IMG/VR virus record: IMGVR_UViG_3300014492_000010
Span: 1-44,894 of that record
Reading direction: 5' to 3' (one strand)
Length of the DNA: 44,894 nucleotides
From: a virus
Shown in pieces: positions 1 through 44,894 of the stretch. The position numbers and the translations under genes are program-made. The notes below the pieces were generated by a model. That model saw nothing but the letters and a program-made list of their open reading frames with translations. It was not told where the DNA came from and did not search any database. The first letter of the stretch is position 1. Every line of letters begins with the position of its first letter.

Positions 1-109
1 CAGGACAGTTGTTAATGGGAGTCTGGCTCTGATGGTCATTGAGCTGAGTCTCCACTGCATGAATGTTCGACTTCACCTGCTCAGGTGACGTACCGTGAGA
101 AACTGGCAT
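1..109 (-). CDS. Small protein, 5' part; continues across the circle junction
   Basis: The ATG at 109 follows GGAG with 7 bases between, and the ORF stays open to base 1 (36 codons). If the window ends are joined, the last base plus the first two of the other edge make a Gly codon. The frame then runs 11 more codons to a stop at 44857, giving a 48-aa hydrophilic protein ending in DGAKKDK. It lies just after the 595-aa virion protein gene and just before the ATP-grasp gene. I recognise no family. It could be a small virion protein or a peptide substrate of the neighbouring ligase, but nothing in it proves either. Confidence 0.6.
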   Translation of the reverse strand, partial: MPVSHGTSPEQVKSNIHAVETQLNDHQSQTPINNCP

Positions 110-111
110 TA

Positions 112-1899
112 TTATTCTCCTTGACTCGTTTGGGGTTTATGTTTATGTTTCACTTGCTTACGTGGAAACATCGTGTGTGAAAGGAGTGGGCCCATAATAC
201 CTGTACGACTGACGATATCACGACCGAATTTACGCTGCGTCGGGCTTAGTTTATCGCCATGCCGAAGTTCCTTTACATTACGTCCGCGCATATTTGCTAC
301 GTCTTGAACAATATCAATACTGGAATTAAACAACGGGCCAATTACCATCCCTGCAAGTGCATTGCGTTGCGCACTACGAATAGTAGTGTACACCATACCA
401 AAGCCCGCTACATGTGCCATTGCATCTAAATATTCAGACACATCATCTTCCTTAGACATGCCGGGGAAATGTGCATTGTACTCACGCCACGAATCAGAAT
501 CCGTATCACCATGTACCCAGCGTTCAGCACCCTTGATGATTTCACCGGCAGCGGGAAGTACAGTACCAATAATCGCGAGTTTACTTGCGACCGCTGGCAT
601 ACCACCAGCCTCGTAGCTACGTTGTAGAACATCGCGTAGGAACTTACCCTGGCTCCAAGCGTAATGTTTATACATAAACATCATACGGCGCAATGCTGAA
701 GTATCCCACGCAGCTGGAGTATTAAGCCCATCCCGAATGAACATACTCTCTGCGCCACTACGGTACATCGCAGTAAGTATGTCGTCAGGCGTTAAACGTA
801 ATTGAGTAAGATGCTCAGGATTAAGCCCAAGCTCTTGCATAGCAGGTAATGAACTAAATTTCAGTGCGTGATCTGCATTGCGTGAGAGAAATTCATCGGT
901 GTTGATTCCAAGATGCCGAAGCATTACACCACTTGCTTTGTCTGCTCCCCGTGACGCGAGAAACTCAGCGGCAGAATCATACAACGCGCTTCGTCCTGCA
1001 AGTGCCGCTATCTCAATATATTTCTTTCTTACAGGCGTAAAACCCGGATGATGAAAAATCTTCTTCATCCAACCGGCGTCCGGGCTTGCTAGTCCGTAGT
1101 AAATCTCATCTGCAAGTACAGCACTTCGTTCTAACTGCTTTAAATTATGCGGAGATTTCGCAAACATCTCTGCTGTTCCCTCAGCTACATGCTTGATGCC
1201 TAGGTCAAGAATAGGATTCAAGATTTGTGTAAGATGCGGAATTGCAATAAAGGGGGTAAATACGTAACCCATTACATTACGAATTCCTTGCTCAACCTTA
1301 TTCGGCGGCTCGTACTTTGGAACTTTCGTGATACCAGCTTTTTCGAGCCAAGTAACGGGACGGTTTACATGCGAAGGCTGGTGCATTATACCGTCCGCAT
1401 CAACTCCCCACTTTACAGGTTTGTAAAGTTCAGCAAAGTTTTCGTGCAATATCGTAGACAATGCAAAGCCTACATTATCCGCATGAACCTCGGACTTAGA
1501 TTCTTTCCGTGCTTGATTTACAAATGAAATTAAAACTTCATCATTCGCGCCGAAGGCATGTACACGAGCCATCTGCCTTGCTGTAACTATCGCCTTCATA
1601 GGGTCAGCCTTAAAGTTTTCAGGCGGCAATCCAGCACCAGCGTGGGCAGCTTCTTGAAGCTTAAGCTGGTCTTGAATACCACGCTTAAGTGTAGGGATGT
1701 ACTTTGCCTTAAACACTTCATCTACAAAAGGCTTTCCTGCAGGCGTAGTCTTGAATAAAGCTTCTGAGGATTTTACCATGCCTTCGATATGATCCCAAGC
1801 AGATTTCAAGCCACCGGCAGCAAGTTCAGCTTCTTGCCCACCATGAGCTTCAGCAAGCTTTCCAATCCCACCTACAAGCCTATCTACAATGCCGCCCAT
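112..1899 (-). CDS. Large internal virion-like protein (595 aa)
   Basis: This is the last of the large genes at the end of the late unit, directly after two other large predicted internal virion proteins. It is mostly helical. Hydrophobic stretches lie near residues 209-240 (MGYVFTPFIAIPHLTQ) and 440-455 (LAIIGTVLPAAGEII), as expected of proteins that leave the capsid and act at the host envelope. A segment near residues 410-430 (MFMYKHYAWSQGKFLRDVL) resembles the C-terminal parts of big phage ejection or polyvalent proteins. The start at 1899 follows GGGATAGGACA. The stop lies two bases before the next gene's ATG. Ejection is inferred from position and composition; no catalytic motif was found. 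Confidence 0.6.
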   Translation of the reverse strand: MGGIVDRLVGGIGKLAEAHGGQEAELAAGGLKSAWDHIEGMVKSSEALFKTTPAGKPFVDEVFKAKYIPTLKRGIQDQLKLQEAAHAGAGLPPENFKADPMKAIVTARQMARVHAFGANDEVLISFVNQARKESKSEVHADNVGFALSTILHENFAELYKPVKWGVDADGIMHQPSHVNRPVTWLEKAGITKVPKYEPPNKVEQGIRNVMGYVFTPFIAIPHLTQILNPILDLGIKHVAEGTAEMFAKSPHNLKQLERSAVLADEIYYGLASPDAGWMKKIFHHPGFTPVRKKYIEIAALAGRSALYDSAAEFLASRGADKASGVMLRHLGINTDEFLSRNADHALKFSSLPAMQELGLNPEHLTQLRLTPDDILTAMYRSGAESMFIRDGLNTPAAWDTSALRRMMFMYKHYAWSQGKFLRDVLQRSYEAGGMPAVASKLAIIGTVLPAAGEIIKGAERWVHGDTDSDSWREYNAHFPGMSKEDDVSEYLDAMAHVAGFGMVYTTIRSAQRNALAGMVIGPLFNSSIDIVQDVANMRGRNVKELRHGDKLSPTQRKFGRDIVSRTGIMGPLLSHTMFPRKQVKHKHKPQTSQGE

Positions 1900-1903
1900 T
1901 GTC

Positions 1904-2113
1904 CTATCCCTCGATGTTTAAGCTTAACGCCCTTGCAGTTTGATGTGCCGCTGCTTTAAAACTATCCACCTGAGCTTGGGATAATTCTGTCTTTTTTAGG
2001 CTGCTTTGAACTAACTCCAGTTCTGACAAGAGACTCCCCTCCGCTGCCTTCTTCCCTTCCCGCTTTAAAATACCGCTGTAACGTCTTTGCATATTCACTT
2101 GAAGGTCTGACAT
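1904..2113 (-). CDS. Small helical protein nested in the end of the 1344-aa gene
   Basis: This 69-aa protein starts at the ATG at 2113, preceded by GGGAG and five spacer bases. Its first 152 bases overlap, out of frame, the 3' end of the GHKL/metallopeptidase gene. It is rich in Lys, Glu, Ser and Gln and predicted helical. No known domain is visible. The strong ribosome site and the tight link to the next gene (5-base gap) favour a real gene. It may be a small partner of the large virion proteins on either side, but that is only inferred from place. Confidence 0.65.
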   Translation of the reverse strand: MSDLQVNMQRRYSGILKREGKKAAEGSLLSELELVQSSLKKTELSQAQVDSFKAAAHQTARALSLNIEG

Positions 2114-5100
2114 TGCTGCTCCCTTTCTCTGCATTTGCAGAAGTTCCTGAAATAGCTGCCGCTAGATTTTTACGCATTTGAAACTCATCTTCCATCTCAA
2201 TAAATGCATACATTTCAGCCATACGACCCTCAAAGTCCACGCCATGATTACGTACTGCATTGTGGGCAAATTCGTGTAAGATCGTATTAAACTGATGTGT
2301 TGCGTGTTGTGCTGCTGTGTTATAAAGCTCAGTTTCAGGATTATTATGTAGGAGCATTAAATTCCAATCCTGTGTGCCAAATGGATTGAGGAATATGGCC
2401 TCACTCTTACCTTCATTGCCGGGATTTGGGACGTTAATTCCAAACGTCACACTATTCTCGTTTGGCTTCGGAAGGAATATCCCAACTTTCTCTACCTCAG
2501 ACTTCCGTTCTTTGGCATAGGTTCCAGCCCTAGTGAAATTATCCTTGAAGTAGTCTGAAATTGCACCAACTTGCTCAATATAATTTGTCCAGAATGGGGA
2601 CTGCATCATATCCTTAGCTACAGCATTAAGTTCTGGAGACTCGGCATAAACATGGACAGTTCCTTCTGTACCATTCGCTTTGGTATATTTATGCTCATAA
2701 ATTGAATCCCAGGCTGCTTGAAGTTCTGTTTTACGCTGCTTAGATAGATGATTAAACAATTCCTGCTTAACATATTTATCTATCTCGTTCTGAATCTCCG
2801 GATGCAGTTCCTCACGGCTTTGAGTCCAAGGATATTTCTCATGGCCGGGACGAACTTTAGTGGCTGAAACGTCAGCGGTGATATACTCTGGAAGCCCTTT
2901 TACAGGTTCAGGTAAATGTACGCTCGTAGCCCCTTGATACAATCCTTGATTAAGAAGCCGTACCTCAACTGAACCCTGAGCTACAGTTGATACTGGCCCC
3001 TTATAAAGATCAACTTTGCCACCTTCAAAGTCAAAATGCTGAATTGGATCACCTAACTCAGCTGGTTTAGCAGGAGTTGCCATGTTAATTACATCATCAG
3101 TAGGAGTTTGAGCATAACGTTCAGACTTGAACGTAATATTCTTATCTCCATGTTCTGCAATTTTTTCCCAGGCATCTCTTACCTCATAATTCGCCGCGTA
3201 ACTTTTATCTTCTGGCACCCAAGTTGTAACCGTAAGTCCAGTACGAGGTTTTTCACCTGTATTTACTGCGTTCTCACGCCACAGAACCTCAGTCTTAATC
3301 GGCACACCATCCAGTAATTCATCCGGCGTACCTTCCATTATATGACGTACAATCTTATTCCCTTCCCGCACCACAGAATCTGCACGAAAATATTCCCCGC
3401 CGAGTTGAAAGCTAGTTTTTGCAACGCCCCAACCACCAGAAGCTCCAGCATCGTCAGCTTTGCCTGAAGAATAAACGTCAGTAAAAACTGTACCAAGCTG
3501 CTTTTTAGTCATGCCTCGCCCAGTATCATGAATGGAGAAGAAGGGTAATTTCGGGGCGGAATCTAAACCACGATCCCGCTTCCACTCCGAGACATAATAT
3601 TCTTGTTTAGCCCATTCTTCTTTAGCTTCTTTCTCTGTGCCACTCCACTTATATTTCTCTGAATACCATTTAATAAAATCAGCTTCATTTTCTGGCGCTC
3701 GCGCCAAGTCAAATCTTGGGTCACCATTACCAGTTATAAGTGTGATCTCATGTGGGCCATCCAGTTTATTCCTAATCGCAGTGCGAACCTCATCATAAGC
3801 ATTCTGAACCATCTCAATCATCTGCTTACGTGGGCCACGATCTTTATAAAGCCCCGTAATAGTCATACGGATTCCACGGTCTTTATCCATGCCAATCTTA
3901 ACGCGTGTGTTACCGTCTTTATCCGTTACCATTTCTCGTTGAGGTTCAATATCTCCAAGCTTTTCCTTTGGTGCCTCGATCTTGTGTACTTCACCACCCT
4001 TAGCCGCACCACGCTGCTTATCCCAAAGTTTGTGGATTCTCTCACGGTCAAGCGCATCAAGAGCTATGTCATGCCCAGTACCAGTAATCTTATCTTTCTT
4101 ACGTGGCATACTGGAGCCGAAGCTAGTAACCTCGCCTTTCTTCGTGACGTGCTTACCAACCTCAGGATGTTTTACATTTGCTTCTACCATCTTAGTATGA
4201 TGCCATACTGCACGTCCTTGCTCCACAGCCTCTTCGATAGACATAATCTCACGATACTCTGGACGTGTTGAATGGTTGAGATGATATAATCCTGATGTAA
4301 GGAATTGTTCTTTTTCCGCTCCTGACATTGGGATATGTCCTTCAGCCACAAGATTCATCATAGCAAGAATACGGCGCTCACCGCGTTCGATATTAATTCC
4401 AGGAATCATCTCCTTGACGTTATCACGGAACCATTGCATCGTATTATTGTAGAACTCAAGTGATTTTGCACTGGCCGCACCCGGTTTAGCTGTATCAGTT
4501 GGGGTGGCAACCTGTACTCCATGTGCCTCTTCCGCTGCTTTAGCTGCCGCATCAATCTTCTGTGCTGCATTTTCTGCAACATGCTCTTGCGCCCGAGCAC
4601 TTTCCATTACATCCTTTGCCACAGCTTGCGCTTGTTCGGGCGTCATTTTAGTAGCTTCTTGAACACCCTTAGAGATTACAGGTATTGCAAACTCAGGAGC
4701 TGCTTTAATCGGCTTTGCCATTGCCATCTGGAAGATTTTACCGAAGTTCTGCACTACAGAAAGACGCTGTTCTTTGCTAAGGAACTGAAAGCCAGAACGT
4801 CCGTGCATATACTTCGCCATCGCATTTAGGATTTCTATATGCGTGTTAAGTACTGGGTCTGAGTGTGGCTTATCAAGCGCAGCATCCACGGCTCCACGCT
4901 CAAGCAACTGATCTACTTTCGCAGTACCCTCTGGATTAAATCCACCATGCTCCATCGCAGTGTTAATTGCGCCCTGCGCTGCATCTTTATCTGCATAGTG
5001 CTGTATCGCAGCCGCAATATTCTTACGCTCCCAATTGTGCCCACCAATGCCAATTAGTTTGCCGACGTAACGCATTACAGGATTCATCACAACAAACTGA

Positions 5101-5996
5101 CTCGTACCAATTGCGTAGGATTTCCAGTTCTTTGGGTCGTCCATCGCAGTATACACAAGCCCTTCACTGGCGTCAATTACTGCTTTACGTAGGAAAGTTT
5201 GTGCCACACCCGCAGCACCAGTCGCAGTGATGGCAGGAAGCCCTGCATCTAACGCCGCTGCCCCAGCTCCAGTCGCAGCCCAAAGTGGAAGCTGTACTGT
5301 CACAGTACCTATACCATGTAACAACCAGTCTTGAATACTGTTATTCGTTACCTCTTGTAAGCGTTCATCCGATGCTTGCCTTTTTTCACCAACCCAAGAT
5401 TGAAAATTATTATACACTTTATCTATAGATTGCTCTGGTTTTGTTTTAACGTGTTTAACCCCAAGTCGCTCATTCGTAGCTGGCCCATCAGATACGTCAA
5501 AGAACGGCACAGTTGCAACCCAATGTGCCATTTTAGAAGTTGCACTTGCAAGATCAAGTACACCAGAAGTTACGCCCTCTTTGTAAACCTCAAACGCCTT
5601 ATGCTTATCAACAGGTTTAAGGTGCCCGGTAGATAGAAACTCCTCACGGTCAAAGGAGTCGTATCCTGCACCACGCTGGAGCATATACGGTTCAATCCGC
5701 TTATCCCAAAGCTCTCTCCGGTAGTTGAATTTATAATCCCCGCCAACTGAATTTACATACTTCGGGTGTTTAAGCGCAATACCAACTGCCACTTGGAGTT
5801 TACCAAGTGGCGTGGCAAGAACATTTTTTATTCCCTGTACTTCGTTATTCCTGCTCTGCGCCTTCGCTGGAATCGTCTGAATCCCCTTTGAGGGCGTCGA
5901 AGATTTTGTCGAAGGATTCTGTTGAATCTTGTCCTGCGGTTTCGGGGCTGCTATCGTTGAAGTTGATTGTGGTGCTGTCACTTCCAGTTCCGGCAT
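1962..5996 (-). CDS. Giant virion protein with GHKL ATPase and HExxH metallopeptidase domains
   Basis: This 1344-aa protein begins at an ATG behind a perfect AAGGAG (six-base gap). Residues 1-55 are Pro/Ser/Gln-rich. A Gly/Ala-rich hydrophobic segment lies near 230-265 and a Lys/Ala/Glu-rich helical stretch near 450-500. A GHKL-type ATPase fold follows: N-box EMVQNAYDE at 728-736, G1 box HDTGRGM at 823-829, and a G2-like GGWGVAKTS at 854-862. A zincin motif HEFAH sits at 1241-1245, with glutamates about 12-20 residues downstream that could be the third metal ligand. Hsp90, MutL and histidine kinases use the same ATP fold; HExxH enzymes are usually Zn peptidases. Its place among internal virion genes suggests it is packaged and ejected, matching the 'polyvalent protein' idea for phage multidomain effectors. 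ATPase and peptidase activities are inferred. Confidence 0.8.
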   Translation of the reverse strand: MPELEVTAPQSTSTIAAPKPQDKIQQNPSTKSSTPSKGIQTIPAKAQSRNNEVQGIKNVLATPLGKLQVAVGIALKHPKYVNSVGGDYKFNYRRELWDKRIEPYMLQRGAGYDSFDREEFLSTGHLKPVDKHKAFEVYKEGVTSGVLDLASATSKMAHWVATVPFFDVSDGPATNERLGVKHVKTKPEQSIDKVYNNFQSWVGEKRQASDERLQEVTNNSIQDWLLHGIGTVTVQLPLWAATGAGAAALDAGLPAITATGAAGVAQTFLRKAVIDASEGLVYTAMDDPKNWKSYAIGTSQFVVMNPVMRYVGKLIGIGGHNWERKNIAAAIQHYADKDAAQGAINTAMEHGGFNPEGTAKVDQLLERGAVDAALDKPHSDPVLNTHIEILNAMAKYMHGRSGFQFLSKEQRLSVVQNFGKIFQMAMAKPIKAAPEFAIPVISKGVQEATKMTPEQAQAVAKDVMESARAQEHVAENAAQKIDAAAKAAEEAHGVQVATPTDTAKPGAASAKSLEFYNNTMQWFRDNVKEMIPGINIERGERRILAMMNLVAEGHIPMSGAEKEQFLTSGLYHLNHSTRPEYREIMSIEEAVEQGRAVWHHTKMVEANVKHPEVGKHVTKKGEVTSFGSSMPRKKDKITGTGHDIALDALDRERIHKLWDKQRGAAKGGEVHKIEAPKEKLGDIEPQREMVTDKDGNTRVKIGMDKDRGIRMTITGLYKDRGPRKQMIEMVQNAYDEVRTAIRNKLDGPHEITLITGNGDPRFDLARAPENEADFIKWYSEKYKWSGTEKEAKEEWAKQEYYVSEWKRDRGLDSAPKLPFFSIHDTGRGMTKKQLGTVFTDVYSSGKADDAGASGGWGVAKTSFQLGGEYFRADSVVREGNKIVRHIMEGTPDELLDGVPIKTEVLWRENAVNTGEKPRTGLTVTTWVPEDKSYAANYEVRDAWEKIAEHGDKNITFKSERYAQTPTDDVINMATPAKPAELGDPIQHFDFEGGKVDLYKGPVSTVAQGSVEVRLLNQGLYQGATSVHLPEPVKGLPEYITADVSATKVRPGHEKYPWTQSREELHPEIQNEIDKYVKQELFNHLSKQRKTELQAAWDSIYEHKYTKANGTEGTVHVYAESPELNAVAKDMMQSPFWTNYIEQVGAISDYFKDNFTRAGTYAKERKSEVEKVGIFLPKPNENSVTFGINVPNPGNEGKSEAIFLNPFGTQDWNLMLLHNNPETELYNTAAQHATHQFNTILHEFAHNAVRNHGVDFEGRMAEMYAFIEMEDEFQMRKNLAAAISGTSANAEKGSSNVRPSSEYAKTLQRYFKAGREEGSGGESLVRTGVSSKQPKKDRIIPSSGG

Positions 5997-7500
5997 CGCC
6001 CGCTCCTTGTGCGCCGAGATTCAACAATCTATTTTGTATCTCTACAAGCTGAAAATGTTTTTGTTCCCGTTCGGTCTGTAGTTTTTTCAAATCATCCTGA
6101 GCGGATTTTAAATGCGCCGCGTTCTCATCACGTTTCTTCGGCCCAGTAGTTAAATCGCGTAAAACATCCTTTGGCCTAAGTGTTGTAGTAAGCCCGTCAA
6201 TTACCTTTTGTTGTGCGGCAATTGCTTGGTCTAAGCTACCCAAACGCTGATTCCCATTCCCAAGTTCACTCTGCAACACACTAGCCTGTAGTTTAAGCCC
6301 CGCAGTTTCAGTTTTGGGATTACTACGCATTATGGTAGCGATCTTAAGTCTATTCGCGGCCCTGATACGCTCAACAGCAATTCGAGAGTTAGCTTGAAGC
6401 ACTGCAACACTAAGATGTGTCTGTGCTGCAAGTTGCGCCATTTCTGGCCCAAGCTTGAGTTTCTCCATAGCAATTTGATCTTGCGCATTCCAATGATTCA
6501 TCTGTGCAAGGTCTTTCGCTTTTGGAATAACTCCAGATTTAACCAACTCCATGTATTCATGCAATGCCTGGTCACGAACTGTATTCGAGCCTACGGTGTA
6601 AATACTCCAATTATCTAGACCCTTTTGAAGTTGTTGCACCGCAGGAGAAACCTTCGGAGTTTGGGCCACAGTCTGCGGAGTTCCCTGTGACCCGTTATTA
6701 AAAGAAGGCCCAGCCATTGCAGGCGGTTGTGCTTGCTGCTGAGGCTGAGCTTGCGGTACAGTCTGCTGTGGCCCAGTAGGAGCCATCTGACCTGTACCCG
6801 CCGCAGTATCCGCAGAAGGCATCCGCTGTTGTGTCTGCTGTTGAGGTTGTACTGGTACTGTACCTTTAGCTCCACCACCCTTCAAAGCGTGAAATGCTCG
6901 CTCTAGAAGGTTAGTGCGATTCGCCGTTGCAGTTGCCGCCTGATGTACCATCTGTACGTGCTTTGAATTAGCCTCGCCTCCCATTGGATTAGCGACCGAG
7001 CCAAGGGCTTTCCTAATATATGTTGCGTGCTTACCACTCGCAACACTCTCCAATACAGAGTTGTTTTTTGCCATTGCCTCTTGTAGCATCTTCTTCGTTG
7101 CAGGGTCTTGCGTTTGTGCTACTGCTAACTGCAATTGCTGATTTGCTTGTTGTGCCTGCATAGCACGTTGCAAATCAGCTTGTGCTGCATTATGCTTATC
7201 TTGTTCTTTTTTGTTATATACTTGTGTTAGGCCATTCATAACGCCATTTAGAATAGCCGCCGAAGTAAAATGCCCGTGGTCAGTTTCCGAGGTCGGATGG
7301 CCCACAGACTGAGATTGATAATGTAACTGATTCGGCCCATTATCGGGAGGCGCACCTTGCTGACGGCTAGGTACAACCGTAGGCTGGTTTAGAATCTTCA
7401 TCAGCAAATCACTAAAGCCAGGCTGCTGTTGTCCCGTTGCACTCTGTTGCGCTGGCGCTTGAGTTCCATCATTCGTTGGTACAGTGGGTGTCGTAGACAT
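5845..7500 (-). CDS. Gln-rich, coiled-coil virion-associated protein (551 aa)
   Basis: The N-terminal ~300 residues are low in complexity and rich in Gln, Pro, Ala and Thr, with runs such as QPQQQTQQ. The C-terminal third (about 400-520) has heptad-like Leu/Lys/Glu/Gln spacing typical of a coiled coil. The tail is acidic (DSDDSSEGAEQE). The last 152 bases overlap the start of the 1344-aa gene in another frame. The start ATG at 7500 follows GGAG. No enzyme motif is seen. Position among internal virion genes suggests a capsid-internal or tail-associated structural protein. Confidence 0.65.
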   Translation of the reverse strand: MSTTPTVPTNDGTQAPAQQSATGQQQPGFSDLLMKILNQPTVVPSRQQGAPPDNGPNQLHYQSQSVGHPTSETDHGHFTSAAILNGVMNGLTQVYNKKEQDKHNAAQADLQRAMQAQQANQQLQLAVAQTQDPATKKMLQEAMAKNNSVLESVASGKHATYIRKALGSVANPMGGEANSKHVQMVHQAATATANRTNLLERAFHALKGGGAKGTVPVQPQQQTQQRMPSADTAAGTGQMAPTGPQQTVPQAQPQQQAQPPAMAGPSFNNGSQGTPQTVAQTPKVSPAVQQLQKGLDNWSIYTVGSNTVRDQALHEYMELVKSGVIPKAKDLAQMNHWNAQDQIAMEKLKLGPEMAQLAAQTHLSVAVLQANSRIAVERIRAANRLKIATIMRSNPKTETAGLKLQASVLQSELGNGNQRLGSLDQAIAAQQKVIDGLTTTLRPKDVLRDLTTGPKKRDENAAHLKSAQDDLKKLQTEREQKHFQLVEIQNRLLNLGAQGAGDAGTGSDSTTINFNDSSPETAGQDSTESFDKIFDALKGDSDDSSEGAEQE

Positions 7501-7509
7501 AAACTCTCC

Positions 7510-8292
7510 TTAACCTTGGCCAGAAGTTGAATTCGACAACGCTGCCATAAGTGAAGTGCTAATTGCACTGGACGTGATATCTGCAGCATTAGAGCCACTT
7601 GGTACAGACTTGCTTCCCATAAGAATCGCCATCATATTCTGTACAGACTGATTATATGCGTTGTATTCAATCTGTTCCTGCGTTGAATTTACCTGCGCCT
7701 CATAATTCGATACCGCAAAATCATTCGCGGAACTGAAACGTGTTCCAGAGGTACCGGAACTATTCGAGAGTGCAGCCAACTGTTGTGCTTCTTCCGGCTT
7801 CATAGAAGCAAAAAGTTGGTCTAATTGCGCCTGACTAAATCCTGCACCGCTTTGTATAAATTGCCCAAGAGCAGCACCAGCATCTTTGCCATAAGTTTTC
7901 GTCAAGCTACTATCTTTACTCGAAAGCCACTGATATGTACTTGAACCTGGATCCATCCCAAATACATTGGAGCCAGTATAATTCACTCCCTGACTACCAC
8001 CAGTAGTCGAGCCAGTAAAACCGTTAGACTGGTTAAGTGAGCCATTACTTTGTGGAACGTTCGTAGGCCCAGAGAAGACTGTTCCAAACGGACTCGATGA
8101 ACCTGGCGCAGCACTAGCTGTGCCATTTGTTGGAATACCTGTTCCACCACCAAGCCCACCCCAAGCAGGAACCGCTGTGCCATTGGCACTCGGCCCAAGC
8201 ATGGATGTTCCATTATTTATTCCAGCGAAAGCTCCACCCGTTCCCGAAGTCGAAGTTGTTCCAAAGGGAACTGCAAAACCACTCGTTGCCAT
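7510..8292 (-). CDS. Low-complexity structural protein (260 aa)
   Basis: The first half is made almost only of Gly, Ser, Thr, Asn, Ala and Pro, like a flexible or fibrous arm. The second half is helical with many Gln and Ala (for example FSQAQLDQLFASMKPEEAQQ). It lies between the adaptor-like gene and the Gln-rich protein with gaps of only 3 and 9 bases, so it is part of the late operon. No family is recognised. A minor virion protein is the likely role. Confidence 0.6.
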   Translation of the reverse strand: MATSGFAVPFGTTSTSGTGGAFAGINNGTSMLGPSANGTAVPAWGGLGGGTGIPTNGTASAAPGSSSPFGTVFSGPTNVPQSNGSLNQSNGFTGSTTGGSQGVNYTGSNVFGMDPGSSTYQWLSSKDSSLTKTYGKDAGAALGQFIQSGAGFSQAQLDQLFASMKPEEAQQLAALSNSSGTSGTRFSSANDFAVSNYEAQVNSTQEQIEYNAYNQSVQNMMAILMGSKSVPSGSNAADITSSAISTSLMAALSNSTSGQG

Positions 8293-8295
8293 AGG

Positions 8296-8985
8296 CTACT
8301 CCACCACGAAACTAATCTGACGCTCATTACGCGCAGAGTCTCGTTCGTATTGACTGGTAAGGGATTTTACAAACCCCGGATTACCAGATGTTTTAGGGTC
8401 ACCGTATAGAAGCTTCAACCAGATTGGGATCTTCGCCGTCATCTCCACATCTGCCGCGCCATTGATAGCCGCAACAGTAGCGATAATTTGTGACCACTCA
8501 CGCGGAAGTTTAAGCGATGTATCTAACAACAACGGTATGTTAGCATAATCAGGCAATGGATGTTTTCGCTGATACAACCAGAACGTCGAAAATGCTTGCG
8601 CTGGAGATTGTGCTACCATTACCTGATTTCCGAAACGTGACCAATACTGAGGATTCCCAGCTCCAATCTGAATCAATGGCGTGACTACCGCAGGCGCACG
8701 AAACTTAAGTACAGCACCCGCTCCACTTATACCTGAGTACCAGTACCACCAGGTGTCAATAAATGCAAGGTCGTCAGCCTCACAATTCATGAAATAATCA
8801 AGAGGATAGTTACTTTGATTAGGTATGAATTGCACCGTCTCCCCATACACCTGCAATTCGCTAAATGGAAAATTGATGCTGAGATTAAGTACAGCATCAG
8901 CAATCCACATAGCAATCTGGTCGTCAATATCAGAGCGGTTTCCAAGCATGAAGCGCACCTTTGGAACCAGCGAACTGATTTTCAT
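8296..8985 (-). CDS. Head-tail adaptor-like protein (229 aa)
   Basis: The N-terminus (VRFMLGNRSDIDDQIAMWIA) followed by a helical run with NLSINFPFSEL resembles the helical head-to-tail adaptor proteins that sit under the portal in short-tailed phages. Many aromatic residues follow (WWYWYSG). Length fits that group. It is flanked by small beta-rich structural proteins and internal virion genes, as in podovirus head-tail blocks. The RBS is GGAGCGGGT before the ATG at 8985. The assignment rests on pattern and place, not on a catalytic motif. Confidence 0.55.
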   Translation of the reverse strand: MKISSLVPKVRFMLGNRSDIDDQIAMWIADAVLNLSINFPFSELQVYGETVQFIPNQSNYPLDYFMNCEADDLAFIDTWWYWYSGISGAGAVLKFRAPAVVTPLIQIGAGNPQYWSRFGNQVMVAQSPAQAFSTFWLYQRKHPLPDYANIPLLLDTSLKLPREWSQIIATVAAINGAADVEMTAKIPIWLKLLYGDPKTSGNPGFVKSLTSQYERDSARNERQISFVVE

Positions 8986-8994
8986 ACCCGCTCC

Positions 8995-9396
8995 TTAGCC
9001 AAAAATCTTATAAGCATAATTGGTAGCACCGCTAATAGCGGTTACGGAAATCTGTGTGAAGCCGTTCGAGGTAACGAGTGTGTCAAAATACACCAAACAT
9101 CCACCAGGCTGCAATACAATTGCCACAGCTTCTGCTCCACCGGCGGGCGTAATCTTAACCGTAAGTCCCTGTCCAGCAGTACTACTCAAATTCTTCAGAT
9201 AAATACCATGCGCGGGAGAGAACGGCAATGGAATCTGAGTCTCTACTCCAGTTCCACCCGTCACAGCAAAATCTGAATACGCCATCGAAGTGAGATTCGA
9301 GTTTGAGTACGAATCACTTTGAGTACTTACCACATTCGATGTAGAAATTTCCGTTGTCTGCAACTGCACTACAAGCTGTTCTTGCAAGTTTGCCAT
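8995..9396 (-). CDS. Small beta-rich structural protein (133 aa)
   Basis: The sequence is rich in Thr, Ser, Gly and Val, with alternating strand-like patterns (for example LVYFDTLVTSNGFTQISVTA). It has no signal peptide and no Cys pairs. It is one of several consecutive small genes of the same style (8995-12560), which suggests tail fibre, decoration or neck proteins built from beta-sandwich folds. The start ATG at 9396 has GGGGGAGA upstream. Exact role unknown. Confidence 0.6.
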   Translation of the reverse strand: MANLQEQLVVQLQTTEISTSNVVSTQSDSYSNSNLTSMAYSDFAVTGGTGVETQIPLPFSPAHGIYLKNLSSTAGQGLTVKITPAGGAEAVAIVLQPGGCLVYFDTLVTSNGFTQISVTAISGATNYAYKIFG

Positions 9397-9405
9397 AATC
9401 TCCCC

Positions 9406-9732
9406 CTAAAAGACAAGTACGGTGAAAGTCAATCCGGCAGTATCAGACCGGAGGTAGATTGTCTTTGCTGTCCACTTGGCATTTCCTGTATAAACGTGAC
9501 CAGCTTTACTCGTATTTACAACAAGATATCCTGACGGAATATAGTTTAAGCCATGTTGAATTGCTACATCCGTTGCTGCGGCTATGGTTGTCCCTTTTAC
9601 ATGCACGCCTGTAATATTTCCAGGAGTACCTACTGTACCAAGCGAAAGTGTATTCAACGCTTGATACATGTTATGACAAAAAGTCACCACATGGTGTAGA
9701 GCATTGCTTTGCAATGGAATAATCTTTGCCAT
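9406..9732 (-). CDS. Small beta-rich structural protein (108 aa)
   Basis: Its ATG shares a base with the upstream stop codon (TAATG), so translation is probably coupled. After a helical start (residues 1-35) the protein becomes beta-rich with Gly, Thr and Val (HGLNYIPSGYLVVNTSKAGH). That pattern is often seen in small phage fibre or tail-tip domains. It lies in the run of small structural genes downstream of the capsid. No specific family recognised. Confidence 0.6.
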   Translation of the reverse strand: MAKIIPLQSNALHHVVTFCHNMYQALNTLSLGTVGTPGNITGVHVKGTTIAAATDVAIQHGLNYIPSGYLVVNTSKAGHVYTGNAKWTAKTIYLRSDTAGLTFTVLVF

Positions 9733-10298
9733 TACGCTCCCTTCTGCGGTTTCTGGTCTGCGCCCATCATAGTCACAGAAATTATACTAAGTGGCCCTGA
9801 GTTTGCCGCACGATAAATATTTACCTGCGGTGATTCATCAGTGAATGTAAAATCGCAGTAAGCGATATAAAGCCTATTATCTGCTGCGGGTACAGCACGA
9901 GTCTGTCCGTTTATAGTCCCCGGCCCAAGTTTAATAGTTTTCGTCTGCTCGCTGTACATTCCACGTAATGTGATCTGTACTTTAGCTTTACCGAGATTTC
10001 TATACTTAATCCGTAATCTCGTCGTTGTAACTTGTGTTCCTTCTTGTAAATCTTCAACACGGAATGTATACTGTGCCTCGGTTTCAGTATCAAAGTTAGT
10101 CGTATCCAAGTACATAAACCGTGTAGTCTGTAAACGTATATCAAATACAGCAAAAATTACTGCACCATTAATGCCTAAAAGCCCGCCCGTAATAGGAAGG
10201 TTTGAAAAATTAACGGGCACTCCAGCACTACCAGAACCAGTTGTGCCGTTGCCTCCAGTACGTCCACCAGGTGTTCCATCTGTAAGTCCGCCAGCCAT
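9732..10298 (-). CDS. Structural protein with Gly-rich arm (188 aa)
   Basis: Residues 1-35 are a flexible Gly/Thr/Ser arm (TPGGRTGGNGTTGSG). The rest is beta-rich with alternating hydrophobic residues (TRLRIKYRNLGKAKVQITLRG), like an immunoglobulin-type or jelly-roll virion domain. The stop overlaps the next start in TAATG. The gene sits four bases after the tail-hub-like gene. Function is inferred as tail or fibre component. Confidence 0.6.
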   Translation of the reverse strand: MAGGLTDGTPGGRTGGNGTTGSGSAGVPVNFSNLPITGGLLGINGAVIFAVFDIRLQTTRFMYLDTTNFDTETEAQYTFRVEDLQEGTQVTTTRLRIKYRNLGKAKVQITLRGMYSEQTKTIKLGPGTINGQTRAVPAADNRLYIAYCDFTFTDESPQVNIYRAANSGPLSIISVTMMGADQKPQKGA

Positions 10299-10302
10299 AG
10301 AA

Positions 10303-11556
10303 TTACTCCGTGTAAACGTACTTCGGGGGACAGGTCACTTGAAGTTTCTCTAGGATTCTACGAAACCACTGTTGCTCATTAATTGAGTAACACCATACGA
10401 AAGTATCTTCTCCCTGCGGGATGGTCAACATATACAACGGATACACATAGCCATTTGATAGTACCGGAACAATAGTTCCAACTGGAGTATACGTTGCATT
10501 TGCAAGATCATGTAACAGTGCATACCGTACCGAAGGCGCAATTGATTGGAAGCCACTTGGTGTAAGCGAGTAGATATCTTCTGTCGAGACAAAGATTCCA
10601 AGCGCACCGTACTGAGCACAAGCGGAAGGATATAAACTCCCCATGCCACGCTCTGACGCCCACATATGATTAATGTTAAACGGAGCCGCGCCATTTACAT
10701 TCGACCCGTTTGGAGTTAATTGCGAAATACCATTCGTGCGTAGAAGGTATGCCGAAGGCCCAACAGTGATAACACCTGTAAGAATATCCGGGCAATCCAG
10801 CATATCATCAAACCAAGCACCCGTCGCAAGCCCGTCTGCACCAGCAGGCAAGAATATATTTGTCGCCCCACTTGGAGTCGCTCTAATCCGTTGTTCAAAG
10901 TATTCCACTGGGCCAGTTAGCTTCGTTGTTATCCAGTAAACAATATTCGTTCCAGGTACAATACCAGTACTGCCGGAAACAGCAACGAAGTAAATATTAT
11001 TATAGAATACAATCTGTCCCGTAGTGTATGCAGTAGTGCTCGACCAAACACCGAAATAGGATGAGTTCACTACTTCAACTGTACTCAGGAGCACAAGCCT
11101 AGCATCAAGCTCAAAAACATATCTTGCCCCAATTCCAGGATACTCAATTGCAACAGTGTTTGACATTCCTGTCCAAGAGTATAAATTCGGGCTGTAATTT
11201 GTAAAAAACAATTTGGTCAAAAGCTGCGCAAAACTACTAAAGCCACCGCCGGTAATTGGAAGTTTATTCAAAATCTGCCATATTCCAGTGTTCGATAACT
11301 GATACGTAGCAATATCCGAAATCGCAACAGTATGATACGCATTGTTCTGATCAAGAAAGCCTGAGATTCCACGGCAAATTTCCTGATGCTGCCCAAGTCC
11401 CCGACTAAAATTAACCAACCGAGGGGCGGTTCTTATTTCACCGCCCCTCAGAATAAAATTATCACACTCAACTGCCTCATTCGGGCCAATGGAATTCTCC
11501 GGGTTATCAGTATTCAATCCCTTCCATGGGCCAGTGTATTTAACGAGGTCAGCCAT
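10303..11556 (-). CDS. Tail hub / neck-like structural protein (417 aa)
   Basis: The N-terminus (YTGPWKGLNTDNPENSIGPN, then EAVECDNFILRGG) matches the opening seen in many podovirus tail or head-tail hub proteins ('...WKGvNt..p...i..neA...N....rGg'). The body has repeated beta elements with Gly/Thr/Tyr, compatible with a propeller or beta-sandwich. I chose the ATG at 11556 because GGAG precedes it; an in-frame extension to 11643 would overlap the upstream gene and has no good ribosome site. Family fit is moderate, structural role likely. Confidence 0.65.
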   Translation of the reverse strand: MADLVKYTGPWKGLNTDNPENSIGPNEAVECDNFILRGGEIRTAPRLVNFSRGLGQHQEICRGISGFLDQNNAYHTVAISDIATYQLSNTGIWQILNKLPITGGGFSSFAQLLTKLFFTNYSPNLYSWTGMSNTVAIEYPGIGARYVFELDARLVLLSTVEVVNSSYFGVWSSTTAYTTGQIVFYNNIYFVAVSGSTGIVPGTNIVYWITTKLTGPVEYFEQRIRATPSGATNIFLPAGADGLATGAWFDDMLDCPDILTGVITVGPSAYLLRTNGISQLTPNGSNVNGAAPFNINHMWASERGMGSLYPSACAQYGALGIFVSTEDIYSLTPSGFQSIAPSVRYALLHDLANATYTPVGTIVPVLSNGYVYPLYMLTIPQGEDTFVWCYSINEQQWFRRILEKLQVTCPPKYVYTE

Positions 11557-11573
11557 TGTGAAATCTCCTTTGG

Positions 11574-11849
11574 TTAAGCCTTGCTTATAACAATAGCAAC
11601 CGTGCCAGAACCGAGAATCGTAATCTGGAATCCCTGTACCCAACCGAAGCCGCCAAGAGCCTGTTGATAGTTTGCGGCCTGCGCTTTGGTATCTACGATT
11701 ACGTTACCATTACGGTCGATAATTTTAAGCTCATCTCCAGCATTAACCTGCTCCGACCAAATGACATTGCTAAGCCGGCAATTCGCCGTATATGGCACAG
11801 CCATTGTAGTCGTAAAGGTCATTGGGTTAGTGCCTAGCTGATTTGCCAT
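11574..11849 (-). CDS. Small structural protein (91 aa)
   Basis: A beta-rich protein with an early Thr-rich part (MTFTTTMAVPYTANCRLSNV) and a Gly/Val/Ile end. It has good ribosome-site spacing (AGGGAGAGTGTA before ATG) and sits in the small-structural cluster. It might be a head fibre, decoration or connector component; the sequence does not decide. Confidence 0.55.
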   Translation of the reverse strand: MANQLGTNPMTFTTTMAVPYTANCRLSNVIWSEQVNAGDELKIIDRNGNVIVDTKAQAANYQQALGGFGWVQGFQITILGSGTVAIVISKA

Positions 11850-11861
11850 TACACTCTCCCT

Positions 11862-12560
11862 TTAGTTATAGTTGAATGAAACGTGGAGGGTCGCACCGAA
11901 CAACTGATACGTTCCACCAGCAGGCGTAACAGCGTTGACCTCAAGCGCATATTGAGAAAGGTCAGACACTAGCATTGCCGCACTAGCGTTGATAACTTTC
12001 GTAGTCTGCGGGTTGGCATTAGCGGCAGTTGCCAGCCCATTAGCTGCCACTGCAAGCGGAGACGTGATTACAAGCGCACCAGGAGTACCACTTACAGGCA
12101 TCACAGTCTTCACCAACCCGATAGTATGCGTCGTTAGGGCATTTGTTCCGATGAAATAATGCAAGGTGATATCATTAATCTGAATCCCCTTTGGAACAAA
12201 ACCCGCCTCACCACCAGTTACCGACTCCATTGCGGCCTTAGTCATAGGCGGAACATAAGGCGCAATCACGTTACCATCAGGGTCAGTTGTATTTGCAACG
12301 CTAGACGGGCCTGCAACACCAGCAGCAGTACCAAACTGCTCCTGAATAAACGGAAGCGTTCCAGTACGCAACAGAGCGTCCGCGAGATTACCGACGTAAA
12401 AAGTATTCAACGAGGCTGCTTGGTTAACTGAATAGTTTCCTAGTGCGTTTCGTGTCCAAGTTGCAGCACCACCACTAGGCTGAAAACGCGATGCAGGCAA
12501 CAACAAAACTCCGTCCGTAAACGCAGTTTTCATCTGAAACTGGCCGTTAGTTCTTGACAT
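11862..12560 (-). CDS. Structural protein, beta-rich (232 aa)
   Basis: A Gly/Ala/Thr/Val-rich protein with regular strand-like segments to the end (TPAGGTYQLFGATLHVSFNY). No signal peptide. The start at 12560 is preceded by GGGAGGATTTGAACT. It follows the capsid terminator by about 650 bases and probably belongs to capsid decoration or the tail tip. No named family recognised. Confidence 0.55.
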   Translation of the reverse strand: MSRTNGQFQMKTAFTDGVLLLPASRFQPSGGAATWTRNALGNYSVNQAASLNTFYVGNLADALLRTGTLPFIQEQFGTAAGVAGPSSVANTTDPDGNVIAPYVPPMTKAAMESVTGGEAGFVPKGIQINDITLHYFIGTNALTTHTIGLVKTVMPVSGTPGALVITSPLAVAANGLATAANANPQTTKVINASAAMLVSDLSQYALEVNAVTPAGGTYQLFGATLHVSFNYN

Positions 12561-12606
12561 AGTTCAAATCCTCCCACCACTTTTGTGGCACATGGGTTTG
12601 TTGAGG

Positions 12607-12876
12607 TTAGAGAACAATTTCTTCTATCGACGAGTTTACTGCTCCCGGCGACGTAAGTTTCCTATCAGGCATCATTTCCTGATTCGGAGAGATTAGTTTA
12701 CGCATAATTTGTTTTTCACGTACACCAACAATCTCCGTATCAAAACAACCGTGCATTGGGTTTGCACAGACTAACGCTCCCAGTTGATACGCCATCTCTG
12801 CCAGTGGGCGACGATAGCCACACACTGAACAGTAATGATAAGGCGAGTACTGAAAGTGTCGTTCCATGTTTGCCAT
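12607..12876 (-). CDS. Small zinc-ribbon-like protein (89 aa)
   Basis: The start at 12876 was chosen because GGAGG precedes it by four bases; a longer reading to 12939 lacks this. Residues ~16-45 contain CSVCGYRRP, then a Cys near the end of LGALVCANPMHGC and another at the end. This gives a CxxC...C-x6-C pattern typical of a small metal-binding finger. The C-terminal part is charged. In the late unit it may be a small morphogenesis or regulatory protein. Function unknown. Confidence 0.6.
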   Translation of the reverse strand: MANMERHFQYSPYHYCSVCGYRRPLAEMAYQLGALVCANPMHGCFDTEIVGVREKQIMRKLISPNQEMMPDRKLTSPGAVNSSIEEIVL

Positions 12877-12884
12877 AATGCCTC

Positions 12885-13133
12885 CTACTCCTGTACAGAA
12901 CCGCCAATCTTCTTCGTTGCGCTTGTAGCCCCACCCCAAGCTGAGTTACGATTCATCCCCATACCAATTGCAGGGCCATTTGTACTCGACGCTGCGTTTT
13001 CAGTCTTGGCCTGCATCAAAGCCTGCGGCGGTGCATCTCCACGGCCCACCGCTTCCTGCGTCTTTTTATTCTGGTATGCATGTACTCCAGCTTTAATTGC
13101 CTGTCCTGCCAATGCTGCGGCAATAGATGCCAT
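12885..13133 (-). CDS. Small head/neck-associated protein (82 aa)
   Basis: It starts at 13133 behind GGAGG with eight spacer bases. An Ala-rich amphipathic helix opens the protein (MASIAAALAGQAIKAGVHAY) and is followed by a Ser/Gly/Asn-rich flexible part. No motif is recognised. It is the first gene after the terminator that ends the capsid segment. It may be a minor virion protein. Confidence 0.55.
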   Translation of the reverse strand: MASIAAALAGQAIKAGVHAYQNKKTQEAVGRGDAPPQALMQAKTENAASSTNGPAIGMGMNRNSAWGGATSATKKIGGSVQE

Positions 13134-13154
13134 GCTTAAATCCTCCTTCCGCTT

Positions 13155-13200
13155 AAAAAGGGGGTGGCCCAAAGGAGCAAGCCTGAAAAACCACCCCCCT
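13155..13200 (-). terminator. Rho-independent terminator after the major capsid gene
   Basis: On the minus strand a stem GGGGGTGG / CCACCCCC (arms 13191-13198 and 13160-13167) with a 23-base loop is followed by a run of five T. It lies between the capsid gene stop (13224) and the next gene, so it probably reduces expression of downstream late genes relative to capsid. Confidence 0.8.
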
Positions 13201-13223
13201 CTCCCCTAGCGGCATAGGGAAAT

Positions 13224-14177
13224 TTACGGAGCGTTCGTACCCCAAGTACCAAGCCAATGCGTAGCGCCCACTGCAAAACGGGTGAACGTCATCATCTTAA
13301 CGCTGCGGGTATCAAAATCATCATCAAAATCCGTATCCAATGCCTTGCGGCGAAGGAACTTTAACTGATGCCCCTCTTTCTCCGTAACGGCAAACCAAGC
13401 ACCCTGAGAGGTAAAGAAATTAACAACCAGATAGGTCAAATCCTCACCTAGCAATGCGTTAATTTCGTTATCTGCCGTGTATGGTTTACCAGGAGAGCCG
13501 AGCAACTCACGAGCGATAAACAACAGTTCCGGCGGAATCAGCAACTTCTTCGGCTTTACCACAATAGGCAAGCCCTGCGAGTCGATCATACGCTGAAACT
13601 GGTTGCTCATAAGCTGGAGTGCCGAGAAGCTCAAATCCATATCCGTCGCGGGGCGATTGGGATATGTACCGGCGCTTGAAATAACATTCGACACACCCGG
13701 CCCAACATTTGTAGCGGCGCTTCCACCGAGAAGCGGGTGTGCATTATTAAACAGGCTTACACCATCCGTACTGATAGTAGTAGTGAAACCCTGATTAAAC
13801 ACATTCCATGCAACCATTTCTTCAGTAAAACGCCCAGAACGTGCAAGAGCCTTGGGCGCCTGTTTGATAATACCATATTGGTCATCATCAATCAGTTCCC
13901 AAGATGCACGGCAAGCAAGTGCATAAGATAGTGGAATGTAACGCTTCGTTCCACCGGGGATAAGGTTCGTATATGCAACAGCTCCCGCTTCAGTCTTCTC
14001 AGGCATAGGCGGAGTTCCTGCATACTGTACCTCATCTTCAAATGCCTTTGTAGTGTTTTCAATATTGAACACTTTATCATACTGCTGGTCGCGCTGAGCA
14101 GTGTCCAAGAATTCGACAAAATTGGCCTTTACGCCCGGAGCAAGTAGCTGTGCGTATTGGCCTCTCACCATCGTCAT
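13224..14177 (-). CDS. Major capsid protein, Mu gpT-like
   Basis: 317 aa. The segment DGVSLFNNAHPLLGG (about residues 140-155) is the hallmark 'DG..LF...HP' turn of the Mu gpT type of HK97-fold capsid proteins. The N-terminal arm and the later ELLFIARELLGSPGKPY segment also fit. Length is right for this group. It is preceded by two head genes and a scaffold-like gene and followed by a strong terminator, as is usual for the most expressed virion gene. The ribosome site is AGGAG, eight bases before the ATG. Most certain of the head genes apart from portal and terminase. Confidence 0.85.
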   Translation of the reverse strand: MTMVRGQYAQLLAPGVKANFVEFLDTAQRDQQYDKVFNIENTTKAFEDEVQYAGTPPMPEKTEAGAVAYTNLIPGGTKRYIPLSYALACRASWELIDDDQYGIIKQAPKALARSGRFTEEMVAWNVFNQGFTTTISTDGVSLFNNAHPLLGGSAATNVGPGVSNVISSAGTYPNRPATDMDLSFSALQLMSNQFQRMIDSQGLPIVVKPKKLLIPPELLFIARELLGSPGKPYTADNEINALLGEDLTYLVVNFFTSQGAWFAVTEKEGHQLKFLRRKALDTDFDDDFDTRSVKMMTFTRFAVGATHWLGTWGTNAP

Positions 14178-14207
14178 GAATTAATCTCCTGTCTCCCCTA
14201 AAAACTG

Positions 14208-14828
14208 TTACTGAGCAAGCTGCTGAGCGGCCTTGATAAACTTAACCCACACACGACCACCATTCGTACCATTGTCATTAGGATTAATATCCACAATAAC
14301 AACTACGGTGTTAGTGCCCGGAGTATTTTTATAGAGGTCAACATAGGCTTGGTTACTGGCATCTTTCGAGATGCCGTACTGCGAACCAATCAAAGCCGGC
14401 GATACAGCATAAGCACCAGCATTGCTATTATCAACCTGAGCCTCGAAGATCGTATCTTCATTAGCAACTGCAACTACAGTACGACCATCCGTAAACGGAG
14501 CACCATGCGGGATATTAACCGCAGAACTTTGATTCGGCACAGAGCCAAATGTAACAGTAGCACCCGGAAAACCGACCTGACCAAATGCACCAGGAGCACC
14601 TTTACCACTCGAACCCAAATTTGCTCCCGGAGTATAAGCCACGCCCAAAATGCTGCCTGCGATAGTAGCATAATCCCAAGCAGCAATGTAACCTCCATTC
14701 TTCATTACTGGAGTCCCAAGCATAAAAGACTGACCAGCATATTCCTGAATCAGCTCAATCTGCTCTTGATTGCCACTCACCGTTTTCACTGCGGCGATAG
14801 GCTGATGATAAGTGAGATTTGCAGCCAT
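14208..14828 (-). CDS. Capsid-adjacent structural protein (206 aa)
   Basis: A beta-rich protein rich in Gly, Ala, Val and Asn, directly upstream of the capsid gene in the order where decoration or capsid-assembly proteins are often found. Its start (MAANLTYHQPIAAVKTVSGN) and a Gly/Pro-rich central loop (residues ~70-95) are visible. A head decoration or stabilising protein is plausible. No domain is certain. Confidence 0.6.
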   Translation of the reverse strand: MAANLTYHQPIAAVKTVSGNQEQIELIQEYAGQSFMLGTPVMKNGGYIAAWDYATIAGSILGVAYTPGANLGSSGKGAPGAFGQVGFPGATVTFGSVPNQSSAVNIPHGAPFTDGRTVVAVANEDTIFEAQVDNSNAGAYAVSPALIGSQYGISKDASNQAYVDLYKNTPGTNTVVVIVDINPNDNGTNGGRVWVKFIKAAQQLAQ

Positions 14829-14843
14829 GCGTTATTCTCCTTC

Positions 14844-15635
14844 TTACCGTGAAAGAATTTCCTTATCCCCCGGAATGTAGAAGTCCAGCTTAGGACGCTC
14901 ACCCGGATTCTGGAAAGCTTCTTGTGATACACCCTCTTGACGTAAGCCAGACTGAACATCCTGCTTCGCCCGTTGCAGTGCTTCTTGACCTACATGCTTA
15001 ACCCTTGCTACACTACGCATAAAATTCCATTTGTAATGTCCAAGAAGCTTTTTGGTTTCAATTGCCATGAGGATAACATCATAATACTTAATCCCATCCC
15101 CAGCAATCATAATGCTGCTATTCAAACCAACAACCTCTTTCGCAACAGCTTTGCGAAAACCCATCGCGCACGCCGCATCATACCGAGCACCGCTTTGTGC
15201 TTTGAAATTTACCCAGCGCAAACGGTAGTTTGGATCCCTGGAGCGCACGTCTAAAAAGTTTGGCATCTGCAATGGACAGGCAATCACAGATGCACTTAGG
15301 ATATCGTCTACATCATTCGAGGACATTTCATTTACATGCGTAGCTGAGGTTACCTGCTGGTTAGTCTCAGTTGCAACTTCCTCAAGCGCAAGTTCTCGAA
15401 GCGCGGCTTTCTCAAGTTTAAGGTCACGAAGTACAGTCGCCTCGTCTAAGTCAGAGCTTTCTGTGATTGTAGGCTGAGTCTCAGCATCCTCGATAGCCTG
15501 AATTTCCTCGATCTTTGCCTGCGAAACAACCTGTACTGGCTGATCCCTTCCCATGCCTGTCGTCATTGCAGGGGTGTCCGTAGTATGCAACTTCGCACCT
15601 TCCATATTCGGCCCGTTATAAACAGTCTTTGTCAT
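14844..15635 (-). CDS. Conserved phage head-region protein (263 aa)
   Basis: The N-terminal ~110 residues are charged and flexible (Glu/Thr/Gln-rich). The middle segment RSRDPNYRLRWVN followed by a GFR motif (about residues 132-160) resembles a phage protein commonly found between scaffold and capsid genes ('DP.Y.yRWVN'). Its function is not known to me. The position suggests head assembly. The start ATG at 15635 follows GGGGGTGTA and lies one base after the upstream stop. Confidence 0.6.
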   Translation of the reverse strand: MTKTVYNGPNMEGAKLHTTDTPAMTTGMGRDQPVQVVSQAKIEEIQAIEDAETQPTITESSDLDEATVLRDLKLEKAALRELALEEVATETNQQVTSATHVNEMSSNDVDDILSASVIACPLQMPNFLDVRSRDPNYRLRWVNFKAQSGARYDAACAMGFRKAVAKEVVGLNSSIMIAGDGIKYYDVILMAIETKKLLGHYKWNFMRSVARVKHVGQEALQRAKQDVQSGLRQEGVSQEAFQNPGERPKLDFYIPGDKEILSR

Positions 15636-15636
15636 A

Positions 15637-16338
15637 CTACACCCCCTCCATAATCATCGTAGACTTCGCTTCTGCGTATGCCTTTGCTGAAATACCCATC
15701 TTCGCAGCAATATCCTTCTCTCGCTGAGAGAGTTTTTCTTCCGGCAAGCGGGTATCTTCAACAGTAGGCTGTCCCACATTGATTGCCGATTCCATATAAA
15801 ACGACCCACTACGTGCTTGCTGATCTTTTGCAATCTGCTCGAAGTTATCGGCGAGCGTTACCTTAAAACAATTCTCGATAATATCCTCGCGTACTTGTAA
15901 TCCAATAGGCTGCTTCAATACAAGTTCCTGGGCTAATTTCTGTACCAGCTTGTACTTTGAGTCTTTTGCTCCCATGCGAGCCGCAACCTCACTAAAAGCC
16001 ATCTTAGCCTGCGTATTCATTGCAACCTGTACAAGCGGGGTAACTACTCCAGCCATACGCTCGTTAAATGCCTTTTCAGCATCCTCATCCCAACGAGTAA
16101 ATGGAGCGTCCTGATTATTAATCATAGTATTCGCCACAGGCTGTGGCGCAGTCAAACGTCCTTCCAGCTTTGCCATCTGTTCCTGGATTGCTGTGACCTG
16201 AGTTGTAGCTGCTTCCGCAGCCGCCGTTGCTGTTTTAGCTTGTGACAGTGCAGTATTAATCTCTGCTACCTTCGACTCGAATTCCTCTTTTGAAAGTCCG
16301 AGTAATTCCTTCGCATCCACCTTCGGGGGCCATGCCAT
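15637..16338 (-). CDS. Scaffolding-like protein (233 aa)
   Basis: Residues 15-65 form an Ala/Glu/Gln-rich coiled coil (LSKEEFESKVAEINTALSQA), followed by a helical middle and a charged C-terminal helix. A hydrophilic, helical, coiled-coil protein between portal and capsid is the classic position and style of a capsid scaffold. No protease domain is visible. Scaffold role is inferred from composition and order. Confidence 0.55.
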   Translation of the reverse strand: MAWPPKVDAKELLGLSKEEFESKVAEINTALSQAKTATAAAEAATTQVTAIQEQMAKLEGRLTAPQPVANTMINNQDAPFTRWDEDAEKAFNERMAGVVTPLVQVAMNTQAKMAFSEVAARMGAKDSKYKLVQKLAQELVLKQPIGLQVREDIIENCFKVTLADNFEQIAKDQQARSGSFYMESAINVGQPTVEDTRLPEEKLSQREKDIAAKMGISAKAYAEAKSTMIMEGV

Positions 16339-16356
16339 AATATTTACCTCGCTCCT

Positions 16357-16722
16357 TTAATACTTATCCCAGTTTGGTTCTTGCCTTTTTGCTTTTTCCA
16401 GCCGCAATTTACGCTTCTGTAGGTTATTGATTAACGTCGGGATAAGCAGGAAATCTTTTACTTCTTCCAAGCGTCCCCTAAGTTTATCACTAAAGTCTAC
16501 TCCATTTGTACTGTAATTCGAGAGTAAACTCTTAGACAACTCCGCCTCGTGATTCTGGTAAAACTCCGTTAGCGCCTTGCCCGCTTGCGACTGGAGGAAC
16601 GCTAGGATTGCTTCCCTGTTGGCGTATATCGAACGATGAAATGCTGTTTTCTCCAGGCTGTCCATGAGCTGTTGCTCCTGCTTCAGCAGCGGCCCCGTTA
16701 GAATTTCCGTTTCCTTGTCCAT
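16357..16722 (-). CDS. Helical protein overlapping the portal C-terminus (121 aa)
   Basis: A perfect AAAGGAG lies seven bases before the ATG at 16722, although that point is 191 bases inside the portal gene in a different frame. An internal ATG at 16665 with AGGAG upstream is an alternative start. The protein is helical and charged (LRGRLEEVKDFLLIPTLINN, then QKRKLRLEKAKRQ). Either start leaves a long dual-coding stretch. It is a small head-assembly candidate; family unknown. Confidence 0.65.
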   Translation of the reverse strand: MDKETEILTGPLLKQEQQLMDSLEKTAFHRSIYANREAILAFLQSQAGKALTEFYQNHEAELSKSLLSNYSTNGVDFSDKLRGRLEEVKDFLLIPTLINNLQKRKLRLEKAKRQEPNWDKY

Positions 16723-18529
16723 TTGCTTGCTCCTTTAGTTGTTTAATAATCGCCGGCATTGGAAGCAACCGACTTACATCATCGTGTCCGAAGTTCTTAA
16801 AGATTCTCCGCATAAGTGCATCGGACGCAGTTACTACATTGACTAAATATTCCTTCATTTCCGGTGGTGCCATTGCAAGATTTTGTAAAATCCCCGCAAT
16901 ACCCTCATAATGCTGCTTGGCAATATTCACAAGCATGATATCATTCTGCTTCTCAAGTTCACGGTTCACCGAGGCAGTCGCTGCTCGTACTGGAAGTGTA
17001 AGTTTTCCATCTGCGTACAATTTCAAACCACGCTCAATGTGTTCTGCGTCTTTGCCGAATCCCCGCAAACTGTCTCCGACCCCAAAATAAGAATACTGCC
17101 GCAAACACTTGCGGCCAATTTCGATGTGGGCTGCACGCATATCAGTAGTTCGTATATTAGTTCGTCTGTTTCCAGCCTGCATAACGGCAAAAGTTCCCAT
17201 CGCAGAATAAACTCCCCGCTTGGGGTTAGTAATACCCGACCCCGACCCACTGATGCCATTGTCCACCCCAGTCCGTGCTTTGACAATATTAAACATCTGA
17301 TTCTCGCGGTCAACGCCCGTATTATTCTGCCTTCCAAGTTGGATAATATCCATACTATCCTTCTTAAAGGGGAATACAGATAACGGATAAATTGAAAACT
17401 GGCTATCAGCAAGAGAATCTGGATCAACACGAATCGCATTTACGTTTGCAAGCGTGTTATTATCCGCGCTACGATTATGTTCAGCGCTGATTTCAGCCTG
17501 TGCGTGCTCTAGCATTTCGCACCAGCCATAACCATACATCCCTCGGTCATCATAACCAAGGCGACACAGCACAAACTGTTCTTCATTATCCGGCATTGGA
17601 TTAAATATAGCCCGAAGCGAAGTCTCAGAACGCTTGTGGTATGTCTCGATGATACGAAACTTCATGAACTTTCCATGCACAAAGTACCAGTAAGGATAAT
17701 GGCACTCGTACAGATCCCATTCCTCTGTAACTGGATCATAGCCTTTACTGGAAATCCCCGCATCCATTTCTTTCGAGGTTTCATTTTGGTCAGGCCCACC
17801 ACGGTCAGGAGAAATTAAAATAGACTCTACCTTTGCCTTATCGTAAATTCCCCGGTGCATACGTTCCTCAAGCTCATGGCGTTTCAGCGTAATCACATGA
17901 GCCTTGAACGGAGCGGTTTCCAGCTTCGTTGCATTGGGTGTAATCAGAAATTTATCAAACGGAATGGACTCAGGACGCGGCCCAGCGTAACGCTGGTATT
18001 CACGCACGTCCATACTTGCACCACTTCCCTGCCCAAGAACATCTGCTTCGATATCTACTTGATATGAAGTCTTAACCGCGTTCATGCCAAACTTAATAGC
18101 ATTCCCAAAAGCGATGGATTCTACACGGTATAGGTCTAGTTCCTGTTGCTCAAGACCTTTTAGTGAAAGCATTTCCTCAAGCGCATTACGCGCTTCTTCT
18201 GCCTTGTCTGCCGCTTCGTAATCGCCTACCAAAGACAAAGGCCAGAGCGGAGCAACCTCATAGATTGAACCAAGAATCGCTGCCAGCAATGTATCACAAT
18301 GCTGTGCAATTACCTGAATCTCGAGATTGCTCGCCCCAGGCCATGGAAAGGACTTCTTTTCTTCCTTTGGTTTGCCCTCATATAACTTCCGCCATTTATC
18401 ATACTTCTCAGTACGCAGAACCTTAAGGCTCGAAATGAGATTGTCTAAATGCGCCTTCACATAAGCTAAGCGCTTTTTAGTCTCTTCCGGCCCCATCTTT
18501 ACTAACGTAGGTTCATAAATGGCTGGCAT
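16532..18529 (-). CDS. Portal protein (665 aa)
   Basis: The segment KKSFPWPGASNLEIQVI (about residues 58-74) is a well-known portal signature of short-tailed and related phages ('fPWpGASN'). It is followed by repeated mixed beta/helix segments and a long helix-rich C-terminal half containing AEISAEHNRSADNN. The last ~65 residues are Gly/Ser/Asn/Pro-rich, and this tail is encoded by the same DNA as the start of the next gene. It lies downstream of the terminase after one inserted secreted-protein gene, the usual late order. Confidence 0.88.
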   Translation of the reverse strand: MPAIYEPTLVKMGPEETKKRLAYVKAHLDNLISSLKVLRTEKYDKWRKLYEGKPKEEKKSFPWPGASNLEIQVIAQHCDTLLAAILGSIYEVAPLWPLSLVGDYEAADKAEEARNALEEMLSLKGLEQQELDLYRVESIAFGNAIKFGMNAVKTSYQVDIEADVLGQGSGASMDVREYQRYAGPRPESIPFDKFLITPNATKLETAPFKAHVITLKRHELEERMHRGIYDKAKVESILISPDRGGPDQNETSKEMDAGISSKGYDPVTEEWDLYECHYPYWYFVHGKFMKFRIIETYHKRSETSLRAIFNPMPDNEEQFVLCRLGYDDRGMYGYGWCEMLEHAQAEISAEHNRSADNNTLANVNAIRVDPDSLADSQFSIYPLSVFPFKKDSMDIIQLGRQNNTGVDRENQMFNIVKARTGVDNGISGSGSGITNPKRGVYSAMGTFAVMQAGNRRTNIRTTDMRAAHIEIGRKCLRQYSYFGVGDSLRGFGKDAEHIERGLKLYADGKLTLPVRAATASVNRELEKQNDIMLVNIAKQHYEGIAGILQNLAMAPPEMKEYLVNVVTASDALMRRIFKNFGHDDVSRLLPMPAIIKQLKEQANGQGNGNSNGAAAEAGATAHGQPGENSISSFDIRQQGSNPSVPPVASGQGANGVLPESRGGVV

Positions 18530-18545
18530 ATGAGTAGCTTCCCTT

Positions 18546-19118
18546 TTACTTCTTCACTGCACTTGTGATTGACGGTGCCGGCGCGGGAGTAGTGGAACCC
18601 CCACCCCACGTATAAGCAAGCTGTCCAGCAATGACATAACCATTCGGTTTCTTACCGAAGCCCGGTGCATTGAAGTAATCAATGCGAAAAGGCGTAATGG
18701 TAAAGTTACCATTGCTCGTGGGTGAGTAATTAACACCACCACCAGCGAACGTACTAGAATGATTATGTCCGGTGGTAGCCGAGTTAATCACCACGCCAGT
18801 ACCCACTTCCAAGAACGGCTGAATAGTATTCGGGGGAAGCTGAGTCTTAGCGATTGCTGCACTAATATTCGGCGTCCAAGTACCGGCCCCATAGTATCCC
18901 TGCATGTTGAATCCAGGTGCAAGAATATTATGCTCAGACAAACTTACAGTCTTGAAAAGCTGTACAGCTTCAGAGATATCCGTACCAGCTACAGTAGTTC
19001 CATTCAGGTGTACTCCAATTGCACCTGTGGTTCCCGTGAATACAATCTGTGCCTGCGAGATACCAGACAATGCAAGTACCAACAACGCACCGCACAAAAG
19101 TTTAATCTGATTCTTCAT
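18546..19118 (-). CDS. Secreted beta-barrel-like outer-membrane protein (190 aa)
   Basis: Residues 1-23 form a Sec signal peptide: Lys near the start, hydrophobic core LLCGALLVLALSG, and a probable cut after SQA. The mature part has alternating hydrophobic/polar strands with many Gly, Thr and Asn and aromatic girdle-like residues, as in small outer-membrane barrels. It lies between small membrane genes and the portal. GGAGCGAGT precedes the ATG. A phage-made surface protein could block receptor use by other phages or help lysis; this is inference. A secreted, non-barrel protein is also possible. Confidence 0.6.
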   Translation of the reverse strand: MKNQIKLLCGALLVLALSGISQAQIVFTGTTGAIGVHLNGTTVAGTDISEAVQLFKTVSLSEHNILAPGFNMQGYYGAGTWTPNISAAIAKTQLPPNTIQPFLEVGTGVVINSATTGHNHSSTFAGGGVNYSPTSNGNFTITPFRIDYFNAPGFGKKPNGYVIAGQLAYTWGGGSTTPAPAPSITSAVKK

Positions 19119-19127
19119 ACTCGCTCC

Positions 19128-19358
19128 TTATTCTGCGTCCTTCGCAAAGTAACCAACAGCCGCAATAGCAACAGCAACTACAAGTTGTCTCCAACTATGT
19201 CCCTGATAAGCTGCTACAGCTACTGCAATCGCACCAATCACTCCAGCAAGCGTAGTCTTAATATTTGTAGTTAACGACGGCATACCTGCTCCTTTCGTGA
19301 ACGGAGCGATGAACTTCTTAAAATGTACCCAAGCTCGCCACTCAGTCCAAAGATTCAT
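19128..19358 (-). CDS. Small membrane protein with two possible starts (76 or 51 aa); holin candidate
   Basis: The ATG at 19358 overlaps the upstream stop (TAATG). A second in-frame ATG at 19283 has an ideal GGAG five bases upstream and gives a 51-aa form. The common part has an Ala/Val-rich membrane segment (LAGVIGAIAVAVAAYQG) and a second hydrophobic run (LVVAVAIAAVGYF) ending KDAE. The long form adds a basic, Trp-rich N-terminus. Short two-segment membrane proteins beside terminase or lysis genes are often holins. A long/short pair recalls lambda S107/S105, but that is inference. Confidence 0.6.
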   Translation of the reverse strand: MNLWTEWRAWVHFKKFIAPFTKGAGMPSLTTNIKTTLAGVIGAIAVAVAAYQGHSWRQLVVAVAIAAVGYFAKDAE

Positions 19359-19561
19359 TACATTCCCCTATCCAACATCGTTTCCGACGACTTACTAAAC
19401 TTTGGCATTGTATTCGCCATGTTATGCTCACGACAAAATTCAGCCCACAACGTGTCTAAAACAAAAGAAGCGCGTGACGTAAATTGACTTACACGCCAAA
19501 AGATGCCAAGTAAAATAACTAGCGACACTCCTTGAATCACTATCACATATGTGATTTCCAT
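19358..19561 (-). CDS. Small single-span membrane protein (67 aa)
   Basis: It starts in TAATG overlap with the terminase stop and ends in TAATG overlap with the next gene. Residues 4-22 (TYVIVIQGVSLVILLGIFW) form one membrane helix, followed by a polar tail with Arg, Lys, Glu and one Cys. N-out or N-in topology cannot be told. As part of the terminase-membrane-membrane chain it may belong to lysis, for example as antiholin or inner spanin subunit. No signature is decisive. Confidence 0.55.
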   Translation of the reverse strand: MEITYVIVIQGVSLVILLGIFWRVSQFTSRASFVLDTLWAEFCREHNMANTMPKFSKSSETMLDRGM

Positions 19562-21261
19562 TAATACCCCGCGACTCCAACTGATTCAACATGATTAAGG
19601 GCTTGCCGCTTTTCCATCCACATTTTTACTTCCTGCTTCGGTGTAACTCCAACACTGTCGAATACCTGTGGTGCATAAGCAATTGTATCAAGAATGTCCA
19701 GTGTTTTACCGTTCGGGAAACCTTTGTATTCCAAAAGAAAATCAGTAAACTTTCGTTGTGCAAAGAATCTATTTTCAGCGAACCAGGGATTCAGTGCTTC
19801 AATTCTGCGTTTCTTCGCATTAGGACTGTAATCTATTTTAAGCTCGCGTACTGTAAGTCTCCGGCTTTCAATGCGATTGCGATACTCAAGATAAAACTTA
19901 AGAATTCGCTGAGCAGCAATAGTTTCCAGCCAAAATTCAGAGAGTCTCCAATACTGGGCCATCTCATAGATCTTAGCCACGAGCCGTTCATAATTACACG
20001 ACTCTGCCCATGAATCCAATAAATACATTCTCTCATCCGTTTTTCCCTCTACTTTGCTTTTATAGTAGCCAATTACTGAAAGCGAATGCCTGCAACGTCC
20101 TTTATTCTCAGCATGGTTCGGGTCACAAATCATAACGATTCGTAGATTGGCAGGCATGATATCCTTCAACGCCTCACCTTCAACTACTTCATGTTCAATC
20201 ACCATACGCCGGTCAGTAGGACTCACAGTGCGTGGTTTGTAATAACGAAGCCAATTGTGGTCGAAGATTGCAGTGCCAGGTGCGATGGGGTCATTCAGAT
20301 ATTGGCAAGAAAAGTAGTACAAGCCGAGACGTATTGCAAGTTTCTCAAGCTTCTCTTTAGTGTATTCTGCCGGGAAAATAGGCATCCCGGCAGGATGTAA
20401 TTCACATTTATTATCGTTACAGCCACCAAGTGCAGAGTGAGTCTCGAAGTTAAACCACGGCTCGTTGTCTTTTATCCACTGATTCAGGTCTTTCTGTGAC
20501 CAGCGATTACCGACTACGAGTTCGTCATTTTCCTCGTTTTGCAGTGAAGGGTCAGAATCCCACGCGCCTACCATGTGTTGATGATAGGAGATGATATCAA
20601 GCATCACTGTATCTGAATCAATCGCATCACGTCCAACGAGATCATCTTCTACTACCCGATTGTAGTGTCGGCTCTGCAATGCACCACCAACACCAAGGAA
20701 ATCAAACGTACCTTCACCATCAGGGGAGTTCTTGGTACGCTTCTGCGTCCGACACTTATCACTCCAAACGCAAGATGAGTCTGGTATAATCTCAGGAAAC
20801 ATCTCACGAAAGAAATCGTTGTTCTCGTAATGATGCCCGATCCTACGCCCTAGTTTGATTGCATTTCCTTCCATACTAGAAACAAGAAGTGTGCGCGTAT
20901 CTTGGTTGTGTGCGTAGCGCATCCAGCGAATCCACTCGTCCCCATAACCCAGGGTACGCATGTACGCCTCATCCCTGGTTGTGAATGGAAGTGCCCACCA
21001 CATAGGCGTACCTTCGGAGAATATCGTGCTCTTGAAATGGTCACGAGGATATTCCTTAACCTCTTTCAAGTGCATCTTCTCTACGGAATCGGCCATATGT
21101 TTATGCAAATTGTCTTGTAGTCGGTGGCGACGTAATCCTATTTTTATGAAGTAATAATTGGAGCCAAGGCAATTCAACCGATGCGCGAACAAACGAGTCG
21201 CAGGGTCTTGTATTGCCGAGGCGTTGATTAGCCGCCACCGATTTTGAAACTCAAGTTGCAT
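19561..21261 (-). CDS. terL: Terminase large subunit (566 aa)
   Basis: This is the packaging ATPase/nuclease. A variant Walker A (EYPRDHFKST), a Walker B VVEDD near the residues preceding LVG, and the nuclease acidic residues in VMICDPNH and LDILDTIAY are visible in the right order. The start at 21261 was chosen because the upstream gene stops there in a TAATG overlap; an in-frame extension upstream is unneeded. Length fits large terminases. It heads the late unit after the TerS-like gene and two small ORFs. Confidence 0.87.
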   Translation of the reverse strand: MQLEFQNRWRLINASAIQDPATRLFAHRLNCLGSNYYFIKIGLRRHRLQDNLHKHMADSVEKMHLKEVKEYPRDHFKSTIFSEGTPMWWALPFTTRDEAYMRTLGYGDEWIRWMRYAHNQDTRTLLVSSMEGNAIKLGRRIGHHYENNDFFREMFPEIIPDSSCVWSDKCRTQKRTKNSPDGEGTFDFLGVGGALQSRHYNRVVEDDLVGRDAIDSDTVMLDIISYHQHMVGAWDSDPSLQNEENDELVVGNRWSQKDLNQWIKDNEPWFNFETHSALGGCNDNKCELHPAGMPIFPAEYTKEKLEKLAIRLGLYYFSCQYLNDPIAPGTAIFDHNWLRYYKPRTVSPTDRRMVIEHEVVEGEALKDIMPANLRIVMICDPNHAENKGRCRHSLSVIGYYKSKVEGKTDERMYLLDSWAESCNYERLVAKIYEMAQYWRLSEFWLETIAAQRILKFYLEYRNRIESRRLTVRELKIDYSPNAKKRRIEALNPWFAENRFFAQRKFTDFLLEYKGFPNGKTLDILDTIAYAPQVFDSVGVTPKQEVKMWMEKRQALNHVESVGVAGY

Positions 21262-21551
21262 TACACGTCCTGCGGATCGAACAGTTCGGGAGTGTGCAGA
21301 CGTTCCAACTTGGTCGTACACTGTGGACACAGAAGCTTCGGTGCTTCATCATTTACTTGTGTGTGATACACAGCATGAACACCGCAATGCGCCGGCTTTA
21401 CCACACCACTAGGCGTAGTTTCGATATTTGCACAATGCGAATAAGCCCCACGGTGAGGCTGCACGACAAGTTTTGTCTCTGTTACCGTTGTTTTCACTTC
21501 CGTAACCTGCTGCGGTTTGTTATTTTTGCTGGGAAAACTCATCACAGTCAT
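21261..21551 (-). CDS. Small Cys-containing protein upstream of terminase (96 aa)
   Basis: It starts at 21551 behind GAGG (six bases) and ends in TAATG overlap with the large terminase. The N-terminal 35 residues are Lys/Thr/Val-rich. The rest carries a Cys/His set (SHCANIE, HCGVHAVYH, LLCPQCTTK) that could hold a metal ion in a small finger. No family recognised. Tight coupling suggests a packaging-related accessory, but this is inferred from context only. Confidence 0.55.
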   Translation of the reverse strand: MTVMSFPSKNNKPQQVTEVKTTVTETKLVVQPHRGAYSHCANIETTPSGVVKPAHCGVHAVYHTQVNDEAPKLLCPQCTTKLERLHTPELFDPQDV

Positions 21552-21552
21552 A

Positions 21553-21762
21553 CTATACCTCAAGCTGTTTCAATTTATTCTGCCACTCAGCATACTGTTT
21601 CGCCCTATTTTCCGCTTCCGGGCCGTTGAAAAGGGTGTAATACACACAACCTAAGTCGTAATTTATGCCCTCTACACACCAATCTTCGTTTGCAACTTCA
21701 ATCATGGGCCGCGCTTCGTAAGAAACTACGCTACTGTAAGGTTTCTTTTTTCCCGGCGTCAT
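21553..21762 (-). CDS. Small hypothetical protein (69 aa)
   Basis: The ATG at 21762 follows GGGGAAAACTA and lies 32 bases inside the end of the TerS-like gene. The protein has an acidic/aromatic middle (NEDWCVEGINYDLGCVYYTL) and a helical Lys/Gln end. The stop TAG is one base before the next gene's ATG. No family recognised. The longer in-frame reading to 21960 lies wholly inside the TerS gene and is not credible. Confidence 0.5.
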   Translation of the reverse strand: MTPGKKKPYSSVVSYEARPMIEVANEDWCVEGINYDLGCVYYTLFNGPEAENRAKQYAEWQNKLKQLEV

Positions 21763-22231
21763 TAGTTTTCCCCATAGCATTAAGCAATTCCGAGGCAATA
21801 GTGTTATCAGTGCTTGTGATAGAATGTCCTGCATCCGTTTCAGCAACAACAGTGGTTTTTGAGACTGGAATAAGCCTTGCATCACGATCAAGGATAGTCT
21901 TTGCGGCATCTTGCGCCACACGAGGGTTCGGGCCAGTAAGATTCTTAAACAAAACATCAAGTGCGACCGGAACCATAGTGCGAAGTTTAGATTTCATCCC
22001 CTTGAGGTCAGTTGCAAGCTCCTCATCAAGCACTGTTACAACATTCCCAAGCACACGGGCCTTTACAAGCTGGTAATCGGGGTCGTATTTGAGTGAATTA
22101 ACACCGCCAATTGAGAGTCCGACCATCGTTGCGATCTGGGTGGCATTGTAAACAAGCTGCGCTTCAAGTCGCGCTATCATCTCCATTCGCAGGATACGTT
22201 GAAAGCCTTTAGCACCAACTGTTCTTGCCAT
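21731..22231 (-). CDS. terS: Terminase small subunit-like protein (166 aa)
   Basis: Residues ~28-50 (YNATQIATMVGLSIGGVNSL) read as a helix-turn-helix. The later segment RVAQDAAKTILDRDARL is typical of small terminases and related HTH phage proteins, where it forms an oligomerisation helix. The protein would bind the packaging site and pass DNA to TerL, encoded about 470 bases further on. Its ATG overlaps the upstream stop in TAATG. Confidence 0.7.
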   Translation of the reverse strand: MARTVGAKGFQRILRMEMIARLEAQLVYNATQIATMVGLSIGGVNSLKYDPDYQLVKARVLGNVVTVLDEELATDLKGMKSKLRTMVPVALDVLFKNLTGPNPRVAQDAAKTILDRDARLIPVSKTTVVAETDAGHSITSTDNTIASELLNAMGKTNDAGKKETLQ

Positions 22232-22377
22232 TACACCGTTTCCTTCTGCCCATTTTCAACAGGAGCCTCATCATACCACTCCCGTTTGTGAACTTCCAGA
22301 GCTTCCTGTAAAGGAGACTTCCCACTACCGACAAGCTCTTTAGTAGTCGTGGTCGTGTGGTCACTGTCACCTTGCAT
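22231..22377 (-). CDS. First ORF of the late unit (48 aa)
   Basis: A 48-codon ORF from the ATG at 22377 to a stop that overlaps the TerS-like start (GTGTAATGG). The N-terminal part is Thr/His-rich (HTTTTTKEL) and the rest is charged with one Trp (EVHKREWYDE). An in-frame TAG 30 bases upstream of the ATG limits any extension. The ribosome site is weak (AAAGGG, nine bases). Stop-start overlap with the next gene is the best support. Confidence 0.5.
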   Translation of the reverse strand: MQGDSDHTTTTTKELVGSGKSPLQEALEVHKREWYDEAPVENGQKETV

Positions 22378-22441
22378 ACAAGAAGCCCTTTCAGCCTACA
22401 CACTCAACTTATATTTACGCCCGCGTTTAATTTATTGGCGT

Positions 22442-22471
22442 AAGATACAGTATTTCATAGGTGCGCGTCAA
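22442..22471 (-). promoter_or_regulatory. Leftward sigma70-type promoter candidate (proximal)
   Basis: On the minus strand TTGACG (22466-22471) is followed, after 18 bases, by TATCTT (22442-22447). A transcript would start about 60 bases before the first late ORF. The -35 overlaps one arm of a 7-bp inverted repeat, so a repressor could act here. Confidence 0.5.
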
Positions 22472-22611
22472 GAAAAAACGCGCAGCCCGTAAGTCCTACG
22501 CACAGAGGCACATAGGCGCGCCTCCCACGCACCTCCCCCCGCACTCTCACCAAGCCCGGAAACGTAAATTTTAGAAAAAATTTTCAGTGGTAATCCCCCC
22601 AAATTTTGCCG

Positions 22612-22638
22612 ATTATCACATTTTTGGCCCCCCGTCAA
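22612..22638 (-). promoter_or_regulatory. Leftward promoter candidate (distal), extended -10
   Basis: TTGACG (22633-22638) and TGTGATAAT with GATAAT at 22612-22617 on the minus strand. The spacing is short (15), but the TGT before the -10 box resembles an extended -10. It lies about 235 bases before the first late ORF. Confidence 0.4.
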
Positions 22639-22905
22639 GTACATTATGTGGTAGTTACTAAGTAGTAAGCCACTATATTATGTATAGCATCCCTGGTATG
22701 AACCGTGATATTCTGTTCATGGATCACTGTATCCCTGCTCTTTGTCATAGCTCTTTGTGTGGTACGCTTGTCTGATCGTAGAGTCCAGCGCGTATCCCTG
22801 AGCTATCCGGTTGGAGTGTCTTTGATAATTGAAACGTCCACAGCGTATGAGAGCAATCATGCGCGATAACGTCCACAACTAACAATGCATATAAGGAGAG
22901 CTACA

Positions 22906-23310
22906 ATGTCAAACGATGTAAAGGAGCAGAACACGTCTACGCTGTCCGAGCAGGAAACGAAACAGGGATTTCGCTTGGTGAATGTGAAAGTCCCACCCAA
23001 TATGGATATCTTGTTCGTGGATGACGCGCACATTGACATGCTGACGACTGCCGCTGAAATTACCGCGAATGGTGCCAATGTCAGTATTGCTATGCGGGAA
23101 CACACTCACAAGGGGATTGAAAACGTGGTCAAAGCCGAATGTCGCAAGGCGGAGGCTGCATGGAATAGCATTCTCGCCAAGCTGGATGCTGAACTTCCAA
23201 ACATGGTACGCGCTGACCGCATTGCACATGCGCTTCAGACTATCGGTCGGGCGCAACATACAAAGGCCATGAGTGAGAAAGCGGCTGAGCAACTCAAGCG
23301 ACTGAGCTAG
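22906..23310 (+). CDS. First early gene, unknown function (134 aa)
   Basis: The start at 22906 has AAGGAG seven bases upstream. The protein opens with a Gln/Glu/Thr-rich stretch, has a mixed core (LVNVKVPPNMDILFVDDAHI) and a helical Ala/Arg/Lys-rich C-terminus. No domain recognised. It is alone between the divergent control region and a strong terminator, which suggests an abundant, early product such as a host-takeover protein. That role is inference only. Confidence 0.7.
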   Translation: MSNDVKEQNTSTLSEQETKQGFRLVNVKVPPNMDILFVDDAHIDMLTTAAEITANGANVSIAMREHTHKGIENVVKAECRKAEAAWNSILAKLDAELPNMVRADRIAHALQTIGRAQHTKAMSEKAAEQLKRLS

Positions 23311-23328
23311 TATCAGACGCAACTCCAC

Positions 23329-23357
23329 GGGAGTAGGGTAAAACCTACTCCCTTTTT
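23329..23357 (+). terminator. Rho-independent terminator
   Basis: Perfect 9-bp stem GGGAGTAGG / CCTACTCCC (23329-23337 and 23344-23352) with a 6-base loop, followed by five T. It closes the first early gene. Confidence 0.9.
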
Positions 23358-23393
23358 CTATGTATAGCTTAGACCGATACTTAAGGTGAAAAC

Positions 23394-23942
23394 ATGAAAA
23401 CAAAACGAAAGCGTGCCGCGCTGTACAGTACAGAGTTAGAACGTATTGTGCGGGATAATGAGCGCGCGTGGCGAGAGAAAAACGCTAAGATTCAGCAGGA
23501 ATATGGATTGCAACGCGATGCCGCGCACAATGACCCGGCAGAAGCGATGCAACGTCCGATGGAACTCACCAGCATGGCTCAGCAACAATATGTACGCGCT
23601 AAAACGCCGCTAACACTGGATGAGTGGCAGGAGTTGAAAAGCCGCCAACGCCGTGAGCGTGAGGATAACAGTAAGCGCAGTACGGAAATTCACAGCGTGC
23701 GCATAGCAATTGGTGCAAAGCTGGATGCACAAACCGTGGAGATTGCAGAGACTTTAGCCTGTATGAGCCCGGTAGAGCGTGCTACGTTCCATGCTAACCT
23801 CAATGCACGAGTGCAAAACTCCCGTACGGAATTAAATGCGTCGAAGGGTAATGCCCTATCGCTTGCGATCAAACGGCGCCAGACGGAAAGCGCGCTCGTA
23901 ATACGCGCCCATGACAAATATGAGCGCGAGCATAAAGTATAA
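23394..23942 (+). CDS. Basic helical protein of unknown function (182 aa)
   Basis: Starts behind AAGGTGAAAAC. It is strongly charged with many Arg, Lys, Glu and Gln, mostly helical, and begins MKTKRKRA, which would bind nucleic acid easily. Segments such as WQELKSRQRREREDN look coiled-coil. It ends immediately before the iteron-bearing gap, a location typical of origin-binding proteins, but no HTH or replication-initiator signature is seen. Confidence 0.6.
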   Translation: MKTKRKRAALYSTELERIVRDNERAWREKNAKIQQEYGLQRDAAHNDPAEAMQRPMELTSMAQQQYVRAKTPLTLDEWQELKSRQRREREDNSKRSTEIHSVRIAIGAKLDAQTVEIAETLACMSPVERATFHANLNARVQNSRTELNASKGNALSLAIKRRQTESALVIRAHDKYEREHKV

Positions 23943-23964
23943 CGCGCCTTGCGGTTGCAAACAA

Positions 23965-24020
23965 ACTTTGCGCGACTTTGCGAGGCTTGGCGAGCCTTGG
24001 CGAGTCTTGGCGCATTTTGC
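23965..24020 (+). repeat. 10-bp iterons, forward orientation
   Basis: Consecutive 10-base units read cgcgactttg, cgaggcttgg, cgagccttgg, cgagtcttgg and cgcattttgc; the best consensus is CGAGNCTTGG. The exact 10-base period puts the sites on one face of the helix. No spacers exist between units, so this is not a CRISPR array. Confidence 0.75.
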
Positions 24021-24300
24021 ATCTCGTTGATTCTACGATACTTAACCCCAAACCTCGGAGAAAGTGCCCAAACAGCCGGCCAAGAGAGAGAAAAAGGGAA
24101 AAGGAAGTGAAAAAGATATGATAAATGGAATACATATATGATATATTATATATTATATATTTATACTATCTATCATTTTATTAATATCACTTATGACCCA
24201 TTTTTTCTCTCTCTGTCGGTCGAGTAGGGGGCAAAGGGAGGGGGGAGGGGGGAAAGCCTGTCGAATCAGGTACTTACGCCCGAGACAAAGACACGCAAAG

Positions 24301-24330
24301 CCTCTCCAAGGCGCGCCAAGGCGGGCCAAA
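24301..24330 (-). repeat. 10-bp iterons, inverted orientation
   Basis: Units ctctccaagg, cgcgccaagg and cgggccaaat are the reverse-complement counterparts (CCAAGGCNCG) of the left iterons, again with a 10-base period. They end one base before the promoter at 24332, so a bound protein could also control that promoter. Confidence 0.65.
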
Positions 24331-24331
24331 T

Positions 24332-24360
24332 TTGACTTTCAGCGTAAGGCGCGGTATACT
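24332..24360 (+). promoter_or_regulatory. Strong sigma70-type promoter
   Basis: TTGACT (24332-24337), 17 bases, TATACT (24355-24360). Each box differs from consensus at one position. It drives the 206-aa gene at 24384, with a very short leader that holds a near-perfect TAGGAGGT ribosome site. Confidence 0.8.
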
Positions 24361-24383
24361 GGGGACAGGTTAGGAGGTGCGCC

Positions 24384-25004
24384 GTGGTGGAAACGAGGAT
24401 TAAGGATATTAAGTGTACTTTGTGCAAGATTACGTGGTATGAGAAGCAGGCACAAAGTGGAGCTCATGGAACAATGTCCAAGGCGTTTTATAGGAATTTG
24501 ATGTTAGAGCAAGAGCGGAAGATTGGCGCTGCAAAGCGACTCACTGCACTTTGCTCATGTGCGGAACACGCGGAACTTATGCGGGAGCTGCATAACAGTA
24601 AAAGGATATTCAGACGGGAAGAGTATAGGCGTGTGCAAGCGCGTATCGCTGAGTTAGGAATGGCGCTGCAAGAAGCGCAGTATGAATTACTCAAGCGGAG
24701 TGTACAAAAGACGCTGACACCGGAACTAAAGACGGATTTACTACGGCGTACACAACGACTTCGGCGTTCACTGGGGCAGTATAATAGGACACTCGAGCAC
24801 ATGGAAGCGGCGTATAATATAAAGCCTCCGTTGAGCGCAGCGAGTCCGACCCCGGAGACACAGATACAGACGTGGAGCAATATAAAGTCTGCGCCACCAA
24901 GCACAATCACGGATGCGGGGATTGTTTATACACTGAAAGCCCCGCTGATATTACCAGATGCAGAACTAGCCGAGAGTGAACAAGAAAGAAAGGAAGCCAA
25001 ATGA
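24384..25004 (+). CDS. Helical protein with N-terminal CxxC (206 aa)
   Basis: The start is GTG at 24384 behind TAGGAGGT. Residues 10-15 hold CTLC and later CSCAEH, a possible metal site. Residues 60-145 form long Arg/Glu/Leu-rich helices, likely a coiled coil. The tail is Pro/Thr/Ala-rich. No family recognised. Its strong promoter just right of the iterons would place its product early, possibly as origin-region regulator or replication accessory; this is inference. Confidence 0.65.
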   Translation: MVETRIKDIKCTLCKITWYEKQAQSGAHGTMSKAFYRNLMLEQERKIGAAKRLTALCSCAEHAELMRELHNSKRIFRREEYRRVQARIAELGMALQEAQYELLKRSVQKTLTPELKTDLLRRTQRLRRSLGQYNRTLEHMEAAYNIKPPLSAASPTPETQIQTWSNIKSAPPSTITDAGIVYTLKAPLILPDAELAESEQERKEAK

Positions 25005-25056
25005 CACACATGAAGCGCGTTTGCTCTTGGTGTTTCGTATAGGACTAAAATTAATT

Positions 25057-25072
25057 GAGCGCTACGGCGCTC
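25057..25072 (+). promoter_or_regulatory. UACG-tetraloop RNA hairpin in a leader
   Basis: GAGCGC-TACG-GCGCTC forms a perfect 6-bp stem capped by a UNCG-type tetraloop, closed by C-G, ending 13 bases before the ATG at 25086. Without a T-run it is not a terminator. It may protect the mRNA 5' end after cleavage or tune access to the nearby CGGAG ribosome site. Confidence 0.55.
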
Positions 25073-25085
25073 CGGAGAAAATAAC

Positions 25086-25433
25086 ATGGCAAAAGCAAAG
25101 CAAGTAGCAGCGGCCCTCCGCACCATTGCGGAGAACCTGGAACGTGAACCGGAAGCCGAGGTGGGGTACTTTTATTGCAGTGCGTACCCCCAAAACAAAG
25201 AACAAGCACTGAACCTTGCACGTTTGATGCCTCGGCCATACACAAAGAAATACAGCGACAACGAAATTGAACTGTACCACGAATTCATGGCCAGCGATAT
25301 CACCCTTGATTTTGCGGTGCATCACCACATCACCATCAAACGCATCCACGTCTGCGAACTGGTCGAGCCTGCCAAGCCCGCAGTCTACAAGTGCAACCCA
25401 TTGTTGAGCGATGAGGAAGAGGACGCGTTATGA
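25086..25433 (+). CDS. Hypothetical protein (115 aa)
   Basis: Starts with a Lys/Ala-rich helix (KAKQVAAALRTIAENL). It then has a beta-rich part and a His cluster (FAVHHHITIKRIHVCEL), and ends acidic. The layout recalls small phage proteins often seen in early regions, but I cannot name a family. The stop overlaps the next start (ATGA), so it is translated together with the 90-aa gene. Confidence 0.6.
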   Translation: MAKAKQVAAALRTIAENLEREPEAEVGYFYCSAYPQNKEQALNLARLMPRPYTKKYSDNEIELYHEFMASDITLDFAVHHHITIKRIHVCELVEPAKPAVYKCNPLLSDEEEDAL

Positions 25434-25702
25434 AGCTAACACAACTACTCAGTAACTTTGGCTTCACTTGTGAGCACAACTACATCTTCAGTACACGTGA
25501 CGATGAGAATAACATCCCACGGCGCATACTGATATGTACAAAATGCCACGATATTCACACAATTGCACCGGAATTCACACGTGCAAGCGGAGTATTTGCA
25601 CGAATTGACTCACGAGTGCTTGCTACAAATCACTGGCAGGAGCAAGAAGCAGAGTATCAGAACTTACGCCGTAATATTGAGGCGTACATAAACTCCAAGT
25701 AA
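25430..25702 (+). CDS. Hypothetical protein with a Cys/His cluster (90 aa)
   Basis: ATGA overlap with the upstream gene. It contains FTCEHNYIF and later CTKCHDIH, a likely metal-binding set (C, H, CxxC, H). The C-terminal part is helical. It could be a small zinc-ribbon adaptor. Function unknown. Confidence 0.6.
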   Translation: MKLTQLLSNFGFTCEHNYIFSTRDDENNIPRRILICTKCHDIHTIAPEFTRASGVFARIDSRVLATNHWQEQEAEYQNLRRNIEAYINSK

Positions 25703-25713
25703 ACGGAGACACT

Positions 25714-26073
25714 ATGACAAAACTCTCAGTCTGCACAAACTCAGTTTACACAAAAAGCACAAAGCGTAGCGCACCGGCGCTTGTACTTCCAGAATCTTAC
25801 GTGCGCTTCTACACACAATATCACGTATGCCTGTACTGTGCTGCTGATATTCGGCACAATCTCCACTTGCACAATCATTTTCGGCGGTATCACTACAATC
25901 CGAGACAATTTCCACTTGCTCTACCGGAGCAAAATGAAAACCAACGCTTCTTCATCTGGCGGAATGATTCCTGGCAAGAAGCTACATTGGGAGAATACTT
26001 GTGGTGGGGAAGTCGTGGACATTGTACAGCGTTTACAAAACCTTCAAGTCTGAGGTCACAATCCTCGACGTAG
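25714..26073 (+). CDS. C2H2 zinc-finger protein (119 aa)
   Basis: C39 and C42, then H55 and H60, with Ile46 and Leu52 between them, match the classical finger C-x2-C-x3-[F/I]-x5-L-x2-H-x4-H exactly. The helix portion is His/Arg-rich (RHNLHLHNHFRRYH), as in DNA-binding fingers. In bacteria this fold is known from Ros/MucR regulators, which have a different spacing. The gene ends four bases before the first TGACA palindrome, so it is one of two candidate regulators of that regulon. RNA or protein binding is also possible. Confidence 0.7.
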   Translation: MTKLSVCTNSVYTKSTKRSAPALVLPESYVRFYTQYHVCLYCAADIRHNLHLHNHFRRYHYNPRQFPLALPEQNENQRFFIWRNDSWQEATLGEYLWWGSRGHCTAFTKPSSLRSQSST

Positions 26074-26076
26074 GAA

Positions 26077-26091
26077 TGACAATTTTTGTCA
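26077..26091. promoter_or_regulatory. Palindromic operator, site 1
   Basis: TGACAA-TTT-TTGTCA, a perfect inverted repeat, 49 bases upstream of TTGACA at 26141. A second shared word, TAAGTCGCTGAT, follows at 26099. The same arrangement occurs at sites 2 and 3. Confidence 0.7.
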
Positions 26092-26140
26092 AGGCACATA
26101 AGTCGCTGATAACGAGGCACTTACAGGCGTAAAATTCCTC

Positions 26141-26169
26141 TTGACACCTGCCCGGTGAGATAGTATTCT
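26141..26169 (+). promoter_or_regulatory. Sigma70-type promoter with operator over the -10 box
   Basis: TTGACA (26141-26146), 17 bases, TATTCT (26164-26169). A perfect 7-bp inverted repeat GGTGAGA-N6-TCTCACC (26154-26173) spans the -10 box and likely start point, the usual place for a repressor site. The leader to 26317 is about 140 bases. Confidence 0.75.
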
Positions 26170-26316
26170 CACCAAGTAGTTAAGTGCGCGGCGTGAGTTG
26201 TTATGGAACTGGGCATGATTGCCCCGCGATTTATCGCAAACACTCCATACAATTTATCCATGCCGTGACGCTTAACTTAAACTCTAACCGTAGTTACAAA
26301 TTCAAAAGGAGCAATT

Positions 26317-26802
26317 ATGTCTACCACCGCAGTTCCGTCTATCACCAGCGAAAATTACACCCTTGCTGTCGTTGCACAGCAGGTTATTGACGAAAAGTCG
26401 AAGGAAGTTTCCACCGTATATGCCGTTCTGCCGGAAGATCGTGCGAAGGAAAAGGCGGAAAAGGAAGGCGGTACGGTTTCCATTGCTACCGCGAATATCC
26501 CTATCGTGAATGATGAGGCCGCCTTTACTGAACTCGTACCTGACGTGCAGGAACGCCTCAACATCGTGAATCGTGGCCTGAAGGTGAAGTTGCAGAACAA
26601 GTTCCGTGCGCTTCTGCGCGATACGAATGATGAGGGTGAGCTTTCCTTCAACTTTGATATCGAGGGTGCATTCGACATGTCGCCGTTTGCGGCTGAGGCT
26701 TCCAATGTGCGTAAGAGCGCAATGGATAAGGTGCTTGAGCAGTTGAACACCATGACACCGCAGCAGCGTCAGCAGATTCGTTCCTTGCTCGGAAACGTGT
26801 AG
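26317..26802 (+). CDS. Early protein, probably abundant, unknown function (161 aa)
   Basis: Starts behind AAAAGGAG. It has its own strong promoter and its own strong terminator, so it is a single-gene unit, and its codons look unlike the surrounding ones (more C/G at third positions). The protein is acidic and mostly helical with a beta segment (ELSFNFDIEGAFDM). It ends with NTMTPQQRQQIRSLLGNV, close to the end of the 135-aa protein at 30660. A DNA-binding or regulator-binding role is possible; nothing proves it. Confidence 0.7.
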   Translation: MSTTAVPSITSENYTLAVVAQQVIDEKSKEVSTVYAVLPEDRAKEKAEKEGGTVSIATANIPIVNDEAAFTELVPDVQERLNIVNRGLKVKLQNKFRALLRDTNDEGELSFNFDIEGAFDMSPFAAEASNVRKSAMDKVLEQLNTMTPQQRQQIRSLLGNV

Positions 26803-26825
26803 AAGTCGCTTCATGCTGTTTTTTA

Positions 26826-26857
26826 CCCCACGGTGCAAATTGGCCGTGGGGTTTTTT
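26826..26857 (+). terminator. Rho-independent terminator
   Basis: CCCCACGG / CCGTGGGG (26826-26833, 26844-26851) with a 10-base loop and six T after the stem. It isolates the 161-aa gene from the next promoter. Confidence 0.9.
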
Positions 26858-26915
26858 ATTGTGTATAGTGAAAGTAGCACTGTATTACTAATATCCATGG
26901 CGTGTAGTGTGAAAG

Positions 26916-26930
26916 TGACAAAATTTGTCA
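26916..26930. promoter_or_regulatory. Palindromic operator, site 2
   Basis: TGACAAA-A-TTTGTCA is a perfect 15-base palindrome. TTGACC starts 39 bases after it. The word TAAGTCGTTGAT follows at 26939, as at site 1. Confidence 0.75.
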
Positions 26931-26969
26931 GTTGGCTCTAAGTCGTTGATTCCACACGACATATACCTC

Positions 26970-26998
26970 TTGACCCCACGATACTCTCACATTATCAT
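26970..26998 (+). promoter_or_regulatory. Sigma70-type promoter before the J-domain gene
   Basis: TTGACC (26970-26975), 17 bases, TATCAT (26993-26998). It would start transcription about 27 bases before the 163-aa gene and lead into the long operon from 27032. Confidence 0.7.
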
Positions 26999-27031
26999 CT
27001 CAGCATCAGTGCTATATACCTGGAGTGTTCT

Positions 27032-27523
27032 ATGAGCCTAAATATCAGCTTCATTTGGAATCCACAAATCGAAGCCTATGTGATTAAATTTAATTACCAC
27101 AAGCAATACGTAGATACATTGAAACAGGCAGTTCCAGCGAATTGTCGTACATATAACCCACAAACGAATGAATGGTGTGTGACAGAACCATACTACGCTG
27201 GACTTCATGCGCTTGCGGAGGTATTGCTTAAATCAAAGAGATACCATATATACACATTCACGCGCACTCAGGCTGAAGAGTTCAACGTAAACACTACTCC
27301 AAGTATATCAGTCGCCACGTATTTCACAGAGTTTTGTAATCTAGCAACGTCCGCAGGAATTAGCGTAGACACAAAGATTACACAAGAAGATGCAGCAAAA
27401 ATCTACAAGCGTCTTGCCATGCACTATCATCCAGACCGGAATGCTGGTGTGGAGGATAGTATGGCACGACTCAATGTTGCATGGAAGGAGCTTAAAAATG
27501 CCTATTGGGGAACGAAAGTGTAA
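27032..27523 (+). CDS. J-domain (DnaJ-like) protein (163 aa)
   Basis: Residues 118-157 form a J domain: helix II (AAKIYKRLAMHYH), the invariant HPD at 133-135, a short loop RNAG, and helix III (SMARLNVAWKELKNAY). J domains stimulate Hsp70 (DnaK) ATP hydrolysis. The first ~85 residues are a beta/helix domain with YNPQTNEWCV. Unlike host DnaJ, the J domain is at the C-terminus, and there is no Gly/Phe linker, zinc domain or client domain. It opens the operon behind palindrome site 2. It probably redirects host DnaK to a phage target, which is inference. Confidence 0.8.
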   Translation: MSLNISFIWNPQIEAYVIKFNYHKQYVDTLKQAVPANCRTYNPQTNEWCVTEPYYAGLHALAEVLLKSKRYHIYTFTRTQAEEFNVNTTPSISVATYFTEFCNLATSAGISVDTKITQEDAAKIYKRLAMHYHPDRNAGVEDSMARLNVAWKELKNAYWGTKV

Positions 27524-27614
27524 TGTAATTGTATCTGCGCTTCTAATTGCGATTGGAACTTTAGTTATGGTTCTATTTACCCTTGCATGGAATATGGGAA
27601 GACACGGAGGATAA
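27498..27614 (+). CDS. Small membrane protein (38 aa)
   Basis: The ATG at 27498 has AAGGAG seven bases upstream and overlaps the end of the J-domain gene by 26 bases. After eight polar residues (PIGERKCN) one long hydrophobic helix (VIVSALLIAIGTLVMVLFTL) follows, then AWNMGRHGG. A single-span inner-membrane peptide is clear. It could be a superinfection or lysis factor. Function unknown. Confidence 0.65.
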   Translation: MPIGERKCNVIVSALLIAIGTLVMVLFTLAWNMGRHGG

Positions 27615-27618
27615 AAGT

Positions 27619-28146
27619 ATGAGTAACAATCGAATCTGTTATAAATGTGGTGAGAATTTCTACTATCCGGACGGTAGGGAGCATATCTGCACTGGGATTC
27701 CCGCGCAGACGGGCTTTAGTGTGCCCATCACGAGTGGAATAGCGCAGCCCGCTCTGACTCCACACGATATTGCAATCCGACGCGACGAAGCTCCTGATTA
27801 TTCAGCAGAGCCAGTGAGCGAGGAAATGAAACAGAGTTTTCCAAATCCGACCTGCCCGTATTGTGGAATGAATATGAAATCGGGCGACGGTTCTTGGTGG
27901 TGCATGAACAAGACCTGCCACGAGCAGCTCTACCCATATGGAATAGCACAGACGAGCGACTGGAAAGAAGGGCCAGCGCAGCCGCCCAAAGCGAAGCCCG
28001 TCAGCGCCAGCGAGTACGAGAGTGCAGGCGAATTTTTCAACCGAGTGTACAAAGCCCCATGTGCATTACCGTTTGTTCCTACCATGAGTATTCTTGAGTT
28101 TGCCAACCGCTACGCCGCAGAACGTCAGCCCAAAAGGAGGGGATGA
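27619..28146 (+). CDS. Double zinc-ribbon protein (175 aa)
   Basis: Start chosen at 27619 behind GGAGG. The N-terminus has CYKCGENF followed by HIC, the first finger. The middle has CPYCGMNMK followed by WWCMNKTCHE, the second finger. Both are zinc-ribbon style (two CxxC-type knuckles). The GC-rich codon use differs from the genes on either side, suggesting recent gain together with the next gene. It may be a nucleic-acid or protein adaptor; exact role unknown. Confidence 0.65.
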   Translation: MSNNRICYKCGENFYYPDGREHICTGIPAQTGFSVPITSGIAQPALTPHDIAIRRDEAPDYSAEPVSEEMKQSFPNPTCPYCGMNMKSGDGSWWCMNKTCHEQLYPYGIAQTSDWKEGPAQPPKAKPVSASEYESAGEFFNRVYKAPCALPFVPTMSILEFANRYAAERQPKRRG

Positions 28147-28466
28147 TGCCTACACCGGAGGAAGTAGAACGGGCAAGAGAGTGGATGGAGACGCAGCGCA
28201 ATACGGGAATCTTTAGCTCTCAGCATGAAGATGTGTATGATTTGCTTGCCGCCTACCACGCCCACGCCAGCGCAGAGGAACGCCGTCGCCGGCAGGCCGG
28301 GAAAACTCATTGGCCCGGCTGCTGGAAAGACCACCTCGATTGTGCGGTAGAGAATGTGCAGCGGCTGGTGAAAGCAGCAACGGAAGTAGAGCGCATATCC
28401 TCCAGAGATCACAACGCATGGGCTGAGTTGCGTTCGGTTCTGGACGCACTGAAGGAGGGGAAATGA
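28143..28466 (+). CDS. Hypothetical helical protein (107 aa)
   Basis: Starts at ATGATG overlapping the previous stop, with AGGAGGGG in front. It is charged and helical with many Glu, Arg and Ala. There is one Trp/Cys/His cluster (HWPGCWKDHLDC) in the middle, which might bind metal. GC-rich like its upstream neighbour. No family recognised. Confidence 0.6.
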   Translation: MMPTPEEVERAREWMETQRNTGIFSSQHEDVYDLLAAYHAHASAEERRRRQAGKTHWPGCWKDHLDCAVENVQRLVKAATEVERISSRDHNAWAELRSVLDALKEGK

Positions 28467-28543
28467 CTCGCCACATACACGGGCCAGACGATGAGGTTGT
28501 GCTTAACCGGAAGGAATCACAGGAGGAAACAAACAATGAGTGA
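28463..28543 (+). CDS. Possible leader/small ORF (26 aa)
   Basis: Its ATG overlaps the preceding stop (ATGA) and its stop overlaps the vWA gene start by eight bases. It codes for a polar peptide (HGPDDEVVLNRKESQ). There is no strong ribosome site of its own, so translation would depend on coupling. Such a bridge ORF could keep ribosomes loaded up to the vWA start. It may equally be chance. Confidence 0.35.
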   Translation: MTRHIHGPDDEVVLNRKESQEETNNE

Positions 28544-29249
28544 ACAATCACCAAACAACCCAACACAACAGATTTCCACGGTACGAAAAATGTCCGCTGG
28601 AAATGGGCTTGCGGCGCGCTTGCAAAATCTGCCGCAAGTAATTGTAGACGTTACTAAACTCACGAACCGTATTGCACTCATTTTCGATGATAGTGGTTCG
28701 ATGTACGGCGAACCGTTTAGCAAGGCAAAACAGGGAGTAGAAGCGTGGCTTCAGTGCCTAAATCCAAACGATACCGCAGTGGAGATTATCCCACTTGAGG
28801 GAAAGGTACATGAATTCACGAATAATATGGTAATGCTTAATGGTTATGTACAACGCCTTAGCATTCAAGGTAACACACCAATCTTCAAGTGCTTAAAATT
28901 GGTGTTGGATACGAAAGTCGCAAATCGTATAATACTGTTCAGCGATGGCGCACCTACGGATGATTTGGAGTATGACGACGAAACCTATCTAAAGGAAGCT
29001 AAACTTCCTAAGTATTGCGCACAATTCAAAGCCGCAGGAATTCCCATAGATACTTGTTTTATTGGTCGAGATACCAAAAATGCGGCTAATTTTATGCGCG
29101 AGCTTGCAGAAGGTACTGACGGAATTTTCCTACATTTCACTGGCCCGGAAACATTCAAAGCCGGACTAAAGTATCTTAGCCCTGGCAAGCGCCATCTGCT
29201 TGCTAACGCAGAACTGAAAGCTAAAATCCAGAGAGGAGAGGAAATCTAA
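28536..29249 (+). CDS. vWA-domain protein (237 aa)
   Basis: A complete metal-ion-dependent adhesion site is visible: DDSGSM at 51-56 (DxSxS), Thr114 in GNTPIF, and Asp137 in FSDGAP. The alternation of beta strands (RIALIF, RIILFS, IDTCFIG) with helices fits the vWA Rossmann-like fold. Such domains bind protein partners through Mg2+. AGGAGG precedes the ATG at 28536. The stop overlaps the next start (TAATG), and the FtsK-type ATPase follows 250 bases on. A ligand for the translocase or a host protein is likely, but this is inferred from adjacency. Confidence 0.85.
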   Translation: MSEQSPNNPTQQISTVRKMSAGNGLAARLQNLPQVIVDVTKLTNRIALIFDDSGSMYGEPFSKAKQGVEAWLQCLNPNDTAVEIIPLEGKVHEFTNNMVMLNGYVQRLSIQGNTPIFKCLKLVLDTKVANRIILFSDGAPTDDLEYDDETYLKEAKLPKYCAQFKAAGIPIDTCFIGRDTKNAANFMRELAEGTDGIFLHFTGPETFKAGLKYLSPGKRHLLANAELKAKIQRGEEI

Positions 29250-29488
29250 TGTCTGACTCTAATACTTATTACTGCGCAGATTGTGACAGTGAGCTTATCC
29301 TAACAGCTAATTTCACCTTTGCTGAGGGACAAACAGTAACCTGTCCAAATATTGTTTGCTCCGTCTTGAATTATTATAACAAGGAAGAAGATGACTTCAA
29401 TGTATATGATGTGAGTGGCGGCGGTACACTGGATGATGATTATGATAACTATGACGCCAATGACTACGAAGATTTCGAGAATGACTAG
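29249..29488 (+). CDS. Zinc-ribbon protein with very acidic tail (79 aa)
   Basis: TAATG overlap with the vWA gene. The N-terminus has YYCADCDSEL and a second Cys pair (VTCPNIVCS), a zinc ribbon. The last ~30 residues are Asp/Glu/Tyr/Asn-rich (DDDYDNYDANDYEDFEND). Acidic tails of this kind can mimic DNA or occupy basic partner surfaces. It sits between vWA and FtsK-type genes and is probably part of the same complex (inference). Confidence 0.65.
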   Translation: MSDSNTYYCADCDSELILTANFTFAEGQTVTCPNIVCSVLNYYNKEEDDFNVYDVSGGGTLDDDYDNYDANDYEDFEND

Positions 29489-29497
29489 GAGTTCTAC

Positions 29498-30673
29498 ATG
29501 AGCATTACAGATTTCAACGAACTACCGGAAGTGCAACATTTTGTTATAAAGCAACTTACGCAAAAGTTCAAATCTCTTGATCTTGCGGCAGTGCCTATAA
29601 ATGTGGAACTTGGCCCTGTGGTGACGGCGTATTATTTCAAGCCGCACCACAGTATTCCACTTGCTAAAATCATGAATAAGAGCGAGGATTTTGCACTCGC
29701 GGCAGGTGTGGATAAAGTCACCATTCAGCGTATCAAGAGTGACATTGTTGTATTCGTAGCAAATGCGGAGCGTGAATTTGTAGACTATAAGGATTACCTC
29801 AACTGGTATCTCACAGATGAAAAATCGCTTAAGCAGAAAATCCCAATTCCACTTGGTATTGACCACGTTGGTACTAAGTGCAGTATTGATCTCGTTGATA
29901 TGCCACATATACTGCTCGCTGGTAGTACAGGGAGCGGCAAATCTGTATTTGAGTCTGCTATTATTGCTTCGCTTGGTGCTAGATTCACGACTGAGGAATT
30001 GGAGCTAATTCTAGTAGACACAAAGCAACTTGATCTTCCGCTGTTTCAACGTATGCCGAATGTAACACAGGTATGTGTTACGCTCATGGAATACATTCAC
30101 ATGATGGAACAACTCATCGCGGAGTCTCGTTCCCGTATGCAGATATTACAGGGCGCTGCATGTAGGAATATCCAAGAGTATCACGCAATGGGATATAAAA
30201 TGCCATATAAAGTGCTCATCATTGATGAGTTTGCAGACCTTCTTGAACAAGATAGAGAGGCAAAAAGTGAAAAATTCTCAACCGCCAGTGAGTATCCAAA
30301 AGTTGATGACCAACTTAAGCGTCTTATACAAATTGCTAGAGCAGGGGGAATTCACGTTATCGCCGGAACTCAACGAACATCTGTTAAAGTTGTCAGCGGA
30401 GATATCAAAGCAAATTTCCCGTGCAGGATATCTCTTAAGTTACCCACAGGATTTGATTCAAGAACAATTCTTGGCGTTGACGGAGCAGAGACTTTACTTG
30501 GCAAAGGTGATATGCTTGTCAACCTGCCCGACAGTGAAACCCTCCGCCGATACCACGGCCCGTTTGTAAAATTGCAGGATATTACGTGGATAATCTCGGA
30601 GTTAGACTACATTCGGGATATGTACAGGACAATTCGTAAGTATACGGGAGAAGCATTGAATGACAAAGGATGA
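29498..30673 (+). CDS. FtsK/SpoIIIE-type DNA translocase (391 aa)
   Basis: Residues 35-95 match the FtsK alpha domain (GPVVTAYYFKP...ILAKI-like, then DFALAAGVDKVTIQRI). The motor follows: Walker A GSTGSGKSV (142-150), Walker B VLIIDEFADLL (239-249), and ARAGGIHVIAGTQRTSVKVV (281-300), typical of FtsK. The N-terminal membrane part and C-terminal gamma (wHTH) domain of host FtsK are missing, so it is a soluble hexameric pump without the DNA-orienting module. It could move phage DNA during replication or packaging, or interfere with host segregation. Neighbours vWA and acidic ribbon may serve as adaptors. Confidence 0.87.
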   Translation: MSITDFNELPEVQHFVIKQLTQKFKSLDLAAVPINVELGPVVTAYYFKPHHSIPLAKIMNKSEDFALAAGVDKVTIQRIKSDIVVFVANAEREFVDYKDYLNWYLTDEKSLKQKIPIPLGIDHVGTKCSIDLVDMPHILLAGSTGSGKSVFESAIIASLGARFTTEELELILVDTKQLDLPLFQRMPNVTQVCVTLMEYIHMMEQLIAESRSRMQILQGAACRNIQEYHAMGYKMPYKVLIIDEFADLLEQDREAKSEKFSTASEYPKVDDQLKRLIQIARAGGIHVIAGTQRTSVKVVSGDIKANFPCRISLKLPTGFDSRTILGVDGAETLLGKGDMLVNLPDSETLRRYHGPFVKLQDITWIISELDYIRDMYRTIRKYTGEALNDKG

Positions 30674-31067
30674 GCTTTTTGCTGAAATGCTGGCAGTACA
30701 AGCCATACATAGACGGTATGTAGTAGAGATTGGTGCAAGGCTAGCTAATATAGCAACCGAGCTTGCACTCACTTACCAACAACTTACAGACGCAGAACTT
30801 GGGCAATATGAAATGTCCTGTCATGCAATGGGTAAAGCCGCACTTGAGCATGTTACTGAGAATAGGTGTCGTATTCATGGAGTCATTAACAAAACGACAG
30901 CAACAGGCGTGAGTCATGTAGTAAGAACCACGACTACACCAGCAACACAAAAGCTGGTAAAAGCATCAAAGCCTGTAATTGATATTTCAAGTATGACGCC
31001 CGCACAAAAGCAACAACTCTCTGCATTACTAGCCAGTATGCAGGAAGCAGATTCGACAGAGGAGTGA
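30660..31067 (+). CDS. Helical protein with 'MTPxQKQQL' C-terminus (135 aa)
   Basis: The ATG at 30660 overlaps the translocase end by 14 bases. A long helical first half (residues 1-60), a Cys/His pair region (MSCHAMGKAA, RCRIHG), a Thr-rich linker, and the ending SSMTPAQKQQLSALLASMQ are visible. This ending resembles that of the 161-aa protein at 26317. Its stop codon lies inside operator site 3. No family recognised. Confidence 0.6.
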   Translation: MTKDELFAEMLAVQAIHRRYVVEIGARLANIATELALTYQQLTDAELGQYEMSCHAMGKAALEHVTENRCRIHGVINKTTATGVSHVVRTTTTPATQKLVKASKPVIDISSMTPAQKQQLSALLASMQEADSTEE

Positions 31068-31079
31068 CAAAAAGTGTCA
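31065..31079. promoter_or_regulatory. Palindromic operator, site 3
   Basis: GTGACA-AAAAG-TGTCAC with one flanking base on each side (31064-31080); TTGACC begins 39 bases on. TAACCTATTGA at 31088 parallels the TAA-N5-TGA word of sites 1 and 2. Confidence 0.65.
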
Positions 31080-31118
31080 CCCGTCTGTAACCTATTGAGC
31101 GCGTAGGAGATAAAGCCC

Positions 31119-31147
31119 TTGACCTCGTGTGAGCCTCGTGAGACACT
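31119..31147 (+). promoter_or_regulatory. Promoter with weak -10 box, probably activated
   Basis: TTGACC (31119-31124), 17 bases, GACACT (31142-31147). The poor -10 box and the palindrome upstream suggest a need for an activator. The spacer contains an 11-base direct repeat of CCTCGTG. Confidence 0.5.
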
Positions 31148-31173
31148 AAAAGAGTAGCACGAAAGAGGTTTCT

Positions 31174-31443
31174 ATGGCAAAGAATCACAAAAACTCCACA
31201 GAATATATCAATTTCAAAGTGCCCCCGAAGTTTAAGGTTGAATTGCTGAAGAAGCATAAGCAACCGGGGGAACTTTCAATTGTAATGCGCGCTCTAGTAC
31301 AGATGTATCTCATGGGGAAAATTCCTCAACTAGAGTATGTACAATCTATAAAGGATAACACTAATGTCAGAGCCGGTGAAAATAGTATCCTCACAGGAAC
31401 TTCGGGAAGCATCCTCGGTGGAACAAACCCTGGAGTCTCTTAA
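31174..31443 (+). CDS. Ribbon-helix-helix-like DNA-binding protein (89 aa)
   Basis: Residues 10-50 read as RHH: a strand YINFKVPPKF, helix KVELLKKH, a turn with QPGELS, and helix IVMRALVQMYLMGKI. RHH proteins bind short palindromes as dimers or tetramers. The tail is Gly/Ser/Thr-rich and flexible. It is the first gene behind operator site 3, a classic place for an autoregulator, so it is a candidate to bind the TGACA-N5-TGTCA sites. The ribosome site is AAGAGG. Confidence 0.6.
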   Translation: MAKNHKNSTEYINFKVPPKFKVELLKKHKQPGELSIVMRALVQMYLMGKIPQLEYVQSIKDNTNVRAGENSILTGTSGSILGGTNPGVS

Positions 31444-31975
31444 GCACGAGTGTGTAGCAAATCAGCATCAATGTTTACGTTGCCAGAAGTGGCTATGCTG
31501 GGAATGTTGCAGTAAGCTTGACCCATCATATTGTATCGAGTGTATAGCTGACGTAACAGTGAAAGACGATACCTTCACGCGCACGGAGACGGATTTTAAC
31601 GAGAAAACTAATGTAATGACAACGACTACTGCGCGTTGCCGGCACATCAGCTTCGTGGGCGCAGATTGGGTCTGGCACTCAAAAAGTATCTCCACCATGA
31701 GCGATGAGGATTTGAAGGCACGATTTGAGTATTATCGTGCGACCGTAGCGCAGATGGAACTTGAGATTACCACTCGTCGTATTAAGAAAACACATCAGAT
31801 GTACAGCCTTCCGGGACAGCCAAGAACTTTTACGGTCACAACAAAACGCGAGGTTAAGACCACAAAAACCTCAAAAAATTCAAAAGAAATAAATCTTGGC
31901 GCACTAGCAACGGCTTTGAAGAAGTTAAAACTTACCCCGGAACAGTTGAAACAGTTGTTTCCAGAAATAGCATAA
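31364..31975 (+). CDS. Cys-rich (treble-clef/B-box-like) protein (203 aa)
   Basis: It overlaps the RHH gene by 80 bases with its own AAAGGATAA ribosome site. Residues 30-60 hold eight Cys and one His (C30, H35, C37, C40, C45, C48, C49, C57, C60 in a CxxC-rich array), which can bind two zinc ions, like a B-box or RING-like knot. A helical part follows with charged repeats (Lys/Thr-rich) and the end KLKLTPEQLKQLFPEIA. It may be an adaptor protein; ubiquitin-ligase activity should not be assumed. Confidence 0.6.
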   Translation: MSEPVKIVSSQELREASSVEQTLESLKHECVANQHQCLRCQKWLCWECCSKLDPSYCIECIADVTVKDDTFTRTETDFNEKTNVMTTTTARCRHISFVGADWVWHSKSISTMSDEDLKARFEYYRATVAQMELEITTRRIKKTHQMYSLPGQPRTFTVTTKREVKTTKTSKNSKEINLGALATALKKLKLTPEQLKQLFPEIA

Positions 31976-31996
31976 CTTAACTAAACGGAGAAAGCC

Positions 31997-33067
31997 ATGA
32001 GTACAACATCAAATTCACAATACATCTACCCAAGTAGTGTTTACCGGGCGGTAGAAAAATACCCAAATCTTATGTCATTCGCACCAGATGGAGTGCTGGA
32101 GCTTTATGCGGATAATCACGTATTAAACTCACTCCGCTTATGTGAGGGCTATTTTACCGAAAGTATTATGAATCGTTTACAGGGCCGTGGGCGTAGTTGG
32201 AGCCTTACATTCGGTCAATGGTTACATAAGATGATGGAATACTTCTACGCCGGACACAAAGATGACTGGCAAGGAAAGTGGGAATATCAAGGCGTAAAGG
32301 TAACACAAGACGCTACTCAGTTTATCCGCCTCGCACAAATCGAGTGGGAAAATTATCAAATGGAGGAGTTTGCTACCTTCAAACAGTATGCTGCGTTACA
32401 AGGTTTTACTGGAGCAAGCCTTTTATTGCTCCAGTATTTTAATCTTCACACACAGGGAAATGAACGGCTTCGTGTGGTGGGAGCCGAGTTAAGCTTTGGA
32501 CGTAATCGTGAAGTACCGATTATTGCAGAAGCATCCGGGTACACACCATATCGTGCCTATCTTACAGGACGGATTGATATTGTAGTAGATGATGGCAATC
32601 ATATCGGACCACTTGACCATAAGACCACAGCATATTTTGACGGGACAGAAGGACAAGATTTCAAGCCGCATGATGGGATGTGCGGATATACTTACGCGCT
32701 TAATGCTCTTATCGAGCCTGAGCTTAAAGCAAAGGGACGTAAGTGTAACACTGTGATAATTAATCACATCTGCCTAAAAGACCAAAAAGATCCGATGAAA
32801 CGCTTTAAGCGGAGTTTTAAGTCCTATACTGACGCTGAGTTTGCAGAATACGTAACTCGCCAGCAACGGACGTTCAGAAAATTATACGAGCTTGTTTGCC
32901 TTGATGCGAAGCCGGATTGGAATACAACGCTTTGCACTATGATGTATTATCATGATTGTCCCTTCAAGGCACTACACGAAGTCTCACCTGCAAGTCGGGA
33001 TACGGTGATTAACCAGTTCTATCAGCTTGGCCCGGCTTGGAATCCGTACACGATTGACAAAACCTAA
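31997..33067 (+). CDS. PD-(D/E)XK nuclease, RecB/Cas4-like (356 aa)
   Basis: The catalytic array is present: His77 in FGQWLHKMME, Glu164 in VGAELSF, Asp194 in TGRIDIVV, and Asp207-x-Lys209 in PLDHKTT, then GMCGYTYAL. Cys49 and the C-terminal LCTMMYYHDC could coordinate an Fe-S cluster as in AddB/Cas4-type enzymes, though only three Cys are clear. It lies just before the Sak4-like and SSB-like genes, so a role in end processing for recombination-dependent replication is likely. Confidence 0.8.
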   Translation: MSTTSNSQYIYPSSVYRAVEKYPNLMSFAPDGVLELYADNHVLNSLRLCEGYFTESIMNRLQGRGRSWSLTFGQWLHKMMEYFYAGHKDDWQGKWEYQGVKVTQDATQFIRLAQIEWENYQMEEFATFKQYAALQGFTGASLLLLQYFNLHTQGNERLRVVGAELSFGRNREVPIIAEASGYTPYRAYLTGRIDIVVDDGNHIGPLDHKTTAYFDGTEGQDFKPHDGMCGYTYALNALIEPELKAKGRKCNTVIINHICLKDQKDPMKRFKRSFKSYTDAEFAEYVTRQQRTFRKLYELVCLDAKPDWNTTLCTMMYYHDCPFKALHEVSPASRDTVINQFYQLGPAWNPYTIDKT

Positions 33068-33085
33068 CCGTAAAGGAGAGTTACA

Positions 33086-33229
33086 ATGCCAGATGATGAT
33101 ATGCGTAGAGTTACCAAAGAAGAAAAAGCTAAGGACGCAAAATTGGTAGCTGACTCAAAGAAGCAGTATTCACATCCAGTACGCAAGGCCGCGGTAAAGA
33201 AACACCTTGCAGGCGGTAAGAAGAAGTAG
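33086..33229 (+). CDS. Small Lys-rich protein (47 aa)
   Basis: ATG at 33086 with AAAGGAG seven bases upstream. The product is very basic (ends HLAGGKKK, 13 Lys in 47) and has no hydrophobic core. It is likely a nucleic-acid-binding or charge-neutralising peptide. It lies between the nuclease and the Sak4-like gene in one operon. No family recognised. Confidence 0.65.
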   Translation: MPDDDMRRVTKEEKAKDAKLVADSKKQYSHPVRKAAVKKHLAGGKKK

Positions 33230-33263
33230 AAGCTAAACCTCAGTCAACCAAATGGAGTATAAC

Positions 33264-34082
33264 ATGTACGGACTTGATGGGACGCAAGACATGGCGCAAG
33301 CACAACCGTTTACACAACTTAAGCTTGCGATTTTGGGTGCGCCAAAGACAGGCAAAAGTCGTCTTGCTGCAACAGCACCACAAAAACGCTTTGACGATAC
33401 AGGAATAGAACTCCCGCAGTACGAGGGCGTATATGTAGCTGACTTCGATGGTCGTGCTGCAAGCCTCGCTGGTATTGCGGGAGTTACATTAAAAACCTAC
33501 CGAGATGTAAATCCACTTGACCCCACGGCAGCAGCACAAGTTTCACAGGATATTGGGTTGTTAGAGTATGCCAAGGCACAAGGGAAAGTTATTCCTGCGA
33601 CATTTGTGTTTGATAGTATTACGTATATGTCAGAAGCTGTATTACGCTTTGTAATGGCAAAAAGTTCTACTGGAACCAAACTTGTAGACGTGGGTGGATA
33701 TAAATTCCGCATCGCACGTGGATATGAGCCGTATGATTCGGAAGTTAGTTTTATATCCAACTGTTTTCAGCGTATAAATGAGCTGGGCTGTCACTTGATT
33801 GCATGTTTTCACGACCGCCCGGAGGAAGCTGCGGACAGTACGCAAGAAAATCCCAAATTTACAGGAAAAATTACAGTTCATCCTCCGCGTGCAAAGAAGT
33901 ATCTCGCATTGTTTAATGAACTGTATCGTGTGCAATTCGACCCGTATGCGGGTGGCTATCGAGTTCAGTGCAAACCGAACGGCGAATTCACCGCAGGAAC
34001 GACTCTACAATTGGATGAGTTTGAATTGCCAAATATCCAAGAGTTGATTCGTAAACATCAAGCCGCTGTAAAAACTAAGTAA
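33264..34082 (+). CDS. Sak4-like RecA-fold ATPase (272 aa)
   Basis: Start chosen at 33264 because GGAG lies six bases upstream; the earlier ATG at 33252 contains that very site. The Walker A GAPKTGKS (25-32) and a Walker B-like FVFDSIT are visible, followed by a RecA-like core with 'ACFHDRP' near the sensor position. Sak4-type proteins help anneal single-stranded DNA and are normally found beside an SSB, as here. The AAA_24/RecA-core assignment is firm, the recombinase role inferred. Confidence 0.75.
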   Translation: MYGLDGTQDMAQAQPFTQLKLAILGAPKTGKSRLAATAPQKRFDDTGIELPQYEGVYVADFDGRAASLAGIAGVTLKTYRDVNPLDPTAAAQVSQDIGLLEYAKAQGKVIPATFVFDSITYMSEAVLRFVMAKSSTGTKLVDVGGYKFRIARGYEPYDSEVSFISNCFQRINELGCHLIACFHDRPEEAADSTQENPKFTGKITVHPPRAKKYLALFNELYRVQFDPYAGGYRVQCKPNGEFTAGTTLQLDEFELPNIQELIRKHQAAVKTK

Positions 34083-34135
34083 GATACTACAATAAAACCG
34101 GGGAACATACACCCCTTAAAACGGAGAAAAACGCA

Positions 34136-34627
34136 ATGCCTAAAATGGGAGTTCCAGCACAAAGTATCGAATCGAGTTCCGCACTTGACGAAGGTATGTA
34201 TAAACTGCGTCTTACGTCCATTAACTGTAAATTTACTGAGAAGAAAGATTCAGTGAATATGCGTTGGGAATACGAGATCCTTGGACATCAGACGAAGGAT
34301 GGCAAGGCATATAAGACTTCCATGTTCATTAGCCAGAAGGCGGGTTGGATTCAGAATGATGCGACCCATGCACTTGGACTGACTATGGAAGAACAGCCGG
34401 ATAAGTCACTCACTATTCCTGGTGAGTTTACTGGGCCGGACGCTGAACCCGAGAAGTGGCAGTACCGTGGCCCACTACTTGGGCGTGAATGCCAAGCGTA
34501 CCTCGTGCGTGAAACGAGCAACGGACGTGAGTATAATAACATTAAGTACTACGTCTGCGCTGTCCCGAATTGTGCTCAGCGGTTCCCGAAGGTTGCTCAC
34601 ACTAAAGATTATACGCGGAAGAAGTAA
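34136..34627 (+). CDS. ssb: Single-stranded DNA-binding-like protein (163 aa)
   Basis: The core GMYKLRLTSINCKFTEKK followed by VNMRWEYEILG matches small OB-fold SSB-like proteins that accompany Sak4-type ATPases in phages (DUF669-type pattern). The C-terminus is basic (TRKK) rather than the acidic DDDIPF-type tail of host SSB, so it should not recruit host SSB partners in the usual way. A terminator follows at once. Confidence 0.65.
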   Translation: MPKMGVPAQSIESSSALDEGMYKLRLTSINCKFTEKKDSVNMRWEYEILGHQTKDGKAYKTSMFISQKAGWIQNDATHALGLTMEEQPDKSLTIPGEFTGPDAEPEKWQYRGPLLGRECQAYLVRETSNGREYNNIKYYVCAVPNCAQRFPKVAHTKDYTRKK

Positions 34628-34639
34628 GTTCGTTGTTGG

Positions 34640-34674
34640 CGGGGATGGAAGAGTGTATCTTCTATCCCCGTTTT
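34640..34674 (+). terminator. Rho-independent terminator after the SSB-like gene
   Basis: Stem CGGGGATGGAAGA / TCTTCTATCCCCG (34640-34652, 34658-34670; one mismatch) with a 5-base loop and four T. It may attenuate transcription into the polymerase block. Confidence 0.8.
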
Positions 34675-34682
34675 AACGCATA

Positions 34683-34958
34683 ATGCGCGAAGTTGTTATG
34701 AGGATTGTATCCACAATGCGTCATTGCGAGATAGTTACAGCGGAGGATCCCCCGGAATTTTTCCCTACCATGACTGAGGTCGAGTATGAGGATTATTTGG
34801 CTATGAAAGAGTTTTGGCCTGGTTGTCCTTATATTGCGATGGTTTATGTAAAACTAAAATCGCAGGCAGTCACGGATTTACCACTACGGGTATGTGCTAG
34901 ACATGCAAAATTACTTAATACAGGAGATGTGGAATGGGCGGAAAAAATGTACAGCTAA
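34683..34958 (+). CDS. Hypothetical protein (91 aa)
   Basis: The ATG at 34683 has no clear ribosome site, and the first ATG is only nine bases after the terminator's T-run. A later start (34701 or 34770) is possible. The central part has acidic/aromatic content (TEVEYEDYLAMKEFWPGCPY) and the end CARHAKLL; a Cys/His set could bind metal. It overlaps the next gene by 25 bases. Family unknown. Confidence 0.5.
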   Translation: MREVVMRIVSTMRHCEIVTAEDPPEFFPTMTEVEYEDYLAMKEFWPGCPYIAMVYVKLKSQAVTDLPLRVCARHAKLLNTGDVEWAEKMYS

Positions 34959-35179
34959 AGGGCGTGAAAGTAGCATTGACAAGTGAGCAAAGTGCTCATC
35001 TAGATGCCATTAAAGACAGATTTATTGCTGAAGTTGACGCTAAATATCGCAAAGGCGTTCAAGAACATGGCGGTAATCTTTGGCTTAAGTCAGCTTTGCT
35101 TGATGAAGCTTTGGATGAGGTAGTAGACCTCTATGTGTATCTTATCACGCTCAAAAGTCAGATTGCTAAACTACACTAA
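34934..35179 (+). CDS. Small NTP-pyrophosphohydrolase-fold-like protein (81 aa)
   Basis: The pattern KYRKGVQEHGGNLWLKSALL followed by DEALDEVVDLYVYLITL resembles short phage proteins of the all-alpha NTP pyrophosphatase (MazG/dUTPase-2) style, with the acidic helix EALDEVVD. It has about half the usual length, so activity is uncertain. ACAGGAG precedes the ATG, and its stop overlaps the next start (TAATG). Confidence 0.55.
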   Translation: MGGKNVQLKGVKVALTSEQSAHLDAIKDRFIAEVDAKYRKGVQEHGGNLWLKSALLDEALDEVVDLYVYLITLKSQIAKLH

Positions 35180-36312
35180 TGCCTAATATAATTGCACATT
35201 CTGGCTCACCAAACAATCCAATTTGGGTTGTTGTTGACCAGCCATACGAACGGGACGCGGAGAAGGGGATAGTCTTTTCCGCTCCCTATGGTTGGGTATT
35301 TCAGAAGATGTGGGAAGAAGCGGGGCTTGGCGCGTATCAGCCATTTATAATGTCCCTACGTCCTGATCTTGAGAACCCCGGCGATGCGGTAACTGCGCTA
35401 AGAAATTTTCAGTCCTATGTAGGAACATATTGCCCACCATTTATACTACCGCTTGGAAAAATAGCAACCGCTATTCTATGCCCAGAAACGATACTACGGC
35501 GTAAAGGAAAAAACAATGCGAATCAAGTTGCCGAAGCAAGTCTTGATAAATATTCTAGTTCGTTGCTTGTGTCGCCTTTTATCCAGCATGGACATTATGC
35601 AATACCGCAACTCGCTCCCGATGGTATCGTGGCAAACTGGGGATATCGTAACATCGGTATTTTTATCGACCTTGGACGGGTACGTGATGAATATAATTAT
35701 TACAAAACCAATGGAAAGCTTCAACCACCGACGGACAGAGAGCTAGTATTAGAACCTTCTTACTATGACCTCATGGATATTTTACAACGCTTTAGGAATC
35801 CCAAGTTAGGCTTTCTATCAGCGGATATTGAAACGATACGAGCGCCTAAGAGTAGTGTGACGTTTAAGAATCATCCAGGTTTCCCTTACACTTTATCTCT
35901 TGCGGACAGCCCTAATCTTGGTGTCAGCTTTAGCTATTGGGATTATGAACCTTGGCAGAGTGTTAATATCTGGCGAGAGCTTAATCATCTCATGTCGAAT
36001 GTGCCACAGATTGGGCAGAACTATTTCAGTTTTGATACGCATTTCCTTGAGGCGATGGGTTTTACCATCTGTCTTGATAAATGTCAGGACACACTCATCA
36101 GGCACCATCTTCTATGGCCCGAACTAGAGCATAAACTTCAATTTCAGACCAAACAATACACGAGGCAGAAGTTTTACAAAGACGAAGGTAAGGGCTGGAC
36201 ACCAAAGAATAAGAAGCAGCTCTTTCACTATAACGCACTTGACAGCACAGTGACGTTTGAAATCTTCCTCGCTCAGGAAGAGGAATTTAATGATAGGCCA
36301 CACTTACGTTAA
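35179..36312 (+). CDS. UDG-like plus 3'-5' exonuclease part of the DNA polymerase (377 aa)
   Basis: Residues 1-130 look like a uracil-DNA-glycosylase-superfamily domain (VVDQPYERDAEKG, SAPYGWVFQKMW and LPLGKIATAIL match its loop-helix pattern). Such a domain is known in phage SPO1-type polymerases. Residues ~200-377 are a DnaQ-type exonuclease: LSADIET (DxE), IGQNYFSFDTHFL, and HYNALDSTVTFE (YxxxD-type motif III). The polymerase domain is not here but 183 bases on. The enzyme is thus split between proofreading and synthesis parts. Confidence 0.75.
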   Translation: MPNIIAHSGSPNNPIWVVVDQPYERDAEKGIVFSAPYGWVFQKMWEEAGLGAYQPFIMSLRPDLENPGDAVTALRNFQSYVGTYCPPFILPLGKIATAILCPETILRRKGKNNANQVAEASLDKYSSSLLVSPFIQHGHYAIPQLAPDGIVANWGYRNIGIFIDLGRVRDEYNYYKTNGKLQPPTDRELVLEPSYYDLMDILQRFRNPKLGFLSADIETIRAPKSSVTFKNHPGFPYTLSLADSPNLGVSFSYWDYEPWQSVNIWRELNHLMSNVPQIGQNYFSFDTHFLEAMGFTICLDKCQDTLIRHHLLWPELEHKLQFQTKQYTRQKFYKDEGKGWTPKNKKQLFHYNALDSTVTFEIFLAQEEEFNDRPHLR

Positions 36313-36339
36313 ACACAACAATACTACAAGGGGGGTAAG

Positions 36340-36510
36340 ATGGAATATTGCCACGCTACAATTGTAATTAAACCTGGGGTAGAAACTTACTGTATGCGTG
36401 ATAGAGGGCATGAGAAGTGGGATGAAGTTGATGGACATTCTATGCTAACTGAAGAACAAATTATAGCTAAGAGACTGCGTGAAACACAAACCAAATGCCC
36501 GATCAAGTAA
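36340..36510 (+). CDS. Small gene between the two polymerase genes (56 aa)
   Basis: ATG at 36340 behind AAGGGGGG. It encodes a polar protein with YCHATIV, CMRDRGHEKW and a final Cys; the His/Cys set could hold metal. It ends 16 bases inside the polymerase gene. No homing-endonuclease motif is complete. It is either a real small gene or the remnant of an insertion that split the polymerase. Confidence 0.55.
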   Translation: MEYCHATIVIKPGVETYCMRDRGHEKWDEVDGHSMLTEEQIIAKRLRETQTKCPIK

Positions 36511-37919
36511 ACTCAACCTACGAACACGCTTTAGCGTGTGCCTATCACCGCATTGATAATCGCGGGATGCTGTTCGATGAGGAACAGATGGCGGACTTAC
36601 GATACAAGATACAGGCACATAATATGGAATTGCTTGATGAACTATCTTGTCTTTGGGGTCTTAAGGTGTATATCGGTGCAGAGAATCGCCCAGCTAAAGA
36701 TACATCCGCGTTAAACATCAACGCGAGTAAACAGTTACTTGAGTTCCTGAAGACAAATGGATATAAGATTCCGCTTGTACGCCGAAAAAACAAGGAAACG
36801 AAAGAGATTACATACGAGGAATCCGTCGAAGAACTTATTCTACGAAAAATCTTCGCAGAAACTAACGATCAATGTATTAAACGAATTCTTGATGTCAGGG
36901 AGTATAATACACTTCAGATTCGTTATGTAAACTCGCGTAGATATAATGGTCAATTTTTCTCCAACTATGGTGTCGCTTCTACCGTTACTGGCAGGCGTAG
37001 CTCACGAAAGCATATCTTTAATTACGGCGGAAATGCACAAACTTTTCCTAAACATTATGACTTGTCTAAAAGTTTTAGGCGTGGTATTATTGCAAGACCT
37101 GGGTGTTTCTTCTTCATCGTTGACCAAATGAGTGCAGAGGATTGGCCCGTGTCAGCGCTTGCTGGAAATACTCACGCGCTTGGGGAGTTGCAACAAAGGC
37201 AAGATAGGCACTCAAAACTTGCTGCATTTATCTTCAACTTATCCTTAGCGCAAGTGACTAAAGATGGTATCGAACGCTATCTTGGAAAGAAAACTCGGCA
37301 CGCGAATAACTATGGTATGCGCGGACAAGCCATGTCCGATTCCCTTGCGCGTGAAAACTTTGCATATAGTAAAGCACAATGCGATGCTCTACTCAAAAAG
37401 GTAAATGAATATGACCCAAGTATATCCGGTGTATTTCACACTTACGTTAGAGAACAAGTGTTTAGGACGTTTATGTTACATAACCCGTTTGGAAGAGAGC
37501 GGCACTTTCACGGCTTGCGACAGGGAGAAGCAAATTTCGAAATCTTTAACGAAGCTTATGCTTACATCCCTCAAAGCACAGTCGGAGACAACACTGGATT
37601 CGCCGTGTTACATCTCGATGGGGTTAATGATTACATTGTCAACGAGTGTCACGATTCAATTAACCAAGAATGCCCGAACAACGAACAGACTGTTCGTCGG
37701 GTGTACACAGAGACTCAGCGAGCGTTTGATAGGAGAATTACTTTCCACAACGGAATTTCTGTGCAAATCCCCATCGAAGCAGAATTCGGCTTCAACCTTG
37801 AAGATACAGTAAAGGTAAAAGATTTTACAGAAGAGGCTTGTGTGAAGATGTGGAAAGAGTTGAATGAAAAATATATAGACACTCACAAGAAGTGTCTAGC
37901 AAAACTTAACTATATCTAA
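36495..37919 (+). CDS. polA: Family A DNA polymerase, synthesis part (474 aa)
   Basis: Motif A is VDQMSAEDW (Asp210; the E of the usual 'DxSxIE' pattern retained), the O-helix is KKTRHANNYGMRG (about 265-277), and motif C is ECHDSINQE (Asp386, HDS instead of HDE, as in other phage enzymes). The palm and fingers are all present, and the region before residue 150 is the thumb. It lacks any exonuclease domain; that is encoded upstream. The two proteins probably assemble. Split family A polymerases are known from some podoviruses. Confidence 0.85.
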   Translation: MPDQVNSTYEHALACAYHRIDNRGMLFDEEQMADLRYKIQAHNMELLDELSCLWGLKVYIGAENRPAKDTSALNINASKQLLEFLKTNGYKIPLVRRKNKETKEITYEESVEELILRKIFAETNDQCIKRILDVREYNTLQIRYVNSRRYNGQFFSNYGVASTVTGRRSSRKHIFNYGGNAQTFPKHYDLSKSFRRGIIARPGCFFFIVDQMSAEDWPVSALAGNTHALGELQQRQDRHSKLAAFIFNLSLAQVTKDGIERYLGKKTRHANNYGMRGQAMSDSLARENFAYSKAQCDALLKKVNEYDPSISGVFHTYVREQVFRTFMLHNPFGRERHFHGLRQGEANFEIFNEAYAYIPQSTVGDNTGFAVLHLDGVNDYIVNECHDSINQECPNNEQTVRRVYTETQRAFDRRITFHNGISVQIPIEAEFGFNLEDTVKVKDFTEEACVKMWKELNEKYIDTHKKCLAKLNYI

Positions 37920-37937
37920 TTAGGGGATAGTGCTACA

Positions 37938-39161
37938 ATGCCACGAAAGTTAAAAGGTAGTTGGTTACAAAACTATACCACATATACAAAAGAGTGTGAG
38001 GCTCCATTAGCTTATAACTATTGGTGTGGCGTAAGTGTGTTAGGGTCTGCATTGAAGAAAAACGTCTGGATTCAGTACGGATTCTATAAGATTTTTCCTA
38101 ATCAGTATGTTATCCTTGTAGGGCCGCCAGGAGTTGGTAAGGGTGCAAGTATTAATCCCGCAGTTACACTCGCAGAGCAGGCTGATGTAATCAATTATAT
38201 TCCTGACCGCATCACCGCAGAGAAGATTATTGAGAAACTTGCAACCGGGTTTCAGCATATCAGTACGCAAACCACGGGTCTTGGGCCGAATCAAATGTCG
38301 CATAAGATTACAACTGGAGATTCCAGTGCCACGATTATTAGTACGGAACTTCCAGTATTTCTCCAAGCCTCGGAATGGATGCTCCCATTAATGTGTGAGA
38401 TGTGGGATAAAAATGAATTTAGTTACGATACTAAAACTAAGAATACATACGTCGCAAAGGATATATGCGTTTCCTTACTTGGCGGTTGTGTTCCAGATTA
38501 TATCCGTAAACTAAATAGGGATGCGACCGCGGCTATTACTGGAGGCTTTACGTCTCGTTGTTTGTTTATTTTTGCGAGTCAGAAGTCGCAAATGATTCCA
38601 TGGCCTGACAGCCCAATTAAATCTCAACTTGAGGTTGACCTTATCAATGACTTGAAATACATCAACAACACACTTCAAGGCGAGTTTCGTTTTGAACCAT
38701 TAGCAAAGACACTATGGGTGAATAAGTATGATGAGCTTCACAAAGTAGATGAGTTCGCATCAGAAGTTGTGATCGGCTACACAAGTCGTATGAAGTCACA
38801 TATTTTTAAGCTTGCTATGATTATGAGCGCGGCAGAACGTGACGATCTCATCATCACGAAGAATCACTTGTACAATGCAATTGACGTGTGTGAAAAAGTT
38901 GGGGAGACTCTTGATCTGACATTCCGTTCTGTTGGAGAATCACCACTTGCAGCGGCACAGGATAGGGTACTTGCATATATTGAATCTCGTGGTATTACCA
39001 CGTTTCCACAGATACTTCGAGCAAACTATCGGCATGTAACAGACGAACAGCTTAGGCAGATTCTTTATGTCCTACAAGCCGCAGGATTTGTCATTGAAAG
39101 AGCTAAAGGAAACGCGACTGAATATATTAGTACAAATAAACAACGTGGAGGGACTCCATAA
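37938..39161 (+). CDS. Replicative helicase-like P-loop protein, DUF3987-like (407 aa)
   Basis: Residues ~10-55 (YTKECEAPLAYNYWCGVSVL, then ALKKNVWI) and Walker A VGPPGVGKGAS (60-70) match DUF3987/primase-helicase-type phage proteins. The C-terminal ~60 residues (DRVLAYIESRGITTFPQILR) look like a winged helix, usual for such proteins. With no other helicase or primase visible, this is the likely replicative helicase. The stop overlaps the lysin start (TAATG). Confidence 0.7.
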   Translation: MPRKLKGSWLQNYTTYTKECEAPLAYNYWCGVSVLGSALKKNVWIQYGFYKIFPNQYVILVGPPGVGKGASINPAVTLAEQADVINYIPDRITAEKIIEKLATGFQHISTQTTGLGPNQMSHKITTGDSSATIISTELPVFLQASEWMLPLMCEMWDKNEFSYDTKTKNTYVAKDICVSLLGGCVPDYIRKLNRDATAAITGGFTSRCLFIFASQKSQMIPWPDSPIKSQLEVDLINDLKYINNTLQGEFRFEPLAKTLWVNKYDELHKVDEFASEVVIGYTSRMKSHIFKLAMIMSAAERDDLIITKNHLYNAIDVCEKVGETLDLTFRSVGESPLAAAQDRVLAYIESRGITTFPQILRANYRHVTDEQLRQILYVLQAAGFVIERAKGNATEYISTNKQRGGTP

Positions 39162-39574
39162 TGGGGATGAAATTAGTGGATGCAATTGCGAATATAGAAG
39201 GTTTTTATGCGGTTATTCCTTATGGGGGAAAGCCGAATCGCCCGCAGCGGAATAACAATCCGGGTGACCTTGAGTTTCACAGTTGGATGCACCAAAAATA
39301 TGGTGCGTTGTTGGAATCCGGTACACTACAACCACGCTTTGCATATTTTCCATCTGTGAAGATTGGGTTTCAGGCCCTTACAGATATCTTGCAGGAGGAT
39401 TATGCACACCTTTCTATTTACGCGGCGATTAATAAGTATGCGCCGCCTAATGAGAATGACGATACGAATTATGTTACCTATGTGTGTAAGAGAGTTGGTT
39501 GTCTTACATCAGACCTTGTTGGTACAATTTTAGCGCGAGACGCTGCGGCGGAGTTGGAGCAGAATAATGGATAA
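39161..39574 (+). CDS. Endolysin, lytic-transglycosylase-like (137 aa)
   Basis: The N-terminus (AIANIEGFY) carries the catalytic-type Glu13. The segment NRPQRNNNPGDLEFHSWM and, later, FQALTDILQEDYAHLSIYAA, INKYAPPNEN are the standard pattern of small phage muramidase/transglycosylase proteins. There is no signal peptide, so a holin is needed for release. Unusually, the gene is in the early-strand unit, not beside the holin candidates. Confidence 0.75.
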   Translation: MGMKLVDAIANIEGFYAVIPYGGKPNRPQRNNNPGDLEFHSWMHQKYGALLESGTLQPRFAYFPSVKIGFQALTDILQEDYAHLSIYAAINKYAPPNENDDTNYVTYVCKRVGCLTSDLVGTILARDAAAELEQNNG

Positions 39575-40229
39575 CTTGACTGAACCTAGACCAGAACGAG
39601 ATTACACTGAGGAAATTCACGTAGACGAACGTGATGCTGAGTTACTTGCGCCTGAGACAATGCAATCGGAGGTAGTAATTGGTGAGCCTGATAAAGCTCA
39701 GGAAACTCCTAGTAAGAATCGTTATACTATTATCAGGGGTACGGGTGCAGCGCAGCTTGCGCTTGAAGCTATGGGAGATTTACTTATCGTGATAGAGGAT
39801 AAGTTTAAGTCTGGCTTTGAGTGCCCGGTATGTAATGCGGGTGGGGAGTATAATGAGCTTGCGTCTAGCACAAGCGTTAAGACAATGATACCATGCGGCG
39901 ATTGTGCTAGTACAGGAATGTCGCTACTCAACCCGTTAATTAAATGTAAGTCTTGCCAAGGTTCGGGTAGCACTGTATGTCCGTCGTGTGGTGGAACCGG
40001 TGGAACACTCATCACCCCTGAAACTGCTCAACGCCGTCCAACCACAGGCACAGTAATGAGTAGCGGGCCGGAGACTAAATTCTTATTCCCTGGTGACCGT
40101 GTATTGTACTCGCTATTTGCTGGTTCTGCAATTCAGCTTAAACAACGTGCTACTGTTCGTATCATGCACGAACATGAGGTTATGTGTAAGTTACATGGTA
40201 ATCTCAAAGTGGGAGACTATATAAAATAA
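39567..40229 (+). CDS. GroES-like co-chaperonin with a DnaJ-type zinc domain in its mobile loop (220 aa)
   Basis: Residues 1-60 are a charged flexible arm. GDLLIVIEDKFKS (70-82) matches the first GroES strand and loop root. After it come four CxxC motifs (C86/C89, C110/C113, C127/C130, C138/C141); the last two are full CxxCxGxG, as in the DnaJ zinc domain. Directly after is GGTLITPETAQ, equivalent to the GroEL-binding GGIVL tripeptide. Next comes TTGTVMSSGP, then PGDRVLYSLFAGSAI and VRIMHEHEVMCKL, the last strands of GroES. In GroES the mobile loop sits exactly where the zinc domain is inserted. It would cap a chaperonin, or compete with host GroES. Overlap of eight bases with the lysin gene; the stop overlaps the next start. 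Confidence 0.8.
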   Translation: MDNLTEPRPERDYTEEIHVDERDAELLAPETMQSEVVIGEPDKAQETPSKNRYTIIRGTGAAQLALEAMGDLLIVIEDKFKSGFECPVCNAGGEYNELASSTSVKTMIPCGDCASTGMSLLNPLIKCKSCQGSGSTVCPSCGGTGGTLITPETAQRRPTTGTVMSSGPETKFLFPGDRVLYSLFAGSAIQLKQRATVRIMHEHEVMCKLHGNLKVGDYIK

Positions 40230-40570
40230 TGAAGGCCAATGATTACCAGACTCTAGCTTGGGCTACTGCAAAACCGTTTTATAAATCAGATACACAGGGT
40301 GCGCGTAAAGCGAGAGCCTTACAGCTTACTGCGTTCACCCTGGAACTTAGCGGTGCGGCTGAGGAGTTGAGCAATAAGATTAATCGGATGGTGGAGAGCG
40401 GGGAAAATTTTGATGTAGATATACTTTCAGAACAGCTTGGAGATATTCTTTGGTTTGTTGCGGGCTTCGCTACCATGCTTGGTGTTAAGCTGGAGACGCT
40501 ACAGAGTAAAAATATACAAAAGCTCCGAGAAAATTACCCCGGAGCCATTGCAAGTTACAAGCAGTTCTAA
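40229..40570 (+). CDS. MazG-like nucleotide pyrophosphohydrolase (113 aa)
   Basis: Typical all-alpha MazG pattern: LSGAAEELSNKI (ExxE-type motif) followed by EQLGDILWFVAGFATMLGV (ExxGDxxW-like) and a helix with NIQKLRENYP. These enzymes hydrolyse NTPs to NMP and PPi, and phage versions may modify host ppGpp or clean the dNTP pool. It starts in TAATG overlap with the GroES-like gene and is the last gene of the early unit. Confidence 0.75.
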   Translation: MKANDYQTLAWATAKPFYKSDTQGARKARALQLTAFTLELSGAAEELSNKINRMVESGENFDVDILSEQLGDILWFVAGFATMLGVKLETLQSKNIQKLRENYPGAIASYKQF

Positions 40571-40597
40571 GTTCAGGTCTCCCCTAAATAGACCAAA

Positions 40598-40630
40598 GGG
40601 AGCGGAGAATATACCGCTCCCTTATTTTTA
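40598..40630. terminator. Shared hairpin between convergent units
   Basis: Stem GGGAGCGG / CCGCTCCC (40598-40605, 40614-40621) with an 8-base loop; TTATTTTTA follows on the plus strand. The other side offers only a short T-run, so termination is strongest for the early unit. It marks the end of both transcription units. Confidence 0.8.
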
Positions 40631-40639
40631 TCCTTAGCA

Positions 40640-41002
40640 TTACTGTATAATCGTAATGTTAATTGTGGGAGGCGCAGCTTTGGTAATACTTGCTCCTGCA
40701 CCAACGGACATACCACTCTCAAGTCCATTGTATACTGCGGTTACTGCATAGCAGTAGGAGCCTCCGAGTACGACTGAAGTGTCGGTGTAAGTCAATACAC
40801 TTACAGTACTTGTGTTAATCTTAGTCATCGCAGGAAGTGTAGTACAGCTTCCAGTGGAAGTGCCACGATATACATTGTAGGTTATACCACTTGCAGTATC
40901 GGATTCAGTCCACGTAAGAACCACATCGTGGGGCGTTGCTTGTGCCACTACCGATGCAGCGCAAAGTAGTAAAGTGATTAATAGCATGAAACGAAGTTTC
41001 AT
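40640..41002 (-). CDS. Secreted fibronectin-III protein (120 aa)
   Basis: Sec signal peptide (LRFMLLITLLLCAASVVAQA, cut near residue 21), then one FnIII domain with the usual strands: HDVVLTWTESD, ITYNVYRGT, LTYTDTSV, YCYAVTAVYNG. Two Cys could make a disulfide in the periplasm or outside. Such FnIII proteins are common in bacterial secreted enzymes and phage virion proteins, where they give surface adhesion. Good AGGAGG ribosome site. It ends the late unit. Confidence 0.75.
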   Translation of the reverse strand: MKLRFMLLITLLLCAASVVAQATPHDVVLTWTESDTASGITYNVYRGTSTGSCTTLPAMTKINTSTVSVLTYTDTSVVLGGSYCYAVTAVYNGLESGMSVGAGASITKAAPPTINITIIQ

Positions 41003-41010
41003 ATTTCCTC

Positions 41011-43209
41011 CTAGTTAATCTGCCAGCAAACTGTGCTGACGTCAGTTGTCACCACCGCATTGGCAGTGGACAGCGCGTGGATCACAAACGACGTTCCCGG
41101 TACGATAGTACCGATGTCGAGACGCGCCCCTAGCACTGAGCCAGCGGCGCCACAACTCGACAACCTATACAGGCAGGTCGAGCTTATAGTGCACGCTGTC
41201 GTATTGCTGACCGTCACCGTACCAGATACGAGCGTGGCTGTTCCCCACGCCTGATTTCCCGGCGTCAAGGCTACTGTGCCGGTAATGTTCGGGAAGTTCC
41301 ATGTCCGCGCCGCCGTCAGCGTGTTGCGCGTGATGTTTCCCGCATAGCTCGCAACGCCGTCGAGCTGGATGGTGGCGCTGGGAACGATGATGCTGCTGCC
41401 ATCAACGGGAAAACGAATGTTGTCCGGCGATCCCCAGCAACCGACGTATGCGAAATTTCCGTTGTTTCCCGCCCCGGCGTAGAGATTGAACCCAAGGTTG
41501 CATCCGTTATAGTACGACCAGTCATGGCCGAAGCGGAAACTGCTGATGATGGACGAAATGGCCGCATTCGGAGCATAGGCGGCGATGATTGGCTGATAGC
41601 TCATCCTCGCAGTGGACGAGTTTACGAACATCGCCGCCGCGTTGTCACCGGATACCTGCGACTGATAGAAGTAGCTCAGAGGGCTTCCACCGTTGTAGTT
41701 GTCATTCCAGTTTCCGTAAATCTGCCATGCCCCAGCCGCTGAATACTGTGCCCAGATCACAGGGTTCCCGCTTGAAGCGTTGAAAGCGTTTCCAGACACG
41801 ACGCCGCCCGTTCCCGCAAGGTACATTCCCTGCGGAACATCGCCAATCCAGTTGCCCGTGATGATTGGCCCAAGAGGTGCCCCACCCTGCGCCGTAATAG
41901 CCGTACCACCATTGTCGTAGATGATGTTTCCGGCGATATGGGCAGCAACACCATTATCCTGTATGCCTTGCCCCGGATTGTTCTGGCAGTTATTGTTCTC
42001 CAGCCAGTGAGAATCAGCTTCGGTGAAGATACAACCACCGACCCAGCCAACCATCGTGTTATCACTGACTTCTTCTTCGTCGGTGAGATTGGCGTCATAA
42101 AAAGACCAGTTTGCGGTGTAATTTCCGTCCAAGTACATGCGCTTAATCGCCGGAGAATGATGCCGATAATCCCCGTGCATATTTGCAGATGTGTTGCCAA
42201 TGACGACGCCGTTACTAGCGCCAGTCCATGTGACGTGTGCGCCGCCGGGAGTACCGGGAGTGTCGTGCGTAGGCCATGGACTGCCGCAGCAATTCCAGTG
42301 AGGCTTCACCAAACCGTCTGTGGTAATCCAGTCATAGTCGTACAGTAAATTTCCGGCACAGGTATAGTTGCCGCTGTGAATATTGATGAGGCCGCCCGGC
42401 GAACCAGTCTGTGAACCCAGCGTGACGATCGCCCATTCCCAGCTTCCCACATTCGTCGCAACGCAGAAGTCTCCCACTGAGGAGTTATAGTAGAGGTCAA
42501 TCTGGCGGATAATTCCGGTACCATCGAGGCGCTCTAGTGCTGCGATATTGCCGCCAACTTGAATCTCTTTTGTAGTGGCATCTGAGACTGTGGTGAATAT
42601 TCCGACGTTCGGCATGCTCGTGCCAATCGGGCCAGGTGAGAGGGGATTAAAAACCTCACTTATCCAACCCAAGCCAGTCCATGTGCGAGTTGTATTTGAG
42701 ATAACATTAAAATAACTACCACCAGGTAATGGGATGGGAGCTACTTCTGTATCATTATATCCATATGCGTTAGAGCCGGCTGAAAATGTAATCGCAGGTG
42801 CGTTGTAATTTACTCCGACAGGCAAGCCATTTGGCACTTGAGTAGGCGTAAAAGTTGTACACGTTACAGAGGCATTAGGACAGGCTGTAAGTACCCAAGT
42901 GCCGCCAGCAGGAACTATCCCATTCCCATTTACACCTGAAGTAGTTGGAGTAAGGCAAACAATAGCGGTACCACTAGAGCTTAAAGCTCCGGTATAGCTC
43001 TGTGGAAATACTGTGCCATTAAAGATATATGGCCCAGGAACTCCATATGGTGGAGTAAACGCCCAAGTATATGCGCCGTTCATAAATACTTGACCATTTG
43101 CATCTGTAATTGTTGCGGTAACATTTACGCACTGACCAAAGCTTATGCTGCTAAAGGCAAGTACAAGTAACAGCAGCAATACATTACATGCGAGAAACTT
43201 TTTCATCAT
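41011..43209 (-). CDS. Secreted beta-helix tailspike-like protein, mosaic (732 aa)
   Basis: The start at 43209 has GGAGAGAG in front; an in-frame extension beyond it would run through the upstream gene. Residues 1-26 are a Sec signal peptide (MMKKFLACNVLLLLLVLAFS, then SISFGQ). Residues ~27-185 are a beta-sandwich-like domain in AT-richer DNA. From ~190 on, DNA becomes clearly GC-rich and the protein turns into repeated short strands with Asn/Gly turns (NHIAG-like repeats, residues ~300-520), as in right-handed beta-helix spikes. The end has a small beta domain with paired Cys. Probably host recognition; an export route is odd for a spike. Confidence 0.7.
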   Translation of the reverse strand: MMKKFLACNVLLLLLVLAFSSISFGQCVNVTATITDANGQVFMNGAYTWAFTPPYGVPGPYIFNGTVFPQSYTGALSSSGTAIVCLTPTTSGVNGNGIVPAGGTWVLTACPNASVTCTTFTPTQVPNGLPVGVNYNAPAITFSAGSNAYGYNDTEVAPIPLPGGSYFNVISNTTRTWTGLGWISEVFNPLSPGPIGTSMPNVGIFTTVSDATTKEIQVGGNIAALERLDGTGIIRQIDLYYNSSVGDFCVATNVGSWEWAIVTLGSQTGSPGGLINIHSGNYTCAGNLLYDYDWITTDGLVKPHWNCCGSPWPTHDTPGTPGGAHVTWTGASNGVVIGNTSANMHGDYRHHSPAIKRMYLDGNYTANWSFYDANLTDEEEVSDNTMVGWVGGCIFTEADSHWLENNNCQNNPGQGIQDNGVAAHIAGNIIYDNGGTAITAQGGAPLGPIITGNWIGDVPQGMYLAGTGGVVSGNAFNASSGNPVIWAQYSAAGAWQIYGNWNDNYNGGSPLSYFYQSQVSGDNAAAMFVNSSTARMSYQPIIAAYAPNAAISSIISSFRFGHDWSYYNGCNLGFNLYAGAGNNGNFAYVGCWGSPDNIRFPVDGSSIIVPSATIQLDGVASYAGNITRNTLTAARTWNFPNITGTVALTPGNQAWGTATLVSGTVTVSNTTACTISSTCLYRLSSCGAAGSVLGARLDIGTIVPGTSFVIHALSTANAVVTTDVSTVCWQIN

Positions 43210-43561
43210 ACTCTCTCCAATCCACTCCAAGTTCAAGGGCAAGTTGACGCTCCGCAATGGTAGCAAGTTGGTGTTGCCGATAATACGGAGCGCGTAAACA
43301 ATCTCCAGGTTCAGCGTGGTTTCCAGCTTTGCGATAGTTCTCAAATTCAATATCAAATGCAGTAACGAGGGCTTCTTGGATTCCAGCGCGCTTACAAGCA
43401 AGCGCCTCGAATTGTTCATGGTATGCGACAAGTGTTTCGTAACGCCAATCAGCCATCGCAGAGACTCGAATTTGTAGGTCACCAAACTCATCAAACCACC
43501 AATCACCAACGGTAACATAGCGTTGTTGATTGTGTGGAATTACTCTCACATAGATATTCAT
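43184..43561 (-). CDS. HExxE-containing conserved phage protein (125 aa)
   Basis: Start at 43561 behind GGAG. The sequence opens with a beta pattern (VIPHNQQRYVTVGDWWFD), then DWRYETLVAYHEQFEALACK with H48-E49-x2-E52, and later TAFDIEFE. This layout recalls a small phage protein family I know only as conserved hypothetical ('DWRYE.LVA.HE..E...C...GI'). HExxE could be a metal site, but two His are expected for a zinc peptidase, so activity is doubtful. It overlaps the spike start by 26 bases. Confidence 0.6.
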   Translation of the reverse strand: MNIYVRVIPHNQQRYVTVGDWWFDEFGDLQIRVSAMADWRYETLVAYHEQFEALACKRAGIQEALVTAFDIEFENYRKAGNHAEPGDCLRAPYYRQHQLATIAERQLALELGVDWREYDEKVSRM

Positions 43562-43571
43562 GCTTACTCCT

Positions 43572-44834
43572 TTACTTAAACCATCCCCAACGTGCAAGTC
43601 CTTCATAGCGTTTCCAAGTACGCCTCGCTAAGTCTTGACGAAATTGCATATCAGGAATCTTTATCTTCTTAATTTTCTCTTTAACCACCGCCCACGCTTC
43701 GTCTGTGGTTCTACCGACACCAATAGGCACAGCAATAAACCCACTTGCACCAGCAGTAACAAGTTCATCGCCTGCCAGCATTGCGTCGTAGAGATAACAA
43801 CCGTGAGATATATCCTCGATATCAATCCCATTTATCGGCACTCCTATGGGATGTTTCCCATGCACTTCTGTTGGGTACGGAGGAATAGAAAGTCTTGTTG
43901 CAGCAGCAAAGGCATTCTCATTCCAGCGCAGCGTTGTTGGAGTTTCACCTGCGGCAATAGCTCGGAAAAATTCACCGAGGTCTGATGTAATCAGCGCACA
44001 CAATGTGGCACTCGCATCATAGCCGAAACGCGGAGTCCATTCAAGTCCGTATAATTTATCCGGCCCTGCAATGACATTCAAGTCAATCATTCCCCGATAC
44101 CCAACATGTTTTAGGAAATCCTTCATCCGCATAAGCCCTTCTTCTATGAGCCGATTCGGCTTATTGTAAATCCAAACAAGGTTTCCAGCGCACCCAGTAT
44201 TAGGCCCTTTGTTACCTTCCATAAACTTCTTTTCTTCCAGTGTCGCGTTCCATAGATAAAAATCTTCGCCATTAAAATAAGCTTCGGTAGAGACTTCGAT
44301 TCCATCTACTACCTCCTGTAATAGAAACGTGGCCCCCTTAGTAGCCTGTCCAAGACGATCAATGTAATCGAGCAGGTCTTGGGAGGAATCTGCAACATAA
44401 GTTGTATTGCAATCCTGCTCCTGCCCGCCATCCGGCTTAAATACGTAGCGTTTCTTATTCGCCTTGATATACTTTTTCGCTTCACCGATTTCGTGGAACA
44501 CTTCGTACGGTGGGACATTGATATCACATTGCTCCATTGACTCAATGCCAAACATCCTATCCTCTTCCACGAGAGAATTAAAATTCCCATCGCCAATAGT
44601 CGGTGTGAGAAGCGCAGACTTCTCCGCAAGTTTAGGCTTACCCGTAAGATCAAAGAGTACCAAATCATAACGTGCAAAATCCGGGCGCTCAAAGATTGGT
44701 TTAGGGGCGAGTCCGTGTAATACATCCATGTAGTCTTTCGACATAAGATAATAGTCCACCTTGTGTCCTTCTTCTTGAAGTCTCAACGTGAACCATGCGC
44801 CGTAGCCGCTGTAACTTACCATCAGTATTTTCAC
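43572..44834 (-). CDS. ATP-grasp ligase, PurD-like (420 aa)
   Basis: GTG start at 44834 behind GGGGCGGG. The Rossmann-like start (KILMVSYSGYGAWFTLRLQE), the ATP-binding KKRYVFKPDGGQEQDC, EVSTEAYFNG, GNKGPNTGCAGNL, and LYGLEWTPRFGYDA correspond to the PurD (GAR synthetase) ATP-grasp motif order. It lacks clear signs of the full PurD substrate site, so the amine or carboxylate substrate is unknown. Its neighbours are a 48-aa small ORF upstream and an HExxE protein downstream. Purine-pathway help or peptide/virion modification are both possible. Confidence 0.75.
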   Translation of the reverse strand: MKILMVSYSGYGAWFTLRLQEEGHKVDYYLMSKDYMDVLHGLAPKPIFERPDFARYDLVLFDLTGKPKLAEKSALLTPTIGDGNFNSLVEEDRMFGIESMEQCDINVPPYEVFHEIGEAKKYIKANKKRYVFKPDGGQEQDCNTTYVADSSQDLLDYIDRLGQATKGATFLLQEVVDGIEVSTEAYFNGEDFYLWNATLEEKKFMEGNKGPNTGCAGNLVWIYNKPNRLIEEGLMRMKDFLKHVGYRGMIDLNVIAGPDKLYGLEWTPRFGYDASATLCALITSDLGEFFRAIAAGETPTTLRWNENAFAAATRLSIPPYPTEVHGKHPIGVPINGIDIEDISHGCYLYDAMLAGDELVTAGASGFIAVPIGVGRTTDEAWAVVKEKIKKIKIPDMQFRQDLARRTWKRYEGLARWGWFK

Positions 44835-44856
44835 AATCCCGCCCCTAAAGTTTTAG

Positions 44857-44894
44857 TTACTTGTCCTTTTTAGCGCCATCGAAATGCGAACCGC
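44857..44894 (-). CDS. C-terminal end of the junction-spanning small protein
   Basis: Read from the window edge, codons GGT TCG CAT TTC GAT GGC GCT AAA AAG GAC AAG TAA end a protein at 44857. The incomplete codon at the edge (GC) plus the final G of the 1..109 ORF makes GGC, so the two fragments form one frame. The ATP-grasp start lies 22 bases on. Alone this fragment would be too short to call. Confidence 0.5.
   Translation of the reverse strand, partial: GSHFDGAKKDK

Follow-up and report, generated by a model that had tools for sequence, protein, structure and literature searches.

What could a zinc domain do inside the very loop by which a GroES-type lid docks on GroEL? The question is raised by a gene in the window, that is, the whole of a virus record from IMG/VR, 44,894 bases long. 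The sequence-only reading had taken the ORF at 39567-40229 for a GroES-like co-chaperonin with a DnaJ-type zinc domain, marked by four CxxC motifs, inserted in its mobile loop. Pfam agrees with the first part of this claim: Cpn10 matches residues 144-208 of the protein at 4.1e-7 (30.4 bits against a gathering cut-off of 21.1 bits). The DnaJ_CXXCXGXG family matches residues 85-134 at 6.5e-4, which is under its own gathering cut-off, and no J-domain was found in the protein by the same scan. The GroES strand that was said to precede the insert is too short to be matched by Pfam, but it is supported by a structure model, which aligns to GroES and T4 gp31 from residues 63-69 onwards.

AlphaFold models were computed from the alignment of the family described below. 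For the window protein the mean pLDDT is 66, with the blocks covering residues 111-140 at 91-95; residues 63-211 align to GroES chains (Z 9.7) and to T4 gp31 (Z 8.8), and residues 82-149 to BSD2 (6ekb, Z 6.1). The model of a compact relative, L005 (pLDDT 83, pTM 0.66), matches GroES 1p3h with Z 10.9 and gp31 in its complex with GroEL (2cgt) with Z 10.4; its residues 34-88 match BSD2 6ekb with Z 7.7 (55 aligned residues; the BSD2 chain has 62), and the GroES and BSD2 matches cover separate parts of the model. When the models are set against GroES and DnaJ-type folds, a GroES fold is thus found on both sides of the zinc motifs, and the fold nearest to the insert is that of a stand-alone chaperone, BSD2. 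The position proposed for the zinc domain had to be refined: the domain takes the place of the loop's N-terminal half, at about residues 83-144, and the half with the GG pair and the hydrophobic triplet is kept. The triplet itself, TLI, lies just after the insert, as had been claimed for the equivalent of the GroEL-docking residues, and its hydrophobic pattern is kept across the family. The parallel drawn earlier with T4 gp31 gains from the structural matches, from the association with head genes and from the lack of a GroEL gene among those found in these phages; the protein also resembles gp31 in lacking the roof loop, a point that the sequence-only reading did not mention. In a viral structure library, plain GroES proteins lead the best 50 matches, and among the named entries there none is recognisable as the zinc-insert form.

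Table 1. Positions in the window of the zinc-insert GroES gene, its parts, its two overlapping neighbours and the head genes
Feature	Position	Strand	Basis or remark
Major capsid protein (MCP), Mu gpT-like, 316 aa, proposed client	13224..14177	-	PHROG 371; homologues in named phages that have a plain GroES close by
Portal protein, head module	16532..18529	-	
Terminase large subunit (TerL)	19561..21330	-	Homologue downstream of the zinc-GroES gene in most relatives
Upstream overlapping gene, endolysin/transglycosylase-like	39161..39574	+	PHROG 873, 4e-15
Zinc-insert GroES gene, 220 aa	39567..40229	+	GroES with DnaJ/BSD2-type zinc domain in mobile loop
N-terminal extension, residues 1-62, acidic, low model confidence	39567..39752	+	Partly conserved with L001 (EEIxVDERDAxxLAPETMQ)
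GroES N-terminal strand and mobile-loop start, residues 63-82, last letters ALEAMGDLLIVIEDKFKS	39753..39812	+	Predicted strand 72-77; GroES/gp31 structural alignment from 63-69
Zinc-domain insert, residues 83-143	39813..39995	+	Pfam DnaJ_CXXCXGXG 85-134; BSD2 6ekb over 82-149, Z 6.1
CxxC motif 1, C86 and C89	39822..39833	+	
CxxC motif 2, C110 and C113	39894..39905	+	
CxxC motif 3, C127 and C130	39945..39956	+	
CxxC motif 4, C138 and C141	39978..39989	+	
GroES C-terminal barrel, residues 144-211	39996..40199	+	Pfam Cpn10; profile-profile match to plain GroES, probability 96
TLI, residues 147-149, after GG; counterpart of the GroES I-V-L GroEL-docking triplet	40005..40013	+	Hydrophobic pattern kept in family
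Shortened roof loop PETKFLFP, 8 residues against about 17 in E. coli GroES	40068..40091	+	Family comparison; compare gp31 (PMC6318259)
Downstream overlapping gene, MazG-like pyrophosphatase	40229..40570	+	PHROG 229, 1e-14

The family was built by a search of viral contigs with a DNA pattern (the fourth CxxC with the GroES docking segment after it) and by profile scans, the profiles being made from subsets of the family, as full-family alignments are too diverse. The search for the same fusion in other phages, suggested earlier, was fruitful: the IMG/VR scans gave 37 distinct members, each less than 95% identical to the others, in uncultured viral contigs. Since these 37 homologues share both parts and the architecture of the window protein, chance is excluded. 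Four pattern matches (L003, L012, L013 and L018) turned out on translation to be fortuitous and were discarded. An artefact or a frameshift as the origin of the reading frame is ruled out by the many independent contigs, by purifying selection in the estimable pairs and by the start and stop that overlap the neighbouring genes. Pfam Cpn10 exceeded its gathering cut-off in 27 of the 28 family records, with one match per record. In a more distant set of the lineage, defined by TerL, nine of the ten records longer than 34 kb have a Cpn10 match and the tenth carries a homologue at 64% identity.

Within the family most mobile loops are about 60-75 residues long, and nearly all roofs have 8 residues. 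A hydrophobic triplet (TLI, LLI, LIV, ILV and similar) follows GG, or a like pair of small residues, in nearly all members too. Nearly all have exactly 8 cysteines in the stretch from the first GroES strand to a conserved P-T-[TS]-G motif; L004 and L036 have exactly 4 and would thus be of a one-zinc type. In L001, a close relative with 61% identity in the alignment, all eight CxxC cysteines are kept and the remainder of the insert has changed. In the zinc domain of DnaJ, motifs 1 and 4 hold one zinc and motifs 2 and 3 the other. If the same holds here, the pattern in L004, where motifs 2 and 3 were lost together and motifs 1 and 4 kept, is the one to be expected. Some members depart from the common plan in other ways. 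In a distant subgroup (L130, L131, L133 and L135-L137) the outer CxxC pair is kept and the inner pair remodelled, in several cases to CxC and, after it, two cysteines that lie far apart. The insert of L132 (934-1731) is about 114 residues long, and its motifs 2 and 3 are separated by an additional charged linker. In L011 (3124-3768; IMGVR_UViG_3300036846_001153), a record missed by Pfam Cpn10, a second zinc-like insert with two CxxCxGxG motifs lies in frame in the roof loop, besides the one in the mobile loop.

The two parts of the protein do not evolve at the same rate. Among the estimable pairs, dN/dS is about 0.04-0.17 for the GroES core and 0.1-0.45 for the insert, and the dN of the insert exceeds that of the core in all listed pairs but one and is mostly 2-5 times as high; since dS is saturated in many pairs, the direction alone of this difference is safe. 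The comparison suggests an insert whose scaffold is conserved and whose surface changes; its faster evolution fits a changing partner, without saying which. One candidate for this partner is the chaperonin, and here lies the main rival of a role in holding and handing off a client: the zinc domain could be only a host-specific clamp, which binds the outer apical face of a particular host GroEL, lets the phage lid outcompete the host GroES and has no part in binding clients. Such a clamp would account for the place of the domain, in the loop that contacts GroEL and next to the triplet, for a nonsynonymous rate of the kind expected of a surface matched to the host, and for the remodelling or loss of the inner zinc site in some members. 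It accounts less well for a fold that matches client-binding chaperone domains (BSD2, DnaJ), and the plain GroES of phages with a homologous capsid protein does without any insert. On balance we regard the clamp as unlikely, though a serious contender.

Which chaperonin, then, and which client? No Cpn60/GroEL gene was found in the 28 family records, most of which are fragments, so that the partner is probably the host GroEL. As to the client, the surrounding genes point to the head. Within the close group, most members have the zinc-GroES gene upstream of the terminase gene, separated from it by zero to a few small genes; the portal gene comes next and, further on, the gene of the Mu gpT-like capsid protein. 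In the window, in L001 and in the distant group, the gene is found at the end of a polymerase-primase operon, away from the head genes, which counts against the gp31-like reading preferred below. The window gene overlaps the end of the preceding gene with its start and the beginning of the MazG-like gene with its stop, which indicates a tight operon, placed after the DNA polymerase (two ORFs) and a primase-like gene. In named phages whose MCP is homologous (31-34% identity), namely Alcaligenes phage vB_Af_QDWS535, Roseobacter phage CRP-902, Pelagibacter phage HTVC023P and Manatee Spring myovirus ct2os315, a plain GroES is encoded about three genes before the MCP, beside the portal gene where this is annotated; in some of them it lies between the portal and MCP genes. 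The use of a GroES for head assembly therefore seems to be a habit of several phages with such a capsid, and the zinc insert is the mark of one lineage of uncultured phages.

The same synteny could also be read without any GroEL: the GroES fold might have been reused as a head assembly or scaffold protein, its zinc domain acting on capsid subunits in the manner of BSD2. The BSD2-like insert and the strong conservation of the C-terminal part are in keeping with this possibility, as is the place in the head module. We nevertheless consider it improbable: the family has kept the hydrophobic docking triplet after GG, related phages have a plain GroES in the head module, and the loss of the roof parallels gp31.

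We return to a reading that we consider probable: the protein would be a co-chaperonin of the gp31 kind and would cap host GroEL, chiefly for the folding of the capsid protein. The computed features behind this reading are both folds, the position of the insert, the conserved cysteines and triplet, the shortened roof, the absence of any phage GroEL among the genes found and the association with head genes; from these we infer a heptamer, its binding to GroEL, the capsid client, the zinc content and what the zinc domain does. Seven copies would form a GroES-like ring, and the hydrophobic half that the mobile loop retains would dock this ring on host GroEL, so as to close a chamber whose chief use would be the folding of the phage MCP. 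The shorter roof hairpin and the larger mobile loop should alter the height and the opening of this chamber. Size alone gives no reason for a special lid, because a capsid protein of 316 aa would fit the ordinary GroEL-GroES chamber. Each mobile loop would carry a two-zinc domain of the DnaJ/BSD2 type; the ring would consequently display seven of them at the GroEL rim, where their task would probably be to hold capsid subunits that are unfolded or newly released, or else to make further contacts with the apical domains of a particular host GroEL. For the job of the zinc domain we put client contact at somewhat less than an even chance, and docking to GroEL lower, as rather doubtful; an insert of 60 residues beside the triplet could even block docking. 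BSD2 is an assembly chaperone for the large subunit of Rubisco (PMC5818400; PDB 6ekb, 6ekc, 8ilm), and since it is also the nearest fold, the holding and handing off of a client is an attractive idea. Hence our tentative proposal, which we hold with reserve, of a new class of co-chaperonin in which capsid subunits are taken up or passed on by seven BSD2/DnaJ-type domains, one in each GroEL-docking loop. If this were true, a co-chaperonin step and a zinc-chaperone step that are separate for Rubisco in chloroplasts would be fused in one protein.

Nucleic-acid binding is common among cysteine-rich domains, and one might ask whether the zinc domain serves for redox chemistry or for binding nucleic acid, in an otherwise plain co-chaperonin, any effect on folding being indirect. 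Domains with DnaJ-type CxxC motifs are able to show thiol activity (PMC4428491, PMC7865324). The CxxCxGxG spacing and the fold are, however, those of a chaperone zinc domain, and the sequence bears no sign of nucleic-acid binding; this explanation is very improbable.

Comparison with known systems helps to place the family. The mobile loop of T4 gp31 has 22 residues against 16, and gp31, which has no roof loops, is required to fold the capsid protein gp23 (PMC6318259). With it and like phage co-chaperonins of the GroES type (PF00166, phrog_3188) the zinc-GroES proteins share the GroES fold, an enlarged mobile loop and the lack of the roof hairpin; as gp31 has no roof either, this lack is not decisive for GroES membership. 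They share with gp31 also a phage gene for which no phage GroEL was found and a link to capsid genes, but they differ from it by a loop of about 60-75 residues with a zinc domain, instead of 22 (PMC6318259), and by an extra N-terminal extension. The plain GroES of vB_Af_QDWS535, CRP-902, HTVC023P and ct2os315 is likewise phage-encoded in a head module with a homologous MCP, but has about 111-146 aa and no zinc insert. With BSD2 and the cysteine-rich domain of DnaJ (PF00684, PF25436) the insert, which is predicted to bind zinc, has in common four CxxC(xGxG) motifs in most members and a modelled fold that matches BSD2, whereas there is no J-domain, and the zinc domain sits within a GroES loop and not on its own or in an Hsp40. 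An engineered heptamer of human Cpn10 tolerates foreign peptides in its mobile loop (PMC5118791); unlike these man-made scaffolds with short peptides, the insert of zinc-GroES is natural, conserved and a folded domain.

As a docking element the mobile loop of GroES is under strong constraint, and a natural, conserved and folded insert in it offers a direct way to learn how much the loop tolerates. The family also bears on how phages redirect host GroEL to capsid proteins and on whether a lid could choose its own clients. Natural controls are at hand: the one-zinc loops of L004 and L036, the remodelled inner site of the L133 group, the second insert in the roof loop of L011, and the phages with a plain GroES and a homologous capsid protein.

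Outside the family, tblastn with the window protein and with P0002 found no zinc-GroES in 50,697 phage records; with L005 and L133 as queries, the matches read in phage records were plain GroES or a cysteine-rich protein other than GroES. Matches in plasmids covered the GroES part only. A scan of genome contigs, limited to two peptide patterns, gave two matches, neither of them GroES and both in other proteins rich in DnaJ-type zinc motifs. The zinc-insert GroES was thus not found in named phages (50,697 records) or in this pattern-limited scan of sequenced genomes, and is carried by many uncultured phages. Published titles and abstracts, in a search whose scope mostly excluded subscription journals and preprints, describe no zinc insertion in a GroES mobile loop.

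Some minor observations were made along the way. The DNA polymerase of the window is split into two ORFs (35179-36312 and 36495-37919) that match consecutive portions of PHROG 17; a small ORF (36340-36510) lies between the two. The 420-aa protein of 43572-44834, conserved in L001 and without a clear PHROG match, looks ATP-grasp-like by eye. On the minus strand, 41011-43518 encodes an 835-aa tail-like protein with a secretion-signal-like stretch (MKKFLACNVLLLLLVLAFSSISFGQ), and a partly similar protein is encoded downstream of the zinc-GroES gene in several relatives. Finally, a 636 kb phage (L142, LR756504.1) encodes a protein in which about twenty DnaJ-like CxxC repeats form an array.
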